Of a stretch of 64,000 nucleotides of DNA, positions 1-64,000 are shown piece by piece (the first letter of the stretch is position 1; each line of letters begins with the position of its first letter). Under the pieces are notes generated by a model, which saw nothing but the letters and a program-made list of their open reading frames with translations, did no database searches and was not told the DNA's origin. Origin of the DNA: Thiothrix subterranea (GTDB taxonomy: Bacteria > Pseudomonadota > Gammaproteobacteria > Thiotrichales > Thiotrichaceae); NCBI RefSeq assembly GCF_016772315.1, contig NZ_CP053482.1:682001-746000 (forward strand). The letters are read 5' to 3'. A program made the position numbers and the translations under genes.

Positions 1-140
1 GTAGCCACCAAAATTCCCAGAATAATGGGAAGCGGGCGGCGGAATTTTGCCGCAAGCACGAGCGAAAGCAATTGGGTTTTATCGCCGATTTCCGCGAGGG
101 CGACAATGCCGGTTGAGACCAGAAAAGCTTCCATGCTCAT
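1..140 (-). CDS. TMEM165/GDT1 family transporter, N-terminal part
   Basis: The reading frame enters from the left edge and starts at 140. Only the first 46 or so residues are present. They contain the family hallmark E-x-G-D-K-T (ALAEIGDKTQ) in the first membrane helix. Family members (UPF0016, bacterial MneA type) are polytopic inner-membrane cation exporters, mostly for Mn2+ or Ca2+. The ATG at 140 overlaps the stop of the upstream rhodanese gene as ATGA, so the two are probably co-transcribed; a second in-frame ATG lies at 134. The substrate cannot be told from this fragment. Confidence 0.8.
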   Translation of the reverse strand, partial: MSMEAFLVSTGIVALAEIGDKTQLLSLVLAAKFRRPLPIILGILVA

Positions 141-601
141 TGACGCACGACCGGCTTACCCGCTTTGATCCAACCCATAATCCCGTTCGTCACGTTATAC
201 ACGTCTTTGTAACCGACTTGCGCCAACATATCCGCCCCCGCTCGTGTGCGGTTGCCGGTGCGACAAATCAAAGCAACGGGCTTATCGGTAGCGGCTACTT
301 GCTGCACTTTAGTCAAAAAATCCGGCGCAACAGAGCCATTTTTCTGAAACAGCGTAATCCGATGGCTATCCGCGACAATGCCGGTTTGCGCCCACTCTTC
401 CGGCAAACGAATGTCGATCAAGGTAACTTTTTGATCCAACAAGGTTTGTAATTCGGCATTCGATACATTCTTCACCGCCCCCTGTGCAGCCGCTGCAACC
501 GCATTAGCCCCGCCAACACTTTCGGTTTTGGAACAAGCCCCCACCGTCATCACCACACCCATTGCCACCGTAAGAGCCAGCCATTTAACTGCATACATCA
601 C
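137..601 (-). CDS. Rhodanese-domain lipoprotein
   Basis: 154 residues. The N-terminus is a lipoprotein signal peptide with a lipobox ending at Cys23 (TVGAC), so the protein is probably anchored on the periplasmic side. Residues 45-154 form a single rhodanese domain with the active-site loop CRTGNRT (Cys113). Such proteins transfer or bind sulfane sulfur; the physiological partner is unknown. It is followed with a 4-base overlap by the GDT1-type transporter gene. A short palindrome lies upstream. Confidence 0.85.
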   Translation of the reverse strand: MMYAVKWLALTVAMGVVMTVGACSKTESVGGANAVAAAAQGAVKNVSNAELQTLLDQKVTLIDIRLPEEWAQTGIVADSHRITLFQKNGSVAPDFLTKVQQVAATDKPVALICRTGNRTRAGADMLAQVGYKDVYNVTNGIMGWIKAGKPVVRQ

Positions 602-625
602 TATAAAACTCCAAAATTAACCATA

Positions 626-646
626 ATAAATAAGAACCGTTATTAT
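626..646. promoter_or_regulatory. AT-rich palindrome upstream of rhodanese gene
   Basis: AATAAGAACCGTTATTATT (628-646) is an imperfect inverted repeat in the 53-base gap between the rhodanese gene and the histidine kinase gene. It could be an operator for the rhodanese/GDT1 pair. It resembles a Fur box only weakly, and no regulator can be named. Confidence 0.25.
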
Positions 647-654
647 TACAATGC

Positions 655-3039
655 TTAAGATGGCAGCGAAGCCAGCAGTTCTTCCAGCACTTGGACGTCG
701 ACTGGCTTGGGCATGTGCAGATCAAATCCAGCCGCTTCAGCCTTGCGCCGGTCATCTTCCTGACCGTAGCCCGTCATCGCAATGATCAGCGTATCGCTCA
801 GCCCGCCGTTGCGCATTGCACGGCACGCCTGATAGCCATCCATCCCCGGAAGACCAATATCCAGCAACACCACCGCAGGCCGTTCCCGCAACGCGACTTC
901 GACTGCTTGCTTGCCATCGTGGGCGACCAGCACCTCGTGACCAAAAATCGTGAGCAACATGACCATGCTGTCTGCCACGTCGGGGTTGTCGTCCACCAGT
1001 AGGATGCGTTGGGCGCGGGACGGTGCGGGCGAGTTAGCTAATACATCCGTGGATTGGAGCGCCGCTTCTTCAGCCAAACAGGGCAAGCGGATAATAAACT
1101 CACTGCCTTTGCCCAGCCCCTCACTGTGCGCCTCAACCTGACCACCGTGCATATCGACCAGACTTTTGACCAGCGACAAACCGATACCCAAACCACCATC
1201 GGAACGGTCGAGGTTGCGGTCTACCTGATAGAACAGGTCAAACAAACTCTTCAATGCTACCGGGTCGATGCCGCGCCCATTGTCACGCACCCGAATCACC
1301 GCTTCATGACCGACCTGTGCCACTGCCACCGTAATTGAGCCACCGGCATCGGTGTATTTCGCGGCGTTATTCAGCACATTACTGACCACCTGCGCTAGAC
1401 GGGTGAAGTCACCCTCAACCCGAAGTGTTGAGACCGGCAATTCCACTTGCAGTTGGTGCTGGCGTGCGTCGATGTGCGGCTGGCTGGTTTCAATGGCTTG
1501 ACGGATGACGGCTGCCACCTCCACCGTTTCTTTCTGGAGCGCAATCTTGCCCCGCGAGACCCGCGATATATCAAGCAAATCATCCACTAAGCGAATGAGT
1601 TGCTTCACCTGACGTTCAATCATCGCGGTGGCACGGCTCAAGGTCGGTTGCTGCGCCCCCTGCAAATGGATCACATGCACGGCGTTGCAGATGGATGCCA
1701 ACGGATTGCGCAATTCGTGTGCCAGCATCGCCAGAAAAGCATCCTTGTGGTGATTCGATTCCTGCAAAGCCAACTCTGCCAGCTTGCGCCCGGTAATGTC
1801 TTGGGTAATACCGAAAGCGCCTTGCAACCCTCCAGCCGCATCGAATTCCAAATAAGCCTTCTCCAGCACCCATTTCACCTGATTATTGACCACAATGCGG
1901 TGTTCAATGGCGTAGGGTGTGCCATCCAGAGCGGCTTGCCACTGCGTATTCACAGACTCGCGATCGTCGGGGTGAACGATTCCCAGGAAAGTTTCGTAGG
2001 TTAAGGGCGTCTCTTTCGGTACGCCGAAGATGCGGTAGTTCTCATCAGACCAAAACAACACGTTTCGACCGACATCCAGCCGCCAACTGCCAAGTTGCCC
2101 GACGGCCTGCGCTCGGTTCAAGTCTTCACGGCTTTGCTGCAAGGCTTTTCGAGCCAGCATCCGCTCGGTCACTTCTTCCGCAGCGGTCAGAATACCGCCC
2201 ACTTGTCCATCAGCCGTGAACCACGGGCGCACTTCCCATTTTAGCCATTGCGTCGTGCCATCCAAGCGTTCAAAGGGGTCTTCGTCGGCATTCAAGGTTT
2301 CCCCCGCCAGCCCCCGGCGATGCAACGCTTTCCAGTGTTCGGGAATCTCTGGGAACACCTCGTAATGCGAACGTCCGATAATCACCAGCTCATCCGGCAG
2401 ACCAAAATCCTGCTTCCAGCGATTGCTGACGGCTAGATAACACATTTCATGGTCAAACATGGCAATGCTGGCGGGCGCATGTTCGATGAATAATCGCAAC
2501 CGGGCTTCGCTCTCGCGCATGGCGGTATCAACGAGTTTGCGTTCGGTAACGTCCAGATTTGTGCCCACCACCCATTCGATTTGCCCGCTCGCATCGGTAC
2601 GCACGGTTTCCACCGATTGGATACAGCGGCATTCCCCCGTATTGGGCTGCCGAATACGGAATTCGCGGGAACTCTGCCCACCTTGTGAAGCAGTTTCTTT
2701 TAAAATTGTTTCTTGTTGGGGCAAATCTTCTGGGAATACACAATGACTCCAATCGCTATACGCCAGAGTGCCGTCCGGCGTCGGGGTAATGCCATAAATC
2801 CGAAACATTTGCGGATCCCACCGGATCTGGTTAGTGCTGACATGCCATTCCCAAATCCCCACACCCGTCGCCTCGGTCGCCAGCCGCATCCGTTGCTCGG
2901 CGGCACGTAGCACATAAACTTCCTCGGCACGGATAGTACGCAAATTATCCTCAACCTGCGCCAGCCGCATTCGCAACTCGTTGCTTTCATTGATTAGCAA
3001 TTGCTTGGCAGATAATATGGCAGGTAATTTTTTATGCAT
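655..3039 (-). CDS. Soluble PAS-PAS-PAS hybrid sensor histidine kinase
   Basis: About 794 residues from the ATG at 3039, which has GGAG 10 bases upstream; a GTG seven codons earlier is less likely. No membrane helix is seen, so it should sense a cytoplasmic signal. Order: a short coiled coil, three PAS/PAC modules (roughly residues 50-170, 180-295 and 310-425), a HisKA domain with LAHELRNPL, a HATPase domain with NGRGI and GLGIGLSLV boxes, and a C-terminal receiver with VDDNPD and LLDIGLPGMDGY. The stop lies near the rhodanese operator region. No cognate regulator lies beside it, and its ligand is unknown. Confidence 0.9.
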   Translation of the reverse strand: MHKKLPAILSAKQLLINESNELRMRLAQVEDNLRTIRAEEVYVLRAAEQRMRLATEATGVGIWEWHVSTNQIRWDPQMFRIYGITPTPDGTLAYSDWSHCVFPEDLPQQETILKETASQGGQSSREFRIRQPNTGECRCIQSVETVRTDASGQIEWVVGTNLDVTERKLVDTAMRESEARLRLFIEHAPASIAMFDHEMCYLAVSNRWKQDFGLPDELVIIGRSHYEVFPEIPEHWKALHRRGLAGETLNADEDPFERLDGTTQWLKWEVRPWFTADGQVGGILTAAEEVTERMLARKALQQSREDLNRAQAVGQLGSWRLDVGRNVLFWSDENYRIFGVPKETPLTYETFLGIVHPDDRESVNTQWQAALDGTPYAIEHRIVVNNQVKWVLEKAYLEFDAAGGLQGAFGITQDITGRKLAELALQESNHHKDAFLAMLAHELRNPLASICNAVHVIHLQGAQQPTLSRATAMIERQVKQLIRLVDDLLDISRVSRGKIALQKETVEVAAVIRQAIETSQPHIDARQHQLQVELPVSTLRVEGDFTRLAQVVSNVLNNAAKYTDAGGSITVAVAQVGHEAVIRVRDNGRGIDPVALKSLFDLFYQVDRNLDRSDGGLGIGLSLVKSLVDMHGGQVEAHSEGLGKGSEFIIRLPCLAEEAALQSTDVLANSPAPSRAQRILLVDDNPDVADSMVMLLTIFGHEVLVAHDGKQAVEVALRERPAVVLLDIGLPGMDGYQACRAMRNGGLSDTLIIAMTGYGQEDDRRKAEAAGFDLHMPKPVDVQVLEELLASLPS

Positions 3040-3094
3040 AACAACGACTCCATTCTGCACAAGCCTGTTTTAGGCTCACATTAAGAATAGTCGG

Positions 3095-3300
3095 TTTTAC
3101 ACCCCCGAACCAGTTATTCAAACTTGCGGTTAATGTCGGGGGCTTCCTTGTCATATTGCTGCGCCGTTCTTTTAAACTTATACAAACTTAACCAAGGTCA
3201 AGTTTGCGGTTAAATTCCTGCTTCACGGGGGCTGGTTTCGTCTTCGGCTTGCGCCCAAGACCAGCGCCTTCCCCTCCACAGGCAGACACCGTGGAACTCA
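3095..3300 (-). ncRNA. Candidate omega RNA / right end of TnpB element
   Basis: The 3' end of tnpB and the bases after it probably form the guide-RNA scaffold, as established for IS200/IS605 TnpB systems. Downstream of the stop lies a hairpin with a 7-bp stem CCCCCGA / TCGGGGG (3102-3108 with 3136-3142), preceded on the minus strand by GAAG. This is the usual look of the right-end structure. The string TTAACCGCAA occurs both at the tnpB 3' end and inside the hairpin loop. Limits are approximate; a guide would lie just beyond the hairpin, at about 3060-3095. Confidence 0.35.
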
Positions 3301-4396
3301 CGGCGTATTTTTCCAAATTATTGGCGGCGTTGATGTCACGGTCATGGACTGCGCCACATACGGGGCAAGTCCATTCACGTACCGATAGTGGTAGCTTGTC
3401 CACTTTATGCCCACAGCCGGGGGCAGAACAGGTCTTGCTGGAGGCAAAGAACCGATCAGCCACCACGACCACCGCACCCCGCATTCCCGCCTTGTATTCC
3501 AGTTGCCGCCGGAACTCGAAAAACCCCATGTCACTGATGGCACGGGATAAATGGCGGTTTTTCACCATGCCCGATACGTTTAAGTCTTCAATGCCAATGG
3601 TGTGGAAACGGCGGGTTAAATCCGTAGTGAGTTGATGCAAACTGTCTTGGCGGATGTTGGCTATCTTGGCGTGAAGCCTTGCCAGTTTTGCCTTGGCTTT
3701 ATGGCGGTTGGCACTGCCTTTGACCTTGCGCGACAGGCTGCGGGATAGCCGTTTTAGGCGTGAAAGCAAGGCTTTATGCGGCTTCGCCCCAACCACTTTT
3801 TTCCCCGTTGATAGCGTTGCCAGTGCGGATACGCCCAAATCCACACCCACTGTGCCTTGGTTTTCGGCAGGCGGGAGGTGATGTTGGTCGGTATCCACGG
3901 TGATGCTGGCGAACCACTGGTCAGCGGTGCGGGAAATCGTGGCGGAGAGGATTTTGCCGGAAAAGCGTAATGTTTCCCGCATCCGCACTAACCCAAGATT
4001 GGGAATGCGGATGCGGCAAGCGTCGATAGCAAACTGGTCGTTGGTGAGGGTGAAACTGTCGCGGCTTTTGCCTTTCTTTTTGAATTGTGGGTACTTGGCT
4101 CGCCCTGCAAAGAAGTTTTTGAAAGCTGCACCGAGTTGGATAATCGCCATTTGTGGGGCGTTTTTAGTGACTTCGAGCATCCACGGGAATTGTTCGCGTT
4201 TGATGGCGTTCAATTGGCGGCGCAAGCCCATTTGGTTGGGTTTGGGCTGGGTGTTGTCTTCCTTCCATGCCGCGTATTGGGTTTGCCATTCCGCCAACGC
4301 CCAGTTGTAAGCAAACCGTGCTGTACCTGCGGCTTTCGCCAAGTACGTGGCTTGCTTATTGTTGGGGTCAAGACGGATTTTGTGGCTGATAATCAT
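3188..4396 (-). CDS. tnpB: Orphan TnpB, RNA-guided transposon nuclease (IS200/IS605 group)
   Basis: 402 residues, normal for TnpB. Residues 1-30 are the family N-terminus. The RuvC-like catalytic residues are all present: Asp186 in VGVDLGVSAL, Glu270 in IGIEDLNVSGM and Asp354 in HDRDINAANN. A zinc finger uses Cys323, Cys328, Cys344 and Cys347. Nothing is truncated, so the nuclease may be active. No tnpA transposase is nearby, making this an IS1341-like element that cannot move by itself. Known members cut DNA next to a transposon-specific motif guided by an RNA from the element's right end. Confidence 0.93.
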   Translation of the reverse strand: MIISHKIRLDPNNKQATYLAKAAGTARFAYNWALAEWQTQYAAWKEDNTQPKPNQMGLRRQLNAIKREQFPWMLEVTKNAPQMAIIQLGAAFKNFFAGRAKYPQFKKKGKSRDSFTLTNDQFAIDACRIRIPNLGLVRMRETLRFSGKILSATISRTADQWFASITVDTDQHHLPPAENQGTVGVDLGVSALATLSTGKKVVGAKPHKALLSRLKRLSRSLSRKVKGSANRHKAKAKLARLHAKIANIRQDSLHQLTTDLTRRFHTIGIEDLNVSGMVKNRHLSRAISDMGFFEFRRQLEYKAGMRGAVVVVADRFFASSKTCSAPGCGHKVDKLPLSVREWTCPVCGAVHDRDINAANNLEKYAVSSTVSACGGEGAGLGRKPKTKPAPVKQEFNRKLDLG

Positions 4397-5224
4397 GAGG
4401 GATAGGATGCAATGCGGCAGGTTTTTTGTCTAGAGGTGAGTGTTTTTGATGTTGCTATCGACAGATGAACGGTAGTCTGCGCCTTGTAACTTCTCCAAAA
4501 TGACAAAGATTGGAGAGGTTTGGGTGGGTTTTGTGGTAGCTGCTTCAAACCCTTACCTGTTGTGGCTGGAATCCCCCAAGCAATAAAAAATTTCAAAAAA
4601 ATTACGCTGGCGACTGCCCGATTGCCTTCCTGCTTTGTCATTACCTGTAGAAACCGATTAAGATGCCCAGCGCATGACAGCCTTACGGGTGGAAGCACGC
4701 TTGCGCAGCGCTTGTTTGTAGTTCGGACTTTAGTCCGACAATTCCTTATAAAATATGGAAAATTCAGGTTCCATAAAGCACGATAATGATTTAAACTCGC
4801 TCAAATGATAAGCAACGAAAACCTTCTCCCTGCGATTTAGTGTGTACGCACTAGGGCGGTAGCGTCGTTTTTGGGGCGTAAACTTGCCGTATGCTGCGGT
4901 GCAAAGAGGCGTTACTTCACGCTGAGCCAAGCAACGGGACACTGAACCCGGTAATGAATGCTTTGACGGCATCCCTTGCCCTTGCTGCAAAACCGGCATG
5001 ATGCGGGACTGCCACACACCGCTGTTGTACCTGCTGGACAAATGGCTCGAAACACCCAGAACCCTGTGCTATGTTTGACCACAATCAGGGCGGAAACAGG
5101 CAGGACGGCAATGGATAGGCAACGGTTGGTGGGGAATCATCAGGCAACAGGGGCTGACGGGGCGATGGGCAAAAAAAGCAATCCCCTTATAGATAAGGTG
5201 TCGGACTCCGTAGCACGCGGTTCC
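4397..5224. other. Gene-poor stretch between tnpB and the cassette region
   Basis: No intact gene is seen here. It holds a perfect 6-bp-stem hairpin, TCGGAC-TTTA-GTCCGA at 4723-4738, which may be an end structure of the TnpB element or a separate repeat, and a broken zinc-ribbon reading frame at 4926-5078. The left end of the TnpB element must lie here but cannot be placed. Confidence 0.5.
4926..5078 (+). pseudogene. Fragment with zinc-ribbon-like CPCC motif, perhaps transposase remnant
   Basis: An open stretch of about 50 codons without a start ends at a TGA at 5076. It contains CPCCKTG followed by a helix-like tail ending in TLCYV. The CxCC-type ribbon followed by a short basic/hydrophobic tail resembles the C-terminus of some transposases. 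A stop codon lies directly upstream, so this is a relic. The family is not recognised. Confidence 0.25.
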
Positions 5225-5286
5225 GTCCAACAAGGCATTTATGCCCAATGCTGCCGCACACGGCATAAAATGCTTTAACGTTGGCT
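5225..5286 (+). other. attC-like site A (integron recombination site)
   Basis: It starts with GTCCAAC (an R''-type RYYYAAC core) and ends with GTTGGCT (an R'-type GTTRRRY core; cut expected after G5280). Between them are two long imperfectly complementary arms, AAGGCATTTATGCC and GGCATAAAATGCTTT, with extra unpaired bases. That is the general architecture of attC sites. It marks the left end of cassette A. Confidence 0.6.
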
Positions 5287-5394
5287 GTAGAAACTCTCTC
5301 GGATTATTTTGGGTGATAATCAGGCATCATAAGTACTAGAAATCATAGAAAATTTTTCATATACAGAGAAAATTTAATTAAATGTTGGTGTGGT

Positions 5395-5403
5395 ATCTTA
5401 AGT
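5395..5403. repeat. Target-site duplication, left copy
   Basis: ATCTTAAGT directly precedes the left end of the insertion sequence and recurs at 6809-6817 directly after its right end. A 9-bp duplication is what Tn5/IS50-type IS4-family elements make. Confidence 0.85.
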
Positions 5404-6808
5404 CATCTCCTTATACACAAGTTCCCAAGCTGATGTAAGATAAGCAATTTTCACTCATGAACTGGTCATCTACCGAACTCACCGATCTTGATTTGGGAGA
5501 CAAGCGTCTCGAAACACGAGCCGCTCATATCCTCAAAGCCATGCTGAAAGCCCCCCAGTCCAGCATCCCTAAGGCTTGCCAAAGTTGGTCAAGCACCTTG
5601 GCGACGTACCGTTTCTTCTGGAATGAAGCGGTGAGCCATGATGCTTTGATGGCATCCCACTTTGAAGCGACAGAGTGCCGAATTCGTCAACAAGATTCGC
5701 GGATTATCCTGTGTATTCAAGATACGACCGAACTGGACTTCAATGGACAGGAAACCGAGGGTTTAGGGCGGTTATCCTACGACAAGCAACGCGGGATGTA
5801 CCTGCATCCGACCTTGTGTATCACCCCAGAACGTTTGCCGTTGGGCATCACCGATACGTGGATGTGGTCACGGGGATTGAGCAAAGCTGCCGACCAAGCC
5901 AACCCCAGCATCAAAGAAAGCCGCCGTTGGATTGAAGGGTATGAGCGAGTAGCCGAACTGGCGGCACGCTGCCCTGAACACCGCCTCATCTATGCGGGCG
6001 ACCGTGAAAGCGACTTTTACGACTTACTCAAACGGGCGCAAGCCTTGGATTACCCGGCTGACCTGCTGATACGGGCGCAACATAACCGCGCCTTGGGGGA
6101 TGACCTCAAACTGTGGGACGCCATTGATCAACAAAAGGCGTTGACCCGTATCACCTTTACCAAACCGCGCAAGCAGGGTGAAAAGCCCCGTAAAGTGGTA
6201 CAAGAAATCAAGGTGTTACGTTATACCTTGCGTCCCAAGAGTAAGCATCCGATGCTATTAACCTTAGTTCAAGCCAAAGAAATCAACCCACCCGCCGGAA
6301 AATCGCCCCTCATTTGGCGTTTAGTCACCAACCGTTGTGTGGAGACCGCTGATGCTGCCTGTGAACTCATCGACTGGTATCGAGCGCGTTGGGAAATCGA
6401 AATGTTTTTTGATGTCCTGAAAGTTGGTTGTCGCATCGAAAAACTGCAACTGGACACCAAAGAGCGCATCGAAAAAGCCCTCGCGCTCTACATCATGGTG
6501 GCCTGGCGGATTATGTTTCTGATGCGCTTGGGGCGTACCTGCCCAGAACTTCCGGCTGATCTGGTGTTTGACCCGCTGGAATGGAAAGTATCCTTCCGGC
6601 TCGGCAAAAAAGCACTACCCGATGGCATACCCACCCTTAATCAAGTGATCCGCAATCTGGCAGAACTGGGGGCTTTTTGGGCAGAAAATCCGATGGCGAA
6701 CCGGGGGCTAAAAGTATCTGGCTTGGCTACTCAAGGGTGCTGGACTGCATTTATGGCATTCAGATGGCTAGTGAGTTGGGAATGGATTGATTTGTGTATA
6801 AGGAGATG
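5404..6808 (+). mobile_element. IS4-family (Tn5/IS50-like) insertion sequence, complete
   Basis: 1405 bp, bounded by 17-bp perfect terminal inverted repeats CATCTCCTTATACACAA (5404-5420) and its complement (6792-6808). The ends resemble Tn5 ends in the CTTATACACA core. It is flanked by the 9-bp direct repeat ATCTTAAGT. One transposase gene fills it. With one copy of the repeat restored, the target reads as a hairpin, ATGTTGGT (5382-5389) pairing with ACCAACAT (6818-6825). Confidence 0.9.
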
Positions 6809-6809
6809 A
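5457..6809 (+). CDS. IS4-family transposase
   Basis: 450 residues. The N-terminal region (about 1-75) is the Tn5-type DNA-binding domain. The DDE residues are Asp89 (CIQDTTELDF), Asp182 (YAGDRESDF) and Glu315. The IS4 signature Y-(2)-R-(3)-E-(6)-K is met exactly by Tyr308, Arg311, Glu315 and Lys322. The reading frame runs through the right inverted repeat, and its TGA stop is completed by the first base of the target duplication. It looks intact. Confidence 0.95.
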   Translation: MNWSSTELTDLDLGDKRLETRAAHILKAMLKAPQSSIPKACQSWSSTLATYRFFWNEAVSHDALMASHFEATECRIRQQDSRIILCIQDTTELDFNGQETEGLGRLSYDKQRGMYLHPTLCITPERLPLGITDTWMWSRGLSKAADQANPSIKESRRWIEGYERVAELAARCPEHRLIYAGDRESDFYDLLKRAQALDYPADLLIRAQHNRALGDDLKLWDAIDQQKALTRITFTKPRKQGEKPRKVVQEIKVLRYTLRPKSKHPMLLTLVQAKEINPPAGKSPLIWRLVTNRCVETADAACELIDWYRARWEIEMFFDVLKVGCRIEKLQLDTKERIEKALALYIMVAWRIMFLMRLGRTCPELPADLVFDPLEWKVSFRLGKKALPDGIPTLNQVIRNLAELGAFWAENPMANRGLKVSGLATQGCWTAFMAFRWLVSWEWIDLCIRR

Positions 6810-6817
6810 TCTTAAGT
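6809..6817. repeat. Target-site duplication, right copy
   Basis: Second copy of ATCTTAAGT, adjoining the right end of the insertion sequence. It is identical in all nine bases to 5395-5403. Confidence 0.85.
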
Positions 6818-6847
6818 ACCAACATACTAATGCAAGGAATACCAGAT

Positions 6848-7111
6848 ATGAATTTAGTAGAGTTTTATAAAGAAATAGATAATCGTAGGGAAGATCAGAT
6901 TTTAGAGAACTTTGATCTGGTTATCTCTCCTAAAGCAGTGATTGAAATTCATAAGGAACTTTCTACTAAATCTGTGTCAGAGATTCCACCGCAGTACAGA
7001 GCAGATGTTCAAAAATTCCTTGAATCCAGCCTGATACTACCGGATGCAGAAAATCAAGAATTAGATAATTATCTTTCAAAGCTTTTATCGGATCTACGAG
7101 AAATACGATAG
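6848..7111 (+). CDS. Small hypothetical protein in cassette A
   Basis: 87 residues from the ATG at 6848, chosen because AAGGA sits 8-9 bases upstream; a frame extending back into the insertion sequence is artificial. The protein is hydrophilic and acidic with predicted helices, and no family is recognised. The gene is AT-rich, unlike the chromosomal genes outside the cassette region. The insertion sequence lies only 39 bases upstream, so the natural promoter may have been separated from the gene. It probably belongs to the same cassette as the Sel1 gene. Confidence 0.55.
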   Translation: MNLVEFYKEIDNRREDQILENFDLVISPKAVIEIHKELSTKSVSEIPPQYRADVQKFLESSLILPDAENQELDNYLSKLLSDLREIR

Positions 7112-7359
7112 AATGATGTTATAAAAATTTTCTTAAAGCAAAGATTAAATTAATTCTAGATATAAGTAGCTTTCCTCTAAAATTAATAGTAAGTTATTTT
7201 TATCCACTTTCTCTTTAAAAAACGTTGGACAGTATTTGAGGAATAATATAAATGATGTAAAACGTGGCATGATTAAGAAATGAATTGATAAATTCGGATG
7301 TATTTATCAGAATCTTAATTTTTATTGTATCCTAATAACCGGGTAGACATGAGGAAATC
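7112..7359. other. AT-rich intergenic stretch inside cassette A
   Basis: 248 bases with no gene. It contains one GTTGGAC string (7224-7230) that matches an attC R' core, but I see no partner arm or RYYYAAC box upstream, so no attC is called. A good ribosome-binding site (GAGGAA) for the next gene lies at its end. Confidence 0.4.
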
Positions 7360-7956
7360 ATGAGTGAATTAACGAATGCACAAAAAATATATAGTATGGG
7401 TATTGAAGTTAAAAAGCAAGGGAATGCTCAAGATGCCTTCATATATTTTGAAGCCGCAGCTAAACTTGGTGATAGTTTTGCACAATATGAACTAGGTTAT
7501 GCATATAGCTTTGGAATTGGCATTGATCAAGATTATGAAAAATCTTATTATTACTATGCATTATCAGCAAAACAATCACACTTAACTTCTATGGTTAATA
7601 TGGCATCTCTACTAATTAATGGTTACGGTGTTCAGCGTGATGAAACCAAGGCAGTTGAACTACTAACAATAGCTGCTGATAAAGGAGATATTGGTGCTTA
7701 TACTAGCCTTGGCTCATACCATTGGAGTAAAAATAACACTGCTGAAGCAATCAAATGGTTTTCTCTAGCAGCATTAGATAATAAACACCCTGGTGCTTTT
7801 GCTGCACAGTATAGATTAGGATGTATCGAAGAACTTCGTTCTCAAGGTCTTATCCCGAAGTATTGGCTACAAGCAAAAGCTTGGTATCAACTAGCGGCAA
7901 AAAATGGTCATAAAGATGCAGCTATTGCTTTGGAGGAAAGATTCAACAAAAAATAA
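7360..7956 (+). CDS. Sel1-repeat (TPR-like) protein, cassette-borne
   Basis: 198 residues with no signal peptide. It is built from Sel1-type helical repeats, visible as successive A-x-x-G-[DN]-x-x-A/S-Q-Y-x-L-G-x-x-Y blocks with glycine-rich turns (YSFGIGIDQD, LINGYGVQRD). Such repeats mediate protein binding; in other bacteria they act in signalling, secretion or host contact. The start follows GAGGAAATC. The gene is AT-rich and sits directly before attC-like site B, which suggests that it is a mobile cassette gene. Its partner is unknown. Confidence 0.85.
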   Translation: MSELTNAQKIYSMGIEVKKQGNAQDAFIYFEAAAKLGDSFAQYELGYAYSFGIGIDQDYEKSYYYYALSAKQSHLTSMVNMASLLINGYGVQRDETKAVELLTIAADKGDIGAYTSLGSYHWSKNNTAEAIKWFSLAALDNKHPGAFAAQYRLGCIEELRSQGLIPKYWLQAKAWYQLAAKNGHKDAAIALEERFNKK

Positions 7957-8005
7957 ATAAGTTAATTAAATCAAATATTTGTTTCGTTTTTGGTTACAAT
8001 TGATG

Positions 8006-8096
8006 CGCCAACAAGTGTGTCGACGACGGACGCGGTGACAGCCCGCGACTCCGACCGACTTACTCCCCGCCCCGCCCGTCAAGTCGGACGTTGAGG
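8006..8096 (+). other. attC-like site B, right core split by a MITE
   Basis: The left core CGCCAAC (8006-8012) matches the complement of the cassette A start (GTTGGCT) in 6 of 7 bases. The arms CGACGACGG (near 8021) and CCGTCAAGTCGGAC (8077-8090) can pair imperfectly. The right core GTT lies at 8090-8092. The rest of the original core, ATCA, is at 8276-8279 after the inserted MITE, so the undisturbed site would end GTTATCA. Confidence 0.45.
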
Positions 8097-8272
8097 CTGT
8101 AGAAAAACCTCCAAACCACTTTTTCGATTTTTTGGAATTGAACGAAGAATAAACAAGCGTGCAATTCTACGTAAATCTTTGATGAGTTTTCAGTGAAAAA
8201 TGTTCAAAGATTTACGTAGATCATGCCGCTTTTGAAATTTTGTTAGAGAAACCTAGGTTTTTCTACACCCTC
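8093..8272. mobile_element. 180-bp MITE-like element
   Basis: Terminal inverted repeats of 18 bases match at 17 positions: GAGGCTGTAGAAAAACCT (8093-8110) against the complement of 8255-8272. The element has no coding capacity. Inside it is a perfect 16-bp inverted repeat, CTACGTAAATCTTTGA (8167-8182) with TCAAAGATTTACGTAG (8204-8219). The triplet GTT flanks both sides, a possible 3-bp target duplication. The parent transposon is not in the window. Confidence 0.6.
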
Positions 8273-8294
8273 GTTATCATTAATTGATGAGCCA

Positions 8295-8642
8295 ATGAAA
8301 ATGGAAGCAGAAAAAAAAGCAAAATTATTAAGTGAAAAATATTTAAATAATAGTGCTGTCAGTTTTGAAACTGAACATTTCGATGATAGACAGTTAAACC
8401 CAAAAGGGTGGCAATACAAAAAATATGGCAATTCTACAAAAGGCAGAGACAAATTAGCGTACTGTAGAGAAAATATGAATTTAATGGAAGATAATGGTAG
8501 GTGTGCAAGAAATGATAGTGACCCACGGTATTATGAGAATTTAATATTTATGGATGATAATAGAGTGATTGAAGTAAAAACTAGCCCAAGTAGAAGTGGT
8601 AATTCTTGTTCGTACTCTTTTTTTACGGTAACTAAAAAATGA
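8295..8642 (+). CDS. Hypothetical protein of cassette B
   Basis: 115 residues, highly polar, with many Lys, Asn and Asp and no recognisable domain. The start ATG at 8295 is preceded by a weak GATGAG; the frame is open a little further upstream towards the MITE, so the N-terminus may once have been longer. The stop TGA is the first part of the attC core TGATAAC, which is typical of cassette genes. Function unknown. Confidence 0.55.
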   Translation: MKMEAEKKAKLLSEKYLNNSAVSFETEHFDDRQLNPKGWQYKKYGNSTKGRDKLAYCRENMNLMEDNGRCARNDSDPRYYENLIFMDDNRVIEVKTSPSRSGNSCSYSFFTVTKK

Positions 8643-8729
8643 TAACAAATCAATCAAGTTCGCCCACAAAAAAACCTGTGGGCTGAGACTCGGCATAAAG
8701 CGCCGATCCCCTTACTTCAAACGTTAAAT
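8640..8729 (+). other. attC-like site C
   Basis: It begins TGATAAC (8640-8646), the exact complement of GTTATCA that starts cassette B (8273-8279). It ends CTTACTTCAAACGTTAAAT, with the core GTTAAAT at 8723-8729, very like the right half of Vibrio-type attC sites. Between the cores are stems CCCACA/TGTGGG and CGGC/GCCG. Length is 90 bases, normal for attC. Confidence 0.7.
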
Positions 8730-8755
8730 TCGCAAGTCAGGAAGATCTTCGCTTA

Positions 8756-9265
8756 ATGAAAGAAGTGGAACGTATTCTTAGAGTAAATCATGCCGGTGAA
8801 TATGGAGCTATCAATATTTACAAGGCACAACTTTTTGTTGCTCGGATGTTTTACAAAGATATTGCGTCACAATTAGAGGAAATGCTTGCTCACGAAAAGG
8901 TACATTTCAACACTTTCAATAATCTATTGATTTCGCGATCAATTCGTCGCTGTTACGCAATCCATTTTTGGGCATTTGGTGGTTTTTCATTAGGCTTATT
9001 TACTGCTATTATTGGGCGCAATGCAATTTGGGTTTGCACCAACTCAATTGAAAGTACAGTGTTGCATCATCTTGAATGGCAATTAGAATTTTTAAGTAAA
9101 AATGATATTGAAGTTCATGCTGCGGTTTTAAGTATCAAAGCTGACGAAGAAGCTCATCAAGAGTTTGGTCAAACGAATGAAAATAGTTCTTTGGTCTACA
9201 AGCCAATATTTTATATTGTCAGGCGGGCTACAGAATTTGCAATTTGGCTTTCTACCAAGTTGTAA
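8756..9265 (+). CDS. Coq7-like di-iron protein in cassette C
   Basis: 169 residues. The pattern of a Coq7/demethoxyubiquinone hydroxylase-type four-helix di-iron carboxylate protein is clear: Glu15 in NHAGEYGA, E47-x-x-H50 (HEKVH), Glu99, and E131-x-x-H134 (DEEAH). Ordinary Coq7 hydroxylates demethoxyubiquinone in ubiquinone synthesis. This copy is shorter than the roughly 215-residue chromosomal type, is AT-rich and lies in a probable integron cassette, so its substrate may differ. The start is preceded by AGGAAGA, 27 bases after the attC core. A hydrophobic segment near residues 70-90 could associate with the membrane. Confidence 0.8.
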   Translation: MKEVERILRVNHAGEYGAINIYKAQLFVARMFYKDIASQLEEMLAHEKVHFNTFNNLLISRSIRRCYAIHFWAFGGFSLGLFTAIIGRNAIWVCTNSIESTVLHHLEWQLEFLSKNDIEVHAAVLSIKADEEAHQEFGQTNENSSLVYKPIFYIVRRATEFAIWLSTKL

Positions 9266-9266
9266 A

Positions 9267-9313
9267 ATTTAACAAGGCGGTCAACCATCGTTCCGCTTCG
9301 CTCCACTGGACAG
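9267..9313 (+). other. Truncated attC-like site D (left half only)
   Basis: It starts ATTTAAC (9267-9273), a perfect RYYYAAC and the exact complement of GTTAAAT that opens cassette C (8723-8729). It continues AAGGCGGTCAACC and a CGCTTCGC-type loop, but the expected right half with a GTT core is missing. The array seems to have been cut here. A small hairpin CCTCTA/TAGAGG follows at 9314-9330. Confidence 0.6.
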
Positions 9314-9413
9314 CCTCTATATTTTAGAGGAGGGAGTGCAGAAGATGAAAGGAATAGGGATAAGTATTGACCTATCGGGAATTAACAAGCTGAGATGAAA
9401 AGCAACAAGCAAC

Positions 9414-9773
9414 TTATTTTTTTGCCAACCGATACCCCAACCCCGCCAACGCCAAAAACCACACAATACTCGCCCCGGTCGGCAAATCCAGCCACGCCGA
9501 CACCGCAATCCCCGCCGCATAACCCAACACCCCCAACCCAAAAGCCGGAAGCAACGCAGGCTGCTCTTGCGCTTTGCCCATCACCGCCAATGCCGGAATC
9601 ACCAAACTGGCAAACACCAAATACACCCCGACGATTTGCACCGAAAACGTAATCACCACCGCGAACACCAGATAAAAAGTGCGCCGCGCAAACAGCCGAG
9701 GCAACCAGTGCGGAAACTGCCACACCACCAGTGCAGGCGCGAGGATGGAAAGCTGTAACCACCAATCTATCCG
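9414..9773 (-). pseudogene. C-terminal remnant of Zn/Mn ABC transporter permease
   Basis: About 120 codons without a proper start. The translation (FAVVITFSVQIVGVYLVFAS, then LPTGASIVW) matches the last helices of ZnuB/AztB-type metal permeases. The first half of the gene is absent. The frame is joined directly to the stop codon of a substrate-binding protein tail, so an internal deletion has removed the middle of the operon. Confidence 0.65.
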
Positions 9774-9962
9774 CTACCTCTGCACGCTGGTCAGGCGTTG
9801 GATAATGTCATCAAACAGCGTAAACAAATCGGTCGCTGCTGGTGTGCCGCCCACCGTAGACGGCAACATCACCACCGGAATCCCCGCTTTTAATGCGGTC
9901 GTTGACGCTAATGGACAAGCAGGCTCCTGCATTAACCACAAACTTGCGCCAAACCCGATTTT
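9774..9962 (-). pseudogene. C-terminal remnant of Zn/Mn ABC substrate-binding protein
   Basis: About 62 codons ending at a TAG. The segment VVMLPSTVGGT followed by ATDLFTLFDDIIQRL is the usual end of ZnuA-like proteins of this type. A stop codon lies directly upstream in frame, so only the tail is left. With the adjacent permease tail it documents loss of a metal uptake system. Confidence 0.5.
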
Positions 9963-10012
9963 CTAGGATTCTGTCCGCCAAGCCGTGATTAATCCGCAGG
10001 AGCACCGTCAAC

Positions 10013-10786
10013 ATGGAACCTACTTTCACCCGTAAAAGCACCGAATGGGGCGGGGCGCTTGCCGCTTTCGTGTTGATGGTGTTGGTCAATGCGCTATCGA
10101 ATGTCATTCCCCTCGGCGGTCAAACGCAGAAGGACATTTCCGATAAATACCCCACTTTATTCACGCCGGATGGTTTTACGTTTTCTATCTGGGGCGTGAT
10201 TTATCTCAGCCTGGCCGGATTTGTGATCTATCAGGCACTCCCCGCGCAACGCCACAACACCTTGGTATCGAACGTTACCCGGCTGTTCATTCTCACCTGC
10301 ATCGCGAATATCGTCTGGTTATTTTGCTGGCACTACGAACAGCTCTGGTTATCGTTGCTGGTGATGGTCGTTTTACTCGTGCTGTTGGTGAAGATTTACC
10401 GCACGTTGGGGATTGCTACCCAACCTGTCACCTGGACACAACACCTGTTGTTAGTGCTGCCCTTCAGCCTTTATACCGGCTGGATTACGGTTGCCACCAT
10501 CGCCAATCTCACCATCGTGCAACAAGCAATGGGGTGGGAAAATGCCGGTTTGGATGCGATCAATTGGACATTACTGAAACTCGCCATTGCGGCAGTCATC
10601 AGCGCCATCGTCATTTTAAAACGCCATGATATGATCTACGGCTTGGTGATTGCTTGGGCGGCTTACGGGATTATGAGCAAACAAAGTGGCACACCCGAAA
10701 TCGCCAGTGCCGCCTTGCTGCTGGTTGCCGTGGCGGTGATGCTGGTGGCGTATCAAGGCGTTTCCCAGTTATGGAAATCACCTTGA
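10013..10786 (+). CDS. TspO/MBR-related tryptophan-rich membrane protein
   Basis: 257 residues with about seven hydrophobic helices. The segment FTFSIWGVIYLSLAGFVIYQ and the Trp-rich core (NIVWLFCWHYEQLW) fit the tryptophan-rich sensory protein group related to TspO/MBR, although the protein is longer than the 150-residue classical TspO. Classical members bind tetrapyrroles; whether this one does is not shown. It stands alone, downstream of the transporter remnants and convergent with selO. Confidence 0.7.
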   Translation: MEPTFTRKSTEWGGALAAFVLMVLVNALSNVIPLGGQTQKDISDKYPTLFTPDGFTFSIWGVIYLSLAGFVIYQALPAQRHNTLVSNVTRLFILTCIANIVWLFCWHYEQLWLSLLVMVVLLVLLVKIYRTLGIATQPVTWTQHLLLVLPFSLYTGWITVATIANLTIVQQAMGWENAGLDAINWTLLKLAIAAVISAIVILKRHDMIYGLVIAWAAYGIMSKQSGTPEIASAALLLVAVAVMLVAYQGVSQLWKSP

Positions 10787-10835
10787 CTTCAGAACATTAG
10801 CTGACCAAACGGTTGAGAAACCTAACAGTGCCGGA

Positions 10836-12581
10836 TCAAGAGGAACAGCTATAGTGCGACACGCCGCCAGCGTTAAAAAACACAGTTGGTTTCAGGCAGT
10901 AGTACCTGTCTTCCTCTGCTTGTGCTTGCTCATCATAGGGGTTGCTCAGTACGGCTTGCAGCTCTTTGATCAACGTGTAGTCACCCTGCATGGCTTGTTG
11001 ATAGGCAGGGACAATCAACCACTCCCGCCATGCGTATTTGGGGTTAGTCCGTTTCATCTTTTTTGATATTTCAGCCAAATCACCGTCGTTGATCACGAGA
11101 TCACGCCAGCTTGTTAGCCAGGATTGCCATTGCTCATCGAGTTGCGATGAAGTCTTGACATAAAAGCTCTTTTTCAATGCTGAAATATCGTCCGGGATAT
11201 GGGATAACTCGCGGAAGAAAAGGGTGTAATCCACCGCTGAGTCAGCCATTAACTGCATCAACTGCTTGAAAAGTGTTGGTTGGAATTCAGTCAAGCCCAG
11301 TTTGGCTGCCCACATCTGTTGAATCTGTTTTTGCATGGTCTCTGCAAAATCGTGACGTATCTGGTCGAACCGTTCTAAAGCTTCAGCGTCTTTCGCCAGC
11401 AGCGGCCTCACCGATTTCCAGAACATGTGATAATTAGTCTCTGCTGCGTTTGGCTGGTTGAAAAATGAAAAGTGCTGCCCACCGCCCGTCCAAGGCTGAA
11501 ATTCAGGGTCAAAAATTTCACAAAATCCAAAGGGGCCATAATCGAGGGTGAAGCCACCTGCGGCACAGTTGTCACTGTTAAAATTCCCTTGGCAGTAACC
11601 AACCCGTAGCCAATTAGCCACCAGTGACGTAAGACGCTGGCGAAATAACCTAGCCAGCTCAACCAACTGATCTGCAAAAGCAAGAATCTGATTAATATCG
11701 CTTTTGTATTCCCGCTCAATCAGATGCGACACAATCATTCTCAACTCTCCCAATGCTGTTGGATGCGCATGACTGCGGGCGCGACGGGCAAATAACTCCA
11801 ACTGACCAACACGCAAAAAAGAGGGTGCAACGCGCGTTGAAATAGCCACAGGATTATCCACCATAATATCGGGGTCAGTGGAGTGGGAATCCTGAGAATA
11901 CCAGGGTCGGGTAACGGTTTCGGCTTTGGAAACATACAGCGTCAAAGAGCGCGAGGTCGGCACACCCAAAGCGTGCATGTAATCTTGCGCTAGGAACTCC
12001 CGCACACTGGAACGCAGCACTGCACGCCCGTCGCCACCACGGCAATAAGGCGTCCGGCCACCGCCTTTCAATTGCATTTCCCAGCGCTGGCCATTGATGA
12101 TGCCTTCAAACACGGATATTGCCCTGCCATCACCATAAGCATTACCCGTGCCGAACGGGCATTGCCGGGTATATTCGGTGCCATAAATCGACAGTGCGTA
12201 ACCTGTCGCCCAGCCTACCTGACGCATAGGCTTCTGCGCCGCAGAGAGATCGCCGGAAAATACCTGGCGAAATTTTTCATCCAGCGTCAGCTCATCACTC
12301 AACCCAAGTTCCTTGAAAAAAGTGCTGCTGTGGGTTACGTATTCCGGGTCTGGAAGCGGCGTGGGTGTCACAAGCACGAAGTGACCGGAAAAAACCTGAC
12401 GGGCACGGTGATCATGACCATCGCTTATAGCGTCAGGGTCGGCATTCAAGGTATCCATCAGGGAATAATCTGCCAAGTGCGCAAATTCATCGAAGCTTGT
12501 TACGCAGGACTCAGCAGAGGGTTTGGATGAATATAACATGGTTACTAACACCGGTAGATTGTTGGGAAAAGCTAACACCAT
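10836..12581 (-). CDS. selO: Protein adenylyltransferase SelO (YdiU family)
   Basis: 581 residues. SelO is a pseudokinase-fold enzyme that transfers AMP from ATP to Ser/Thr/Tyr of proteins involved in redox balance. Seen: the nucleotide-binding region [20 protein letters not shown], the conserved stretch around [20 protein letters not shown], and a C-terminal Cys-Ser-Ser, the redox-active end conserved in the family (selenocysteine in animals, Cys here). The start at 12581 has no clear ribosome-binding site; an in-frame ATG at 12539 is an alternative. Confidence 0.92.
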
Positions 12582-12735
12582 ATTAACCGAAGCTGCCCGG
12601 GGGAATGAGAAAGCACACTTCTGTCAGGCCAACCATGCAACATTTTTTCCGTAAGCCATCACCCCCAAGCAGCAAAAACAGATAGCCCGTTATTTTCATT
12701 TCGTTATATAGTCTCAGACCGCATTATTATCGGCA

Positions 12736-12806
12736 GGGTGCTGGCATTTACCCGCCGTTCCTTTCCGCTGACGCCGCTGGTGTACGGACTGATCCTGTTC
12801 CAATAA
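12736..12806 (+). pseudogene. Possible DUF2238 (YjdF-like) membrane protein remnant
   Basis: A short open stretch ends FPLTPLVYGLILFQ and then stops. The pattern resembles one helix of DUF2238 membrane proteins. Nothing else of the gene remains between selO and the next gene. Recognition rests on about 20 residues only. Confidence 0.3.
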
Positions 12807-12823
12807 TATAAGGCGCAACTGTC

Positions 12824-13819
12824 ATGCTTTTCACCACTTCACCCGACGCTTTCAAAACCCGCTTTGCCGACGGTTTACAGAACATGCTCACGCCCGACGG
12901 CTTGGGCGCGTTTATCTTGGTACTCGCCAACAGTATGCAAGACGCAGGATTACGCGAACAACTCGCCACACCTTTACGCGAGACGTTTGCACAACTGCAA
13001 CAGCGCAAGCCTGACGGCCCGGTGGATGATGTCGCCACCGTCGCGGCGCTGCTGAAAACCGGCATCGAGATTTTTTCCGGCTGGGAACACGCACGCGCTG
13101 AACCGTGGGAATTGGTGATAAACCCATTACGGAGTCTGCGCCCAGCGCGGGTATCGAGCGAAGTCTTCAGCGAATTGTTCCAACCCTTTGCAGCGGACAA
13201 ATTTCACTTCAACAAACCCTTTCTGCGCCCCGAAATCTTGTGGGAAGGCACAGCGGAAGGCATGAATTTACGGGTGTTCTACAACAAGTTTCCGTTTGCA
13301 CCTTGGCACACGCTGATCGTGCCTGAACCGCAAGCCACCTTGCCGCAATTCCTGACACAACCCTACCATGAACGCATCATGGCGCTGGCTGCCAGCACCG
13401 CCACCTACCTACCGGGGTTTGGGATAGCATTCAATAGTGTCGGCGCGTATGCCTCGGTTAATCAACTGCATTTTCAGGGATTTATTCGCCCATCACGCTT
13501 TCCGGTGGAAGCAGCGCAATGGCAGCATAACGGCGGCACACAAGCCTACCCGTTGCACTGCTGGCGGGCGGATTCTGCGCAAGCAGCGTGGGAAATCATT
13601 GCAGCATTGCATCAGGCTAACCAACCTTACAACCTGTTGTATCGGGCTGAAAGTTGTTACATCCTGCCACGCAAAGGGCAAGGCACGGTGAGCCTACCGG
13701 ATTGGTTACAAGGCATTGGTTGGCACGAGCTGTGTGGCGTGTTTAACTTGGTGGATAGATCAGCGGCAACGATGCACAGCACGGTATTTTCGGATCAGCT
13801 ATCACTGCTAACTGCTTGA
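12824..13819 (+). CDS. HIT-superfamily GGP/Ap4A-phosphorylase-like protein
   Basis: 331 residues, cytoplasmic. A small helical domain (1-130) is followed by a GalT/GDP-hexose phosphorylase-like core: FNKFPFAPWHTLIVPEP and the modified histidine motif VNQLHFQGF (about residues 213-221), which corresponds to the HxHxH-type nucleotidyl site of this superfamily. The reaction may be phosphorolysis or hydrolysis of a nucleotide compound; the substrate is unknown. It lies beside iron genes, and a shortened second copy follows hmuS at 26.2 kb, which links it to the heme locus. Confidence 0.6.
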   Translation: MLFTTSPDAFKTRFADGLQNMLTPDGLGAFILVLANSMQDAGLREQLATPLRETFAQLQQRKPDGPVDDVATVAALLKTGIEIFSGWEHARAEPWELVINPLRSLRPARVSSEVFSELFQPFAADKFHFNKPFLRPEILWEGTAEGMNLRVFYNKFPFAPWHTLIVPEPQATLPQFLTQPYHERIMALAASTATYLPGFGIAFNSVGAYASVNQLHFQGFIRPSRFPVEAAQWQHNGGTQAYPLHCWRADSAQAAWEIIAALHQANQPYNLLYRAESCYILPRKGQGTVSLPDWLQGIGWHELCGVFNLVDRSAATMHSTVFSDQLSLLTA

Positions 13820-13839
13820 GACCAGAACTGCATACATTT

Positions 13840-14970
13840 TTATTTGAGCAAATGTTCATAACGCTGATCCGTCAGCGTCTTCATAAACGCCACCAACGCA
13901 TCCACCTCCGCATCTTTCAAAGCAGATGCTTGAAATTCATCGGTTTGTAAGGCGAGATTACCTGCGACTTCCGGCACATCCCACGGTTTGCTAGTTTCCG
14001 GGTTGAGGGTGCGCTGCGCATTATTAAACTTGTCGTAAAACAATACAACGGTACGCAAATCGGCAAACACGCCATTGTGCATATACGGCGCAGTCACTGC
14101 GACATTGCGCAAGGTTGGCACTTTGAATTTGCCCGCCGCTGTGGGGTCGCTAATGTCGGGGTGTGCCAACAAACCTTGATCAACGAAATCCTTAGCCTTG
14201 CCATTCGCCGCCCGTACCGCGTGATTGGTCGGCACTCCCAAGTTGTGGTACTCGTAATTGCTGAAGGTTTCGCCCTCACTACCGGGAAAGGCTTTCACCT
14301 GATGGCAGCGGTTGCAATTGGTGAACTGCTGGGAAAAGAACAAGGATTCACCCAACGATTCCTGATCCGTCAGTTCGACCTCCCCTTTCAAATAGCGGTC
14401 ATATTTGGAATCAAACGGCGCGAACAGCTCGGTTTTTTCAAACTCACCCAAACTTTCCGCCATTGCCGCGTAAGCCGTTTCCGGCGTGTCGAAAACACTT
14501 GCGCCGAAAAGCTGTTTGAACGCGCTAACGTAATCCTGATTTTCCTGCAAACGCGCCACCACGCTCGCTTTGTCCGGCATCCCCATTTCCACCGGATTCA
14601 GTGGCGGCTCGCCCGCCTGCCCAGCTAAATCGTTCTCGCGCCCATCCAGAAATTGCCCACCGATATAGTTACCCGCTTTGTTCTGGTGAAAATCTGGGCT
14701 GAATTTGGCGTAAGTTGCTGTTGGTGCATTGCGATCCCCCAAGGATTTGCCGTCATCGCCCAAGGAAACCGCTTTACCCACCGCTGTGCTGCGATTATCC
14801 ACGAAACCGTGTTCAGGATTGTGGCAAGTGGCGCAAGATTGCGTGCGGTTTTTCGATAGATTCACGTCAGAAAACAGCTTTTCGCCCAAGGCGGCTTTGG
14901 TATTGAGGGGAGGATTAGCAGCAATGGCAGTTGATGCCAAGCACAATAAGCAGAAAAAAAGAAGGCGCAT
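13840..14970 (-). CDS. Di-heme cytochrome c peroxidase family protein (MauG/CcpA type)
   Basis: 376 residues with a signal peptide (cleavage near residue 18), so periplasmic. There are two c-type heme sites, Cys46-x-x-Cys49-His50 (CATCH) and Cys219-x-x-Cys222-His223 (CNRCH), each in its own cytochrome domain, plus the conserved VPTLRNVAVTAPYMHNG. These enzymes reduce hydrogen peroxide with electrons from small cytochromes. A probable Fur box upstream (15007-15025) suggests induction by iron limitation. Confidence 0.9.
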   Translation of the reverse strand: MRLLFFCLLCLASTAIAANPPLNTKAALGEKLFSDVNLSKNRTQSCATCHNPEHGFVDNRSTAVGKAVSLGDDGKSLGDRNAPTATYAKFSPDFHQNKAGNYIGGQFLDGRENDLAGQAGEPPLNPVEMGMPDKASVVARLQENQDYVSAFKQLFGASVFDTPETAYAAMAESLGEFEKTELFAPFDSKYDRYLKGEVELTDQESLGESLFFSQQFTNCNRCHQVKAFPGSEGETFSNYEYHNLGVPTNHAVRAANGKAKDFVDQGLLAHPDISDPTAAGKFKVPTLRNVAVTAPYMHNGVFADLRTVVLFYDKFNNAQRTLNPETSKPWDVPEVAGNLALQTDEFQASALKDAEVDALVAFMKTLTDQRYEHLLK

Positions 14971-15006
14971 GGTGTGGCTTTCAGTGATTACAAAGCCTGT
15001 AATATA

Positions 15007-15025
15007 AATGAGAATGCTTTACATA
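15007..15025. promoter_or_regulatory. Probable Fur box upstream of cytochrome c peroxidase
   Basis: AATGAGAATGCTTTACATA lies 37 bases before the peroxidase start and resembles the Fur consensus GATAATGATAATCATTATC, notably in its AATGAGAAT half. Confidence 0.55.
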
Positions 15026-15103
15026 ACAATATGGAAAATCCCTGTCTGGGTAATGCGCCGCATCCGAAGACCGCGTGTGCCTGAACAGAGTATGGGAGGG
15101 AAC

Positions 15104-15571
15104 TTACATCTGTGACTGTAAATAGTTCTGCAAGCCGATTTTGTCAATCAAACCCAGTTGCTTTTCCAGATAATAGGCATGATCTTGCTCGGTGTCATCC
15201 AGTTGGCTACGCAGCATTTCGCGGGTGACGTAATCTTGCTCTTCTTCGCAGATGTTCATCGCCGCCTTCAGCGCACCCACCACATGGTATTCCAGCGCAA
15301 GGTCATTCTTAAACATGCTGGGCACATCGGAACCCACATTCAGGCTGTCTTGATTGTTCAGATCCGGCACACCTTCGAGGAAGAGGATACGGCGAATAAT
15401 GGCATCGGCATGGGCACTTTCTTCCTGACGTTCATGCTCGTAATGTTCAAACAACTTGGTCAAGCCCCAGTCGTCACACATGCGCGAATGGATGAAATAT
15501 TGGTCGCGTGCTGCCAATTCACCCGCTAACAGGGTTTTCAGCACGTCGATAACGCGGTCGTTTCCTTTCAT
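15104..15571 (-). CDS. bfr: Bacterioferritin, ferroxidase-type subunit
   Basis: 155 residues, four-helix ferritin fold. Compared by eye with E. coli Bfr, all ferroxidase ligands are kept: Glu18 ([11 protein letters not shown]), Glu51 and His54 (EESAHAD), Glu94, and Glu127/His130 (TEQDH). The heme-ligating Met52 is replaced by Ser. It should oxidise Fe2+ but not bind heme by itself. It lies 12 bases downstream of a second bfr gene with the opposite defect. The start has AAGGAGA 8 bases upstream. Confidence 0.93.
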
Positions 15572-15583
15572 AATGTCGTCTCC

Positions 15584-16054
15584 TTATGCGTTCATCATGG
15601 ATTGTAAATAATTGGGCAAACCGGCATTCTGGATTGCCCATTGCTGGGATTCCAACCAGTCGATTTGCTCTTCTTCCTCTTCAAGGATTTCTTGCAGCAT
15701 GTCGCGGCTTACGTAATCCTGCGCTTGTTCACACGCCGCAATCACACTGCGCAATTCAGCCACCACTTCACCCGCTAAACGTAAATCGTTGGCGATGATT
15801 TCCGGCACATCTTCGCCAAGATACAGCTTGCCAAGGTCTTGCAGATTGGGCAGTGCTTCCAGAAACAGGATACGTTCGATCAGCTCGTCCGCCTGTTTCA
15901 TGGCGTTAATGGAACGCTTGTATTCGTGCTTGTTGAAACCTTCCAAGCCCCAGTTTTTACACATGCGGGCGTGCAGGAAGTATTGGTTGATCGCCGTCAA
16001 CTGGCTGCGTAGCGCCAGATTCAGCGAACGGTTGATGTCGGGATTTCCTTTCAT
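15584..16054 (-). CDS. bfr: Bacterioferritin, heme-binding subunit lacking ferroxidase ligands
   Basis: 156 residues from the ATG at 16054 (CAGGAGA upstream; the longer frame has no ribosome-binding site). It begins MKGNPDINRSL like E. coli Bfr and keeps the heme ligand Met52 (NAMKQAD). The ferroxidase site is gone: position 18 is Gln, 51 Ala, 54 Gln, 94 Gly and 130 Gln. It should therefore serve as heme carrier or structural subunit in a mixed 24-mer with the neighbouring subunit, as known for BfrA/BfrB pairs in Neisseria and Magnetospirillum. It is first in the operon, behind the divergent Fur-box region. Confidence 0.92.
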   Translation of the reverse strand: MKGNPDINRSLNLALRSQLTAINQYFLHARMCKNWGLEGFNKHEYKRSINAMKQADELIERILFLEALPNLQDLGKLYLGEDVPEIIANDLRLAGEVVAELRSVIAACEQAQDYVSRDMLQEILEEEEEQIDWLESQQWAIQNAGLPNYLQSMMNA

Positions 16055-16216
16055 CGCTATTATCTCCTGATTGTTTGTGTGATTTATAGTTGCGTGGAAG
16101 TCAATGCTACCGTTCAACAAGCATTGAAGCAATTACATATTTTCTTTGTGTAACAATAACTTAAGTAACAATTATCAAAATCATTCCCAATAACACCGAT
16201 TTCACTTGCCAAAATA

Positions 16217-16235
16217 AATGAGAATCAATATTATT
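16217..16235. promoter_or_regulatory. Probable Fur box in the divergent bfr / nitroreductase region
   Basis: AATGAGAATCAATATTATT, with a second AT-rich candidate near 16171 (ATTATCAAAATCATT). Both lie in the 263-base gap between the divergent bfr operon and the nitroreductase-like gene, so iron could control both sides. Confidence 0.55.
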
Positions 16236-16317
16236 ATTGACAAGTCGCTCCCCTCACGTAAGCCACCTCTCCTACTAGCCAGCGTGTTTTTTACACCCCT
16301 ATACCAGAGGATTGGTC

Positions 16318-17028
16318 ATGACCTACCTGCACTCCATTTTCAAACCCAAGGATATGGCGTTGGCACTGGCAGTGGATCGCGTCATCCGCAACCGCCGCAC
16401 ACGAAAAGTGTTAGGCCACCTGCATTCCCCTGCCGTTATTCCCCACGGCTTCACCGAAAAAGTGGAAGAAGCCGTGCGCATCGCCGGTTGGGCACCGTTC
16501 CATTTCCCCGCCAATAAAATTCACCGTCAGAATGAACTTGATTCATGCGTCCCTTGGCGTTTTTACGCGCTGGATCAAGCCAGTTGCCTGACCTTGGCAC
16601 AGTGCCTGCTGGATAACGGCGCGGGCAATGTGACCGAAGATTCCACCATTATCCGCATGTTAGCCGCTGCCGGTTCGGTGGTGTTAAGCACCTGGCTGCC
16701 CGAACCGGATCACAGCAGCAAAGCGCAACACATGAACGAAGAACACCTTGCCGGTGCTGCCGCCGCCGTCCAAAACCTGTTACTGGCAGGCGAAGCCCGC
16801 GATCTGCAAACCTATTGGTCTAGCGGTGGCGTGTTAGCCTCCAGCGAATGTTTCAAGCTGTGCGGCATCCCCACAGAACAAAAATTATTGGGCGCAATTT
16901 TCATGTTCCCGCCCCAACCAGACAGTGCCGCAGACATTCACGAAGGCAAATTGCGCAACCAACGCGGCACACCGGATAGCTGGCGCACGTGGGTGTCATT
17001 GAGCAAACCACAGGAGCAAGCTGCATGA
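16318..17028 (+). CDS. Nitroreductase-like flavoprotein
   Basis: About 236 residues from the ATG at 16318 (AGAGGA upstream). The layout fits nitroreductase-like FMN proteins: an Arg-rich N-terminal RNRRTRKV, EAVRIAGWAPFHF, and a C-terminal AAAAVQNLLLAGEARDLQTYW that lines the FMN site in relatives. The substrate is unknown. The stop overlaps the next gene's ATG as ATGA, so it forms a tight pair with the GCS2-like ligase. It stands between bacterioferritin and the heme receptor genes and probably belongs to the Fur regulon. Confidence 0.7.
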   Translation: MTYLHSIFKPKDMALALAVDRVIRNRRTRKVLGHLHSPAVIPHGFTEKVEEAVRIAGWAPFHFPANKIHRQNELDSCVPWRFYALDQASCLTLAQCLLDNGAGNVTEDSTIIRMLAAAGSVVLSTWLPEPDHSSKAQHMNEEHLAGAAAAVQNLLLAGEARDLQTYWSSGGVLASSECFKLCGIPTEQKLLGAIFMFPPQPDSAADIHEGKLRNQRGTPDSWRTWVSLSKPQEQAA

Positions 17029-18098
17029 ATCCGTTCCGTTTTGGCATTGAACACGAAGTCGCGTTTTACCGCGCTGACGGCAAATTTGCCGATTTCACCA
17101 ACACTGGTTTTGAGGATTTCCAGCAAATCGTTGACCGCCTGCCGGAACACCCCGCTGATGCCGAGCATTTGCGCAGTGGCGATGCGGGTATCCGCCGTAA
17201 ACGTTGGTATATCGAGGGTTACGAACGCTTCAACGAAGATGGCACACTGCGGACTTGCACCCCCAAAGGCATCGAGATCCGTACCACCATTCACACCAGT
17301 ATTCAAAGTGCGTTGAACGAATTGCAAGACAGTTACACCTTGTTGCTGGAGATGGCGGCGCGTTATGGCTATCGCCCTGCCCCCGTCAGTTTCAACCCAG
17401 AACAGGTAAAATTCACTCCCAACCCACCGCTGAATGCGTTTGAGCGCGAACAACAGCGCAACGAATCGCCCGAAGAACGCGATACTGCCCACATCCCCAT
17501 GCTCACTTATGGCCCTGACTTGAGCTTATCGCAACTCGGCATGAATAGTGCGGTAATGGTGGATGCTGCCAGCAAACTGACGTATTACAGCCCGTTTATT
17601 GTGCCGTTCAGCTTCAATTCGCCATTTTATGCGGGAGAAATCTGGTCGGGTTTGTCGATCCGCACATGGAAACGTACCGGTGCACGCCCCGCCGCGTTGG
17701 TGTTCCCACCCGATAGCGGGCATCTGCTGCATTCAAACCCTACCCTGACTAAAGCACCGCGTCATCCGGCAGAAGCAGGACGGATTGAGTTCAAAGCGTT
17801 TGATTCCAGCAGTGATTTTACCTTGTATGGCGCACTGTTTGCCTTGCTGAAAGGTCTGGTGCTGGATGATAGCTTACCGGGGCGAGCCATTGTACCGAAT
17901 GCGCACCAACATCAAATGGCGGCGATGCAGGCATTTGATAACCCCTTGATTTTCAAGTTTGCATGGCAAGCACTCCATGCCGCTGATCGGGCATTGGGCA
18001 ATGACCCTGACCATCAGTTGTTGGAACCGCTGTTTGATATGTTGCAACGCAAGCGCACGCCCGCACATGAGTTGCTGGAGATGAGGTTGTGCGCATAA
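17025..18098 (+). CDS. GCS2-like carboxylate-amine ligase
   Basis: 357 residues, start at 17025 overlapping the nitroreductase-like stop. It begins FRFGIEHEVAF, the Glu-rich metal/ATP motif of the glutamate-cysteine ligase family 2. The later part YYSPFIVPFSFNSPFYAGE with SIRTWKRTGARPA is the usual core. Members join a carboxylate and an amine with ATP (gamma-glutamyl compounds in YbdK and EgtA). What this enzyme couples is unknown; its place in a heme/iron locus is notable. Confidence 0.75.
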   Translation: MNPFRFGIEHEVAFYRADGKFADFTNTGFEDFQQIVDRLPEHPADAEHLRSGDAGIRRKRWYIEGYERFNEDGTLRTCTPKGIEIRTTIHTSIQSALNELQDSYTLLLEMAARYGYRPAPVSFNPEQVKFTPNPPLNAFEREQQRNESPEERDTAHIPMLTYGPDLSLSQLGMNSAVMVDAASKLTYYSPFIVPFSFNSPFYAGEIWSGLSIRTWKRTGARPAALVFPPDSGHLLHSNPTLTKAPRHPAEAGRIEFKAFDSSSDFTLYGALFALLKGLVLDDSLPGRAIVPNAHQHQMAAMQAFDNPLIFKFAWQALHAADRALGNDPDHQLLEPLFDMLQRKRTPAHELLEMRLCA

Positions 18099-18156
18099 TA
18101 TTAATAAGAATTAATTTCATCTAAATGCACTCTAACACTTGCCAACACAAATGCTA

Positions 18157-18175
18157 ACAATTATCATTAAATATC
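18157..18175. promoter_or_regulatory. Probable Fur box upstream of the heme receptor region
   Basis: AACAATTATCATTAAATAT, about 90 bases before the small coiled-coil gene and 410 before the TonB receptor gene. It contains the ATTATCATT half of the Fur consensus. Confidence 0.5.
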
Positions 18176-18263
18176 GTTACTACCTCCTATAATCTTGCGC
18201 AAGCCAGCTTCTGAGCCAAGTCAGCCAGCGTACTTTTTTCAAACATGATGGAAAAAAGACGTT

Positions 18264-18506
18264 ATGAATCAGCCTGAATATTGCAAGCAACAACACAGCA
18301 AAAACCCCCAACTCAACCGCTTGCAACAAGAACGTGAGCAACTACAGCAAGACCTTGCCGAACTGCAAGATGACCTGAAAATAGTGCAAAATCTCATCCG
18401 GCATAAACAGCAAAAACTCCGGGCGCTGAATCAGGATATTGTCACCAAAACCCGCCACGTCAGACCGGTATTGGTTTGTTTAAACGGTGGGCGCACCACC
18501 GTGTAA
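18264..18506 (+). CDS. Small coiled-coil protein ahead of heme receptor
   Basis: 80 residues, hydrophilic. Residues 15-62 form a regular heptad coiled coil rich in Leu, Gln and Glu (LNRLQQEREQLQQDLAELQD), followed by a basic tail. No signal peptide and no recognised family. The ribosome-binding site is weak (AAAAAAGACG). It lies between a probable Fur box and the heme receptor gene, so it may be co-regulated. Whether it is expressed is uncertain. Confidence 0.5.
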   Translation: MNQPEYCKQQHSKNPQLNRLQQEREQLQQDLAELQDDLKIVQNLIRHKQQKLRALNQDIVTKTRHVRPVLVCLNGGRTTV

Positions 18507-18587
18507 ACGCCCTCCCCCTTTACACTTAGCCATCCACGCTTGCGTTGGTAGCCAAATGACCTTATTGAAGTTTTGAGGACAATTTGT

Positions 18588-20702
18588 ATGCCATTCGTAA
18601 CCCAAAAATCGTTAGTGTTATCCTGCTCGCTCTTGAACCTTATCGCCGCTACCAACGCATCTGCCGAAGAGGTATTTTCACTTGATACTGTAGTCGTAAG
18701 CGCCTCCAAAACTGCACAGAAGCAAGGCGAAACCGACGGCACCATGAGTGTCGTTAAACAGGAAAGCATTCAGAAAAACATGGCGAGTTCCGTGGATGAA
18801 ATCTTTAAGTACACGCCATCCGTGACGGTCAGCGGCTCCGGTATCCGGGGTGATTCCCCCATCAATATTCGCGGCATTACCGGCAACCAGGTACTGACCA
18901 ACGTCGATGGCGTGCGCCAACCCAAAGCCCTGAGTTTCGGCTTCCTCAGTTCCAGCCGTCATTTTCTCGACCCGAATACCCTCAAGCAAGTGGAAGTGAT
19001 TCCGGGGCCTGCCTCTTCCCTGTACGGCAGTGACGCACTGGGCGGGGTAGTTTCCTACATCACCAAAGACCCCGACGATATTTTCCAGGAAGAAGGCAAT
19101 GGCATCGGTGGCAGCACTAACCTGCATTACGACAGTTCGGACAAAGGTTTTTCCAAATCCGTCAGCGTCGCGGGGCGCAAAGGCAATGTCGAATCCATGC
19201 TGGTTGTGACCCAACAAGACGGTGAGGAAACCAAAAACAAAGGCGAACGCGCTGGCACAGGCGCAACCCGTGACATTGCCGACCCACAAAATACCAAGGA
19301 TATGAACATCCTCGGTAAAGTTAAAATTCTGTCAGGCAAAGGGCAAACCCTGAAGCTAACTGCCGAGAAAAACAAAACCGAAGAAAATACCCAAGCACTC
19401 AGTAACTCACTGGCAAACACCGTTTACAAAGATGAAAAGCAACGCTCCCGTGTCAGTGCTGAATACCAATTGGAAAGCGCCACCGCCGCCTTTGACCAAG
19501 TAACCGCACGCCTCGACTGGCAAAAAACCGATACGGATCAACTAGCAACTTATGTATCACGCGGCGCACCTGCCAGCTATGACTCCGATTACAAGGAAGA
19601 CACCACGGTTTTTAATCTGGATTTTGAAAAAGACTTCGACACGTCCAGCACTGCACACACCCTCAGCTACGGTTTGAATACTGAAAAAACCGATTATGAA
19701 CAATGGCGTAACAGCAGTGCCAGCGGTGTCGGGCGGGGAATGCCCAAATCCGCCAGTAAATCCATTGCCGTTTACGCACAAGACCGGATCAAATCAGACG
19801 GTTCACACCTGACCATAACCCCCGGTATCCGCTACGACAGCTACACGATTGACCCGCAACCGGATGCGCTCTACCTCAGCAGCTCACCTGCCGACCGCAC
19901 ACCGGGTAAAAGCAGCGAAACGCAAACCTCCTTGAAATTAGGCGCAACTTACGACCTGAATGATCAGCAAAGTGTGTTCGGTCACATTGCCCAAGGCTTT
20001 AAAGCCCCCGATATGAACCAGTTGTACGAAAGTTTTGACCGCCCCGGCGCTTACAAAAACAGTGCCAACCCCAATCTCAAACCGGAAAGCGTCGACAGTG
20101 TGGAACTCGGCTACCGTTTCGGCACAGACAAGACCAATGTGGAAGTCGCGGCGTTTCACAACAAATATGAAAACTTCATTGAGCAAGTCAATCTAGGCGC
20201 ACAAGCAGGCTACCCAATGGGCGTGTTCCAAAACCAGAACCTCAGCGGTGTCACCATCAAAGGCGTAGAAGCCAAAACCAGCGTCAATGTCACGGATAAC
20301 GTTCAAGTGCGTGGTGCAGTGGCCTATGCAAAAGGAACAGCAGAAAAATCTGGTCAAAAACAACCGCTCAACTCCGTTGCACCCATACACGGTGTGGTTG
20401 GCGTTAGCTATGACGCACCCGGCAAACGCTGGGGTAGCGAACTGTCATTAACCGCCGCTGCCGGTAAAAAGAAAGAGGATGTGGATAGCACCACCACCCC
20501 GTTCCTTTCCCCTAGCTACAACCTAGTGGATGTTACCGCCTACCGCAAACTGGGCAAAAATGTGCGCTTGGATGCGGGTGTTTTCAACGCTACCGACAAG
20601 CAATATTGGGAATGGGAAAGCGCCCGTAACCTGACAGCCACTCAACGTAGCCGTTCCGAACCTGCCCGCCACGTCAAAGTCGGCCTGACTTGGGATTTTT
20701 AA
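18588..20702 (+). CDS. hmuR: TonB-dependent heme/hemoglobin receptor
   Basis: 704 residues from the ATG at 18588 (TTGAGGACA upstream). Signal peptide to about residue 27 (TNASA), TonB box LDTVVVSAS, plug domain (about 45-165, GDSPINIRGI and GPASSLYGSDALGG), then a 22-strand barrel ending in Phe. The heme-receptor element NPNL occurs in SANPNLKPES. It imports heme across the outer membrane with TonB energy. It is followed by hmuS-like, hugZ and hmuTUV genes, the classical uptake set. Confidence 0.93.
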   Translation: MPFVTQKSLVLSCSLLNLIAATNASAEEVFSLDTVVVSASKTAQKQGETDGTMSVVKQESIQKNMASSVDEIFKYTPSVTVSGSGIRGDSPINIRGITGNQVLTNVDGVRQPKALSFGFLSSSRHFLDPNTLKQVEVIPGPASSLYGSDALGGVVSYITKDPDDIFQEEGNGIGGSTNLHYDSSDKGFSKSVSVAGRKGNVESMLVVTQQDGEETKNKGERAGTGATRDIADPQNTKDMNILGKVKILSGKGQTLKLTAEKNKTEENTQALSNSLANTVYKDEKQRSRVSAEYQLESATAAFDQVTARLDWQKTDTDQLATYVSRGAPASYDSDYKEDTTVFNLDFEKDFDTSSTAHTLSYGLNTEKTDYEQWRNSSASGVGRGMPKSASKSIAVYAQDRIKSDGSHLTITPGIRYDSYTIDPQPDALYLSSSPADRTPGKSSETQTSLKLGATYDLNDQQSVFGHIAQGFKAPDMNQLYESFDRPGAYKNSANPNLKPESVDSVELGYRFGTDKTNVEVAAFHNKYENFIEQVNLGAQAGYPMGVFQNQNLSGVTIKGVEAKTSVNVTDNVQVRGAVAYAKGTAEKSGQKQPLNSVAPIHGVVGVSYDAPGKRWGSELSLTAAAGKKKEDVDSTTTPFLSPSYNLVDVTAYRKLGKNVRLDAGVFNATDKQYWEWESARNLTATQRSRSEPARHVKVGLTWDF

Positions 20703-20713
20703 AGGATACCGCC

Positions 20714-21763
20714 ATGAAACCGCTAACCCATTTGGCAGAACGCCACCCGCTAATGCGCTTCAACCCGGTGGTTGCCGCTGCCAATGATGCCAGCAACCAA
20801 GCGGCATCCAGCCATAATGAAGCCGCCATTATGGCTGCCTTGGTCGGGCAACAGGCCAAACGCCTGCATAACGATTGGCAACAATTGTTGCTGCGTCTAA
20901 GCCGTTTGGGTGGAACCTTATTCATCACCCGCCACGGCAAGACCAGCCATGAGAAACTGCTGCGCCTTTACAAAATAGCCCTTTCGGGCAACACCGCCAG
21001 CATTACAGATCAGGATGGCAGTCTGGAACTCGACCTCAGTCACTGGCATTGTGCATTTGCCCTGCACGACCAGTGTGAGCTGGATAAAGCCTGTGTCAGC
21101 TTTCACTTTTTCGACATTCACGGCAAATTGCTGCACAGCATTTACCCCACACTCTCCTGCAAGGAACTGGGGGCTGACTGGCTGTTGCCACTGTATGCCG
21201 TTGATCAAACACCTGAAACGTTTCTGCTGCCACCGAGTCTCCCCCACAAACGGCGCACCTCAGCGGCAGCGGACGTCTGCTCATTGGTGGCACATTGGCG
21301 GCATTTGCAAAGTTGCCATGCCATTCCGGTGATCCTTCAGAAACACCAACTGACGCGCTGGCAAGCCATTCAACTATTGCCGCGTGAATATGTCCAGCCT
21401 GCACGACCTGATGCTATCCGTCACGTACTGGAACAGGCTCGCGCCCAGCAATTGGAGGTATGGCTATCCCTGCATAACCCCGGCATTACCCAAACGCACG
21501 TTGGCATTCCCCATTTGACCCGACCTAATGCGGTCTACAACCGCTCGCAAGATGCGTGGTTTCGCCTGCATTTGGATGACAGCGATTTACACCATACGTG
21601 GATTGTCCACAAGCCCACCCAGACGGGCATGGTGTCCTCACTGGAAGGCTACGACAGTAACGGCGAATTGCTGTTGATGCTATCCGCCAAACCGCCCGCC
21701 AATTTGCCGCATACGCTGCAATGGCAACAACTGTTACAAGACTTTGCCGCCAAGACGGCTTGA
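20714..21763 (+). CDS. HmuS/HemS-like heme-handling protein, divergent paralogue
   Basis: 349 residues from the ATG at 20714 (AAAGGA upstream), 11 bases after the receptor gene. The protein has the two similar halves typical of the HemS/ChuS/HmuS family (about 70-165 and 225-340): FITRHGKTSHEKLL in the first, WLSLHNPGITQTHVG and SSLEGYDSNGELL in the second. Family members bind heme in the cytoplasm and store or degrade it. It is only distantly similar to the second HmuS at 25.1 kb. Catalytic ability is unknown. Confidence 0.75.
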   Translation: MKPLTHLAERHPLMRFNPVVAAANDASNQAASSHNEAAIMAALVGQQAKRLHNDWQQLLLRLSRLGGTLFITRHGKTSHEKLLRLYKIALSGNTASITDQDGSLELDLSHWHCAFALHDQCELDKACVSFHFFDIHGKLLHSIYPTLSCKELGADWLLPLYAVDQTPETFLLPPSLPHKRRTSAAADVCSLVAHWRHLQSCHAIPVILQKHQLTRWQAIQLLPREYVQPARPDAIRHVLEQARAQQLEVWLSLHNPGITQTHVGIPHLTRPNAVYNRSQDAWFRLHLDDSDLHHTWIVHKPTQTGMVSSLEGYDSNGELLLMLSAKPPANLPHTLQWQQLLQDFAAKTA

Positions 21764-21784
21764 ACCTAACCTGAGCGAACGACA

Positions 21785-22351
21785 ATGACTATTCAACCCC
21801 GCGACCTGAACGCTGTAATGGCGGAATTCCGCAACTTCCACCACGAATTTGAAACCCTGCTAATGGCAACCTGCAACGCCCAAGGCGAACCGGATGCCAG
21901 CTACGCGCCTTATGTCGAACACCTCAGCGATTACTACGTGTACGTGAGTGAACTTGCCACCCACACCGAAAACCTGACCGCGACTGGGCGATGCAGCCTG
22001 ATGTTCATCGAAGATGAAGGCGATGCCAAACACGTGTTTGCACGCCGCCGGGTCACGCTGCGCTGTGAGGCGGAAGAAATTCCGCGTGAAAGCGCCGCGT
22101 TTGACATCGTGCTGGATGCGTTTGTGGCACGTTTCGGCAAATTCATGGACATGATGCGCAAACTTAATGACTTCCATCTGTTCCGCCTGAAACCGCAAAC
22201 GGGTGGCTACGTGGCAGGCTTTGCGCAAGCGTATACGCTGAGTGGTGAAGGCTTGAGTGAAATTCGTCACCGTAATGAAAAAGGGCATCGAAGCCCGGAT
22301 AAGGCAACCGCCAGCGAAATGGATGACCTGCGCGACGGAACAGGCAGCTAA
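21785..22351 (+). CDS. hugZ: HugZ/HutZ family heme oxygenase
   Basis: 188 residues with the split-barrel pyridoxamine-phosphate-oxidase fold. HutZ-type hallmarks are present: LLMATCNAQGEPDASYAPYV near the N-terminus, HRNEKGH-type histidines near the C-terminus, and VAGFAQAYTLSGEGL. HugZ proteins open the heme ring and release iron in the cytoplasm. The gene lies between the receptor/HmuS genes and hmuT with short gaps, as in other heme loci. Confidence 0.9.
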   Translation: MTIQPRDLNAVMAEFRNFHHEFETLLMATCNAQGEPDASYAPYVEHLSDYYVYVSELATHTENLTATGRCSLMFIEDEGDAKHVFARRRVTLRCEAEEIPRESAAFDIVLDAFVARFGKFMDMMRKLNDFHLFRLKPQTGGYVAGFAQAYTLSGEGLSEIRHRNEKGHRSPDKATASEMDDLRDGTGS

Positions 22352-22362
22352 AGGAGAAAACC

Positions 22363-23226
22363 ATGCGCATATTATTAAATCTCTCAGTTTTCGCCCTGCT
22401 CGTCTTCGTCATTGCCCGTGTAGCAATGGCTGAAACCCAGCCAGCCGCCACGCAACGTATTGTCTCCGTCGGCGGCGCACTCACCGAAATCGTCTACGCC
22501 CTCAACGCTGACAAGCAACTGGTTGGCGTAGACACCACCAGCCAATACCCCGCAACTGCCACCAAACTGCCGCAAGTCGGCTACCAACGCCAACTCTCCG
22601 CCGAAGGCGTGTTGTCACTGCAACCCAATGTGATTGTGCTGACCGAAGAAGCCGGGCCACCCGCCGTACTAGAACAAATCAAATCGGCTGGCATCAAGAT
22701 CGTCACCCTACCGGCTGAACATTCCGCTGACGGCGTGGTAAAGAAAATTCAGGGAGTCGCCGATACCATCGGCAAAACAGCGGAGGGTGAAGCAATGGTG
22801 CTGGAATTCAAACGTAAACTGGCAGCCACCCAACAAGCCCTGCCGCAAACCAACAAACCCAACATAGTCTTCCTACTCAATGTCGGCAATGGCTCACCAA
22901 TGGCAGCGGGACGCAACACCGCCGCTAATGCCATGATTGGTTTAGCAGGTGGCAATAATGCTTTCGGTGACACCCACGACGGTTACAAACCCGTCAGCAG
23001 CGAAGCTATGATTGCCGCCAACCCCGACATTATTATGCTCACCAAAGACACATTGGAAACCCTCGGCGGCATCGACAAAGCCATCGCCATTCCCGGCGTT
23101 TCCCTCACCACCGCAGGCAAAACCAAACACATTGTCACAATGGATAGCCTTTACATGCTCGGTTTCGGCCCACGCCTGCCCGAAGCGGTGCAAGAACTGG
23201 CGCAATTACTCCACAAGGGACAATAA
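22363..23226 (+). CDS. hmuT: Periplasmic heme-binding protein HmuT
   Basis: 287 residues with a signal peptide (cleavage near ARVAMA). Class III binding fold of the BtuF/HmuT group: RIVSVGGALTEIVYAL at the start, VGVDTTSQYP, GGNNAFGD and LYMLGFGPRLPEAVQEL at the end. It carries heme to the HmuUV importer. The start is preceded by AAAGGAGAAAACC. The operon order is hugZ, hmuT, hmuU, hmuV. Confidence 0.94.
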   Translation: MRILLNLSVFALLVFVIARVAMAETQPAATQRIVSVGGALTEIVYALNADKQLVGVDTTSQYPATATKLPQVGYQRQLSAEGVLSLQPNVIVLTEEAGPPAVLEQIKSAGIKIVTLPAEHSADGVVKKIQGVADTIGKTAEGEAMVLEFKRKLAATQQALPQTNKPNIVFLLNVGNGSPMAAGRNTAANAMIGLAGGNNAFGDTHDGYKPVSSEAMIAANPDIIMLTKDTLETLGGIDKAIAIPGVSLTTAGKTKHIVTMDSLYMLGFGPRLPEAVQELAQLLHKGQ

Positions 23227-23232
23227 GCCCCC

Positions 23233-24282
23233 ATGCTCATGGAATCCCGCGCCCGCCTGACGCTGTTGTTGCTGACAGGCTTGCTACTAATCGTGTTCGT
23301 GCTGTCCCTTGGGATTGGTGCGGTTGCCATCCCACCGCTGGAAGTGCTGGGAATACTGGCGCAACAGCTTGGCTTGCCCGTTGCTTCCACGTTTGATCCC
23401 GGTCATGTATCGGTATTGCTCGACATCCGCGCCCCGCGTGTGGTGCTGGGCATTATGGTCGGTGCTGGGTTGGCAATCACGGGCGCAACCGTGCAAGGTT
23501 TGTTCCGCAATCCGCTGGCTGACCCCGGTTTGATCGGTGTTTCCAGCGGCGCGGCGTTAGCAGCGGTCATGGTGATTGTGCTGGGGGCAACCTGGTTGCA
23601 GGGCATCAGTACTTTGCTGGGGCATTACACCCTGCCGATTGCCGCCTTCATTGGCAGTTTGGGGGTGACGATGCTGGTGTATCGGTTGGCAAATATTCAC
23701 GGGCGCACCGACATTGCCACCATGTTGCTGGCGGGGATAGCCATCAATGCGCTGATGGGCGCGGCGACGGGCTTGCTGACTTACGCCGCCAATGATGCGC
23801 AATTGCGTACCCTCACCTTCTGGTCAATGGGCAGCCTTGGCAATGCAACTTGGGCGCAAGTGCTGAGTGCCGCGCCGCTCTTGCTGTTGCCGATCATGGC
23901 CTTGCCGTTTTTTGCCCACGCGCTCAACGCGATTTTGCTGGGGGAAGCCGAAGCGGGGCATCTGGGTTTCAACCTTGAACGCATCAAGCGGGTGCTGATT
24001 GTGCTGGTCGCGCTGGTGGTGGGAACAGCGGTGGCTTTGACGGGGGTAATAGGCTTTGTCGGGCTGGTCGTGCCACATTTGCTGCGGCTGGCATTGGGGC
24101 CGGATCACCGTTTCCTGTTGCCCGCCTCTGCCCTGCTAGGGTCAAGCCTGTTGCTGGCTGCGGATTTGCTGGCGCGTACCTTGGTTGCCCCGGCTGAATT
24201 GCCGATTGGCATTATCACCGCTGTGATTGGCGGGCCGTTTTTCCTGTGGCTGTTGAGCCGCTACCGCACCCGGAGTTTCTGA
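23233..24282 (+). CDS. hmuU: Heme ABC transporter permease HmuU
   Basis: 349 residues, FecCD/BtuC family with about ten membrane helices. Seen: GLAITGATVQGLFRNPLADPGLIGVSSGAAL and the cytoplasmic coupling region GVIGFVGLVVPHLLRL. It forms the membrane channel of the heme importer as a homodimer. Its stop overlaps the start of hmuV as TGATG. Confidence 0.94.
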   Translation: MLMESRARLTLLLLTGLLLIVFVLSLGIGAVAIPPLEVLGILAQQLGLPVASTFDPGHVSVLLDIRAPRVVLGIMVGAGLAITGATVQGLFRNPLADPGLIGVSSGAALAAVMVIVLGATWLQGISTLLGHYTLPIAAFIGSLGVTMLVYRLANIHGRTDIATMLLAGIAINALMGAATGLLTYAANDAQLRTLTFWSMGSLGNATWAQVLSAAPLLLLPIMALPFFAHALNAILLGEAEAGHLGFNLERIKRVLIVLVALVVGTAVALTGVIGFVGLVVPHLLRLALGPDHRFLLPASALLGSSLLLAADLLARTLVAPAELPIGIITAVIGGPFFLWLLSRYRTRSF

Positions 24283-25097
24283 TGTTACAGGCTGACAATA
24301 TTCATGTGCAGATTAGCGACAAAACCTTGCTGGATGGCGTGTCGCTGGATCTGCTTCCCGGTCAGGTGCTTGCCATCGTCGGGCCAAATGGCGCAGGCAA
24401 AAGCACCTTGTTGAAAGTGCTGAGTGACGAACTTGCCCCCACGCAAGGGCAGGTATGGCTGAACAATAAAAAGCTGCACCTGTGGCCTGCCCGCGAACAG
24501 GCACAAGTGCGGGCTATTTTGCCGCAAAGTTCCCGACTGGGTTTTCCGTTTCGGGTGGAAGACGTGGTAATGATGGGGCGTAGCCCCTACCGTCACACCC
24601 ATACCCACCGCCAGAATCAGGAAGCCGCCCAGCAAGCCATCGACATGGCACAAGTTGGGCATTTGCGCGGACGCATTTTCACCACACTGTCTGGCGGTGA
24701 ACAGCAGCGCGTGCAACTGGCGAGGGTCTTGGCGCAATTGTGGAACGCAAATTCGTCCGCCCCACGTTACCTGCTACTGGATGAACCCACCTCAGCACTG
24801 GATTTGTCCCACCAGCACCATGTGTTGGGCTTGGCGCACCATTTGGCACAAACCGCAAATATCGGCGTGCTCGCGGTGTTGCATGACCTCAACCTTGCCG
24901 CATTGTATGCCGACCAAATAGCCATCATTGCCGATGGCAAACTGCAAACCTGCGGCACACCCGCCGAGGTATTGCGCCCTTGCCAGATTAAAACCGCTTT
25001 CGACGTGAATGTGGAAGTGATTCCCCACCCCGCACAGGCAGCCAGCCCGCTGGTGATTGCCCGCAAACCCGTCTTTAACTTGCACCCTACCGCTTAG
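24282..25097 (+). CDS. hmuV: Heme ABC transporter ATPase HmuV
   Basis: 271 residues from the ATG at 24282. Walker A GPNGAGKST, signature LSGGEQQRV, Walker B YLLLDEPTSALD and switch His in LHDLNLA are all intact. It powers HmuU. The one-base overlap with hmuU indicates translational coupling. The next gene, hmuS, follows after 12 bases. Confidence 0.95.
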   Translation: MLQADNIHVQISDKTLLDGVSLDLLPGQVLAIVGPNGAGKSTLLKVLSDELAPTQGQVWLNNKKLHLWPAREQAQVRAILPQSSRLGFPFRVEDVVMMGRSPYRHTHTHRQNQEAAQQAIDMAQVGHLRGRIFTTLSGGEQQRVQLARVLAQLWNANSSAPRYLLLDEPTSALDLSHQHHVLGLAHHLAQTANIGVLAVLHDLNLAALYADQIAIIADGKLQTCGTPAEVLRPCQIKTAFDVNVEVIPHPAQAASPLVIARKPVFNLHPTA

Positions 25098-25109
25098 GAA
25101 CAAACCACT

Positions 25110-26137
25110 ATGAACACTCGTCCCCTCAAGGAAATTTGGCAAGAATTCCACACCGCCAACCCGACTGTCCGTATCCGTGATGCTGCCGCGCAATTGGGCG
25201 TAAGCGAAGCGGAATTAGTGGCAACGGGCTGTAGCGAAACCTGCACCCAACTCTTGCTGGACTGGCACGCCATTCTCAGTCAATTGCACACGCTGGGAAC
25301 GGTGATGGCACTGACCCGCAGCGATGCAATGGTGCATGAGGCCACCGGATATTTCGCCGAACCGCATTTCCACGGCGATACCGCGCTGTTTTTCCGCCCC
25401 GGTCTGGATACACGCTATTTTTTGGGAAGCTGGAAACATGCTTACGCCGTGAATGAAAATGGACGGCTGAGCTTGCAGTTTTTTGATGCCTACGGCACGG
25501 CTACACACAAGATTTATATGCAGGAACATAGCCATCTGAGTGCTTATCATCAACTGGTTGCCGATTTCCGCACCCCACAACAACGTCAGCACATCCATGT
25601 GGAACGTGCCGTGCCTGATCTGCCCCAACCATTGGTCGATCAGACCATAGACATTACCAGCTTGCGTCAGTCTTGGGCAAAAATCCGCGATGTACACGAA
25701 GGCAACCGCATTATCAAAAACCTCGGCGGCAACAGGCGAGCCATTTACCGCGCCCTGGGGTCAGACTACGCACAGTTGCTACCCAGCAGTACGGTGGAAA
25801 CATTGCTAACCGCATTGGCAGAACAACAACTGCCGCTAATGCTGTTCGGCATGAATGAAGCAACGGTGCAATCCTACGGCGGCACGATCAGTAAATTGCT
25901 GCAAACCGGGCCGTGGTTCAACGTGCTTGATCCCGGTTTCAACCTGCATTTGCGCACCGGGGAAATCGGCGAAGTCTGGCGGTTACGCAAACCGTCAGAT
26001 GATGGCTGGGTAACAAGTCTGGATGTGTTTGACTGGCACGGGCAGGAAATCATGGTGATGACTGATAATCGTGGGCGGGGGAACAGGAATCCGTGGCTTG
26101 GACTAAATTATTGCTGGGCATGGAGCCGCAGCAATGA
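25110..26137 (+). CDS. hmuS: Hemin-degrading/transfer factor HmuS, apparent -1 frameshift near the end
   Basis: About 341 residues if one base is restored. The tandem HemS repeats are visible: RSDAMVHEATGYF with FDAYGTATHKIY in the first half, GETGEVWRL-type (GEIGEVWRL) with WVTSLDVFDWHGQEI in the second. As written, the frame passes a 5-base G run (26077-26081) and continues into nonsense and a neighbouring pseudogene. Shifting by one base there gives the expected family ending EQESVAWTKLLLGMEPQQ and a TGA at 26135. Either a sequencing error or a recent mutation. The role is heme handling after HmuTUV import. Confidence 0.85.
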
Positions 26138-26203
26138 TGTGATGCACTATCCAATGCTTGAAAACCATTGTCGCCGCTATAACCATCACTCCCTCACAAT
26201 TAA

Positions 26204-26583
26204 TGCTACAAGGCGCAACGGTCATGCTCTTCACCACCTCCCCCGACGCTGTTTTATCAGTCCATCACGCTTTCCAGTGGAAGCGGCTCAATGGCAACAT
26301 AATGGCGGCACACAAGCCTACCCGTTGCACTGCGGGTGGATAGATTATGCGCAAATGGCGTGGGGAAATCATTGCAGCAGGCTAACCAACCTTACAACCT
26401 GTTGTATCGGGGTGAAAGTTGTTACATCTTGCCACGCAAAGGACAAAGCACGGTGAGTTTACCGGACTGGCTGCAAGGCATTGGCTGGCATGAAGTGTGT
26501 GGCGTGTTTAACTTAATGGAACACCCTTCAGAACAGAGCAATAGCGCAACATTCACACACGAATTAGCGCGGCTGGCGTATTG
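26204..26583 (+). pseudogene. Shortened second copy of the HIT/GGP-like gene
   Basis: It begins with nearly the same leader and start (AAGGCGCAACGGTC then ATGCTCTTCACCACC) as the gene at 12824. It then jumps after Asp-Ala to the part that matches 13490-13760 (CCATCACGCTTTCC onward), so about 630 bases are missing, including the catalytic histidine region. A further small deletion and frame change occur near 26360. The relic shows that the HIT-like gene was duplicated within the heme locus. Confidence 0.85.
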
Positions 26584-26595
26584 ATTCCGTTCAAG

Positions 26596-26614
26596 AAAAA
26601 GGGGCTTACGCCCC
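26596..26614 (-). terminator. Rho-independent terminator
   Basis: On the minus strand GGGGC-GTAA-GCCCC is followed by TTTTT. It is placed about 95 bases after the stop of the small gene at 26710-27042 and fits as its terminator. Confidence 0.6.
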
Positions 26615-26709
26615 TAGCAAGGTTCAAAATTCCAAGAGAGGAACTAGGAGCCTGTCAGGCCAAGGTTATTTTTATCAAGGCTAACCCGACAGGTTGTACA
26701 CACGTTAAC

Positions 26710-27042
26710 TCAGGCACAATCACGCTGTGCTTGCACAGCCGTTGGTTTTGACCTGAAAGGAATAATGTCGGCGCTCGACGGACGCGGAAAAAAGCTGTGG
26801 TAAATGCTTTCCAATTGCTGGCTGACTTCATGCGAACAGCGAACCAATAACAAACATTTTACCAATTCGTGCTGCACCTGCTGACTAGGGTTGCATAGCT
26901 CATTCAGACAGAAATCGCCTTGTTCAAGGCATTGCTGCAATTCGTGTTTGTCAAATCTGGCGACTTGTTCACCCGTCTGGCGATTGTGCAAGCTGATAAA
27001 CGGGTCAACCCGATCCAGCCATGCGTTTACATAAAACGTCAT
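26710..27042 (-). CDS. Conserved-looking small protein, divergent from bfd
   Basis: 110 residues from the ATG at 27042, which has GAGGT five to nine bases upstream. Mixed alpha/beta appearance (FYVNAWLDRVDPFISLHN; then QQCLEQGDFCLNELCNP) with four cysteines in the middle; no signal peptide. I do not recognise the family. It is transcribed away from bfd/hemP, and both share an intergenic region with two Fur-like boxes, so an iron-related role is plausible but unproven. Confidence 0.55.
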   Translation of the reverse strand: MTFYVNAWLDRVDPFISLHNRQTGEQVARFDKHELQQCLEQGDFCLNELCNPSQQVQHELVKCLLLVRCSHEVSQQLESIYHSFFPRPSSADIIPFRSKPTAVQAQRDCA

Positions 27043-27168
27043 CACACACCTCACTATTCCTTGAAAATAAGAAATAATCTGGCTGGTGCGGAGTTACAAC
27101 GTCATACACTGGCTTGACTACTTTTTGTTGCCGTTTTGAGGAGAGGGCAAAAACCTGTAAGATGCAAC

Positions 27169-27187
27169 CAATGATAATGATTCCTGT
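27169..27187. promoter_or_regulatory. Probable Fur box, bfd divergent region (1)
   Basis: CAATGATAATGATTCCTGT contains GATAATGATT, close to the Fur consensus. It lies about 130 bases upstream of the small minus-strand gene and 127 upstream of bfd. Confidence 0.6.
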
Positions 27188-27257
27188 TACCGAGTCAAGC
27201 ATTTTTTGAGAAATTTTCTCATTTCAAAAAATAACTGAGAACCACTTGTATTTGTAG

Positions 27258-27276
27258 TTGATCATGATTATCATCA
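27258..27276. promoter_or_regulatory. Probable Fur box, bfd divergent region (2)
   Basis: TTGATCATGATTATCATCA has an inverted-repeat core ATGATTATCAT and sits 38 bases before bfd, where a repressor would cover the promoter. Confidence 0.65.
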
Positions 27277-27313
27277 CCGGACGTTTAAGAATGATTACTG
27301 TTTAGGTGATGCC

Positions 27314-27526
27314 ATGTACGTTTGTATTTGCCACTCTGTGACCGACAAAGCGATCAAGAAAGCCGTTAAACAAGGCCACGAGACGCTGGAAGCCATTCAA
27401 CAAGAGCTAAAAGTCGGCACGTGTTGCGGGCGTTGCAAAAGTCATGCCTGTGAAGTCATCGAAGAAACCCTCAACCCTGATACCCTCCACTTTAACCTTA
27501 ACCTGATGCAAGGTGCATTCGCATGA
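27314..27526 (+). CDS. bfd: Bacterioferritin-associated ferredoxin Bfd
   Basis: 70 residues. The BFD-like [2Fe-2S] motif is present: Cys-x-Cys near the start (CICHSVTD) and Cys-x-x-Cys in TCCGRCKSHA. Bfd gives electrons to the heme of bacterioferritin so that stored iron is released when iron is scarce. This fits the bfr pair at 15-16 kb and the Fur boxes upstream. Its stop overlaps the hemP start. Confidence 0.93.
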   Translation: MYVCICHSVTDKAIKKAVKQGHETLEAIQQELKVGTCCGRCKSHACEVIEETLNPDTLHFNLNLMQGAFA

Positions 27527-27738
27527 TGACTGGAGCTTTGAGAATGACGGATGTAGAACCACACCGTATCAATCTGGAAGAATTGATGCGCGGCTGCAAA
27601 AAAATCATTCTTCAGCACGGCAAGCGACCTTATTGTTTGACCATTACCCGCCGGGGCAATTTGATCCTCACTTCGGCAGATGATGACGCAGACAAGCAAC
27701 CTTTGCTTGACCGTTCCGCTGAAGAGTCCGACCGATAA
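27523..27738 (+). CDS. hemP: Hemin uptake protein HemP
   Basis: 71 residues from the ATG at 27523 (AAGGTG upstream, ATGA overlap with bfd); an ATG at 27544 is possible. The family core is clear: LEELMRGCKKIILQHGKRPY then CLTITRRGNLILT. HemP proteins are small Fur-regulated factors; in Burkholderia HemP helps activate heme receptor genes. The acidic C-terminal extension is longer than usual. Confidence 0.85.
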   Translation: MMTGALRMTDVEPHRINLEELMRGCKKIILQHGKRPYCLTITRRGNLILTSADDDADKQPLLDRSAEESDR

Positions 27739-27815
27739 CGATTCATCAACACCTTTAACAGTCAAGCCAATCAGCGTTATTGCCCCAGCCAGACCTGTTT
27801 TTTCGGAGACTACCC

Positions 27816-29054
27816 ATGAAATCCCTTTCCCACATCGTCTCAGCCGCCCTACTCGGTGGCGTATTATGCACCACACCCCTGTTAGTCAGCGCTGAAACCG
27901 TTACTGCCAAAGCGGTGATGGAAACCTACGTCAATCTTGCCCATGCCGGTTTTAGTGACGCATTCACCACCGCGAAAGTCTTACAAGAAAAAGTCGATGC
28001 CTTCATTGCCAACCCCACCGCCGAAACCCAGCAAGCCGCGAAAGACGCTTGGTTAGCCGCACGTAAACCTTACAGCCAAACCGAAGCCTTCCGCTTTAGC
28101 AATAAAAACGTGGATGACTGGGAAGGTCAGGTCAACGCATGGCCGCTTGACGAAGGCTTGATTGATTACGTGAAAGCCGACGCCTACGACCACGAAGAAG
28201 GCAACCAGTTTGCCAGCGCCAATATCATAGCGGGCAAAGACCCGATCACAGTGGAATTTCTGAAATCGCTGCATGAAAAAGGTGGCTCCGAAGCTAACGT
28301 TGCCACTGGCTACCACGCCATCGAATTCCTGCTGTGGGGACAAGATTTTAACGAAGACCCCAAAGATGCCGGAAAGCGCCCCCACACCGATTACGCAAAA
28401 GGTGACACTTGTACCAATGGCAACTGCGAACGCCGCGCCGCCTACCTGAAAGCCGCCACCGATTTACTGGTTGCCGATATGCAACAAATGGCGGATGACT
28501 GGGCAGATGGTAAAGCCGGTAACTACCGCAGCGGTTTCCTCGCACTCGATGAAAAAGAAGCGTTGCGCCGCATGTTATTCGGCATGGGCAGCCTAAGCCT
28601 TGGCGAACTCGCAGGCGAACGCATGAACGTGGCATTGCTGGCACATTCGCAGGAAGACGAACACTCCTGTTTCAGCGACAACACCCACCACGACATTGCC
28701 GAAAATGCACGCAGTATTCAAAACATTTTCAACGGCACATACACCCGCACCGATGGCACAACGGTAACGGGCGCAAGCCTTGCGCAACTGGTTGCCAGCA
28801 ACGATGCCAAAGCCAGCGAAACCTTGGTCAGCAAACTCACCGATACCCAACAAAAAGCCGAAGCCATTGTGGAAGCGGCGAAAAACGGCGAAAATTTCGA
28901 TCAGCAAATCAAATCTGACAACAAAGACGGCAATAAACGTATCAAAGCCACGATTGCTGCCTTACGTAGCCAAACCGGTGACATCGAAGCAGCAGCGAAA
29001 GCGGTGGGTATCGACAGCCTGAACCCAGAAACCAGCGACTCCTTTGGTGGATAA
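27816..29054 (+). CDS. Imelysin-family iron-regulated periplasmic protein
   Basis: 412 residues from the ATG at 27816 (CGGAGACTACCC upstream). Signal peptide to about residue 26. Peptidase M75/imelysin (IrpA-like) fold with two helical bundles. The metal-site motif GxHxxE is present as GYHAIEFLLWGQD, and the second part has EEDEHSCFSDNTHHD-like residues (QEDEHSCFSDNTHHD). These proteins are thought to bind iron or heme in the periplasm. It is first in a run with DUF1111, a second imelysin, DUF1513 and a porin. Confidence 0.9.
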   Translation: MKSLSHIVSAALLGGVLCTTPLLVSAETVTAKAVMETYVNLAHAGFSDAFTTAKVLQEKVDAFIANPTAETQQAAKDAWLAARKPYSQTEAFRFSNKNVDDWEGQVNAWPLDEGLIDYVKADAYDHEEGNQFASANIIAGKDPITVEFLKSLHEKGGSEANVATGYHAIEFLLWGQDFNEDPKDAGKRPHTDYAKGDTCTNGNCERRAAYLKAATDLLVADMQQMADDWADGKAGNYRSGFLALDEKEALRRMLFGMGSLSLGELAGERMNVALLAHSQEDEHSCFSDNTHHDIAENARSIQNIFNGTYTRTDGTTVTGASLAQLVASNDAKASETLVSKLTDTQQKAEAIVEAAKNGENFDQQIKSDNKDGNKRIKATIAALRSQTGDIEAAAKAVGIDSLNPETSDSFGG

Positions 29055-29066
29055 ATGCAAGATTAC

Positions 29067-29168
29067 CCCTCACCCCAACCCCTCTCCCTCAAGGGGAGAG
29101 GGGCTAAGAGGTCATCTTTCTTGTTCCCCCTCGCCCCTTGAGGGAGAGGGGGCTAGGGGGTGAGGGGT
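29067..29168. repeat. Long G/C-biased inverted repeat between imelysin and DUF1111 genes
   Basis: Two arms that are themselves palindromic: CCCCTCACCCCAACCCC with CTCTCCCTCAAGGGGAGAGG on the left, and on the right CCTTGAGGGAGAGGGGG leading into GGGGGTGAGGGG. A dispersed intergenic repeat of this look is common in gammaproteobacteria. As RNA it would fold strongly and could reduce or stabilise expression between the genes. A related copy is inside the DUF1513 gene. Confidence 0.75.
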
Positions 29169-29183
29169 TCTTAAAGGATAACT

Positions 29184-30491
29184 ATGCAAGCAACTCTAGC
29201 CATTACCCTTTGTGTGTTACTGACATCAGGGATAGCCAACAGTAGTTCCCTGAGCGTAGCCGAAGGGACACCGCAACAACACGAAGACTTCGCCATCGGT
29301 GGCGCATTCTTCCAACAACCGTGGGTCAGTTCCCCCGCATCCACCACTGCGCGTGATGGGCTGGGGCCGCTGTTCAAAGCCAATAGCTGCATTGCTTGTC
29401 ATGTGCAGCATGGGCGCGGGCATCCGCCGCTGACGGATACCGAGCCGTTCCTGTCTACACTGGTGAAACTCAGCGTCCCCGCCACCACAACCGAACAATT
29501 AGCGGTCGCTAAAACACTGGGCATTGCCCCTGAACCGACTTACGGCGACCATTTGCAAACCCTCGGCATCAAAGGTTTACCGGGTGAAGGCACGCCGCGC
29601 TTCACCTATACCGAAGTTCACGGGCAATTCAAAGATGGCGAAACCTACACGCTGTTACAACCGCAGTTGCACATTGATGGGCTGAACTACGGTGCATTGC
29701 ACCCGGATACGCAATTTTCCGCACGGGTTGCCCCACCACTGTTTGGCTTGGGTTTGTTGGAAAGCATCCCCGATGCGGAAATCCTCGCCAATGCCGATCC
29801 TAATGACCACAATGCTGACGGCATTTCCGGCAAGCCTAACCAAGTCTGGGACATTGCCACCCAGCAAACCACACTAGGACGCTTTAGCTGGAAAGCCAAT
29901 CAACCGAGTATTCTCCAGCAAACGGCGGATGCCTTCCGCAATGATATTGGCATTACCTCCACCCTATTCCCGGAAAAACCCTGTACCGCCGCGCAAACAG
30001 ATTGCCACGCCCTGCCAGAAGGCGGCAAACCGGAAATCCCCGCTAATTTGCTGGAAAAAGTCGTGTTTCATGTTGCCCACCAACCCGTTCCGCCACGCCG
30101 TGATACCGACGATCCGCAAGTCATTCGAGGGCAGAAACTGTTTAATCAGGCGGGTTGTGTCGCCTGCCACACCCCAACGTTTCCAGCCTTGGCAAACCAG
30201 CCACACCAACCCTATTCCGACCTATTGCTGCACGATATGGGCGAGGAGCTGGCAGATAAGCGCCCCGACTTTGCGGCATCCGGCAACGAATGGCGCACCC
30301 CGCCATTGTGGGGTATCGGTTTAACCGCAAAACTCAGCGGACACACCCGTTTCCTGCATGACGGACGCGCCCGCAACCTGCTGGAAGCGATTCTCTGGCA
30401 CGGTGGCGAAGCCGAAGCCGCCAAACAACACGTATTGTCGATGCACAAATCCGAACGGGAAGCACTGTTACGTTTCCTCAACTCACTGTAA
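29184..30491 (+). CDS. DUF1111 di-heme oxidoreductase-like protein
   Basis: 435 residues, signal peptide, periplasmic. Two c-type heme sites, Cys69-x-x-Cys72-His73 (CIACH) and Cys325-x-x-Cys328-His329 (CVACH), with TPPLWGIGLTAKLSGHTRFLHDGRA near the C-terminus as in the DUF1111 (thiol oxidoreductase-like) family. Known genomic partners of DUF1111 are imelysins, suggesting iron oxidation/reduction during uptake. A palindromic 22-base repeat is embedded at codons 22-28. The stop and next start overlap as TAATG. Confidence 0.88.
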   Translation: MQATLAITLCVLLTSGIANSSSLSVAEGTPQQHEDFAIGGAFFQQPWVSSPASTTARDGLGPLFKANSCIACHVQHGRGHPPLTDTEPFLSTLVKLSVPATTTEQLAVAKTLGIAPEPTYGDHLQTLGIKGLPGEGTPRFTYTEVHGQFKDGETYTLLQPQLHIDGLNYGALHPDTQFSARVAPPLFGLGLLESIPDAEILANADPNDHNADGISGKPNQVWDIATQQTTLGRFSWKANQPSILQQTADAFRNDIGITSTLFPEKPCTAAQTDCHALPEGGKPEIPANLLEKVVFHVAHQPVPPRRDTDDPQVIRGQKLFNQAGCVACHTPTFPALANQPHQPYSDLLLHDMGEELADKRPDFAASGNEWRTPPLWGIGLTAKLSGHTRFLHDGRARNLLEAILWHGGEAEAAKQHVLSMHKSEREALLRFLNSL

Positions 30492-31642
30492 TGAGAACGC
30501 TGATGTTTAAACAGATTTTTTGCTGCCTGCTCCTGCTGCCTTCGCTGTTATTTGCAGCCACACCCAACGTCGCCCCCGCCACACCGCTTCCCGATGCCGA
30601 CAAATTGCTGGCGGCTGTGGTTGATGGCGCAATCATCCCGCTGTATCGCGAATTGCAAGTCACTGCCAACACCTTGGCACAGCGCAGCACGGCGTTTTGC
30701 AGCACCCCCACCGCCGAATCCTTCAAGGTATTGCGCGAAGGTTGGGGTGAAACCTTGCTCGCATGGCATCGCACCGACGCGCTCATGTTTGGCCCCGCGA
30801 TTGCCGATCAGATCGACTTCACCATCAATTTCACGCCACCGAAAAAAATGATCATCAGCCGCTTGCTAACCGATGACATCCCCCTAACCCCCGACATCAT
30901 CGCGAAAGCCGGAGTAGGCGGGCAAGGCTTAAGTACGCTGGAATTCTTGCTGTTTGATCGTGACAAAAACGATGCCGAACAACTGGCAAGTTTCCAAGGC
31001 GATATGGGCAAACGCCGCTGTGATTATGTGCAAGCTGCCAGCACCTTGCTGCATACCCAAGTGCAAACCATCGCGAATGGCTGGCTGCAAGACAGCAACG
31101 GTTACGCCAGCGCTTTCCGCGATGCGCACAAGGGCAATGCCACTTTCGCCAGCGCCCGCCAAGCAGTGGATTTGCTGGTGGGCAAGCTGTTTCAGTCCGC
31201 CGAAAAGTTTTCCAAAAACCGCATTGGCAACCCCTTGGGCAAAGGCATTGACCTCAATACCGAAGGCAAGCAGGAAGTGTTGAATACCTCCAACGCCTAC
31301 CAATTGGAAGCTTGGCGCAGCGGCTATTCCATCCAAATCATTCGCGCCAATGTGGAAGGGATGCAACGCATTCTGCGGGAAGGCGGCATATTGCAATGGC
31401 TACGCGACCACAACGAACGCGAAGTGGAAAAGTTCGTCGCCGACGCCATGCAGCAACGCCTCGACAATTACCTCAAATTACCGCTGCCCAGTGCTGACCC
31501 TTTCGAGCTAATCAAGACGGGTAAAGGTAAAGAACTCGATGGTTATTACTACCTCGGTAACGACATTCAAATGGGAATCCGCCGCCAGCTTGCTAAAGTG
31601 CTAGGCGTACAACTCGGTTTCAACGATAACGATGGGGATTAA
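30491..31642 (+). CDS. Second imelysin-family protein, His missing from the GxHxxE motif
   Basis: 383 residues with a signal peptide (SLLFAATP). The helical imelysin fold is recognisable from WGETLLAWHRTDALMFGP and GLSTLEFLLFDRD. The motif position that reads GYHAIE in the first imelysin reads GLSTLE here, so the metal-binding His is replaced by Ser. Typical of the imelysin-like sub-branch found next to DUF1111. It overlaps the DUF1111 gene by one base and is followed after 3 bases by the DUF1513 gene. Confidence 0.87.
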   Translation: MRTLMFKQIFCCLLLLPSLLFAATPNVAPATPLPDADKLLAAVVDGAIIPLYRELQVTANTLAQRSTAFCSTPTAESFKVLREGWGETLLAWHRTDALMFGPAIADQIDFTINFTPPKKMIISRLLTDDIPLTPDIIAKAGVGGQGLSTLEFLLFDRDKNDAEQLASFQGDMGKRRCDYVQAASTLLHTQVQTIANGWLQDSNGYASAFRDAHKGNATFASARQAVDLLVGKLFQSAEKFSKNRIGNPLGKGIDLNTEGKQEVLNTSNAYQLEAWRSGYSIQIIRANVEGMQRILREGGILQWLRDHNEREVEKFVADAMQQRLDNYLKLPLPSADPFELIKTGKGKELDGYYYLGNDIQMGIRRQLAKVLGVQLGFNDNDGD

Positions 31643-31645
31643 ACA

Positions 31646-32815
31646 ATGAATCGCCGCCAGTTTTTGTTACTTGCCACTGCCGGAACGTTTGGTGCGGCAT
31701 TAGGGGTCAACACCCTAATGAAACGCGCCGCAGGAACACCTGTTGAAGCAGATACCAACCTCACCCATTTATATTCCGCCAGCGACAACCCACACGGCGG
31801 ACACTTTCTAACCCGCTTAGACATGGCAAGCGGGCAACTGCAATCCTGCGCTGTCCCCATGCGCGGACACGCCGTATTACCCTTAGCAAACGACACCGCC
31901 CTACTGTTCGGACGCCGCCCCGCCTTTGAATGCGCCGTCGTGGAATTCCTCCCCTCTCCCCTTGAGGGACGACGCGAACAGCGGCTGGGTGCGGGGCTGG
32001 GGGTGAGGGGTATCCCCGCAACAGCCGGACGACATTTCAACGGTCACGGCTGTTTATCCTCTGCGAGTGATGTATTGTTCACCACCGAAAACGCTTACGA
32101 TGAAAAACGCGGCGTACTCGGTATCCGCGACAGCCAAACTTTCCAACACCTCGGCGAATACGACACCTACGGACTCGACCCGCACGATGTACAACTCATG
32201 CCCGACGGCAAAACCTTGGTCGTAGCCAACGGCGGCATTGAACAGCACCCCGATTTCGGGCGGCGCAAACTCAACCTTGACACCATGCAACCCTCGCTGG
32301 TTTATATTGATGCGCAAACCGGCAAAAAAATTGACGAATACCGCCTGCCCGATCACCATTTAAGCATTCGCCACCTGATCGCCACTGCGGATGGCAGTGT
32401 CGGTGTCGCGCTGCAATACGAAGGCGATTTATACCGCCAACAACCCGCGTCTTTAGTTGCTTGGCAGTCACACGGCGGTGAGTTGCAATTGCTCGACATT
32501 AGCGCCGCTGACGTGGCGCTGTTCAACGGTTACATGGCAGATTTAGCCTATGACCCGCAGCAACAGATTCTGGCAGTATCCTCACCACGCGGCAATCACA
32601 CCAGTTTTTGGAGTACCCGCGAACGCCGTTTTCTACACGCGCATTCCCTGCCGGAACCCAGCGGCATCGCGTTTTTGCCACAACAGCAGCAATTTTTAGT
32701 CTCGGATGCGACCGGCGGCATTCACCGTTTTCCCTCAACCCTTCAACCCGCACCAGCCAGTCTGTTGCACCAGTTCCCCGACAAGCGTTGGGATAACCAT
32801 CTGGTGATAGCATGA
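31646..32815 (+). CDS. DUF1513 protein with an in-frame repeat insertion
   Basis: 389 residues. Tat-like signal (NRRQFLLLATAGTFGAALG). Seven-bladed-propeller type DUF1513 core with GRHFNGHGC, FTTENAYDEKRGVLGI, DPHDVQLMPDG and VVANGGIEQHPD. Between residues about 101 and 122 (31948-32010) lies a 63-base copy of the G/C-biased intergenic repeat, read in frame as FLPSPLEGRREQRLGAGLGVRG. It probably sits in a surface loop. Its role in the imelysin/DUF1111 iron system is unknown. Confidence 0.88.
   Translation: MNRRQFLLLATAGTFGAALGVNTLMKRAAGTPVEADTNLTHLYSASDNPHGGHFLTRLDMASGQLQSCAVPMRGHAVLPLANDTALLFGRRPAFECAVVEFLPSPLEGRREQRLGAGLGVRGIPATAGRHFNGHGCLSSASDVLFTTENAYDEKRGVLGIRDSQTFQHLGEYDTYGLDPHDVQLMPDGKTLVVANGGIEQHPDFGRRKLNLDTMQPSLVYIDAQTGKKIDEYRLPDHHLSIRHLIATADGSVGVALQYEGDLYRQQPASLVAWQSHGGELQLLDISAADVALFNGYMADLAYDPQQQILAVSSPRGNHTSFWSTRERRFLHAHSLPEPSGIAFLPQQQQFLVSDATGGIHRFPSTLQPAPASLLHQFPDKRWDNHLVIA
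31948..32010. repeat. Dispersed repeat copy inside a coding region
   Basis: CCTCCCCTCTCCCCTTGAGG at its left and GGGGCTGGGGGTGAGGGG at its right match the arms of the intergenic repeat at 29067-29168. It is exactly 63 bases (21 codons), so the host frame is kept. Confidence 0.7.
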
Positions 32816-32861
32816 TCACAGACAAGCCACTGCTCCTTATCAAAATATTTGGAGTCCTCGC

Positions 32862-33755
32862 ATGAAAAAGACCGTATTAAGCATCCTGATTGGTGCATCC
32901 CTAACCAGCCCTACTTTTGCCGAAACGACGCTAAACGGTGTAGTGGAAGTCGAAGCCGGTTTCGTCAGCAATGCTGACGGCGATAGCAGCGACCTCACTC
33001 TACCCACCGTCGAACTCGGTATTGATAATCAAATCAATGACAAACTCGACGGACACGTCTTGTTTCTATACGAACAAGGCGAAAACAACGACAATATTGC
33101 GCTGGATGAAGCCACCCTCACCTTCAAACCGCGTGAAGGGCTGGATGTCACAGCAGGACGCATGTACGTGCCTTTCGGTAAATTCGACAGCCGTATGGTG
33201 TCCGACCCACTGACGTTGGAAATGGCGGAAACACAAGAAGAAGCCGTGCAACTGGGTGTCAGTTCCGGCGATATTTCCGGCTCTGCTTACCTGTTCAAAG
33301 ATGACGAAGACGGCGGCAACAAAATGGATGATTACGGCGTGACTCTCGATTACAGCACCGACAACCTCAGTGCTGGCGTGAGCTATATTTCTGACGTGAA
33401 TGATAAAGCAGCGGCAGGGCTAGGTATCCATGCCTCCGCTACTGTCGGCAAAGCCAGCGTGATTGCCGAACACATTCAAGTCGATGCCATCACACTGGAA
33501 GATGACAGCAGCGTCGAACCCAGCGCTACCAACCTCGAAGTCGGCTTCGATATGGGCAACGACCGCACCGTAGCACTCGCCTACCAGCAAACCGACGCGG
33601 CTGAGTCGCTGGAACTGCCCGAAAAAGCAGCGGGCATTGCTTACCGAATGCCCGTCTACGAAAAAGCCAGTTTCGCCGCTGAATACATGAACAACCAAGC
33701 CTACGATGGCAGCAAAGAAGATCTTGTTACCTTGCAAGTGGCTTACGAGTTCTAA
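32862..33755 (+). CDS. LbtU-like outer-membrane porin
   Basis: 297 residues. Signal peptide ending at TFAE, then alternating beta strands and a terminal Phe (LQVAYEF), as in outer-membrane barrels. The pattern GRMYVPFGKFDSRMVSDPLTLEMAETQEEAV is characteristic of the LbtU family, named after the legiobactin receptor of Legionella, which works without TonB. It closes the imelysin-DUF1111-DUF1513 run, so uptake of an iron compound is likely; the ligand is unknown. Confidence 0.8.
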   Translation: MKKTVLSILIGASLTSPTFAETTLNGVVEVEAGFVSNADGDSSDLTLPTVELGIDNQINDKLDGHVLFLYEQGENNDNIALDEATLTFKPREGLDVTAGRMYVPFGKFDSRMVSDPLTLEMAETQEEAVQLGVSSGDISGSAYLFKDDEDGGNKMDDYGVTLDYSTDNLSAGVSYISDVNDKAAAGLGIHASATVGKASVIAEHIQVDAITLEDDSSVEPSATNLEVGFDMGNDRTVALAYQQTDAAESLELPEKAAGIAYRMPVYEKASFAAEYMNNQAYDGSKEDLVTLQVAYEF

Positions 33756-33772
33756 GCACCGCAGGCGTTGCC

Positions 33773-34989
33773 TCACTCGTGGCGCAACGCCTCAATCGGG
33801 TCTAGCCGTGCCGCCCGTTTCGCAGGCATATACCCAAACAACACGCCAATCCCTGCTGAAAACACGAACGACAGCAAATTAATGCCCACGTTAAAGGTAT
33901 ACGGCACATTCATCACCTGCGACAAACCGATGGATGCCAGCGTTGCCAACCCAATCCCGACCAAGCCGCCAAGGGAAGCCAGCACCACCGCTTCGATCAA
34001 AAATTGCAGCAACACTTCACGCTCCAACGCCCCAATCGCCAGCCGGATACCGATTTCGCGGGTACGTTCGGTCACGGACACCAGCATAATATTCATAATG
34101 CCAATCCCACCGACCAGCAAGCTGACCGAAGCCACCGCTGCCAGCAATGTAGTCATCACTTGCGTCGTGCCGGACAAAGCTTCAGCAATCTGGCGGGTAT
34201 CTTGCACGTTGAAATTGTCGTCCTTGTCATCTCCCAAACGGCGGCGTTCGCGCATCAGGTCGGTCAATTGCTCTTTGACGCTGGTAATGTCGTTTTCGTC
34301 CGCGACCGACACTTGGATGCTGGACACATTCTGATTACCCGTCAAACGCCGTTGCACCGCTTTGATCGGCATAATGACGGTATCATCCTGATCACGCCCC
34401 ATTGACGCTTGCCCTTTGGATACCAGAATGCCGATGATTTCGCAGGAAAAGTTGTTCACCCGCAAACTCTCGCCCACGGGTTGTTGCGTGCCGAATAATT
34501 CGCGGCGGATGGTTTCACCGATCAAGCATACCGTTTGCCCCGCTTTTTCTTCTGCCTCGCTGAAAGTGCGCCCCGATGCCAGTTTCCAGCTTCCGGCAAT
34601 GAAGAAATCGTTGGTCGAACCCGTCACACTGGTTGACCAGTTGTTGGACATGGAAACGACCGTGGCACTCTTACTCACCTCCGGCGCAACGGCTGCAAGC
34701 CCCGTAATCTGATTGCGGATGGCTTCGACATCTTCCAGCGAAAACGGGGGTGAACCGCCCCCGCCGCCGCCCCCGGTGGCCCCATCGTGCGTTGCCCGTT
34801 ACGGATTTGCAGCAAGTTGCTGCCAAGGCTGGATACCTGATTTTTCACCGCTTGGGTTGCGCCATTGCCGAGCGTGACCATTGTAATGACTGCCGATACG
34901 CCAATCACGATCCCCAAAATGGTGAGGAAGGAACGCAATAAATTGCGGCGGATTTCGCGCAAGGCGAGTAAAAAGCTGCTCCATAACAT
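33773..34989 (-). CDS. macB: MacB-type ABC efflux permease, apparent -1 frameshift
   Basis: About 405 residues if repaired. The N-terminal part (from 34989) has the first helix and LRSFLTILGIVIGVSAVITM. The remainder in another frame has the periplasmic MacB domain and the last three helices (VGGIGIMNIMLVSVTERTREIGIRLAIGA). The frames join through a Gly-rich linker at 34746-34774. Shifting by one base at the 5-base run 34770-34774 gives GGGGGGGSPPFSLEDVEAIR, as expected for the family. Either an assembly error or a real lesion. The start overlaps the ATPase stop as TGATG. Confidence 0.88.
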
Positions 34990-35687
34990 CAGGTGATCTC
35001 CCGTTTGCGCACGTCGCTGTCGATATTGCCGTCAACAAAGTGGATGATGCGTTTGGCGTATTCCGCCATATCCGGTTCGTGCGTCACCATTAGCACGGTA
35101 ATGCCTTTGTTTTCGTTCAGGTCGGTGAGCAAGACCATGATTTCATTACTGGTTTTGGTGTCGAGGTTGCCGGTCGGCTCATCCGCCAGCAAAATGGTCG
35201 GGTTGGTGACTAACGCCCGCGCAATCGCTACCCGTTGCTGTTGCCCGCCGGACAGTTCTGCCGGAGTATGATGCCCCCAACCCTCCAGACCCACCTGTTG
35301 CAACGCGGCTTGGGCAGCGGTATGACGCGCTTCGGTGGATTCGCCCCGATACAACAGCGGCAATTCCACATTTTCCTGTGCGGAAGTCCGTGCCAACAGG
35401 TTGAAACCTTGGAACACGAAGCCCAGATAATGCCGCCGTAACAAAGCGCGTTCGTTGCGCGACAATTGTTCCACATGCACATCGCGGAACAAGTATTCGC
35501 CGCCGCTGGGGACATCCAAACACCCCAGAATATTCATCGCGGTGGATTTGCCCGAACCACTCGGCCCCATGATGGCGACAAAATCGCCTTGCTCAATGGT
35601 CATATTGACCCCATCCAACGCTTTGAAACTCGCCTGCCCCTGACCGTAGATTTTGGTGATACCGCGTAATTCGATTAACGCACTCAT
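34989..35687 (-). CDS. MacB/LolD-type ABC ATPase
   Basis: 232 residues. Walker A GPSGSGKST, Q-loop FQGFNLL, signature LSGGQQQRVAIARAL, Walker B LLADEPTGNLD and switch His in VTHEPDMA. In this system the ATPase and MacB permease are separate genes. Together with the MacA-like adaptor upstream and the NodT protein they should form a tripartite export pump. The start overlaps the adaptor stop by four bases. Confidence 0.94.
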   Translation of the reverse strand: MSALIELRGITKIYGQGQASFKALDGVNMTIEQGDFVAIMGPSGSGKSTAMNILGCLDVPSGGEYLFRDVHVEQLSRNERALLRRHYLGFVFQGFNLLARTSAQENVELPLLYRGESTEARHTAAQAALQQVGLEGWGHHTPAELSGGQQQRVAIARALVTNPTILLADEPTGNLDTKTSNEIMVLLTDLNENKGITVLMVTHEPDMAEYAKRIIHFVDGNIDSDVRKREIT

Positions 35688-37021
35688 GGTGTGCCACCTG
35701 TTGTACCGCCTGTGCTTTCGGTAATCACCGCCATTCCTTCTTTCAAGTCGCCGCTAACGATTTCGGTTTGCTTGCCATCGCTAATGCCGGTTTTGACTTC
35801 CACCGCCAGGGGCGCGTTATTGTCCAGTACCCAGATTTTTTGCATCCCATCGGGGCTGGCGACGGGTGGCGTACCATTGGGGCGTTTTTTGGCTGTCCCC
35901 ATACCCGGCGGACGTGGCATCAATTGTGAAATGAAGCTGCTATTGGCGCTCGCCGCAGCAGGTGCAGCAGCCACTACTGGGGTAAAGCGCAGAGCAGTAT
36001 TCGGCACTAGCAATACATTTTCCCGCGATTCGGTTTTGATGGTAGCGGTGGCGGTCATGCCGGGGCGTAAGGTCAGGTCGGTGTTTTGCACCGCCAGCAC
36101 GGTGAGGTAGGACACCACATTTTCAGAGGTATTCGCTCCCAGACTGACGCGGGTAATTTCGGCGGGGTATTTGCGCCCCGGCCATGCATCCACGCTGAAT
36201 TCGGCTTTTTGTCCAGCTTTGACTTGCCCGACATCGGCTTCATCCACGCCGACTTCGACTTCCATTTGTGCCAAATCTTCCGCCAGTGTGAACAAGGTTG
36301 GCGCGGACAAAGACGAAGCGACGGTTTGCCCCGGTTCGACGGTGCGGGTTAGCACTACGCCGTTAATCGGTGAGGTGATAATGGCTTTGCCGAGATTGGT
36401 TTCGGAGGAACGCAATTCGGCAGTGGCAGAAATCACGGTGGTTTTGGCGACTTCGGCATCGGCTTGGGAACGTTCCAGCGTCGCTTCGGCGGTATCCAAC
36501 TCAGATTTGGCGGGCAATTTACCGCCGGAGGCGCTGTACAACTCGCGTAAACGGTTGAGCTTGGTACGCGCTTCTTTGACGCTGGCTGCGGATTGTTTGA
36601 CTTTGGCTTGCGCGGATGCCAGCGACGCTTTGCCTTTGGTAATGGTGTCTTGCAACTGGGTGGTGTTGAGGCTGGCGAGTTTCTGCCCTTTTTTCACTAC
36701 TTCGTTGGCATCCACCAGTACGTCATCAACTGTGCCGGAGAGTTCCGTGCCAATATCGACTTGATTTTTGGGTTGCAAGTTGCCTGTCGCCGTCACCGTG
36801 ACGCTGAGGTTGCCGGTTTTGGCGGGGGTGGTTTTGTAGCTGGTTTGGCTCTTGGTTTGGGATGACCCCATGAAGTAATAGCCTGCGCCGCCTGCGATGA
36901 TCCCCGCGACCAGCAGTGCCAAGAGCCACTTGCCCTTGCTGCCTTGAGATTTCTTTTTACCGCCTGCTGCCAATACCGCTTTGACGGAATCGTTGGTGGT
37001 TGAATTGATTGGGTTGCTCAT
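35684..37021 (-). CDS. macA: MacA-like periplasmic adaptor protein
   Basis: 445 residues. One N-terminal membrane anchor (about 31-51), lipoyl/barrel-sandwich halves (GNLQPKNQVDIGTELSGTV and TSPINGVVLTRTVEPGQTV) around a long coiled-coil hairpin (about 125-210), then beta-barrel and membrane-proximal domains. It links the ABC permease to the outer-membrane channel. An unusual Ala-rich segment (AAAPAAASANSS) interrupts the C-terminal part. It lies between the NodT gene and the ATPase gene. Confidence 0.92.
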   Translation of the reverse strand: MSNPINSTTNDSVKAVLAAGGKKKSQGSKGKWLLALLVAGIIAGGAGYYFMGSSQTKSQTSYKTTPAKTGNLSVTVTATGNLQPKNQVDIGTELSGTVDDVLVDANEVVKKGQKLASLNTTQLQDTITKGKASLASAQAKVKQSAASVKEARTKLNRLRELYSASGGKLPAKSELDTAEATLERSQADAEVAKTTVISATAELRSSETNLGKAIITSPINGVVLTRTVEPGQTVASSLSAPTLFTLAEDLAQMEVEVGVDEADVGQVKAGQKAEFSVDAWPGRKYPAEITRVSLGANTSENVVSYLTVLAVQNTDLTLRPGMTATATIKTESRENVLLVPNTALRFTPVVAAAPAAASANSSFISQLMPRPPGMGTAKKRPNGTPPVASPDGMQKIWVLDNNAPLAVEVKTGISDGKQTEIVSGDLKEGMAVITESTGGTTGGTP

Positions 37022-37030
37022 AAGGTTCTC

Positions 37031-38389
37031 CTACCACGCGCCGCCGATGGCTTTGTAAAGGCTGATCATTGCCTGAGTATTTTCTGCTTGTGCTGCCAAC
37101 TGGCTTTCTTGGGCGCTCAAGACGCTGCGTTGCGTATCCAGCACATTTTGGAAATCGGCAGTGCCTGCGTCATAGCTGAGTTGCGCCAAGTTTTCGGCAC
37201 TGCGTGCCAATGCCACGTTTTGCGCCAGTAACGGTTGGCGCTCGCGTAGCGATTGCAGAGTGGAAAAGCTGTTTGCCACGTCCTGCAATGCACCCAGCAC
37301 GGCTTTTTGGTAACTGGCAACGGCTTGTTCACGGGCGGCATCTTTGGCTTCGACTTGCTGTTTCAGCCTGCCACCGTCAAACAAGGGTGCGCTGATGGAG
37401 GCGGCGAGGGAACGGGCGATGCTGCCAGTATCCAGCAAATCCGCCAGACTCAGGCTGCTGAGGCTAAGTGATCCGCCGAGGTTGAAGCTGGGGTAGAGGT
37501 TGGCTTTGGCTTCGCCGACCCGCAATCCGGCTGCGGTGACTTTGTATTCGGCAGCGCGGATGTCGGGGCGTTGGCGGATGGCATTGGCGGGAATGTTATT
37601 CAGCAATTGCCCGCCAGCGGTCGGAATCGGTTTGGCTGCGGCGAGTCGGGTATTGAGTGCGCCCGGTTCTTTGCCAGTGAGGATGGCGAGGGCGTGTTGC
37701 GATTGGGTCACGCTGTTTACCAATGCGGGAATCTGTGCTTGGGTTTGCCCCAAACTCAAGTTGGCTTGATCAGCTTCCAAGCCGCTGGCAAGCCCTGCTT
37801 GTTGTTTCAGACCAATCAAGCGCACGGTTTCATCGCGCGAGGCAAGACTTTGGCGCGACACCGCGAGGCGGGCTTGGGCTAGGCGTAGGTTGACGTAGCT
37901 GCTGGCAACTTCGGCAGCGAGTGAGGCTTTGACATCTTCCAAACTGGCTTGGGTGGCTTGCAGGTCGGCGGCGGCGGCTTTATCGGCTAAACGATTGCCG
38001 CCGAAGATGTCGGCTTCCCAACTGGCATCGAGGTTTGCACCGTAGCTGTCATTGCCACCGCTGCGACGGGCGGATGCGCCGCTGGAGAGGCTGGGTAACA
38101 GGCTTGCTCCGGCAATCGCACGTTGCGCACGGGCGGCTCGCAGGCTGGCTTGGGCGGTTTTGATGTCGGGGCTGGCTTGCAGGGCTTCTTGGATCAGCGC
38201 AGTCATGAGCGGGTCGTTGAAGGTTTGCCACCATGCGGCTTGGATGGGTTTGCGTGCCAGCGCATTGCTGGGTTGAATTTGAACGGTATTGGGGGGCGTG
38301 GGAGTATCGCGAATGCTGGCGGGCGCACACGCGACCGTTGCCATGCAAAGGGCGAGGCTAACCAGCAGGCGTTGCGGAGTCGATGCCAT
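37031..38389 (-). CDS. NodT-family outer-membrane efflux lipoprotein
   Basis: 452 residues from the ATG at 38389 (AGGA about 8 bases upstream). Lipoprotein signal with Cys in ATVACAP. Two TolC-like repeats of coiled coils and beta strands; typical features are WWQTFNDPLMTALI near the start, RQRPDIRAAEYKVTAA in the middle and YDAGTADFQNVLDTQRSVLS near the end. It is the outer-membrane channel for the adjacent MacAB-type pump and heads the operon. A long region without genes is not present upstream. Confidence 0.92.
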   Translation of the reverse strand: MASTPQRLLVSLALCMATVACAPASIRDTPTPPNTVQIQPSNALARKPIQAAWWQTFNDPLMTALIQEALQASPDIKTAQASLRAARAQRAIAGASLLPSLSSGASARRSGGNDSYGANLDASWEADIFGGNRLADKAAAADLQATQASLEDVKASLAAEVASSYVNLRLAQARLAVSRQSLASRDETVRLIGLKQQAGLASGLEADQANLSLGQTQAQIPALVNSVTQSQHALAILTGKEPGALNTRLAAAKPIPTAGGQLLNNIPANAIRQRPDIRAAEYKVTAAGLRVGEAKANLYPSFNLGGSLSLSSLSLADLLDTGSIARSLAASISAPLFDGGRLKQQVEAKDAAREQAVASYQKAVLGALQDVANSFSTLQSLRERQPLLAQNVALARSAENLAQLSYDAGTADFQNVLDTQRSVLSAQESQLAAQAENTQAMISLYKAIGGAW

Positions 38390-38494
38390 GAACATAATCC
38401 TATGAGTGATTTCCATGACAAGAGTGTGGCGCAGGCTGACGTAAAGGTGGGTAAATCGTATGTAAAGATAGGTAAAGATGCTGTATCAGCGCAA

Positions 38495-38959
38495 TCAGGT
38501 GGAGAGATACGCCCTAAAACTCTCCGAATTCGTCCCCGCCGCACTGACCACGTAATCGTAACCCTCGCCCCCTGCCAACACTTGCCAAGATTGCAAAGTG
38601 ATGTTTGGCAGGGCGAACAAATGCAGCAAAAAGTCGGTTTCCACCTGACTATTAACATCGCCACGCCCCCCGTAACCGCTCTCAATTTTGATCAAATCAC
38701 CTTGGATTTCGACAACGTTGTACACCCAAATATTGCGCGGCTTGTTGTCCGTCAAATTGCTCAAATAGGTAGCCGCATTCGCACTATCCATCAAGGTGTA
38801 GGGGCTATCGTCACACAGGCGGTAGCCATCAAGGGTAGTGTTTGCGAGTGCTGCCGCCAATGCTGCAACACTGTCGGGGGTAACGTGCGCCAGCAGCAAC
38901 CAATCAGACCCATTGCCATTCGCGGCGAGTTGCCAGCACCACGGTTTTACCTTCGTCAT
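38495..38959 (-). CDS. Hypothetical cytoplasmic protein
   Basis: 154 residues; start at 38959 with GGGAGA upstream. Mixed alpha/beta with several conserved-looking aromatic residues (WCWQLAANGNGSDWLLLAHV at the start), no signal peptide, no recognised family. It precedes the NodT gene on the same strand with a gap of about 105 bases, so it could be transcribed with the efflux operon. Function unknown. Confidence 0.6.
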   Translation of the reverse strand: MTKVKPWCWQLAANGNGSDWLLLAHVTPDSVAALAAALANTTLDGYRLCDDSPYTLMDSANAATYLSNLTDNKPRNIWVYNVVEIQGDLIKIESGYGGRGDVNSQVETDFLLHLFALPNITLQSWQVLAGGEGYDYVVSAAGTNSESFRAYLST

Positions 38960-39033
38960 TCTTGTTCTCCCTGTACGCTCATCGCGCCGTCAGTATACAC
39001 TCTGCGCACTATTGACCTGTCAGGAATCGAATC

Positions 39034-39321
39034 ATGTTGTATTGCTACGGCGACTTATGCCCGCTATGCGCCGACTGCTATCGGCATACCCAACCTTCGC
39101 CGGGGCGGGACAGATTCGCTGCCCTGCCCTACGATGCCGTCAGTGGAACGTGCGACTATTTCCACAGCAATGAACCGACCGAAGCCCTGATCCGCGAAAC
39201 TGCGTATTACCTGTGGCAGCGCGAAGGTTGCCCCGACAATTGCGCCGCTACACATTGGGCAGAAGCATACCGGAACTTATGCATCAGCACTGGGCGTGTA
39301 AAGCCGTGTAAAGAAATGTAA
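39034..39321 (+). CDS. Small DUF2934-domain protein
   Basis: 95 residues; ATG at 39034 with CAGGA upstream. The N-terminal half is Cys-rich (CYGDLCPLCADC). Residues 52-83, IRETAYYLWQREGCPDN followed by THWAEAYR, match the short DUF2934 helix-turn-helix-like unit. Role unknown. It lies just before the CpxRA-like genes. Confidence 0.65.
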   Translation: MLYCYGDLCPLCADCYRHTQPSPGRDRFAALPYDAVSGTCDYFHSNEPTEALIRETAYYLWQREGCPDNCAATHWAEAYRNLCISTGRVKPCKEM

Positions 39322-39386
39322 AACCCCCTGCCCTTGCATTTCAATCACCGTATGATTCAAGGTATGACACCACTCAGAAGACAATC

Positions 39387-40073
39387 ATGAGCAAGCTATT
39401 ACTGGTTGACGACGACATCGAACTCACCACCATGCTGACCGAATATTTGGAACGCGAAGGTTTCGACATCACTGCCGTGCATAACGGTGACGCAGCGGTG
39501 TGCGAAGCCCTCAACGGCGATTACGCGCTGGTGGTGTTGGACGTGATGATGCCCGGCATGAGCGGTATCGAAGCCCTCAGCCGCATCCGCACCCACAGCA
39601 AAATGCCGGTACTCATGCTCACCGCCCGTGGCGACGACATCGACCGCATTATCGGCTTAGAACTGGGGGCGGATGATTATGTGCCAAAACCGTGTATGCC
39701 GCGTGAATTGGTAGCCCGCATCCGTGCCATCCTACGCCGCACCAGCAGCGACACCACCACCACGAATCACGAACCGCTGCAAACCGGCGCACTCACCCTT
39801 TACCCCGAAAAACGCCAAACCCTCTGGCATGGGCAACCGTTAGAACTGACCAGCACCGAATTCAACCTGCTGGAAGTTCTCGCTCGCCAAGCCGGACAAC
39901 CTGTCAGCAAAGCCGACCTCTCCACCCACGGTTTAGGACGACCGCTGACCCGTTACGACCGCAGCATCGACGTACACATGAGTAGCATCCGTCACAAACT
40001 CGGCAATTTGCCGGATGGGCGTTCCTGCATCCAAACCGTGCGCGGCATCGGCTACCAATTGATCGGGGAATAA
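39387..40073 (+). CDS. OmpR/CpxR-like response regulator
   Basis: 228 residues. Receiver domain with DDD at 8-10, phosphorylated Asp52 (VVLDVMMPGMSG) and Lys101 (VPKP), then a winged-helix DNA-binding domain (about 130-226, with LTSTEFNLLEVLARQAGQPVS). It pairs with the kinase gene 3 bases downstream. Envelope-stress or efflux control would fit the neighbouring MacAB pump and secreted protease, but targets are not shown. Confidence 0.92.
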   Translation: MSKLLLVDDDIELTTMLTEYLEREGFDITAVHNGDAAVCEALNGDYALVVLDVMMPGMSGIEALSRIRTHSKMPVLMLTARGDDIDRIIGLELGADDYVPKPCMPRELVARIRAILRRTSSDTTTTNHEPLQTGALTLYPEKRQTLWHGQPLELTSTEFNLLEVLARQAGQPVSKADLSTHGLGRPLTRYDRSIDVHMSSIRHKLGNLPDGRSCIQTVRGIGYQLIGE

Positions 40074-40076
40074 ACA

Positions 40077-41153
40077 ATGGGCAGACTGTTTTGGAAAATC
40101 CTCCTCACCTTTTGGCTGACGCTGTTAATCACGGGTGGTATCACGGGCATTGCCGTTTGGCTACATCAGAACCAATCCATTTATTCCGCTCCTTCCCCCG
40201 TGATCGAAAAAATTCACCGCCCCCCACACCGCTTCCCATTCGGGCTATTGATGACGGGCGTGACTGCCAGCTTTATTTCCAGCTTTCTGTTGGCGTGGTA
40301 TTTCTCGCAACCGATTGGCATTTTGCGCAAAGCCTTTCGTGCCGCAGCCAAAGGCGATTTGAGCCAGCGTGTCACCGCAACGATTGGGTCGCGACGTGAT
40401 GAAATTGCTGATTTAGGGCGTGATTTCGATGACATGGCGACCAAACTGCAAATCCTGATGGCATCGCAACGCCGCTTGCTGCATGACGTTTCGCACGAAT
40501 TGCGCTCGCCGTTGGCACGCTTGCAAGCCAGCATCGGTCTGGCACATCAACAGCCGGAAAAAGTCGCCAGCAGCCTTGCCCGTATCGAACACGAAGCCGG
40601 ACGCTTGGATACCTTAGTGGGCGAAGTGCTAACGCTTTCGCGCCTCGAATCCGGCGTGCCGCAACCGTTGGATGAATACATCGACATTCTGGAACTTGCC
40701 GATGCCGTGATTGATGATGCGCGGTTTGAAGCGAATGCGCTGTCACGCCAAGTGGTATTTCAGTGCGATGTCGAGGATAGCCCGATCATTCAGGGGCGTG
40801 GTGAATTGCTGTATCGCGCTTTGGAAAACGTGGTGCGTAACGCCATCCATCACACGCCCGAAAACACGGCGGTAACACTGGCGATTCACCACGATGCTGC
40901 CGCGTCACGCCTGCATCTGACGGTGGATGATCAAGGATCGGGCGTGCCGGAAGCGGAATTGGGGAGCATTTTCGAGCCGTTCCAGCGTAGCAGTAACGCC
41001 AGTGCCAACCGTAATGGTTACGGGCTGGGCTTGGCGATTGCGCGGCGGGCGATTGAAAGTCATGGCGGCACGATTCGCGCCAAAAACCTCAGCAGCGGCG
41101 GTTTGCGGGTGGAAATCTATCTACCACTCACGGTTACAATGCAACCAGGCTAG
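40077..41153 (+). CDS. CpxA-like sensor histidine kinase
   Basis: 358 residues. Two membrane helices (about 8-29 and 55-75) enclosing a very short periplasmic loop, HAMP domain, HisKA with His140 (LHDVSHELRSPLARL), HATPase with VRNAIHHTPENT and NGYGLGLAI. The small loop suggests sensing in or near the membrane, or with a partner. Its 3' end overlaps the convergent subtilase gene by 20 bases. Confidence 0.92.
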   Translation: MGRLFWKILLTFWLTLLITGGITGIAVWLHQNQSIYSAPSPVIEKIHRPPHRFPFGLLMTGVTASFISSFLLAWYFSQPIGILRKAFRAAAKGDLSQRVTATIGSRRDEIADLGRDFDDMATKLQILMASQRRLLHDVSHELRSPLARLQASIGLAHQQPEKVASSLARIEHEAGRLDTLVGEVLTLSRLESGVPQPLDEYIDILELADAVIDDARFEANALSRQVVFQCDVEDSPIIQGRGELLYRALENVVRNAIHHTPENTAVTLAIHHDAAASRLHLTVDDQGSGVPEAELGSIFEPFQRSSNASANRNGYGLGLAIARRAIESHGGTIRAKNLSSGGLRVEIYLPLTVTMQPG

Positions 41154-42963
41154 AAGCTTTCAAGCTCACATTATCACTGGTGATGCTGGTGTTTTTATCC
41201 AAGAAACTATCCAACGGGTAGCCGAGTGCAGCGTCATACGCCGTTTTGACGATGGCGTATTTGCTGTTGATGGCGGTTTCGATTTGCATAAACAACTGTT
41301 CAATGGTTTTACCTTTGGCTTTCAAATCACGTGCAGACAACTTTTTATTGCTTGCCAAATTCACGCCTTCGGTCAAGACACCCGCTTTCACCGTCAGCTT
41401 TAAACGCAATGCCGCACTCGTGCCAGTTTTCTGCTCCAACACATAGGTGTAATTCAAGAGGTTTTGCGCACGCCACAGGTCACGGTTTTTCTTCAAATCA
41501 CTCAGTAAAACCGCGTAAGGATCAACAGGCGCGGTGAAATTGACTGCTGCTTGCACAGCGGCTGCGGCATCCAACAAACCTGTGCCACAACTGGCGCAAG
41601 GTTGCGGGAAAGCCCGCGCACTCGACTTCAGCAGACTTTCGACTTGATCCGGTGTCAGGGTGGGTTTGGCAGCTAACATCAATGCGACTACGCCGGACAC
41701 ATGCGGCGTTGCCATGCTCGTGCCTTGGTAATATTTGTAGGTGTCGGCAAGCGCGGTTTGCGTTCCTGTATTCAGGGTGGAAACGATGCCATCGGCGGCG
41801 ATACCCGTATTCATCGAACCGCCCGGCGCGGCTAAATCAACGACCGTACCGTAGTTGGAATAATAAGCACGTCCGCCGTTTTTGCCGGTCGCCGCCACGG
41901 TCACAACGCCTGTACAGTTGGCGGGTGAAAATTGGCTGGCATCGGTATTGCTATTGCCTGCTGCCACCACGACCACAGCATTTTTGCCACGCGCTGTATT
42001 GATGGCATTTTGCATGGTTGAACCGCACGCGGATGCGCCACCCAAACTCAGGTTAATAACACGTGCGGGATTCGGGTTCGCTGGCACACCGGATACCGTA
42101 CCGCCTGCTGCCCAAATAACTCCCGCCGCAATGTCGGAGGTATAGCCGCCGCACTTGCCCAATACCCGCACCGGCAAGGCTTTGGCGGCATAAGCGACCC
42201 CAGCAATGCCTTCGGCATTATTCCCAGCCGCAGCAATCGTGCCTGCTACGTGTGTGCCGTGCCAACTGCTATTAATCGCGGTGCTACTGCCACATTCACC
42301 AGCCAGCACGTAGTCGCCCGCATCCGTCGCATCGCTGTCACGCCCGTTGCCGTCATTACCCACAGCAGCATCGGCAATCATGTCATAACCCGCCAACAAA
42401 TTCGGCAATAAGTCCACATGCGGCAAGACCCCCGTATCAACGACAGCCACCACGCTACCCTGACCAGCGGTATAACCCCATGCCTGATCGGCGCGAATAC
42501 CACTAATCGCATCCAACAATGGCCATTGATAACTCAGGTAAGGATCATTCGGTGTAACCGGTGCTGGCACTTCCATGCGGTTCATAATGAAGTCCGGCTC
42601 GACGTATTCGACTTCCGGTAACTGCTTCAACCAAACAGACAATTTATCCCAATCCGCTTTCTTTTTGCGCTTTTCAAAACGAAAAACATCGGCTTTATCA
42701 TGCGTGGTTTTGGCGTAAGTGAATTTTTCGCCTTTCTCAGTACGCAGACGGGACAACGCCTTATCGACAGCGACAGGGCTGGCATTATCGCGGAAACGGA
42801 TAATCAACTGATCGGTATCGGACTGAGTGGGGGCAGGCAACGTAACCGTTTTTTTGTTGGCAGGGGGCGCATCTGGCACGTTCGCCAATACAGTTTGAGC
42901 AGATACAGCAGTAGAAATAGCCAATACGATGGCGCATAGATGGAGATGCTTGGGGGTTAACAT
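41134..42963 (-). CDS. Secreted S8 subtilisin-like serine protease
   Basis: 609 residues. Signal peptide to about residue 22, an I9-like propeptide region (about 50-125, QLIIRFRDN to YVEPDF), then the subtilase domain with Asp176 (AVVDTGVLPHVD), His235 (SSWHGTHVAG) and Ser416 (GTSMATPHVSG). Four cysteines in the domain may form disulfides. The C-terminal 130 residues are a separate helical region. Substrate unknown; likely periplasmic or exported. Confidence 0.94.
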   Translation of the reverse strand: MLTPKHLHLCAIVLAISTAVSAQTVLANVPDAPPANKKTVTLPAPTQSDTDQLIIRFRDNASPVAVDKALSRLRTEKGEKFTYAKTTHDKADVFRFEKRKKKADWDKLSVWLKQLPEVEYVEPDFIMNRMEVPAPVTPNDPYLSYQWPLLDAISGIRADQAWGYTAGQGSVVAVVDTGVLPHVDLLPNLLAGYDMIADAAVGNDGNGRDSDATDAGDYVLAGECGSSTAINSSWHGTHVAGTIAAAGNNAEGIAGVAYAAKALPVRVLGKCGGYTSDIAAGVIWAAGGTVSGVPANPNPARVINLSLGGASACGSTMQNAINTARGKNAVVVVAAGNSNTDASQFSPANCTGVVTVAATGKNGGRAYYSNYGTVVDLAAPGGSMNTGIAADGIVSTLNTGTQTALADTYKYYQGTSMATPHVSGVVALMLAAKPTLTPDQVESLLKSSARAFPQPCASCGTGLLDAAAAVQAAVNFTAPVDPYAVLLSDLKKNRDLWRAQNLLNYTYVLEQKTGTSAALRLKLTVKAGVLTEGVNLASNKKLSARDLKAKGKTIEQLFMQIETAINSKYAIVKTAYDAALGYPLDSFLDKNTSITSDNVSLKASSLVAL

Positions 42964-43091
42964 CGGTTTTTTATCTCATTTTATTGTATGCCCTATTCAC
43001 TAATTATTATTTTTTATATGTGAGCAATATTGACAGATAACCGATGAAATGCAATCCCCAACTGATAAAGGGTAGTGACAAAGCTGAGAAT

Positions 43092-44237
43092 TCAGGCAAA
43101 CCGCAGGGTTACACGGAACAATTCACCGATTTCATCAAACGTGACCCGTTCCTGCATTAGCTTCAGCATCATTGGAATTCCTCTGCCCAAACCATCGAAG
43201 TAGCGCAGGTTATCGAGGAATTTCATCAAGAAAATATTACGCGGGGCAGAGTTGCCATAGCGGATTTTATTCAACGTCAGGGTATTCGCCAACTTGCCGG
43301 GGGAGGTAATTTCGATCCGATCGCTATAGACATGCACCTGTATTTTGCGCTGGCTGAGGGAATAATCGCGGTGAGCAACGGCATTCACCATCGCCTCACG
43401 CAAGACTTTGAGCGGAATCCGCACGGTTTCAGTGCGGCGTGTACCTTCAATGGTGGATGGGTTTGGCAGGAAAAGCTGGAGCAAAGCCACCGTTTTGTCG
43501 ATCAGTTCCGGCAATGTGCCCAGCACTTCCTTTTTGTCCAGCAGGTCATCGGTGATGTCATCGCCTTTAAAGACGGCGAACATAATGGAAGCGTGTGGCA
43601 GACGGCGCTGGGGCTGTTTACCGAACATCAGCAGTCCACCGACGGTTGCCACCTGTTTACCTTCGAGTTCGGTCAGGATGTCCGCATTCAACAACAGGCT
43701 TTGCTGTTCGTCGTTTGGCAAATCAATAAAGGCGGTGTCGTAGTAGGTGCGGTAGTAATGATCTACTAAGCGGAAGTCGATGCCTTCGATACCTGTATCG
43801 GCAACGGGTGCTGTATCGAAATGTACCAATCCTGCTTGCTGAAATAAACGGCTCAATTCTTCCTTGGTAGCGGTGCGATTGGTTGAACCGACCCGCAGCC
43901 AATACTTGCCATCCAACGTTTGGTAAGGCTTATCCTTGCCTTTGGGGATGGTCACAGCACACACGACTTTCCCTTCGATAGCGACGTGCGTAACGTCCAC
44001 ACACAAGGCGGGAATGATGTTGTTACGGCTGATATTGGCAATCCATGTATCAAGATTGTCCGCGTGGATACCTGAAATTACCCCATCATCCTCAACACCG
44101 ATCAGTAACGTTCCGCCCAAAGTATTGGCAAACGCCACGATTTCCCGTGCCACAGAATCGGGGCGAACGTCAGCCGACTTGAATTCAAGCTGGGCGTTTT
44201 CACCTTGGGCGATCAGTTGTTGGATGGTATTAATCAT
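43092..44237 (-). CDS. AlbA_2 (Schlafen AAA_4) ATP-binding protein
   Basis: About 381 residues from the ATG at 44237; upstream ATGs at 44249 and 44258 are alternatives. N-terminal AlbA_2 domain with ENAQLEFKSADVRPDSVAREI and AFANTLGGTLLIGVEDDG. The C-terminal half has the HATPase-like region of this family: REAMVNAVAHRDYSLSQRKI and GLGRGIPMM. Such proteins are often called transcriptional regulators or RecG-related helicases, and some belong to defence loci. Role unknown. Confidence 0.85.
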   Translation of the reverse strand: MINTIQQLIAQGENAQLEFKSADVRPDSVAREIVAFANTLGGTLLIGVEDDGVISGIHADNLDTWIANISRNNIIPALCVDVTHVAIEGKVVCAVTIPKGKDKPYQTLDGKYWLRVGSTNRTATKEELSRLFQQAGLVHFDTAPVADTGIEGIDFRLVDHYYRTYYDTAFIDLPNDEQQSLLLNADILTELEGKQVATVGGLLMFGKQPQRRLPHASIMFAVFKGDDITDDLLDKKEVLGTLPELIDKTVALLQLFLPNPSTIEGTRRTETVRIPLKVLREAMVNAVAHRDYSLSQRKIQVHVYSDRIEITSPGKLANTLTLNKIRYGNSAPRNIFLMKFLDNLRYFDGLGRGIPMMLKLMQERVTFDEIGELFRVTLRFA

Positions 44238-44291
44238 AATAACAAACATATATTGCATTAAAGGAAAGATTATAGCACATGTATCAATAGC

Positions 44292-45299
44292 TTAATGAGT
44301 CGATTGACTTTTCAGCCCAACCCATTTATCAAAACAGCTTTTGTTTATTTTTTCATACCATTCGGAACATATAAAATATTCAGCACCATATGCCCTAATA
44401 ATAGGTTTAGACCAATATCTTGAAGGTTTTTTCTCATCAGCTAATAACTTCTTCTTTAATAAAGGCATTTGGATGCCAAATATTTTTTTAGAATATTCAG
44501 CTAATTGCATTAACCCAACCTCTTCTTTTGATATTTCGTTTTCTTCAAACATCTGTATCAGTTTTTCTCGCACACGCTCACCAATTTTTCTTTGATTTTG
44601 CAGCATATCGTCACTGTTAGTGTCAATTTTTTTTGGAAGCTGACTAATACTACTTTTTTCTGAAAATATTTGATACATTTGTATGCTACGCATAAATAAC
44701 TCTGAAGTATCTGCAACAGAGGATGTAACTTCGAGGACAGGCTGAAGTATTTCTGTATTAAAATAATCATTTGCAATCAACTTAATGTTAAAATTAAGAT
44801 CATTTTTTCTGAGAATTTTTTCAACCTGAATCAAACAAGAATCAAGATTTTCAATTATATTATAATTTATTTTAGGAGATGCAAAAATTATATCGCCTTC
44901 GGAACAATCAAAATAACCATGAACACACATTGCTGTCCTTAACAGTTTTTTTACTATTTTCATGATAGTTTCATCTTTAGAGCCATAGTTAAGCCCGGAC
45001 TCATGAAAAGCAACATCTACAGCGTAAATACTCCGAAGTCCCCCTGCATATGAAACACCCATAACATCAATTTCTGCCTGCTTGATTAATTGACTAAGCG
45101 AGGTGTTTTTCTTATATATTCCGTAATCATGCTCATGCTTAAAATAATCATCAGACTCACGCATTACTTGTTCAATTACGCTTTTATTCATCAAGTCCCA
45201 AGACTCAACTGATGGCTTCCAATTCATTTGCACAAGTTGGCATTTTTTCGTATGTCTGAGCCATGATAAAACTAACGACTCTCCAATTTCTATTTTCAT
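44292..45299 (-). CDS. AT-rich hypothetical protein, possible nuclease-like fold
   Basis: 335 residues and clearly richer in A+T than its neighbours, suggesting transfer. No signal peptide. Residues about 72-112 read AEIDVMGVSYAGG then IYAVDVAFHESGLNYG; an acidic-beta-hairpin-acidic layout of this kind recalls the core of PD-(D/E)XK nucleases, though the usual Lys is not in place. The C-terminal third is basic (KKKLLADEKKPSRYWSKP). I do not recognise a named family; it may be part of a small accessory or defence island with the AlbA_2 gene. Confidence 0.7.
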   Translation of the reverse strand: MKIEIGESLVLSWLRHTKKCQLVQMNWKPSVESWDLMNKSVIEQVMRESDDYFKHEHDYGIYKKNTSLSQLIKQAEIDVMGVSYAGGLRSIYAVDVAFHESGLNYGSKDETIMKIVKKLLRTAMCVHGYFDCSEGDIIFASPKINYNIIENLDSCLIQVEKILRKNDLNFNIKLIANDYFNTEILQPVLEVTSSVADTSELFMRSIQMYQIFSEKSSISQLPKKIDTNSDDMLQNQRKIGERVREKLIQMFEENEISKEEVGLMQLAEYSKKIFGIQMPLLKKKLLADEKKPSRYWSKPIIRAYGAEYFICSEWYEKINKSCFDKWVGLKSQSTH

Positions 45300-45411
45300 T
45301 GGGTGTTACATCCTTATTTCCATCAATGTCCATCCATTCTAGCAAAATATTTCATCGCATCACGGAACATATTCAGGATGAATCCGATGAATAATGCATC
45401 ATATCGTAGCA

Positions 45412-46203
45412 TTACCCCTGATCGCCCGCTTTCACCGACCGACTCAATTCCGGTGGCAACTGCACAATTTCACAAGCACCACGATACTGCTCCGGCACAT
45501 TGTCGGGGCATTCCCCACACAACTCATTGCCCGGCACAGCGAAATCAATCTTGCGTGGGTAAGGCAAATTCAGCCCATTCATGATGGCGACAAACGCTTC
45601 CTGCGAGGTGTTGTTACCCACACGCGGGTTACGATTTTTTTCCTGCCCGATGGTGGTAAGTTGCCTGCCTTCATAATCATGCGCCGGGTAGACCAAGGTT
45701 TCATCGGGAAGGGTAAAGAATTTCTCGGTAATGCTTTGGTACAATTTGACCGGATCACCCGATTGGAAATCCGTGCGCCCGCAGGCTTCAATCAACAGCG
45801 CATCGCCTGAAAACAAGACTTTTTGCATCCCATTATCCAGCAGGTAAGCGTGGTGATGACCCGTATGCCCTGGTGTAAATAACGGGTGCAATTCAATTTG
45901 CCCCACCCGAAACACTTGATTTTCCTCCACCCCCAAGTCTGCGCAAGCCAGTTTATCCATCGCGGGAACCACGATTTTGCTGCCAGTGTAAGCCCGCAAT
46001 TTACGCGCCCCGGTCAGGTGATCGGCGTGCATGTGAGTTTCCAGCGTGTAGGTCAGTTTCAAGCCCAATGCCTGCAATACCGCCAGATCGCGCTCAACCG
46101 TGTCGATCACCGGGTCAATCAGCACGCACTCGCCCGACTGTTCACAAGCCAGTAGGTAGGTGTAAGTGCTGGAGTCTTGCTCAAAAAGCTGTCTGAAAAT
46201 CAT
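45412..46203 (-). CDS. ETHE1/Blh-like persulfide dioxygenase (metallo-beta-lactamase fold)
   Basis: 263 residues. Metal-binding motif THMHADHLTG (His57, His59, Asp61, His62), further ligands in TPGHTGHHH and SGDALL, and the C-terminal YPAHDY. The arrangement is that of ETHE1-type persulfide dioxygenases, which oxidise glutathione persulfide to sulfite with one iron. An unusual C-terminal segment has a Cys pair (NELCGECPDN). It is divergent from the Crp/Fnr gene and may be controlled by it. A glyoxalase II-like role is a less likely alternative. Confidence 0.85.
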   Translation of the reverse strand: MIFRQLFEQDSSTYTYLLACEQSGECVLIDPVIDTVERDLAVLQALGLKLTYTLETHMHADHLTGARKLRAYTGSKIVVPAMDKLACADLGVEENQVFRVGQIELHPLFTPGHTGHHHAYLLDNGMQKVLFSGDALLIEACGRTDFQSGDPVKLYQSITEKFFTLPDETLVYPAHDYEGRQLTTIGQEKNRNPRVGNNTSQEAFVAIMNGLNLPYPRKIDFAVPGNELCGECPDNVPEQYRGACEIVQLPPELSRSVKAGDQG

Positions 46204-46327
46204 TTTGTTTTTCCTCGCAATATTGAAACGTACCCCTCATAGTATAGACGCTGCCGCGTCATTCCAAAAAAAATGCGCTATATATAATTGATACATAGCT
46301 TAAGAAACAGACCTTTAAGAGATATTT

Positions 46328-47080
46328 ATGTCGCAGGTTTCCCAGCAAAACGACAGTTGCCTGATCGAACGGATGCGTTACTACACCCCGCTTTCAGACA
46401 AGGATGAACAGTTGTTGCGTGAGCTGGAAACAGACGAAATCTGCTACCGTCCCCGTACCCAGTTGACGTTCAGCGAGAACCCCAGCCATCTGTTTGTGAT
46501 TAAATCCGGCTGGCTGTACCGTTACGAGCAGTTGGATGAAACCCATCGCCACATTTCACGCATTCATTACCCCGGCGACATTGTGGGTTTGACGGATCTG
46601 GCGCTAAAAACGCCCTACGGTGAAATGATGACCGTCACCAAAACAGTGTTATGCCCGTTCCCCAAACGTAAATTGGATAATATTTTCATGCACTCACCCC
46701 GGTTGACGGCGCTGCTGTTTAGTCTCGGCGTGTTGCAGCAGATTGTGTTGCAGGATCGGATCAAGATCATGCGCAGAGCCTCAGCACCGCACAAGGTTGC
46801 CCATTTCATTCTGGAAACACATGCCCGTTTGCGTATCCATGCACCCAATGGCGAACTGAGCACGTTTGAAATGCCCTTGACGCAGGATGTGATTGGCGAC
46901 GCGATTGGCTTGACCAATGTCTCGGTCAGCAACGCCATCACCCAACTGGCATTTGAGGGCTATTGCAGTTGCCAGCATCGTGAAGTCACCCTGCATGAAC
47001 TGGACAAACTCAAGGAATTGGTCAATTTTCAAGATCGTTATTTTGAAATAGACACGTCTTGGTTTCCCGCCACCTACTAA
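46328..47080 (+). CDS. Crp/Fnr-family transcription regulator
   Basis: 250 residues. Cyclic-nucleotide-binding-like beta domain (about 15-125, with LFVIKSGWLYRYE and YPGDIVGLTDL), long dimer helix, and HTH_Crp domain (about 155-235, PLTQDVIGDAIGLTNVSVSNAI). No Fnr-type cysteine cluster is visible; Cys is scarce in the N-terminus. It is divergently oriented to the persulfide dioxygenase gene and upstream of the Rieske/GltB-like gene, either of which could be a target. Confidence 0.9.
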   Translation: MSQVSQQNDSCLIERMRYYTPLSDKDEQLLRELETDEICYRPRTQLTFSENPSHLFVIKSGWLYRYEQLDETHRHISRIHYPGDIVGLTDLALKTPYGEMMTVTKTVLCPFPKRKLDNIFMHSPRLTALLFSLGVLQQIVLQDRIKIMRRASAPHKVAHFILETHARLRIHAPNGELSTFEMPLTQDVIGDAIGLTNVSVSNAITQLAFEGYCSCQHREVTLHELDKLKELVNFQDRYFEIDTSWFPATY

Positions 47081-47449
47081 ATTTTTTTCTTAAAAAATTT
47101 CTCTGGCTTTCTATCAAAAAACGGAGAGTGTGGTTTATTGCAAACAGTTTTAGTGCATTTACACACAGTTATTTTTAATAATCTTAAAGTATTTTAAAAT
47201 AGTGACGATATTATTTTTTCGCATTTTATTCTTTTGTTTTTCTAGGAAATGGTAGCTTGCAATCGTTAGTTTTAAGGCGTAAGTTGTAATGGATGGTTCA
47301 AAAACACTTTTAATTGATTCGCCACATTTTATCAAAAATTAACACACAATGTTTAACAATCAGCCCTATTAGAGCCTACTGAAGGCCGCTCGCCCCTCAA
47401 CACACTCAACTTGTGGGCGGTCTTCTTTTTTACTAAAGGTATCAATACC
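47081..47449. other. AT-rich leader region before the Rieske/GltB-like gene
   Basis: No gene is seen in these 369 bases. Just after the regulator gene is an A/T hairpin (AAATTTTTT with AAAAAATTT, about 47081-47102). The last 70 bases form a terminator-like structure. The region between is strongly AT-rich and should contain the promoter; it is long enough for a structured leader. Confidence 0.5.
47381..47431 (+). terminator. Terminator-like hairpin in the leader (possible attenuator)
   Basis: GAAGGCCG, GCCC and CACA on the left side can pair with TGTG, GGGC and CGGTCTTC on the right (47381-47425), and the hairpin is followed by a run of T (47425-47431). It ends 18 bases before the start codon at 47450, so it would act on this transcript and not on the previous gene alone. 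Confidence 0.45.
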
Positions 47450-49072
47450 ATGACTGAAGTAGCTATCGCCAACTGGGATTCATTAAAACCGGGCAAGCCA
47501 ACCTATGCATTGGTCGCCAATGTTGATTTAGTGGTTATTCGCTGGCCTGATGAACAAAAAGTTTCTGTATTATACGGGCGCTGCCAACACCGTGGTGCAT
47601 TATTGGCGGATGGCTACATTGAGGGTGATAATCTGATTTGCAGTTTACACGGCTGGGATTACCGTTATAAAGGTGGTGTCAGCGAATATAATAACGAAGA
47701 GTCATTACACAAATTCAGAGCTTGGATTGAAGATAATAAAGTCTGGGTAGATGAAAGAGAAATCATCAAATGGGAAAAGCAAAATCCGCAAGCTTATAAT
47801 CGCGAGGATTATCAGGGTTTGTACCAGGATATTCACGGTGGTGAAGAAGAAATACAGATAAAAACCATTCAACAGCTTTCCCAGATGGATAAATTCAGCG
47901 AGCATGATGACGGCGAAATTGCTGCGATGGGCGTGCCGATACAAACCCTGCCACGCTGGGATGACATCCAGCTTCTGACGGCACAACTATACCGTTTCCC
48001 GCTGGAGTCCGCCGCAGCAGTCGGCACACAAACCGTGATTGGCACACAGGCTAATAGCCCGCTGACACTGGATATTCCCCTGATAGTCACCGACATGAGT
48101 TTCGGCGCATTGTCACAAGAAGCCAAACTGGCGCTGGCAACCGGCGCGGAACGGGCTGGAACCGGCATTTGTTCCGGCGAAGGCGGTATGTTGCCGGAAG
48201 AGCAGGCCGCCAATTCCCGCTATTTCTATGAATATGCGTCTGGTCGCTTCGGTTTCAGTATGGACAAGGTGAAACGCTGCCAAGCATTTCATTTTAAGTT
48301 GGGGCAAGCCACCAAAACCGGCGTTGGTGGGTTGTTGCCCGGTAAGAAAGTTACCGCACGGATCGCTGAAATCCGTGGCGTCAAGGAAGGCGAAGACGTG
48401 TATTCACCCGCAAGGATTCCTGAACTGGAGACCTTGGCTGATTTCCGGCGGTTTGCTGATGAAGTCCGCAGTGCAACTCATGGCATCCCGATTGGCGTTA
48501 AGTTGTCGGCGCAACATATCGAGGCAGACATCGAAGCCGCCCTGCAAATCGGTGTCGATTACATCATTCTGGATGGACGCGGGGGTGGTACGGGGGCTTC
48601 ATCCCTGCTGTTCCGCGACCATATTTCGGTGCCGACCATCCCGGCGCTGGCGCGTGCCAGACGTTATCTGGACGTACATGCCGACAAGCGCGTCAGCCTG
48701 ATCGTGACCGGTGGCTTGCGTACCCCGCCCGATTTCATCAAAGCACTGGCGCTGGGCGCTGATGCCATCGCGCTGGGCAATGCGGCTTTGCAGGCGATTG
48801 GTTGTTTGGGGATGCGTGCCTGCCATACCAACAAATGTCCGGTGGGAATAGCCACTCAGGACATCCATTTCCGCCGCCGCTTGCTGGTCGAAAACAGCGC
48901 TGCGCAACTGAACAATTTTTTCCGCGCGTCTACCCACCTGATGCAGGTCATGGCGCGTGCCTGCGGGCACACACATTTACAGGATTTTTCCAAACAGGAT
49001 CTGACGACTTGGAACCGTGATATGGCCTTGCTCACCGGCATCGCTTATGCCGGTTACGAACCCGCCAGTTAG
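47450..49072 (+). CDS. Rieske/FMN glutamate synthase-like fusion protein
   Basis: 540 residues from the ATG at 47450. Residues 1-95 form a Rieske [2Fe-2S] domain with Cys45-x-His47 (CQHRG) and Cys64-x-x-His67 (CSLHG). From about residue 150 the FMN-binding glutamate synthase barrel follows: VTDMSFGALSQEAKLAL, ILDGRGGGTGASS, VTGGLRTPPDF and the [3Fe-4S] motif ACHTNKCPVGIATQD. There is no glutaminase domain. It may be a ferredoxin-fed glutamate synthase-like oxidoreductase; the true substrate is unknown. Confidence 0.85.
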   Translation: MTEVAIANWDSLKPGKPTYALVANVDLVVIRWPDEQKVSVLYGRCQHRGALLADGYIEGDNLICSLHGWDYRYKGGVSEYNNEESLHKFRAWIEDNKVWVDEREIIKWEKQNPQAYNREDYQGLYQDIHGGEEEIQIKTIQQLSQMDKFSEHDDGEIAAMGVPIQTLPRWDDIQLLTAQLYRFPLESAAAVGTQTVIGTQANSPLTLDIPLIVTDMSFGALSQEAKLALATGAERAGTGICSGEGGMLPEEQAANSRYFYEYASGRFGFSMDKVKRCQAFHFKLGQATKTGVGGLLPGKKVTARIAEIRGVKEGEDVYSPARIPELETLADFRRFADEVRSATHGIPIGVKLSAQHIEADIEAALQIGVDYIILDGRGGGTGASSLLFRDHISVPTIPALARARRYLDVHADKRVSLIVTGGLRTPPDFIKALALGADAIALGNAALQAIGCLGMRACHTNKCPVGIATQDIHFRRRLLVENSAAQLNNFFRASTHLMQVMARACGHTHLQDFSKQDLTTWNRDMALLTGIAYAGYEPAS

Positions 49073-49126
49073 CGCGGTCATCAGTGCTGAAATGACATAC
49101 ATCGTTTGCAATCAAAAGGAATCGTT

Positions 49127-49306
49127 ATGGGTATCGAAGTTGGCGGCCTGCTGGGTCTGATCATTCTCATCATTAATGTCTGGGCGATCATCAAAGTCGT
49201 ACAAAGTGGCGCAGGCACGGGCGCGAAAGTGCTGTGGGTAGTACTGATTCTGGTATTGCCCGTATTGGGTCTGTTGCTCTGGTTTCTGCTGGGACCACGC
49301 GGGTAG
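49127..49306 (+). CDS. Small PLDc_N-type membrane protein
   Basis: 59 residues from the ATG at 49127 (AAAGGAATC upstream). Two membrane helices: GLLGLIILIINVWAIIKVV and VLWVVLILVLPVLGLLLWF, ending LLGPRG, which is the usual PLDc_N (phospholipase D N-terminal-like) pattern found as stand-alone small proteins. Function unknown. Confidence 0.8.
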   Translation: MGIEVGGLLGLIILIINVWAIIKVVQSGAGTGAKVLWVVLILVLPVLGLLLWFLLGPRG

Positions 49307-49389
49307 GCAATGACCACTAATCAATAATGAGGTGAAACATGGACAATGACATAATATGGGATCTAAGGAATTGCGTTAACCCCCAATAA

Positions 49390-49408
49390 AATGAGAATTG
49401 CTTGCATT
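49390..49408. promoter_or_regulatory. Probable Fur box upstream of ferric iron transporter
   Basis: AATGAGAATTGCTTGCATT, an imperfect inverted repeat like the other boxes in this window (AATGAGAAT half), 56 bases before the iron-binding protein gene. Confidence 0.6.
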
Positions 49409-49464
49409 ATCGTGTGCACTGTGGATAATGCGAATCTTTCTTATTCAACCTGAAGGCAGCACCC

Positions 49465-50484
49465 ATGTTCAAGCAAATCGCCCTGTCATTACTGGTTGCC
49501 AGCAGCGCTACCCCCGCGCTGGCAGATGGCGAAGTCAACGTCTATTCCGCCCGCAAGGAACAACTTATCAAACCGCTGTTTGACAAATTCACCGCCGCGA
49601 CGGGCATCAAGGTCAACCTCGTCACTGGCAAAGACGATGCACTGCTGGAACGCCTCAAGCTGGAAGGTGAAAACACCCCCGCCGACCTGCTAATGACCGC
49701 CGATGCAGGGCGTTTGTACCGTGCGGTAGAAATGGAACTGACGCAACCCGTCGAATCCGCCACACTAAAAAAAGACATTCCTGAAAACCTGCGTGACCCC
49801 GCCAACCAATGGTTTGGTTTGACCTCCCGCGCTCGCCCAATCTTTTACGTGAAAGACAAAGTGAAGCCGGAAGAGCTGTCCACCTACGAAGATTTGGCTG
49901 ATCCGAAATGGAAAGGACGTATCTGTGTGCGCTCTTCCGACAATATCTACAACCAGTCGATGTTGGGGTCGATGATTGCCGTCAACGGTGCGGAAAAGGC
50001 GCAGGCATGGGCTGATGGCTTGGTGAAAAACTTTGCGCGTCCACCCGAAGGTGGCGACCGTGACCAAATCAAGGCGGCAGCGGCTGGGCAGTGCGACATT
50101 GCGATTTCCAACACCTACTACTACGGGCAAATGCTGACGGGTGAAGAGGCGGAAGACAAAGCCGCTGCGGAAAAAGTCGCAATCTTCTGGCCTAACCAAG
50201 CCGAAGGTGATCGTGGCACACACATCAATATCAGCGGCGCGGCTGTCACCAAAACCGCCAAAAACAAGGATAACGCAGTCAAACTGATGGAGTTCCTAGT
50301 CAACGATGAATCGCAGCAATGGTACGCCGAAGCCAATCAGGAATACCCCGTGAAAGCCGGTATTGCGCCCAGTGCGATGCTCAAAGGTTGGGGCGAATTC
50401 AAAGCCGATAGCCTGAACCTGTCCGAACTCGGCAAACACAATGCTGAAGCAGTCAAAATCATGGATAAAGCGGGTTGGAAATAA
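49465..50484 (+). CDS. fbpA: Ferric iron ABC transporter substrate-binding protein
   Basis: 339 residues with a signal peptide (cleavage near ATPALA). Family features: GEVNVYSARKEQLIKPLFDKF at the mature start, and the iron-binding tyrosines in SNTYYYGQML. FbpA/FutA proteins capture Fe3+ in the periplasm. It heads the three-gene operon with permease and ATPase behind a probable Fur box. Confidence 0.93.
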   Translation: MFKQIALSLLVASSATPALADGEVNVYSARKEQLIKPLFDKFTAATGIKVNLVTGKDDALLERLKLEGENTPADLLMTADAGRLYRAVEMELTQPVESATLKKDIPENLRDPANQWFGLTSRARPIFYVKDKVKPEELSTYEDLADPKWKGRICVRSSDNIYNQSMLGSMIAVNGAEKAQAWADGLVKNFARPPEGGDRDQIKAAAAGQCDIAISNTYYYGQMLTGEEAEDKAAAEKVAIFWPNQAEGDRGTHINISGAAVTKTAKNKDNAVKLMEFLVNDESQQWYAEANQEYPVKAGIAPSAMLKGWGEFKADSLNLSELGKHNAEAVKIMDKAGWK

Positions 50485-52112
50485 AGCCGTTACTCTGGCG
50501 TGCCGTGCTATTGGGCATGGCATTGCTGACTGCTTTGCCGATCCTCGCGGTATTCGGCTACGTGTTCGTGCCTGCGCCGGAAGTTTGGCAGCATTTGCGT
50601 GAAACGGTGCTTACCGATTATTTGCTGAATACGCTCTGGCTGGTATTGGGCGTGGGGTTTGGCGTATTGCTGCTGGGACTTCCGGCGGCATGGCTGAACA
50701 GCATGTGCGAGTTTCCGGGGCGACGCTTTTTTGAGTGGGCATTGCTGTTGCCGATGGCAATGCCTGCTTACATTATTGCCTACACCTATACGGGAATGCT
50801 GGATTTTTCGGGACCAGTGCAAACTTTGCTGCGTGAGCTGACGGGCTGGGGGTATGGCGATTATTACTTCCCGAATGTGCGTTCCCTTGGCGGCGCAATC
50901 ACCATGCTTTCACTCGTGCTGTTCCCGTATGTGTACTTGCTGGCGCGGGCGGCGTTTCTGGAACAGTCGATTTGTGTGCTGGAAGTGAGCCGCACGCTGG
51001 GGTCAAACCAGTGGCAAAGTTTCTTTCGGGTGGCGTTGCCGTTGGCGCGTCCGGCGATTATTACCGGCTTGTCGCTGGCGTTGATGGAAACGTTGGCGGA
51101 TTTTGGCACGGTGCAATATTTCGGCGTTTCGACCTTTACCACGGGGATTTTCCGTACTTGGTTTGGGCTGGGCGATCACGCGGCAGCTTCGCAATTGGCG
51201 GCGTTGCTGATGGGCTTTGTATTCATGCTGATCCTGTTGGAACGTTGGTCGCGCAGTCGGGCGCGGTATCATCATACTTCCAGCAAGTATTCGAGCATTC
51301 CGAAATTCCGCTTGCGGGGCTGGACGGCGGTGGCGGCAGTGTTGGCGTGCGCCCTGCCCTTGTTGTTGGGGTTTGTGATTCCGGTAGGGCAATTGCTGCA
51401 TTGGAGCATTAAAGCTGCCAGCAAAGGCTTGGATAGTGATTTCATCAATCTGGTGTGGCATAGCTTGATGTTGGCGAGTTTGGCGGCGGTGTTCGCGCTG
51501 TTGCTGGCGTTGATTTTGGGCTATGGCAAACGGTTGAATAATGATCCGTTGGTCAATATTGCTGCGCGGATTGCGGCAATGGGTTACGCGATTCCGGGGA
51601 CGGTGATTGCGATTGGGGTGCTGATTCCGTTTGCGTGGGCGGATACGCAACTCAACCACCTGAGCAAGCAGTTTTTCGACAGCAATGTGGGCTTGTTGCT
51701 GAGTGGCACGCTGTTTACGTTGCTGTTTGCTTACAATGTGCGCTTTTTGGCGGTGTCGCTGCAAACGGTGGAAGCGGGTTTGGGCAAGATCAAACCGACG
51801 CTGGATAATGCGGGGCGTTCGTTGGGCTTGAGTCCTTTGGGCGTATTGCAGCGGCTGCATTTGCCGTTGATGAAAGGCTCGTTACTCACCGCGATTTTGC
51901 TGGTGTTTGTGGATGTGCTGAAAGAGTTGCCTGCCACGCTGATTTTGCGCCCGTTCAATTTCAATACGCTGGCGGTGCGGGCGTATGAATTGGCTTCGGA
52001 TGAACGGCTGGCGGATGCGGGTTTGCCATCGCTGATGATTGTGGCAGCGGGGATTATTCCGGTGATTTTATTGAGCCGCTCGATTAGCAAATCGCGGGCT
52101 GGGGAACATTGA
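50475..52112 (+). CDS. fbpB: Ferric iron ABC transporter permease (double domain)
   Basis: Up to 545 residues, two homologous MetI-type permease halves with about 12 helices; EAA loops appear as EVSRTLGSNQWQSFFRVALP and DNAGRSLGLSPLGVLQRLHLP. The start is uncertain: a TTG at 50475 overlaps the fbpA end and yields a complete first helix, while the first ATG is at 50517 inside it; the TTG is preferred. The stop overlaps the ATPase start as TGATG. Confidence 0.92.
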   Translation: MEIKPLLWRAVLLGMALLTALPILAVFGYVFVPAPEVWQHLRETVLTDYLLNTLWLVLGVGFGVLLLGLPAAWLNSMCEFPGRRFFEWALLLPMAMPAYIIAYTYTGMLDFSGPVQTLLRELTGWGYGDYYFPNVRSLGGAITMLSLVLFPYVYLLARAAFLEQSICVLEVSRTLGSNQWQSFFRVALPLARPAIITGLSLALMETLADFGTVQYFGVSTFTTGIFRTWFGLGDHAAASQLAALLMGFVFMLILLERWSRSRARYHHTSSKYSSIPKFRLRGWTAVAAVLACALPLLLGFVIPVGQLLHWSIKAASKGLDSDFINLVWHSLMLASLAAVFALLLALILGYGKRLNNDPLVNIAARIAAMGYAIPGTVIAIGVLIPFAWADTQLNHLSKQFFDSNVGLLLSGTLFTLLFAYNVRFLAVSLQTVEAGLGKIKPTLDNAGRSLGLSPLGVLQRLHLPLMKGSLLTAILLVFVDVLKELPATLILRPFNFNTLAVRAYELASDERLADAGLPSLMIVAAGIIPVILLSRSISKSRAGEH

Positions 52113-53155
52113 TGAGCAAGTTAGTCCTGCAAAACATTCACATCGAATACGGCAGCAACGCAGTGGTACACGATGTCAATCTGACGGTGGAAGACGGGCA
52201 AATCGGTTGTTTGCTGGGGCCCAGTGGCTGCGGCAAAACCACGTTGCTGCGGGCGATTGCTGGTTTCGAGCCTGTCACCCGTGGCACGATTACGCTCAAA
52301 GATCAGGTAATCAGTGCGCCCGATGTGCATTTGCCGCCGGAAAAACGCAATATCGGCATGGTGTTTCAGGATTACGCACTGTTTCCGCACCTGAGCATTG
52401 CCGACAATATTACCTTCGGGATTCGCAAGCAGTCGGGCAAAGATAAGGCGCGGCGCGTGGCGGAATTGCTGGAATTGGTGAATTTGCCGGGGTATGCAAA
52501 GCGTTACCCGCACGAACTTTCTGGCGGGCAGCAGCAACGGATTGCGTTGGCTCGCGCCCTTGCACCGCAACCGCGTTTACTATTGCTGGATGAACCGTTT
52601 GGTAGCCAAGACGTGGAATTGCGCGAAATGCTGGCGCGGGAAGTGCGCGATATTCTCAAACGCGAAGGCATGACCGCCATTCTGGTCACGCACGACCAGC
52701 ACGAAGCGTTTGCGATGGCGGATGAAATCGGCGTGTTGCAAAGCGGGCGGTTGCAGCAATGGGATACGGGTTACAACTTGTATCACAAGCCGGTGAATCA
52801 GTTTGTAGCGGGGTTTATTGGACAAGGTGCGTTGATTGCGGGGACAGTGTTGAATCATGACACCGTTTCCACCCTACTGGGCGCAATCAAGGGCGAAGTT
52901 CCGCTCGAATGCCAACCCGATTGCCCGGTTGATGTGCTGATTCGCCCCGATGATTTGAAATTGGTGGCGGATGCACCGCGCAAAGCCAAAGTGGTCTCGC
53001 GAGTATTTCGCGGGGCAGAATACCTTTACGTGTTAGGCTTGGCCGATAACAGCCAAATTCTCGCACTAGCACCGAGTCATCAGGAGTATGCACTTGGCGA
53101 AACGGTGTGTTTCGAGTTGGATATGCAGCACCTCATTATCTTAAGGAGGCGTTGA
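52112..53155 (+). CDS. fbpC: Ferric iron ABC transporter ATPase
   Basis: 347 residues. Walker A GPSGCGKTT, signature LSGGQQQRIALARAL, Walker B LLLDEPFGSQD and switch His in VTHDQHEA, then a C-terminal TOBE-like regulatory domain. In Walker B the common Ser-Ala/Asn-Leu after the Glu is replaced by Gly-Ser-Gln. It drives Fe3+ import with the two preceding genes. Confidence 0.94.
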   Translation: MSKLVLQNIHIEYGSNAVVHDVNLTVEDGQIGCLLGPSGCGKTTLLRAIAGFEPVTRGTITLKDQVISAPDVHLPPEKRNIGMVFQDYALFPHLSIADNITFGIRKQSGKDKARRVAELLELVNLPGYAKRYPHELSGGQQQRIALARALAPQPRLLLLDEPFGSQDVELREMLAREVRDILKREGMTAILVTHDQHEAFAMADEIGVLQSGRLQQWDTGYNLYHKPVNQFVAGFIGQGALIAGTVLNHDTVSTLLGAIKGEVPLECQPDCPVDVLIRPDDLKLVADAPRKAKVVSRVFRGAEYLYVLGLADNSQILALAPSHQEYALGETVCFELDMQHLIILRRR

Positions 53156-53178
53156 TTTAATGCACATTATTGCGCGTA

Positions 53179-53619
53179 TTATAACTTACTAAAAGCAGCG
53201 GCTATATCAGCCACGCTTAAAGCACGCACTGGCGGAATCTCTGGAATAATTTGCGAGACCTGATAGTCATCTGGAATATGCAGTGTTAACGTCCAAGTAT
53301 TGGCATTAAATGAGGCTTTCTCTTTGGATAATTCCACTGCTTTCGGAAAGGTATATAACGGTGAATAAAAGCAGATTTTATAAAAGCCCGATTGAAGCTT
53401 TATTTTTCGCAAATTGAACGCGGTTTCAGAAGGTTCAGCGACTTGCTTAAAAGAAATCTTGCCGGTTTCACTGGTATCAAACGCCAGCCAGTCGCCCGAT
53501 GCCCACCCTAATTTTCTGAACAGCCCAGCCCCAAACGACAAACACAGATTATCTCGACCACCCACATGCTCCATATCCAGGATAATATCGAAACTTCCTG
53601 AAGCAGGTTTCTTACTCAT
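53179..53619 (-). CDS. Hypothetical protein, beta-rich
   Basis: 146 residues; start at 53619 with GAGGCAATGA upstream. The sequence alternates short beta strands (FDIILDMEHVGG, LCLSFGAGLF, NTWTLTLHIPDDY) and ends in a helix, ADIAAAFSKL. No signal peptide and no recognised family. It is convergent with the ferric iron operon. No intact gene is seen in the 284 bases between its start and topB. Confidence 0.6.
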   Translation of the reverse strand: MSKKPASGSFDIILDMEHVGGRDNLCLSFGAGLFRKLGWASGDWLAFDTSETGKISFKQVAEPSETAFNLRKIKLQSGFYKICFYSPLYTFPKAVELSKEKASFNANTWTLTLHIPDDYQVSQIIPEIPPVRALSVADIAAAFSKL

Positions 53620-53903
53620 TCATTGCCTCAACTGACATCATTAAACAAACACTGTATTGCGATTTATTCACGCTTACGATTAGCCGCATTCAGCTTTTGA
53701 TATTATTGGATGCACTTAACCCAAGTGTCGTCTAGGACAATACGGATTAATAGACGTAGCCGAATCAGCAGGATATGCGTAGAGAGTAACAGGCATAACG
53801 AGAAAATAGAAGTCTTAACCGAAAATTCATTTAACAAGCCGTTTGCCGCAGTCCTCAGAAATGCCTATGATGTTGGCGATGATTCACTTAACGATTAATA
53901 ACC

Positions 53904-55970
53904 ATGCTGTACTTGTGTGAGAAACCTAGCCAAGCACGCGATATTGCCCGCGTGTTAGGTGCAAGTGGGCGTGGTGATGGCTTTTTACAAGGCCAAGGAA
54001 TTGTCGTCACTTGGTGCTTTGGGCATTTGTTGGAACAAGCTGAACCGGATGCGTATGGTGAGCAATACAAGCGCTGGAATTTTGCCTCCCTGCCGATTTT
54101 ACCGCAACAATGGAAACTGGATGTAAAAAAATCCGGGGCAAAACAATTCAAAGTTATCAAAGCATTACTCGTAAACGCCCAACACGTCGTCATTGCCACG
54201 GATGCGGATCGCGAAGGCGAAATGATTGCGCGGGAAGTGCTCGATATGTGCCGTTATCACGGGCAAATATCACGCCTGTGGTTATCCGCTTTGGATGATG
54301 CCAGCATTCGCAAAGCCTTAGCGCAACTCAAACCCGGTGCCGCAACCGAATCCCTGTATCAGGCAGGCTTAGCGCGTAGCCGTGCCGATTGGCTGGTGGG
54401 CATGAATTTGAGCCGTGCCTATACGTTAGCCGCACAATACAACGGGCAACTGACGGCTAACAGTGGGGCATTGAGTGTCGGGCGCGTCCAAACCCCCACG
54501 CTACGGCTGGTGGTGGATCGCGATGAACAGATTAAACATTTCGTGCCGCTGGATTATTGGGATGTGACTGCCGCATGTTTGCCCGATGCTGCCGAACAAA
54601 CCTTCAAAGCCAACTGGATTCCACAAAAAGGTCAGCAAGGCATTGACGCGGAAGGCCGTTGCCTAGACAGCCAGTTAGCCGAACACGTCGCGGCAAGCTG
54701 CAAAGGGCAAGATGCCAAGGTGCTGCGCTGCGATACTGAACGCAAACACCAGAACGCGCCGTTGCCCTACGAGCTTTCCGGTCTGCAAGTAGAAGCGTCG
54801 CGACGCTGGGGCATGAGCGCTAAACAAGTGTTGGATGTGGCGCAAGCCTTGTACGAAACCCACAAACTGACCACCTACCCGCGTACCGATTGCGGCTATT
54901 TACCCGTGTCGCAACACGCGGATGCAGCGGCAGTCTTTCAAGCGCTCACCCAAACGGATCGCAATTTATCCGCGCTGGTGGAGCAAGCCAACCCCAGTCG
55001 CAAAAGCAAAGCCTGGGATGACAGCAAAATTACCGCCCACCACGGCATTATTCCCACCGCCGCCAAAGGCAGTATTGAACGCCTGTCAGAAGCCGAGTTT
55101 TTTATCTACGACCTGATTCGCAAACGTTATTTGGCGCAATTTTTCCCCGCTTACGAATACGATCAAAGCGTGATCGAACTGGAATGCCAGCAGTACAAAT
55201 TCCGTGCATCAGGGCGCGTTGATCGCGTCGCAGGCTGGAAAATTGCCTACCAAGAACCCGGTGACACCAGCAGCGTTCCCGCGAATGCCGACACGCAAGC
55301 CTTACCGCAATTGAACGTGGGAGATAGCGTATTGATTCAAGAGACCGAATGCCTCAAACGCCAAACCAAACCGCCCGCGCCGTACACCGAGGGCACATTG
55401 ATCCAAGCCATGAAAGGTATCGCCAAACACGTTGAGAACCCCAAACTCAAAGCAATTCTGAAAGAAAACGCAGGAATCGGCACCGAAGCCACACGTGCGG
55501 CGATTATCGAAACGCTCTTACTCCGCAAATTATTGGAGCGCGAAGGCAAAAAGAAACAGCTTCGCGCCACCCCGAAAGGCGTAGCCCTGATCGGCATGTT
55601 ACCCAACGCGGTGAAAGATCCCGCGCTGACAGCGGCGTGGGAACAAGCACTCGAAGCGGTTGCCAGTGGTGAGATGTTGCTCGAACAGTTCATGGAAAAG
55701 CAGCAAAACTGGCTGCATAAAGTGCTGGCACGCGCCAAAGCCAGCGTGGGAACATTACCCCCCGAAACCGCCACCGACGTAAAACCACTACCGGTTACTG
55801 TTACGAACACGACGGCTGTTACCGCACCCACCCCCGTAAACTCCGCTTGCCCTGCCTGTGGTAAATCGCTGGTAAAACGTGAAGGCAAATACGGCGTCTT
55901 TTGGGGGTGCAGTGGTTTTCCGCTCTGCAAAACCATCGTAAATATTCGCAAAGGAAATTCCGCATGTTGA
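53904..55970 (+). CDS. topB: DNA topoisomerase III
   Basis: 688 residues, type IA topoisomerase that unlinks single strands and resolves recombination or replication intermediates. TOPRIM motifs Glu6 (CEKPSQA) and DADREGE (Asp100, Asp102), the catalytic Tyr325 in TTYPRTDCGYLP, and a C-terminal zinc finger, CPACGKSLV with WGCSGFPLC. The end overlaps the start of gabD by seven bases. Confidence 0.95.
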   Translation: MLYLCEKPSQARDIARVLGASGRGDGFLQGQGIVVTWCFGHLLEQAEPDAYGEQYKRWNFASLPILPQQWKLDVKKSGAKQFKVIKALLVNAQHVVIATDADREGEMIAREVLDMCRYHGQISRLWLSALDDASIRKALAQLKPGAATESLYQAGLARSRADWLVGMNLSRAYTLAAQYNGQLTANSGALSVGRVQTPTLRLVVDRDEQIKHFVPLDYWDVTAACLPDAAEQTFKANWIPQKGQQGIDAEGRCLDSQLAEHVAASCKGQDAKVLRCDTERKHQNAPLPYELSGLQVEASRRWGMSAKQVLDVAQALYETHKLTTYPRTDCGYLPVSQHADAAAVFQALTQTDRNLSALVEQANPSRKSKAWDDSKITAHHGIIPTAAKGSIERLSEAEFFIYDLIRKRYLAQFFPAYEYDQSVIELECQQYKFRASGRVDRVAGWKIAYQEPGDTSSVPANADTQALPQLNVGDSVLIQETECLKRQTKPPAPYTEGTLIQAMKGIAKHVENPKLKAILKENAGIGTEATRAAIIETLLLRKLLEREGKKKQLRATPKGVALIGMLPNAVKDPALTAAWEQALEAVASGEMLLEQFMEKQQNWLHKVLARAKASVGTLPPETATDVKPLPVTVTNTTAVTAPTPVNSACPACGKSLVKREGKYGVFWGCSGFPLCKTIVNIRKGNSAC

Positions 55971-57415
55971 CACTCCGCAACCCCGCTTTGTTACGTTCCG
56001 AATGCTACCTCGACGGTGCATGGGTGCACGCTGACACCCAACGCACTTTGAATGTCACCAACCCAGCCACTGGCGATATTATCACCACTGTACCCGCTTG
56101 CAGTGCCGCGCAAACCCGCGCAGCGATTGAAGGCGCAACCCTAGCGCAACGCAACTGGCGCAAACGCACCGCCGCCGAACGTGCCAAAATTTTACAGATT
56201 TGGTATCAGCTCATCCTCGACAATCAAGACGATTTAGCCCAGATCATGACTGCCGAACAAGGCAAACCCTTAGCAGAAGCACGCGGTGAAATCGCGTATG
56301 CAGCAGCTTTCATCCAATGGTTTGCGGAAGAAGGCAAGCGCACTTACGGTGATGTGATCCCCTCGCCGTTCCCGAATAGCCGCATTGTGGTCATTAAAGA
56401 ACCGGTCGGCGTGTGTGCCGCGATTACCCCGTGGAATTTTCCAGCCGCCATGATTACCCGCAAAGCCGCGCCCGCCCTTGCCGCTGGCTGTGCCATGCTG
56501 GTCAAACCTGCCGAACAAACGCCCTTATCCGCCTTGGCGTTAGCGGTGCTGGCGGAACAAGCAGGCATACCGGCGGGTATTTTCAGCGTTATTACCGGCG
56601 ATCCCGTTGAAATTGGTGGCGAACTCACCGCCAATGACAAGGTGCGCAAACTCAGTTTCACCGGCTCAACCGCCGTGGGGCGTTTACTCATGCAGCAATG
56701 CGCCCCTACTTTGAAAAAATTATCGTTGGAACTTGGCGGCAATGCACCGTTTATCGTATTTGACGATGCCGATCTGGATGCTGCCGTCACGGGTGCGATA
56801 GCGTCAAAATACCGCAATTCCGGGCAAACCTGTGTGTGTGCCAACCGCTTTTTGGTGCAAGCCAGCATCTATGACGCTTTTGCCGAAAAGTTGGCACAAG
56901 CCGTTACCGCGCTCAAGGTCGGACACGGCACTGACCCCACTGTCACCCAAGGCCCATTGATTGACGAGGCGGCTTTATGCAAAGTCGAAAGCTTGATTGC
57001 CGATGCAGTTGCCGGTGGTGCAACGGTTATTGGCGGCGGGCGACGCCACGAATTGGGCGGTACGTTTTATGTGCCTACGGTATTGACCGATGTGGCAGCG
57101 TCCATGCGGGTAGCGAAAGAAGAAATCTTTGGCCCGGTCGCGCCATTGTTTAAGTTTGATACCGAAGCAGAAGCGATTCAGATGGCAAATGATACAGAAT
57201 TCGGGCTGGCGGCTTACTTGTATGCGCGTGATATTGGGCGCGTCTGGCGAGTTTCTGAAGCCTTGGAATACGGCATGGTTGGCATTAACAGCGGCGTTAT
57301 TTCCACCGAAGTAGCACCCTTCGGTGGGCAAAAAAGCTCCGGTTTAGGGCGTGAAGGCTCTAAATACGGCATAGACGAATACTTGGAAATCAAGTACCTG
57401 CACATGGGGCTGTGA
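55964..57415 (+). CDS. gabD: NAD(P)-dependent succinate-semialdehyde dehydrogenase
   Basis: 483 residues from the ATG at 55964, inside the end of topB. Aldehyde dehydrogenase fold with WNFPAAMITRK, FTGSTAVGR, Glu256 (LSLELGGNAPFI) and the catalytic Cys290 (NSGQTCVCANRF, with the double Cys common in GabD). The ending EVAPFGGQKSSGLGREGSKYG is typical of this subgroup. The substrate is assigned by family resemblance. It converges with truB and overlaps it by 26 bases. Confidence 0.9.
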   Translation: MLTLRNPALLRSECYLDGAWVHADTQRTLNVTNPATGDIITTVPACSAAQTRAAIEGATLAQRNWRKRTAAERAKILQIWYQLILDNQDDLAQIMTAEQGKPLAEARGEIAYAAAFIQWFAEEGKRTYGDVIPSPFPNSRIVVIKEPVGVCAAITPWNFPAAMITRKAAPALAAGCAMLVKPAEQTPLSALALAVLAEQAGIPAGIFSVITGDPVEIGGELTANDKVRKLSFTGSTAVGRLLMQQCAPTLKKLSLELGGNAPFIVFDDADLDAAVTGAIASKYRNSGQTCVCANRFLVQASIYDAFAEKLAQAVTALKVGHGTDPTVTQGPLIDEAALCKVESLIADAVAGGATVIGGGRRHELGGTFYVPTVLTDVAASMRVAKEEIFGPVAPLFKFDTEAEAIQMANDTEFGLAAYLYARDIGRVWRVSEALEYGMVGINSGVISTEVAPFGGQKSSGLGREGSKYGIDEYLEIKYLHMGL

Positions 57416-58328
57416 GCTCATCCGCCACAGAATACGCCAATAAGCGCCGGGGGATAATTACTCCGTTAATGGCTGCACCCAAGCCGATGAATTCGCCGAA
57501 TTCGCTGTATAAACGCAGCAATTCGGCGTCGGCATCGTCGGTACGCACTTTTTGCCCCTGACGCAAGCGCACAATCACCGCTTCAGCCACCGTGATCGCG
57601 GGTAAGTGCGGTAAAGCGACATCCAGCGGCAACAATAATGCATCCAAAGCCTCAGGATCTTTTTCCAGCGCCCGTAATTCTTCCAAGGTGTACATGCGGG
57701 ATGCGCCAAACGGTTCAACCGATTCACGCCGCAGCATCGAAACATACGCGCCACAACCCAGCTTTTCGCCAATGTCTTCCACCAATGTGCGAATGTACGT
57801 GCCTTTGCTGCATACCACGTCCAACGTTAGCGTATCGGCGGTGCGTGACAACACTTGCAGCGCATGAATCGTCACCGCACGCGCGGCACGTTCCACTTCC
57901 ACGCCTTGCCGCGCCAGCTTATAGAGCGGTTGCCCGTCTTTTTTCAGCGCGGAATACATCGGGGGAATTTGGCTAATCTCGCCACGGAATTGCGCCAACA
58001 CCGCTTCAAGCAGCGCATCGCTAATCTCAGGAATGGGGCGCGGATTGAGCTTTTCACCTTCCGCATCACCCGTGGTACTCACATACCCCAGTGTTGCGGT
58101 GGTCAGATAACGCTTGTCGGAATCGAGTAGATAGGCAGAAACCTTGGTGGCTTCGCCAAAACAGACTGGCAACATGCCAGAAGCCAGCGGATCGAGACTG
58201 CCGGTATGCCCGGCTTTTTCCGCTTGGAAGAGGAAACGTGCATCTTGTAACGCTTTATTGCTGGATACGCCTAGGCCTTTATCCAGCAATAAAATGCCAT
58301 TCAGTTTGCGAAAACGCCGCTTACTCAA
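57390..58328 (-). CDS. truB: tRNA pseudouridine(55) synthase TruB
   Basis: 312 residues. Catalytic region AGHTGSLDPLASGMLPVCFG with its Asp, KRYLTTATLGYVSTTGDAEG, and a C-terminal PUA-type domain. It makes pseudouridine 55 in the T-loop of tRNAs. Its start overlaps the rbfA stop by four bases, so it ends the rimP-nusA-infB-rbfA-truB operon. The usual next genes rpsO and pnp are not here; gabD faces it instead. Confidence 0.95.
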   Translation of the reverse strand: MSKRRFRKLNGILLLDKGLGVSSNKALQDARFLFQAEKAGHTGSLDPLASGMLPVCFGEATKVSAYLLDSDKRYLTTATLGYVSTTGDAEGEKLNPRPIPEISDALLEAVLAQFRGEISQIPPMYSALKKDGQPLYKLARQGVEVERAARAVTIHALQVLSRTADTLTLDVVCSKGTYIRTLVEDIGEKLGCGAYVSMLRRESVEPFGASRMYTLEELRALEKDPEALDALLLPLDVALPHLPAITVAEAVIVRLRQGQKVRTDDADAELLRLYSEFGEFIGLGAAINGVIIPRRLLAYSVADELTAPCAGT

Positions 58329-58771
58329 GGGGCAGCCGTGCCGTTATTAGCATCCGTCACATCATCAGCCGCTTCCGATTCATCCGCATCGTCATCTTCA
58401 TGCCGATCAGAAGCCACGGCTTTAGCAATCAGTGCTGACAACGCATTACCCTTAGTTTGGGTGTCGTCGTAAAAGAAATGCAATGCCGGTGTCATGCGCA
58501 ATTTCAGCAAATGTCCCAGTTCACGCCGCAAGAAACCGGCTGCATGGTTTAAGGCTTCCTGCGCTTCCAAACCTTGATCGGCTTGCAAAGCGTCGAACCA
58601 GATTTTGGCATGAGCGAAGTCTTTGGACACTTCCACATCCAGCAATGTGATCATCCCAACGCGCGGGTCTTTCACCCGATCGCGAATCAGGATAGCCAAA
58701 TCACGGCGGATTTGTTCGCCGACCCGATCCGCACGGGCAAAACCTTGAGGGCGTGAATGATGACTGGGCAT
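58325..58771 (-). CDS. rbfA: 30S ribosome-binding factor RbfA
   Basis: 148 residues. KH-like core: RADRVGEQIRRDLAILIRD, ITLLDVEVSKDFAHAKIWF and LKLRMTPALHFFYDDT. It helps late 30S maturation near the 16S 5' end. The last 35 residues are an acidic, disordered tail (DRHEDDDADESEAADDV). It lies 3 bases after infB. Confidence 0.95.
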   Translation of the reverse strand: MPSHHSRPQGFARADRVGEQIRRDLAILIRDRVKDPRVGMITLLDVEVSKDFAHAKIWFDALQADQGLEAQEALNHAAGFLRRELGHLLKLRMTPALHFFYDDTQTKGNALSALIAKAVASDRHEDDDADESEAADDVTDANNGTAAP

Positions 58772-58774
58772 AGT

Positions 58775-61746
58775 TTAAATCTTCCGCGCCACTTCAATGC
58801 GTTCGTAACATTCGATGTTATCGCCTTTACGCACATCGTTGTAATCTTTGACCGCGATACCGCACTCTGTCCCCATGTGGACTTCTTTCACGTCATCACG
58901 GTGACGGCGCAAGGATTCCAACTCACCGTTGAAAATCACCACGTTATCACGCAAGACGCGAATCGGCAGACTACGGCGCATGGCACCATCGACCACCAAA
59001 CAACCCGCCACTTGACCCAATGCCGACGAACGGAATACATCGCGCACTTCCGCCAAACCGACAAAGACTTCGCGCACTTCTGGCGACAACAAGCCGCTCA
59101 TCACCGCTTTAATGTCATCAATGACTTCGTAGATGATGCTGTAATAACGAATCGTGACACCGTTATCCGCAGCGGTTTTACGCGCGGTAGCGTCGGTACG
59201 CACATTGAACGCAATCATCGTGGCTTTAGATGCCATGGCTAAATCGACGTCACTGGCGCTAATGCCGCCAACGCCGGATGCCACCACCCGCACTTCGACT
59301 TCATCCGTTGAAAGGTTGAGCAACTCAGTGCGCAAAGCTTCCACGCTGCCTTGTACGTCAGCCTTGATTAATACGTTTACTTGTGCACGTTCACTGGCTT
59401 TAACTTGCGTAAAGAAGTCTTCCGACTTGCTCACGAATTGTGCTGCAAAACGGGTGTCGCGTTGTTTTTCACGGCGCAATTCAGCAATTTCACGCGCTTT
59501 GCGTTCGTCGTTCAATACCACGACTTCATCGCCCGCTTCCGGTGCGGCGGAAAGACCCAATACGGCAACAGGAATGGAAGGGCCTGCTTCTTTCACGGGA
59601 CGACCCGTCTCGTCGAACATCGCCCGCACTCTGCCGTATTCAGAACCGCACAGCAGCAAATCACCACGCCGCAAAGTACCACTACGTACCAAAACAGTGG
59701 CAACCGCGCCGCGACCTTTTTCGATACTGGCTTCGATCACGTGACCGGTAGCAGGCGCATCAACCGGTGCAGTCAACTCCTGCACCTCTGCCACTAACAG
59801 CAAGGTTTCCAGCAAGGCATCAATGCCTTGCCCGGTTTTTGCAGAAATCTGCACAACTGGCACATCACCGCCCCACGCTTCAGTATTCACCTCGTGCTGG
59901 GAAAGTTCGCTCAGTACCCGGTCAATGTCCGCACCTTGCTTATCAATTTTGTTGATTGCCACCACCATTGGCACACCCGCCGCTTTCGCGTGCTTAATGG
60001 CTTCTTTGGTTTGTGGCATCACGCCGTCATCGGCTGCAACAATCAGGATAATAATGTCGGTAACTTTTGCACCACGTTCACGCATTTGGGTAAACGCTTG
60101 GTGTCCGGGGGTATCAAGGAAAGTGACCGTGCCGTGATCCGTGTCGACGTGGTAAGCGCCAATATGCTGGGTAATACCACCTGCTTCACCGGCTGCTACC
60201 CGTGTTTTACGGATATAGTCGAGCAAAGATGTTTTACCGTGGTCAACGTGTCCCATAATCGTCACGACTGGCGGGCGCGGTTTGGATTCGTAATCGGTAA
60301 CATCTTGTCCGATCATCGCCGCCAACAATGCGGCATCATCCATTTCCTGCATTGGCTTAGCTTTGTGACCCAATTCTTCCGTCACCAAAATCGCCGTATC
60401 TTGGTCGATGGCTTGGTTGATGGTCATCATCATGCCCATTTTCATCATCGCTTTGATAATGTCAGTCGCACGAATAGCTAATTTTTGCGCCAAATCAGAC
60501 ACCACAATCGTAGTAGGAATCTCGATTTCCTTAACAACCGGTGCGGTTGGCTTCTCAAAACCGTGCTTGGCATTGTTCTGCTGCTGACGCGAATCAGGCT
60601 TGAAAGCATCACGACGTCCGCCGCCGCCTTTCTTTTTACCGGGGCGACCACCGCCGCCACCGCCGCCTGTTGAGGGAACATGCAATTCTTCACGTCCGCC
60701 ACGCCCAGTCACTTTCGCCTTGGATGATTTTTTATCAACACGCTTATCGTCAGATGCTACGGCGGCTTCGGTATACTTCTCAACCACAACCTCCGCAACA
60801 ACCGGCTTTTCTGGCTCAGGTTCGCTAACATCCACCACTTCAACCGGCGCTAACGCTGGCTTGGGTTTCAATTTGGAAGGACGACGTTTCAAGGCGGTTG
60901 CCGCTTCTTCACGAGCAGCCGCAACAACAACTTCACGTTGTTCTCTGGCGCTCAAGTTTTCAGTTAATTCGGCACTGGAAGTACTGGTAGTAACGGTAAC
61001 AGGCATTGGGGGAGCGGGTTCTGCTGCTTTAATCGGGGTACGGCGACGGGTTTGACGCTTTCTTGAGGTTTGCTGACGGCAACAGTGACTTCAGGCACTG
61101 GAGTAGTGACTGCCACCACCGGTGCTGGAGCGCTTGCTGGCATTACCGGTGTAACCGCTTCATTAACTACTGCTGTTACCGCAGGCGCTGGCGCTGGCTG
61201 AGGCATGGCAACAGCAGCCGTTGCTGCGGCTGCTTGACGCTCCATGCGCTTATTTTCCTGTTGACGCCGATCTTGCCCGGATTTTTGCACCGCAGACTCA
61301 CGTGCTTGACGCTCAGCGGATAACTGACGCGCTAATTCTTCCGTGCGGCTGAGACGCGCTCCTGCAACAGGTGCAGATGCAGATGCAGGGGCAACAGGTG
61401 CAGGGCTAGACGGCGCTTCCGCAGCGACCGACTGCTCCGCAGGTTTGACACCAGGCGTGAACGTTTTTTTGTGTCTTACTTCAACGCTCACGGTTTTGCT
61501 GCGTGCGCCGCCTGCACCAACGGTCATTTCACTGGTTGAACGCCGTTTAATGGTAATTTTGTTGCCACCCGTGCTGACAGGAGCTGCGCCTTGGCGAATG
61601 TGCGCCAACAATTTGAATTTCTGCGCATCAGTAATCCAAGCGTCAGGGCCATCAACATGAATACCTGCGTCCTGTAACTGCTTGAGCAGAACTTCAACGG
61701 GAGCATTGATTATCTCGGCAAGTTTTTTGACTGCTATGTCCGACAT
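58775..61746 (-). CDS. infB: Translation initiation factor IF-2, apparent -1 frameshift
   Basis: About 990 residues if repaired. The first part (61746-about 61015) has the IF2_N domain ([20 protein letters not shown]) and an Ala/Pro/Val-rich linker. The second part (from 61006 in the other frame) has a second IF2_N-like stretch, the G domain ([27 protein letters not shown]) and domains II-IV. The frames differ by -1 and can be joined at the 5-base run 61008-61012. The gene is essential, so a sequencing error is likely; the C-terminal part also begins with an in-frame ATG at 61006. Confidence 0.92.
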
Positions 61747-61767
61747 TTATTTCTTCCTCCCGCAGAA

Positions 61768-63264
61768 TTAAGCTTCTGCTTTATCGTCCGCGAACCACGG
61801 TTCACGAGCTTTCATAATCAAACTGGCTGCACGAGCCTCATCAATGCCAGCCAATTCCGTGAGTTCATCCACGGATTGTTCTGCTAAATCTTCCATCGTG
61901 CAAATGCCTTGGGTTGCCAACTTGAAGGCTAGGGTATCATCCATGCCTTCCATGTGCAGGAGGTCTGCCGCTGGCAAGTGGCTATCCTGAGAAATGGCTT
62001 GCGACAGCAGCGCGGTTTGAGCGCGGTCACGCAATTCATTAACAATCGTTTCGTCAAAGCTTTCAATCGCTAAGAACTCTTCAAGCGGCACGTAAGCGAC
62101 TTCTTCGAGTGTCGAGAAGCCTTCTTCCACCAAAATCACCGCCACTTCCTCATCAACGTCCAGTTTTTCCATGAACAGGTTAATGATGGATTGTTGCTCG
62201 GCCTGAGTCTTGGCTTCGGCTTCTTCCACACTCATGACATTCAATGTCCAGCCGGTCAGCTCGCTGGCAAGGCGTACATTTTGCCCGCCACGACCAATGG
62301 CTTGTGACAGCTTTTCGCCATCGACACCAATATCCATGCTTTTGCTTTCTTCATCGACCACGATGGAAAGCACTTCAGCCGGAGCCATCGCGTTCATGAC
62401 ATAGGTCGCAATGTCTTCGTTCCACAGCACGATGTCGACGCGCTCTTTGCCACCGAGTTCGTTGGTAACGGTTTGAATACGTGAACCACGCATCCCCACG
62501 CAAGCGCCAATCGGGTCAATGTTCGGCAAATTAGCACGAACGGCAACTTTAGCGCGTGAACCTGCATCACGAGCGGCTCCCATTATATCAATCATTTCCT
62601 GACTGACTTCGGGAACTTCGAGTTTCATTAGCTCAATCAGGAAATTCACATCCGAGCGGCTGACAATAATCTGCGGGCCGCGCATGTCTTGATGAATTTC
62701 TTTCAGATAACCTCTGACCCGTGCCCCAACGTGTAACATTTCACCGGGAATGGTTTCTTCACGGGGAATAAATGCTTCTGCATTTTCGCCCATGTCCAGC
62801 ACAATGCCTTTGCGATCGGCACGCTTGACCACACCCATAACCAAATGCCCGACTTTATCGCGGTAAGCGGAAACGACTTTCTCGCGCTCGGCTTCACGCA
62901 CCTTGGCAACGATCACTTGTTTGGCGGTTTGTGCCGCGATACGCCCGAATTCCACCGAAGGAATTGCTTCTTCAAGATAATCGCCAATAGCAATGCTGAA
63001 ACCGCGATCTTTGGCGTAGCTTTCTAAAATTTGGCGTTCTGGACTTTCAAAATCGGGATCTTCATCGTCCACGACTTTCCAGCGGCGGTAGGTTTCATAA
63101 TCACCCGTTTGGCGATTAACCGATACCCGCGCATCAATGCCCATGCCGTAACGTTTACGGGTAGCCATTGCTAATGCCGTTTCTACTGCTTGGAAAATTA
63201 ATTCCTTGCTAACATTTTTTTCATTGGAGACTGCATCAACAACGTAGAGAATTTCTTTATTCAT
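61768..63264 (-). CDS. nusA: Transcription termination/antitermination factor NusA
   Basis: 498 residues. N-terminal RNA-polymerase-binding domain, S1 domain (KVGHLVMGVVKRADRKGIVL), two KH domains (GSRIQTVTNELGGKERVDIV and GRGGQNVRLASELTGW), and two C-terminal acidic repeats with helix-hairpin-helix look. It controls pausing, termination and antitermination. The start overlaps the rimP stop as ATGA. Confidence 0.96.
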   Translation of the reverse strand: MNKEILYVVDAVSNEKNVSKELIFQAVETALAMATRKRYGMGIDARVSVNRQTGDYETYRRWKVVDDEDPDFESPERQILESYAKDRGFSIAIGDYLEEAIPSVEFGRIAAQTAKQVIVAKVREAEREKVVSAYRDKVGHLVMGVVKRADRKGIVLDMGENAEAFIPREETIPGEMLHVGARVRGYLKEIHQDMRGPQIIVSRSDVNFLIELMKLEVPEVSQEMIDIMGAARDAGSRAKVAVRANLPNIDPIGACVGMRGSRIQTVTNELGGKERVDIVLWNEDIATYVMNAMAPAEVLSIVVDEESKSMDIGVDGEKLSQAIGRGGQNVRLASELTGWTLNVMSVEEAEAKTQAEQQSIINLFMEKLDVDEEVAVILVEEGFSTLEEVAYVPLEEFLAIESFDETIVNELRDRAQTALLSQAISQDSHLPAADLLHMEGMDDTLAFKLATQGICTMEDLAEQSVDELTELAGIDEARAASLIMKAREPWFADDKAEA

Positions 63265-63737
63265 GCGTGTTTACCGCCCTTGCGCTGAGGTCGAATATCC
63301 AAAACAACTCGCCCACGATCAATAATCTCGTAAGGAATCTCAAAGACTGTGCTGTCCACTTCCATGAAAATATGGGTGTCGTTCGCGTCCTGCAACTTCC
63401 CAACGAAGTTGCGGCGTTTCTCCACCGGCAGGCGAGTGCGCACTTTGATTTGCTGACCGACATACAGAGCATAGTGTGCGGGGATGAATAACACCCGATC
63501 AATTCCGGGCGAAGATACTTCAAGAATATAAGCAACGGGAATCAAGTCTTCCACGTCCAGTGAGGCACTTAACTGGTGACTGACACGTCCACAATCCTCT
63601 ACCGTAATGCCTTGTTCAGCGTCGATGAAGATACGTAGCAACGCACTTTCCGTTTGTGGACGGTACTCATAACCCCACAAATCATAACCGAGGCCGGTGA
63701 CAGTGGTATGAATCAGCGTGTCTAATCTTTCTTGCAT
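63261..63737 (-). CDS. rimP: Ribosome maturation factor RimP
   Basis: 158 residues from the ATG at 63737; a longer frame would run into the tRNA and its terminator and is rejected. Family features: YEYRPQTESALLRIFIDAE, TVEDCGRVSHQLSASLDVED and YILEVSSPGIDR, then the C-terminal SH3-like domain. It acts early in 30S assembly. It is the first protein gene of the operon, just behind the tRNA terminator. Confidence 0.95.
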   Translation of the reverse strand: MQERLDTLIHTTVTGLGYDLWGYEYRPQTESALLRIFIDAEQGITVEDCGRVSHQLSASLDVEDLIPVAYILEVSSPGIDRVLFIPAHYALYVGQQIKVRTRLPVEKRRNFVGKLQDANDTHIFMEVDSTVFEIPYEIIDRGRVVLDIRPQRKGGKHA

Positions 63738-63771
63738 TACGTCTTGGGTACTTTCTTGGGTAGCACATAAT

Positions 63772-63796
63772 AAAAAAGGCCCTGATAGGGGCCTTC
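63772..63796 (-). terminator. Rho-independent terminator after tRNA-fMet
   Basis: A perfect 8-bp stem (63776-63783 with 63789-63796; AAGGCCCC with its complement) and 5-base loop, followed on the minus strand by six T. It lies 8 bases after the tRNA end and separates it from rimP, whose transcription either starts after it or reads through. Confidence 0.85.
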
Positions 63797-63804
63797 TTAT
63801 AATT

Positions 63805-63880
63805 GGTAGCGGGGGCAGGATTTGAACCTGCGACCTTCGGGTTATGAGCCCGACGAGCTGCCAGACTGCTCCACCCCGCA
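63805..63880 (-). tRNA. Initiator tRNA-fMet (CAT)
   Basis: 76 bases with encoded CCA. Anticodon loop CTCATAA on a stem with three G:C pairs (TCGGG / CCCGA), the mark of initiator tRNA. Acceptor stem GCGGGG / CCCCGC is followed by an unpaired first base: position 1 is T and position 72 is T, where E. coli has C and A. A 1:72 mismatch is required for formylation and initiator function. T-loop GGTTCAAATCC is normal. Confidence 0.95.
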
Positions 63881-63946
63881 TCAGAGGAGCGAACTATAAA
63901 GCAAAGGGTTTCCCCTTGCAAGCCTTAATCGAAACAAAACGTGAAA

Positions 63947-64000
63947 TTAACGCACATGACGGTAAATAAACCCCGGAAATGCGAATACCAAGAACAAGGC
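63947..64000 (-). CDS. DUF2818 family membrane protein, C-terminal end
   Basis: The last 17 codons and stop of a gene entering from the right edge: ALFLVFAFPGFIYRHVR. This is the usual end of DUF2818 proteins, small membrane proteins encoded directly after nuoN in many beta- and gammaproteobacteria. It implies that the nuo (complex I) operon lies to the right. Confidence 0.7.
   Translation of the reverse strand, partial: ALFLVFAFPGFIYRHVR

Follow-up and report, generated by a model that had tools for sequence, protein, structure and literature searches.

In a 64,000-nucleotide stretch of the Thiothrix subterranea genome (hereafter the window) we describe a two-gene operon encoding a nitroreductase-family oxidoreductase (NR) and a divergent carboxylate-amine ligase of the glutamine-synthetase (GS) fold (LIG), probably controlled by Fur and switched on when iron is scarce. 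We put at roughly one half the probability that it is a stand-alone, Fur-repressed iron-stress operon, in which the ligase and the flavin reductase would work on one small molecule, and not a part of heme uptake. A literature search found no report of an NR-LIG pair and no described set matching it, in agreement with a preliminary description of this DNA that had placed the pair outside known heme-uptake sets. The elements around it are the following:

13840-14970, minus strand: MauG/MbnH-like di-heme peroxidase, with a 64% identical gene in a Cocleimonas ligase locus
15104-15571, minus strand: bacterioferritin-like gene 2 (PF00210), kept in genomes G278, G277 and G275
15584-16063, minus strand: bacterioferritin-like gene 1 (PF00210), divergent from the pair and beside it in G278, G277 and G275
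16170-16188, plus strand: another Fur-box-like site, AATTATCAAAATCATTCCC, in the interval from the divergent bacterioferritins to the pair, conserved in G277 and G275
16206-16238, plus strand: promoter-like TTGCCA-N17-TATTAT overlapped by Fur-box-like AAATGAGAATCAATATTATTATT, also found before the pair in G286 and G277
16254-16287, plus strand: 5'-leader element before the pair, a short inverted repeat enclosing AAGCCA...AGCCA
16318-17028, plus strand: NR, FMN-type nitroreductase-family oxidoreductase of 236 aa (PF00881 above cut-off)
17025-18098, plus strand: LIG, divergent GS-fold carboxylate-amine ligase of 357 aa (model pLDDT 91, Foldseek, motifs)
18139-18171, plus strand: distinct Fur-like/promoter-like site in front of the downstream heme operon, from site scoring
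18195-18233, plus strand: second leader copy, before a small ORF and the heme receptor, from a pattern match

Both reading frames of the pair are intact and overlap by four bases, as had been described: an ATGA in the 17025-17028 region (junction CAGGAGCAAGCTGCATGA), accompanied by a good ribosome site. Four Thiothrix genomes share this overlap, and so does Leucothrix, whose proteins are about 55% identical; in Cocleimonas SW_1_6 a gap takes its place. On this evidence NR and LIG are translationally coupled. NR scores 30.7 bits against PF00881 (nitroreductase; gathering cut-off 23.5), and its nearest solved relatives, YdjA-type nitroreductases, are weak matches (E about 0.005); a structure model built on a four-row alignment reached a pLDDT of 33. 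The best NCBIfam match is the C-terminal domain of FbiB, at 18-20 bits against equivalog cut-offs of 249-304; we rejected an F420-type pathway, as these cut-offs are missed by more than 230 bits.

At E<=0.01 Pfam returns nothing for LIG (P0002). The GCS2 likeness first noticed is its sole weak match (PF04107, E 0.031), at 14.1 bits against a cut-off of 21. A relative, L026, scored 22.9 bits against TIGR02050 (cut-off 176.4), and LIG and all scored relatives lie under every curated GCS2, YbdK and EgtA cut-off, which makes LIG a divergent family within a known superfamily. An AlphaFold (AF2) model from an alignment of 41 relatives reached pLDDT 91 and pTM 0.91. Its best Foldseek matches in the PDB were plant glutamate-cysteine ligase (2gwc, TM about 0.65) and YbdK (1r8g, TM about 0.62), with bifunctional glutathione synthetase and glutamine synthetases at lower ranks; the match to a YbdK/GCS2-type profile was 96.6% over 141 columns.

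The catalytic features that define the carboxylate-amine/ammonia ligase superfamily were taken from PMC2588565 (GhExE in strand 1, two acidic strand residues, [HD]x[NH] in strand 4, Ex[RK]x2D in strand 6, and two active-site arginines) and scored column by column across 87 LIG relatives. GhExE is present as G7-I8-E9-H10-E11, with E9 and E11 in 86/86 scorable relatives. E64 and E84, on predicted strands, are invariant except in one frameshifted copy, to which, strand 4 aside, the gaps and mismatches in these features are confined. ExKxxD is formed by E255, K257 and D260, which, together with R213, R217 and R221, are invariant in all 87. In the strand-4 motif D165 is equally invariant, and the third position is Asn in 74 sequences and Ser in 13, including the window ligase and all those of Thiotrichaceae; because Ser replaces Asn here, the activity of the Thiotrichaceae ligases could be altered. 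Judged from the predicted fold and the invariant motifs, the assignment of LIG as a GS-fold carboxylate-amine ligase is well supported. So is, with PF00881 for NR, the earlier proposal of a flavin oxidoreductase next to an amide-forming ligase. The family carries motifs of its own, WYIEGxER and RTG.RP, and its conservation is high, with a mean column identity of 65% over 41 members; as far as we could find, it has neither a curated model nor a described function.

The nearest folds of LIG, plant glutamate-cysteine ligase and YbdK, would fit an additional gamma-glutamylcysteine synthetase, raising glutathione levels during iron or oxidative stress, and a title cited in PMC2588565 credits YbdK with activity of this type. 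We consider this improbable: the LIG family falls far short of the GCS2, EgtA and YbdK cut-offs, and the genome encodes a canonical GshA elsewhere (528 bits), so that LIG is not needed for glutathione. The presence of GshA also led us to discard a replacement of glutathione synthesis by LIG.

Adjacent pairs were found in seven genomes only: five of Thiothrix, Leucothrix arctica and Cocleimonas SW_1_6. Bacterioferritin genes stand beside the pair in four of the Thiothrix genomes. Downstream of the Leucothrix pair come genes for a TonB receptor, for a PKHD-type hydroxylase and for a FutA-like, putatively iron-binding protein. In G286 the Fur-like site is kept and no clear iron-uptake gene adjoins the pair, the nearest recognisable, putatively metal-related gene being a downstream P-type ATPase. 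Across the pairs the flanking genes vary, with a leaning towards iron. In G275 the pair is frameshifted; its status as a pseudogene is doubtful, with an assembly error as likely, because the neighbouring MauG-like gene is frameshifted too. Each gene is also found alone. Solo reductases in G298 and G304 have neither a Fur-like site nor iron neighbours, and a solo ligase in Cocleimonas SW_2_14 has ferritin, imelysin, DHOR and MauG-like genes around it, the last 64% identical to that of the window. The specific NR subfamily was detected in Thiotrichaceae only, a narrower distribution than that of LIG: among 43 LIG-carrying genomes the strong matches are those of Leucothrix and Cocleimonas, and the remaining matches in 398 Pseudomonadota genomes are weak and partial. 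Separately, a 114-aa protein without Pfam match is encoded after the heme operon of the window (26710-27054, minus strand); a relative with 39% identity is encoded in Cocleimonas, two genes 5' of the ligase there (L023:11065-11364).

In keeping with the Fur-like boxes reported earlier for this locus, the pair is preceded by Fur-box-like sites at 16170 and 16214-16238; a further one, at 18147-18171, separates it from the heme genes. Across the window 17 sites score at least 13/19, against about 4 expected (adjacent registers overlap). Promoter-like TTGCCA-N17-TAT(T/C)AT occurs at 16206-16234 and 18139-18167, each time overlapping a Fur-like region, with a number of hits that is not above chance. 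Because each unit has its own Fur-like/promoter-like site, the pair looks like a transcription unit of its own rather than the start of the heme operon. Elsewhere in the window, the strongest Fur-box-like site (15/19 at 27260) lies in 27257-27735, 5' of bfd and hemP.

A Fur-box-like site is found shortly 5' of all seven pairs, in four upstream contexts. We count four because G286 lacks the bacterioferritins and yet keeps AAATGAGAATATATATCATTA. The Leucothrix and Cocleimonas pairs have other Fur-like sites in front; the four sites in bacterioferritin contexts are related and not independent. The best 19-mers before the pairs match 13-15 of 19 positions. For six of the pairs no more than 4% of shuffles attained the score; for the remaining one the figure was 10%. 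No such site precedes the two solo reductases or the solo ligase of Cocleimonas SW_2_14. Taken with the ATGA coupling, the sites before 7/7 pairs point to a dedicated operon, probably under Fur control.

These data also bear on a looser arrangement, in which two independent iron-stress enzymes happen to share an operon, one of them a reductase of flavin or quinone, or perhaps of ferric iron, the other a gamma-glutamyl ligase involved in making some general stress compound. The solo reductases in G298 and G304 and the solo ligases in Cocleimonas SW_2_14 and in cyanobacteria are what one would expect of it. The preservation of translational coupling across genera is not, nor is the lack of a Fur-like site at the solo reductases, and we regard this arrangement as possible, with doubts.

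The pair and the heme operon have a further element in common, a leader with the pattern (T)RCGY-RAGCCA-N(9-16)-AGCCA-GCGT that lies 3' of both Fur-like promoters. In its exact form it occurs at no other intergenic place in the genome, and before the pair it is kept in 5/5 Thiothrix species examined. A stem of five pairs could form in it, with covariation and folding not above those of shuffles, and an Rfam search gave no match. A stretch before the heme receptor (18528-18554, AGCCATCCACGCTTGCGTTGGTAGCCA) looks like a permuted version, with the hairpin inside and AGCCA outside.

LIG reaches well beyond the pair. In a scan of genome contigs, the best 80 of 169 LIG relatives are mostly cyanobacterial, with a few from Chloroflexota and Desulfobacterota, one from an actinobacterium, and those of Thiotrichaceae; among 398 sampled Pseudomonadota genomes, a full-length match was found in the window's own genome only. 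The topology of the LIG tree leaves the attachment of the Thiothrix and Leucothrix/Cocleimonas clades undecided. The cyanobacterial relatives come without NR, and in many of these genomes LIG has no heme or iron neighbours. Occurrence in many genomes away from such genes, which the preliminary description had named as telling against its proposal, hence holds for LIG alone and not for the coupled pair. The ligases of cyanobacteria and other phyla showed no enrichment of Fur-like sites (4/79 at p<=0.05), and we dropped iron control of the cyanobacterial ligases on these grounds.

In 14 cyanobacterial loci (L063, L076, L047, L103 and ten others) LIG adjoins, in four arrangements, a sucrase/ferredoxin-like gene (PF06999), of which the genomes concerned carry one to four each. 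This adjacency suggests a functional link in cyanobacteria, and the PF06999 protein may be another redox partner of LIG. As a general requirement of LIG such a Suc_Fer-like partner was rejected, being absent from Thiotrichaceae and the other non-cyanobacterial LIG genomes tested. Nine cyanobacterial loci (L036, L040, L041, L043, L048 and others) have a gene resembling LCM-type methyltransferases (PF04072), in some cases shortened, immediately 5' of LIG and in its orientation; the distance is mostly 25-46 bases. A 33% identical ligase gene is also found on plasmid pSsyis1 of Serratia symbiotica (L017:15001-16047), within a type IV pilus (conjugation) cluster, a context that gave no functional clue for LIG.

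The preliminary description had set the pair between bacterioferritins and a heme receptor, and inside a heme/iron locus. The order is confirmed by ORFs and Pfam, except that the pair and the receptor are separated by a small ORF (18264-18506). Beyond this ORF follow genes for the TonB heme receptor, HemS, HutZ, a PBP, FecCD, an ABC protein and a HemS-type protein, and Bfd and HemP are encoded on the same side. The small ORF itself, a coiled-coil protein of 80 aa that heads the heme operon, is 92-96% identical in two relatives without an intact adjacent heme operon. Membership in a heme system is not supported: among the pair genomes, heme genes stand beside the pair in the window genome only, apart from a remnant in its nearest relative, G278 (a truncated heme receptor and the small ORF). 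The hmu/hutZ operon thus adjoins the pair in 1/7 pair genomes, and in G275 the small ORF is about 15 kb away from the pair. From these neighbourhoods the heme link appears specific to the lineage of the window.

A role in processing a heme-degradation product, such as amidation or reduction of a bilin-like product of HutZ, was for this reason set aside as the main reading. It has some appeal in the window genome, where the pair adjoins hmuR-hemS-hutZ-hmuTUV and both units have a Fur-like site and the genome-unique intergenic leader, and it could draw on the frequency of the LIG family in cyanobacteria, which are rich in bilins. We nevertheless hold it to be unlikely, since no other examined pair stands beside the heme operon and LIG is also present in Chloroflexota, Desulfobacterota and an actinobacterium. 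Moreover, most Thiothrix carry a different HutZ (about 46% identical), located elsewhere and not following the pair, in genomes with or without it.

For the stand-alone iron-stress operon we propose the following course. At low iron Fur would release the promoter and both proteins would be made. LIG would use ATP to phosphorylate a carboxylate, for which the gamma-carboxyl of glutamate or a similar acid is the likeliest candidate, and would join the activated group to an amine. NR, a flavin-dependent reductase or dehydrogenase co-produced through translational coupling, would act on the same small molecule or on its precursor, and the product, perhaps a ligand, a thiol or a redox-protective compound, would be useful under iron limitation. 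We infer a common substrate from the coupling and co-regulation of the genes; the solo copies of each weaken this argument, and because LIG occurs without NR in cyanobacteria the shared pathway would not be obligatory. More tentatively, the operon may belong to an undescribed iron-starvation pathway, in which a new family of GS-fold ligases, present in cyanobacteria as well, would build an amide-linked small molecule such as an iron ligand, thiol or redox cofactor, the redox step falling to a dedicated flavin reductase in Thiotrichaceae and perhaps to a thioredoxin-fold ferredoxin encoded next to the ligase in some cyanobacteria. For a highly conserved family that is frequent among cyanobacteria and represented in a few further phyla, and for which we found no function, the Thiothrix operon offers a regulatory clue (iron and Fur) and a candidate redox partner.

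Several known systems resemble parts of this one. In Caulobacter, CC_0061 and CC_2653 are nitroreductase-family genes listed in the iron-response tables of PMC3751524; like NR they are of the nitroreductase family, and no ligase partner was seen for them there. From the YdjA-type nitroreductases NR differs by an insertion of about 10 residues after the Asn and ahead of the PW motif. FbiB, of coenzyme F420 biosynthesis, likewise joins a glutamyl-type ligase to a nitroreductase-family protein, as a gamma-glutamyl ligase fused to a nitroreductase-type domain. Its ligase domain is of the CofE type, whereas NR and LIG are separate genes and LIG has the glutamine-synthetase fold. The closest parallels to LIG are YbdK/GCS2 (PF04107, TIGR02050) and plant glutamate-cysteine ligase, with which it shares the GS fold, GhExE, ExKxxD and the active-site arginines; it is set apart from YbdK/GCS2 by sub-cut-off scores, by WYIEGxER and RTG.RP, and by a mostly cyanobacterial distribution.
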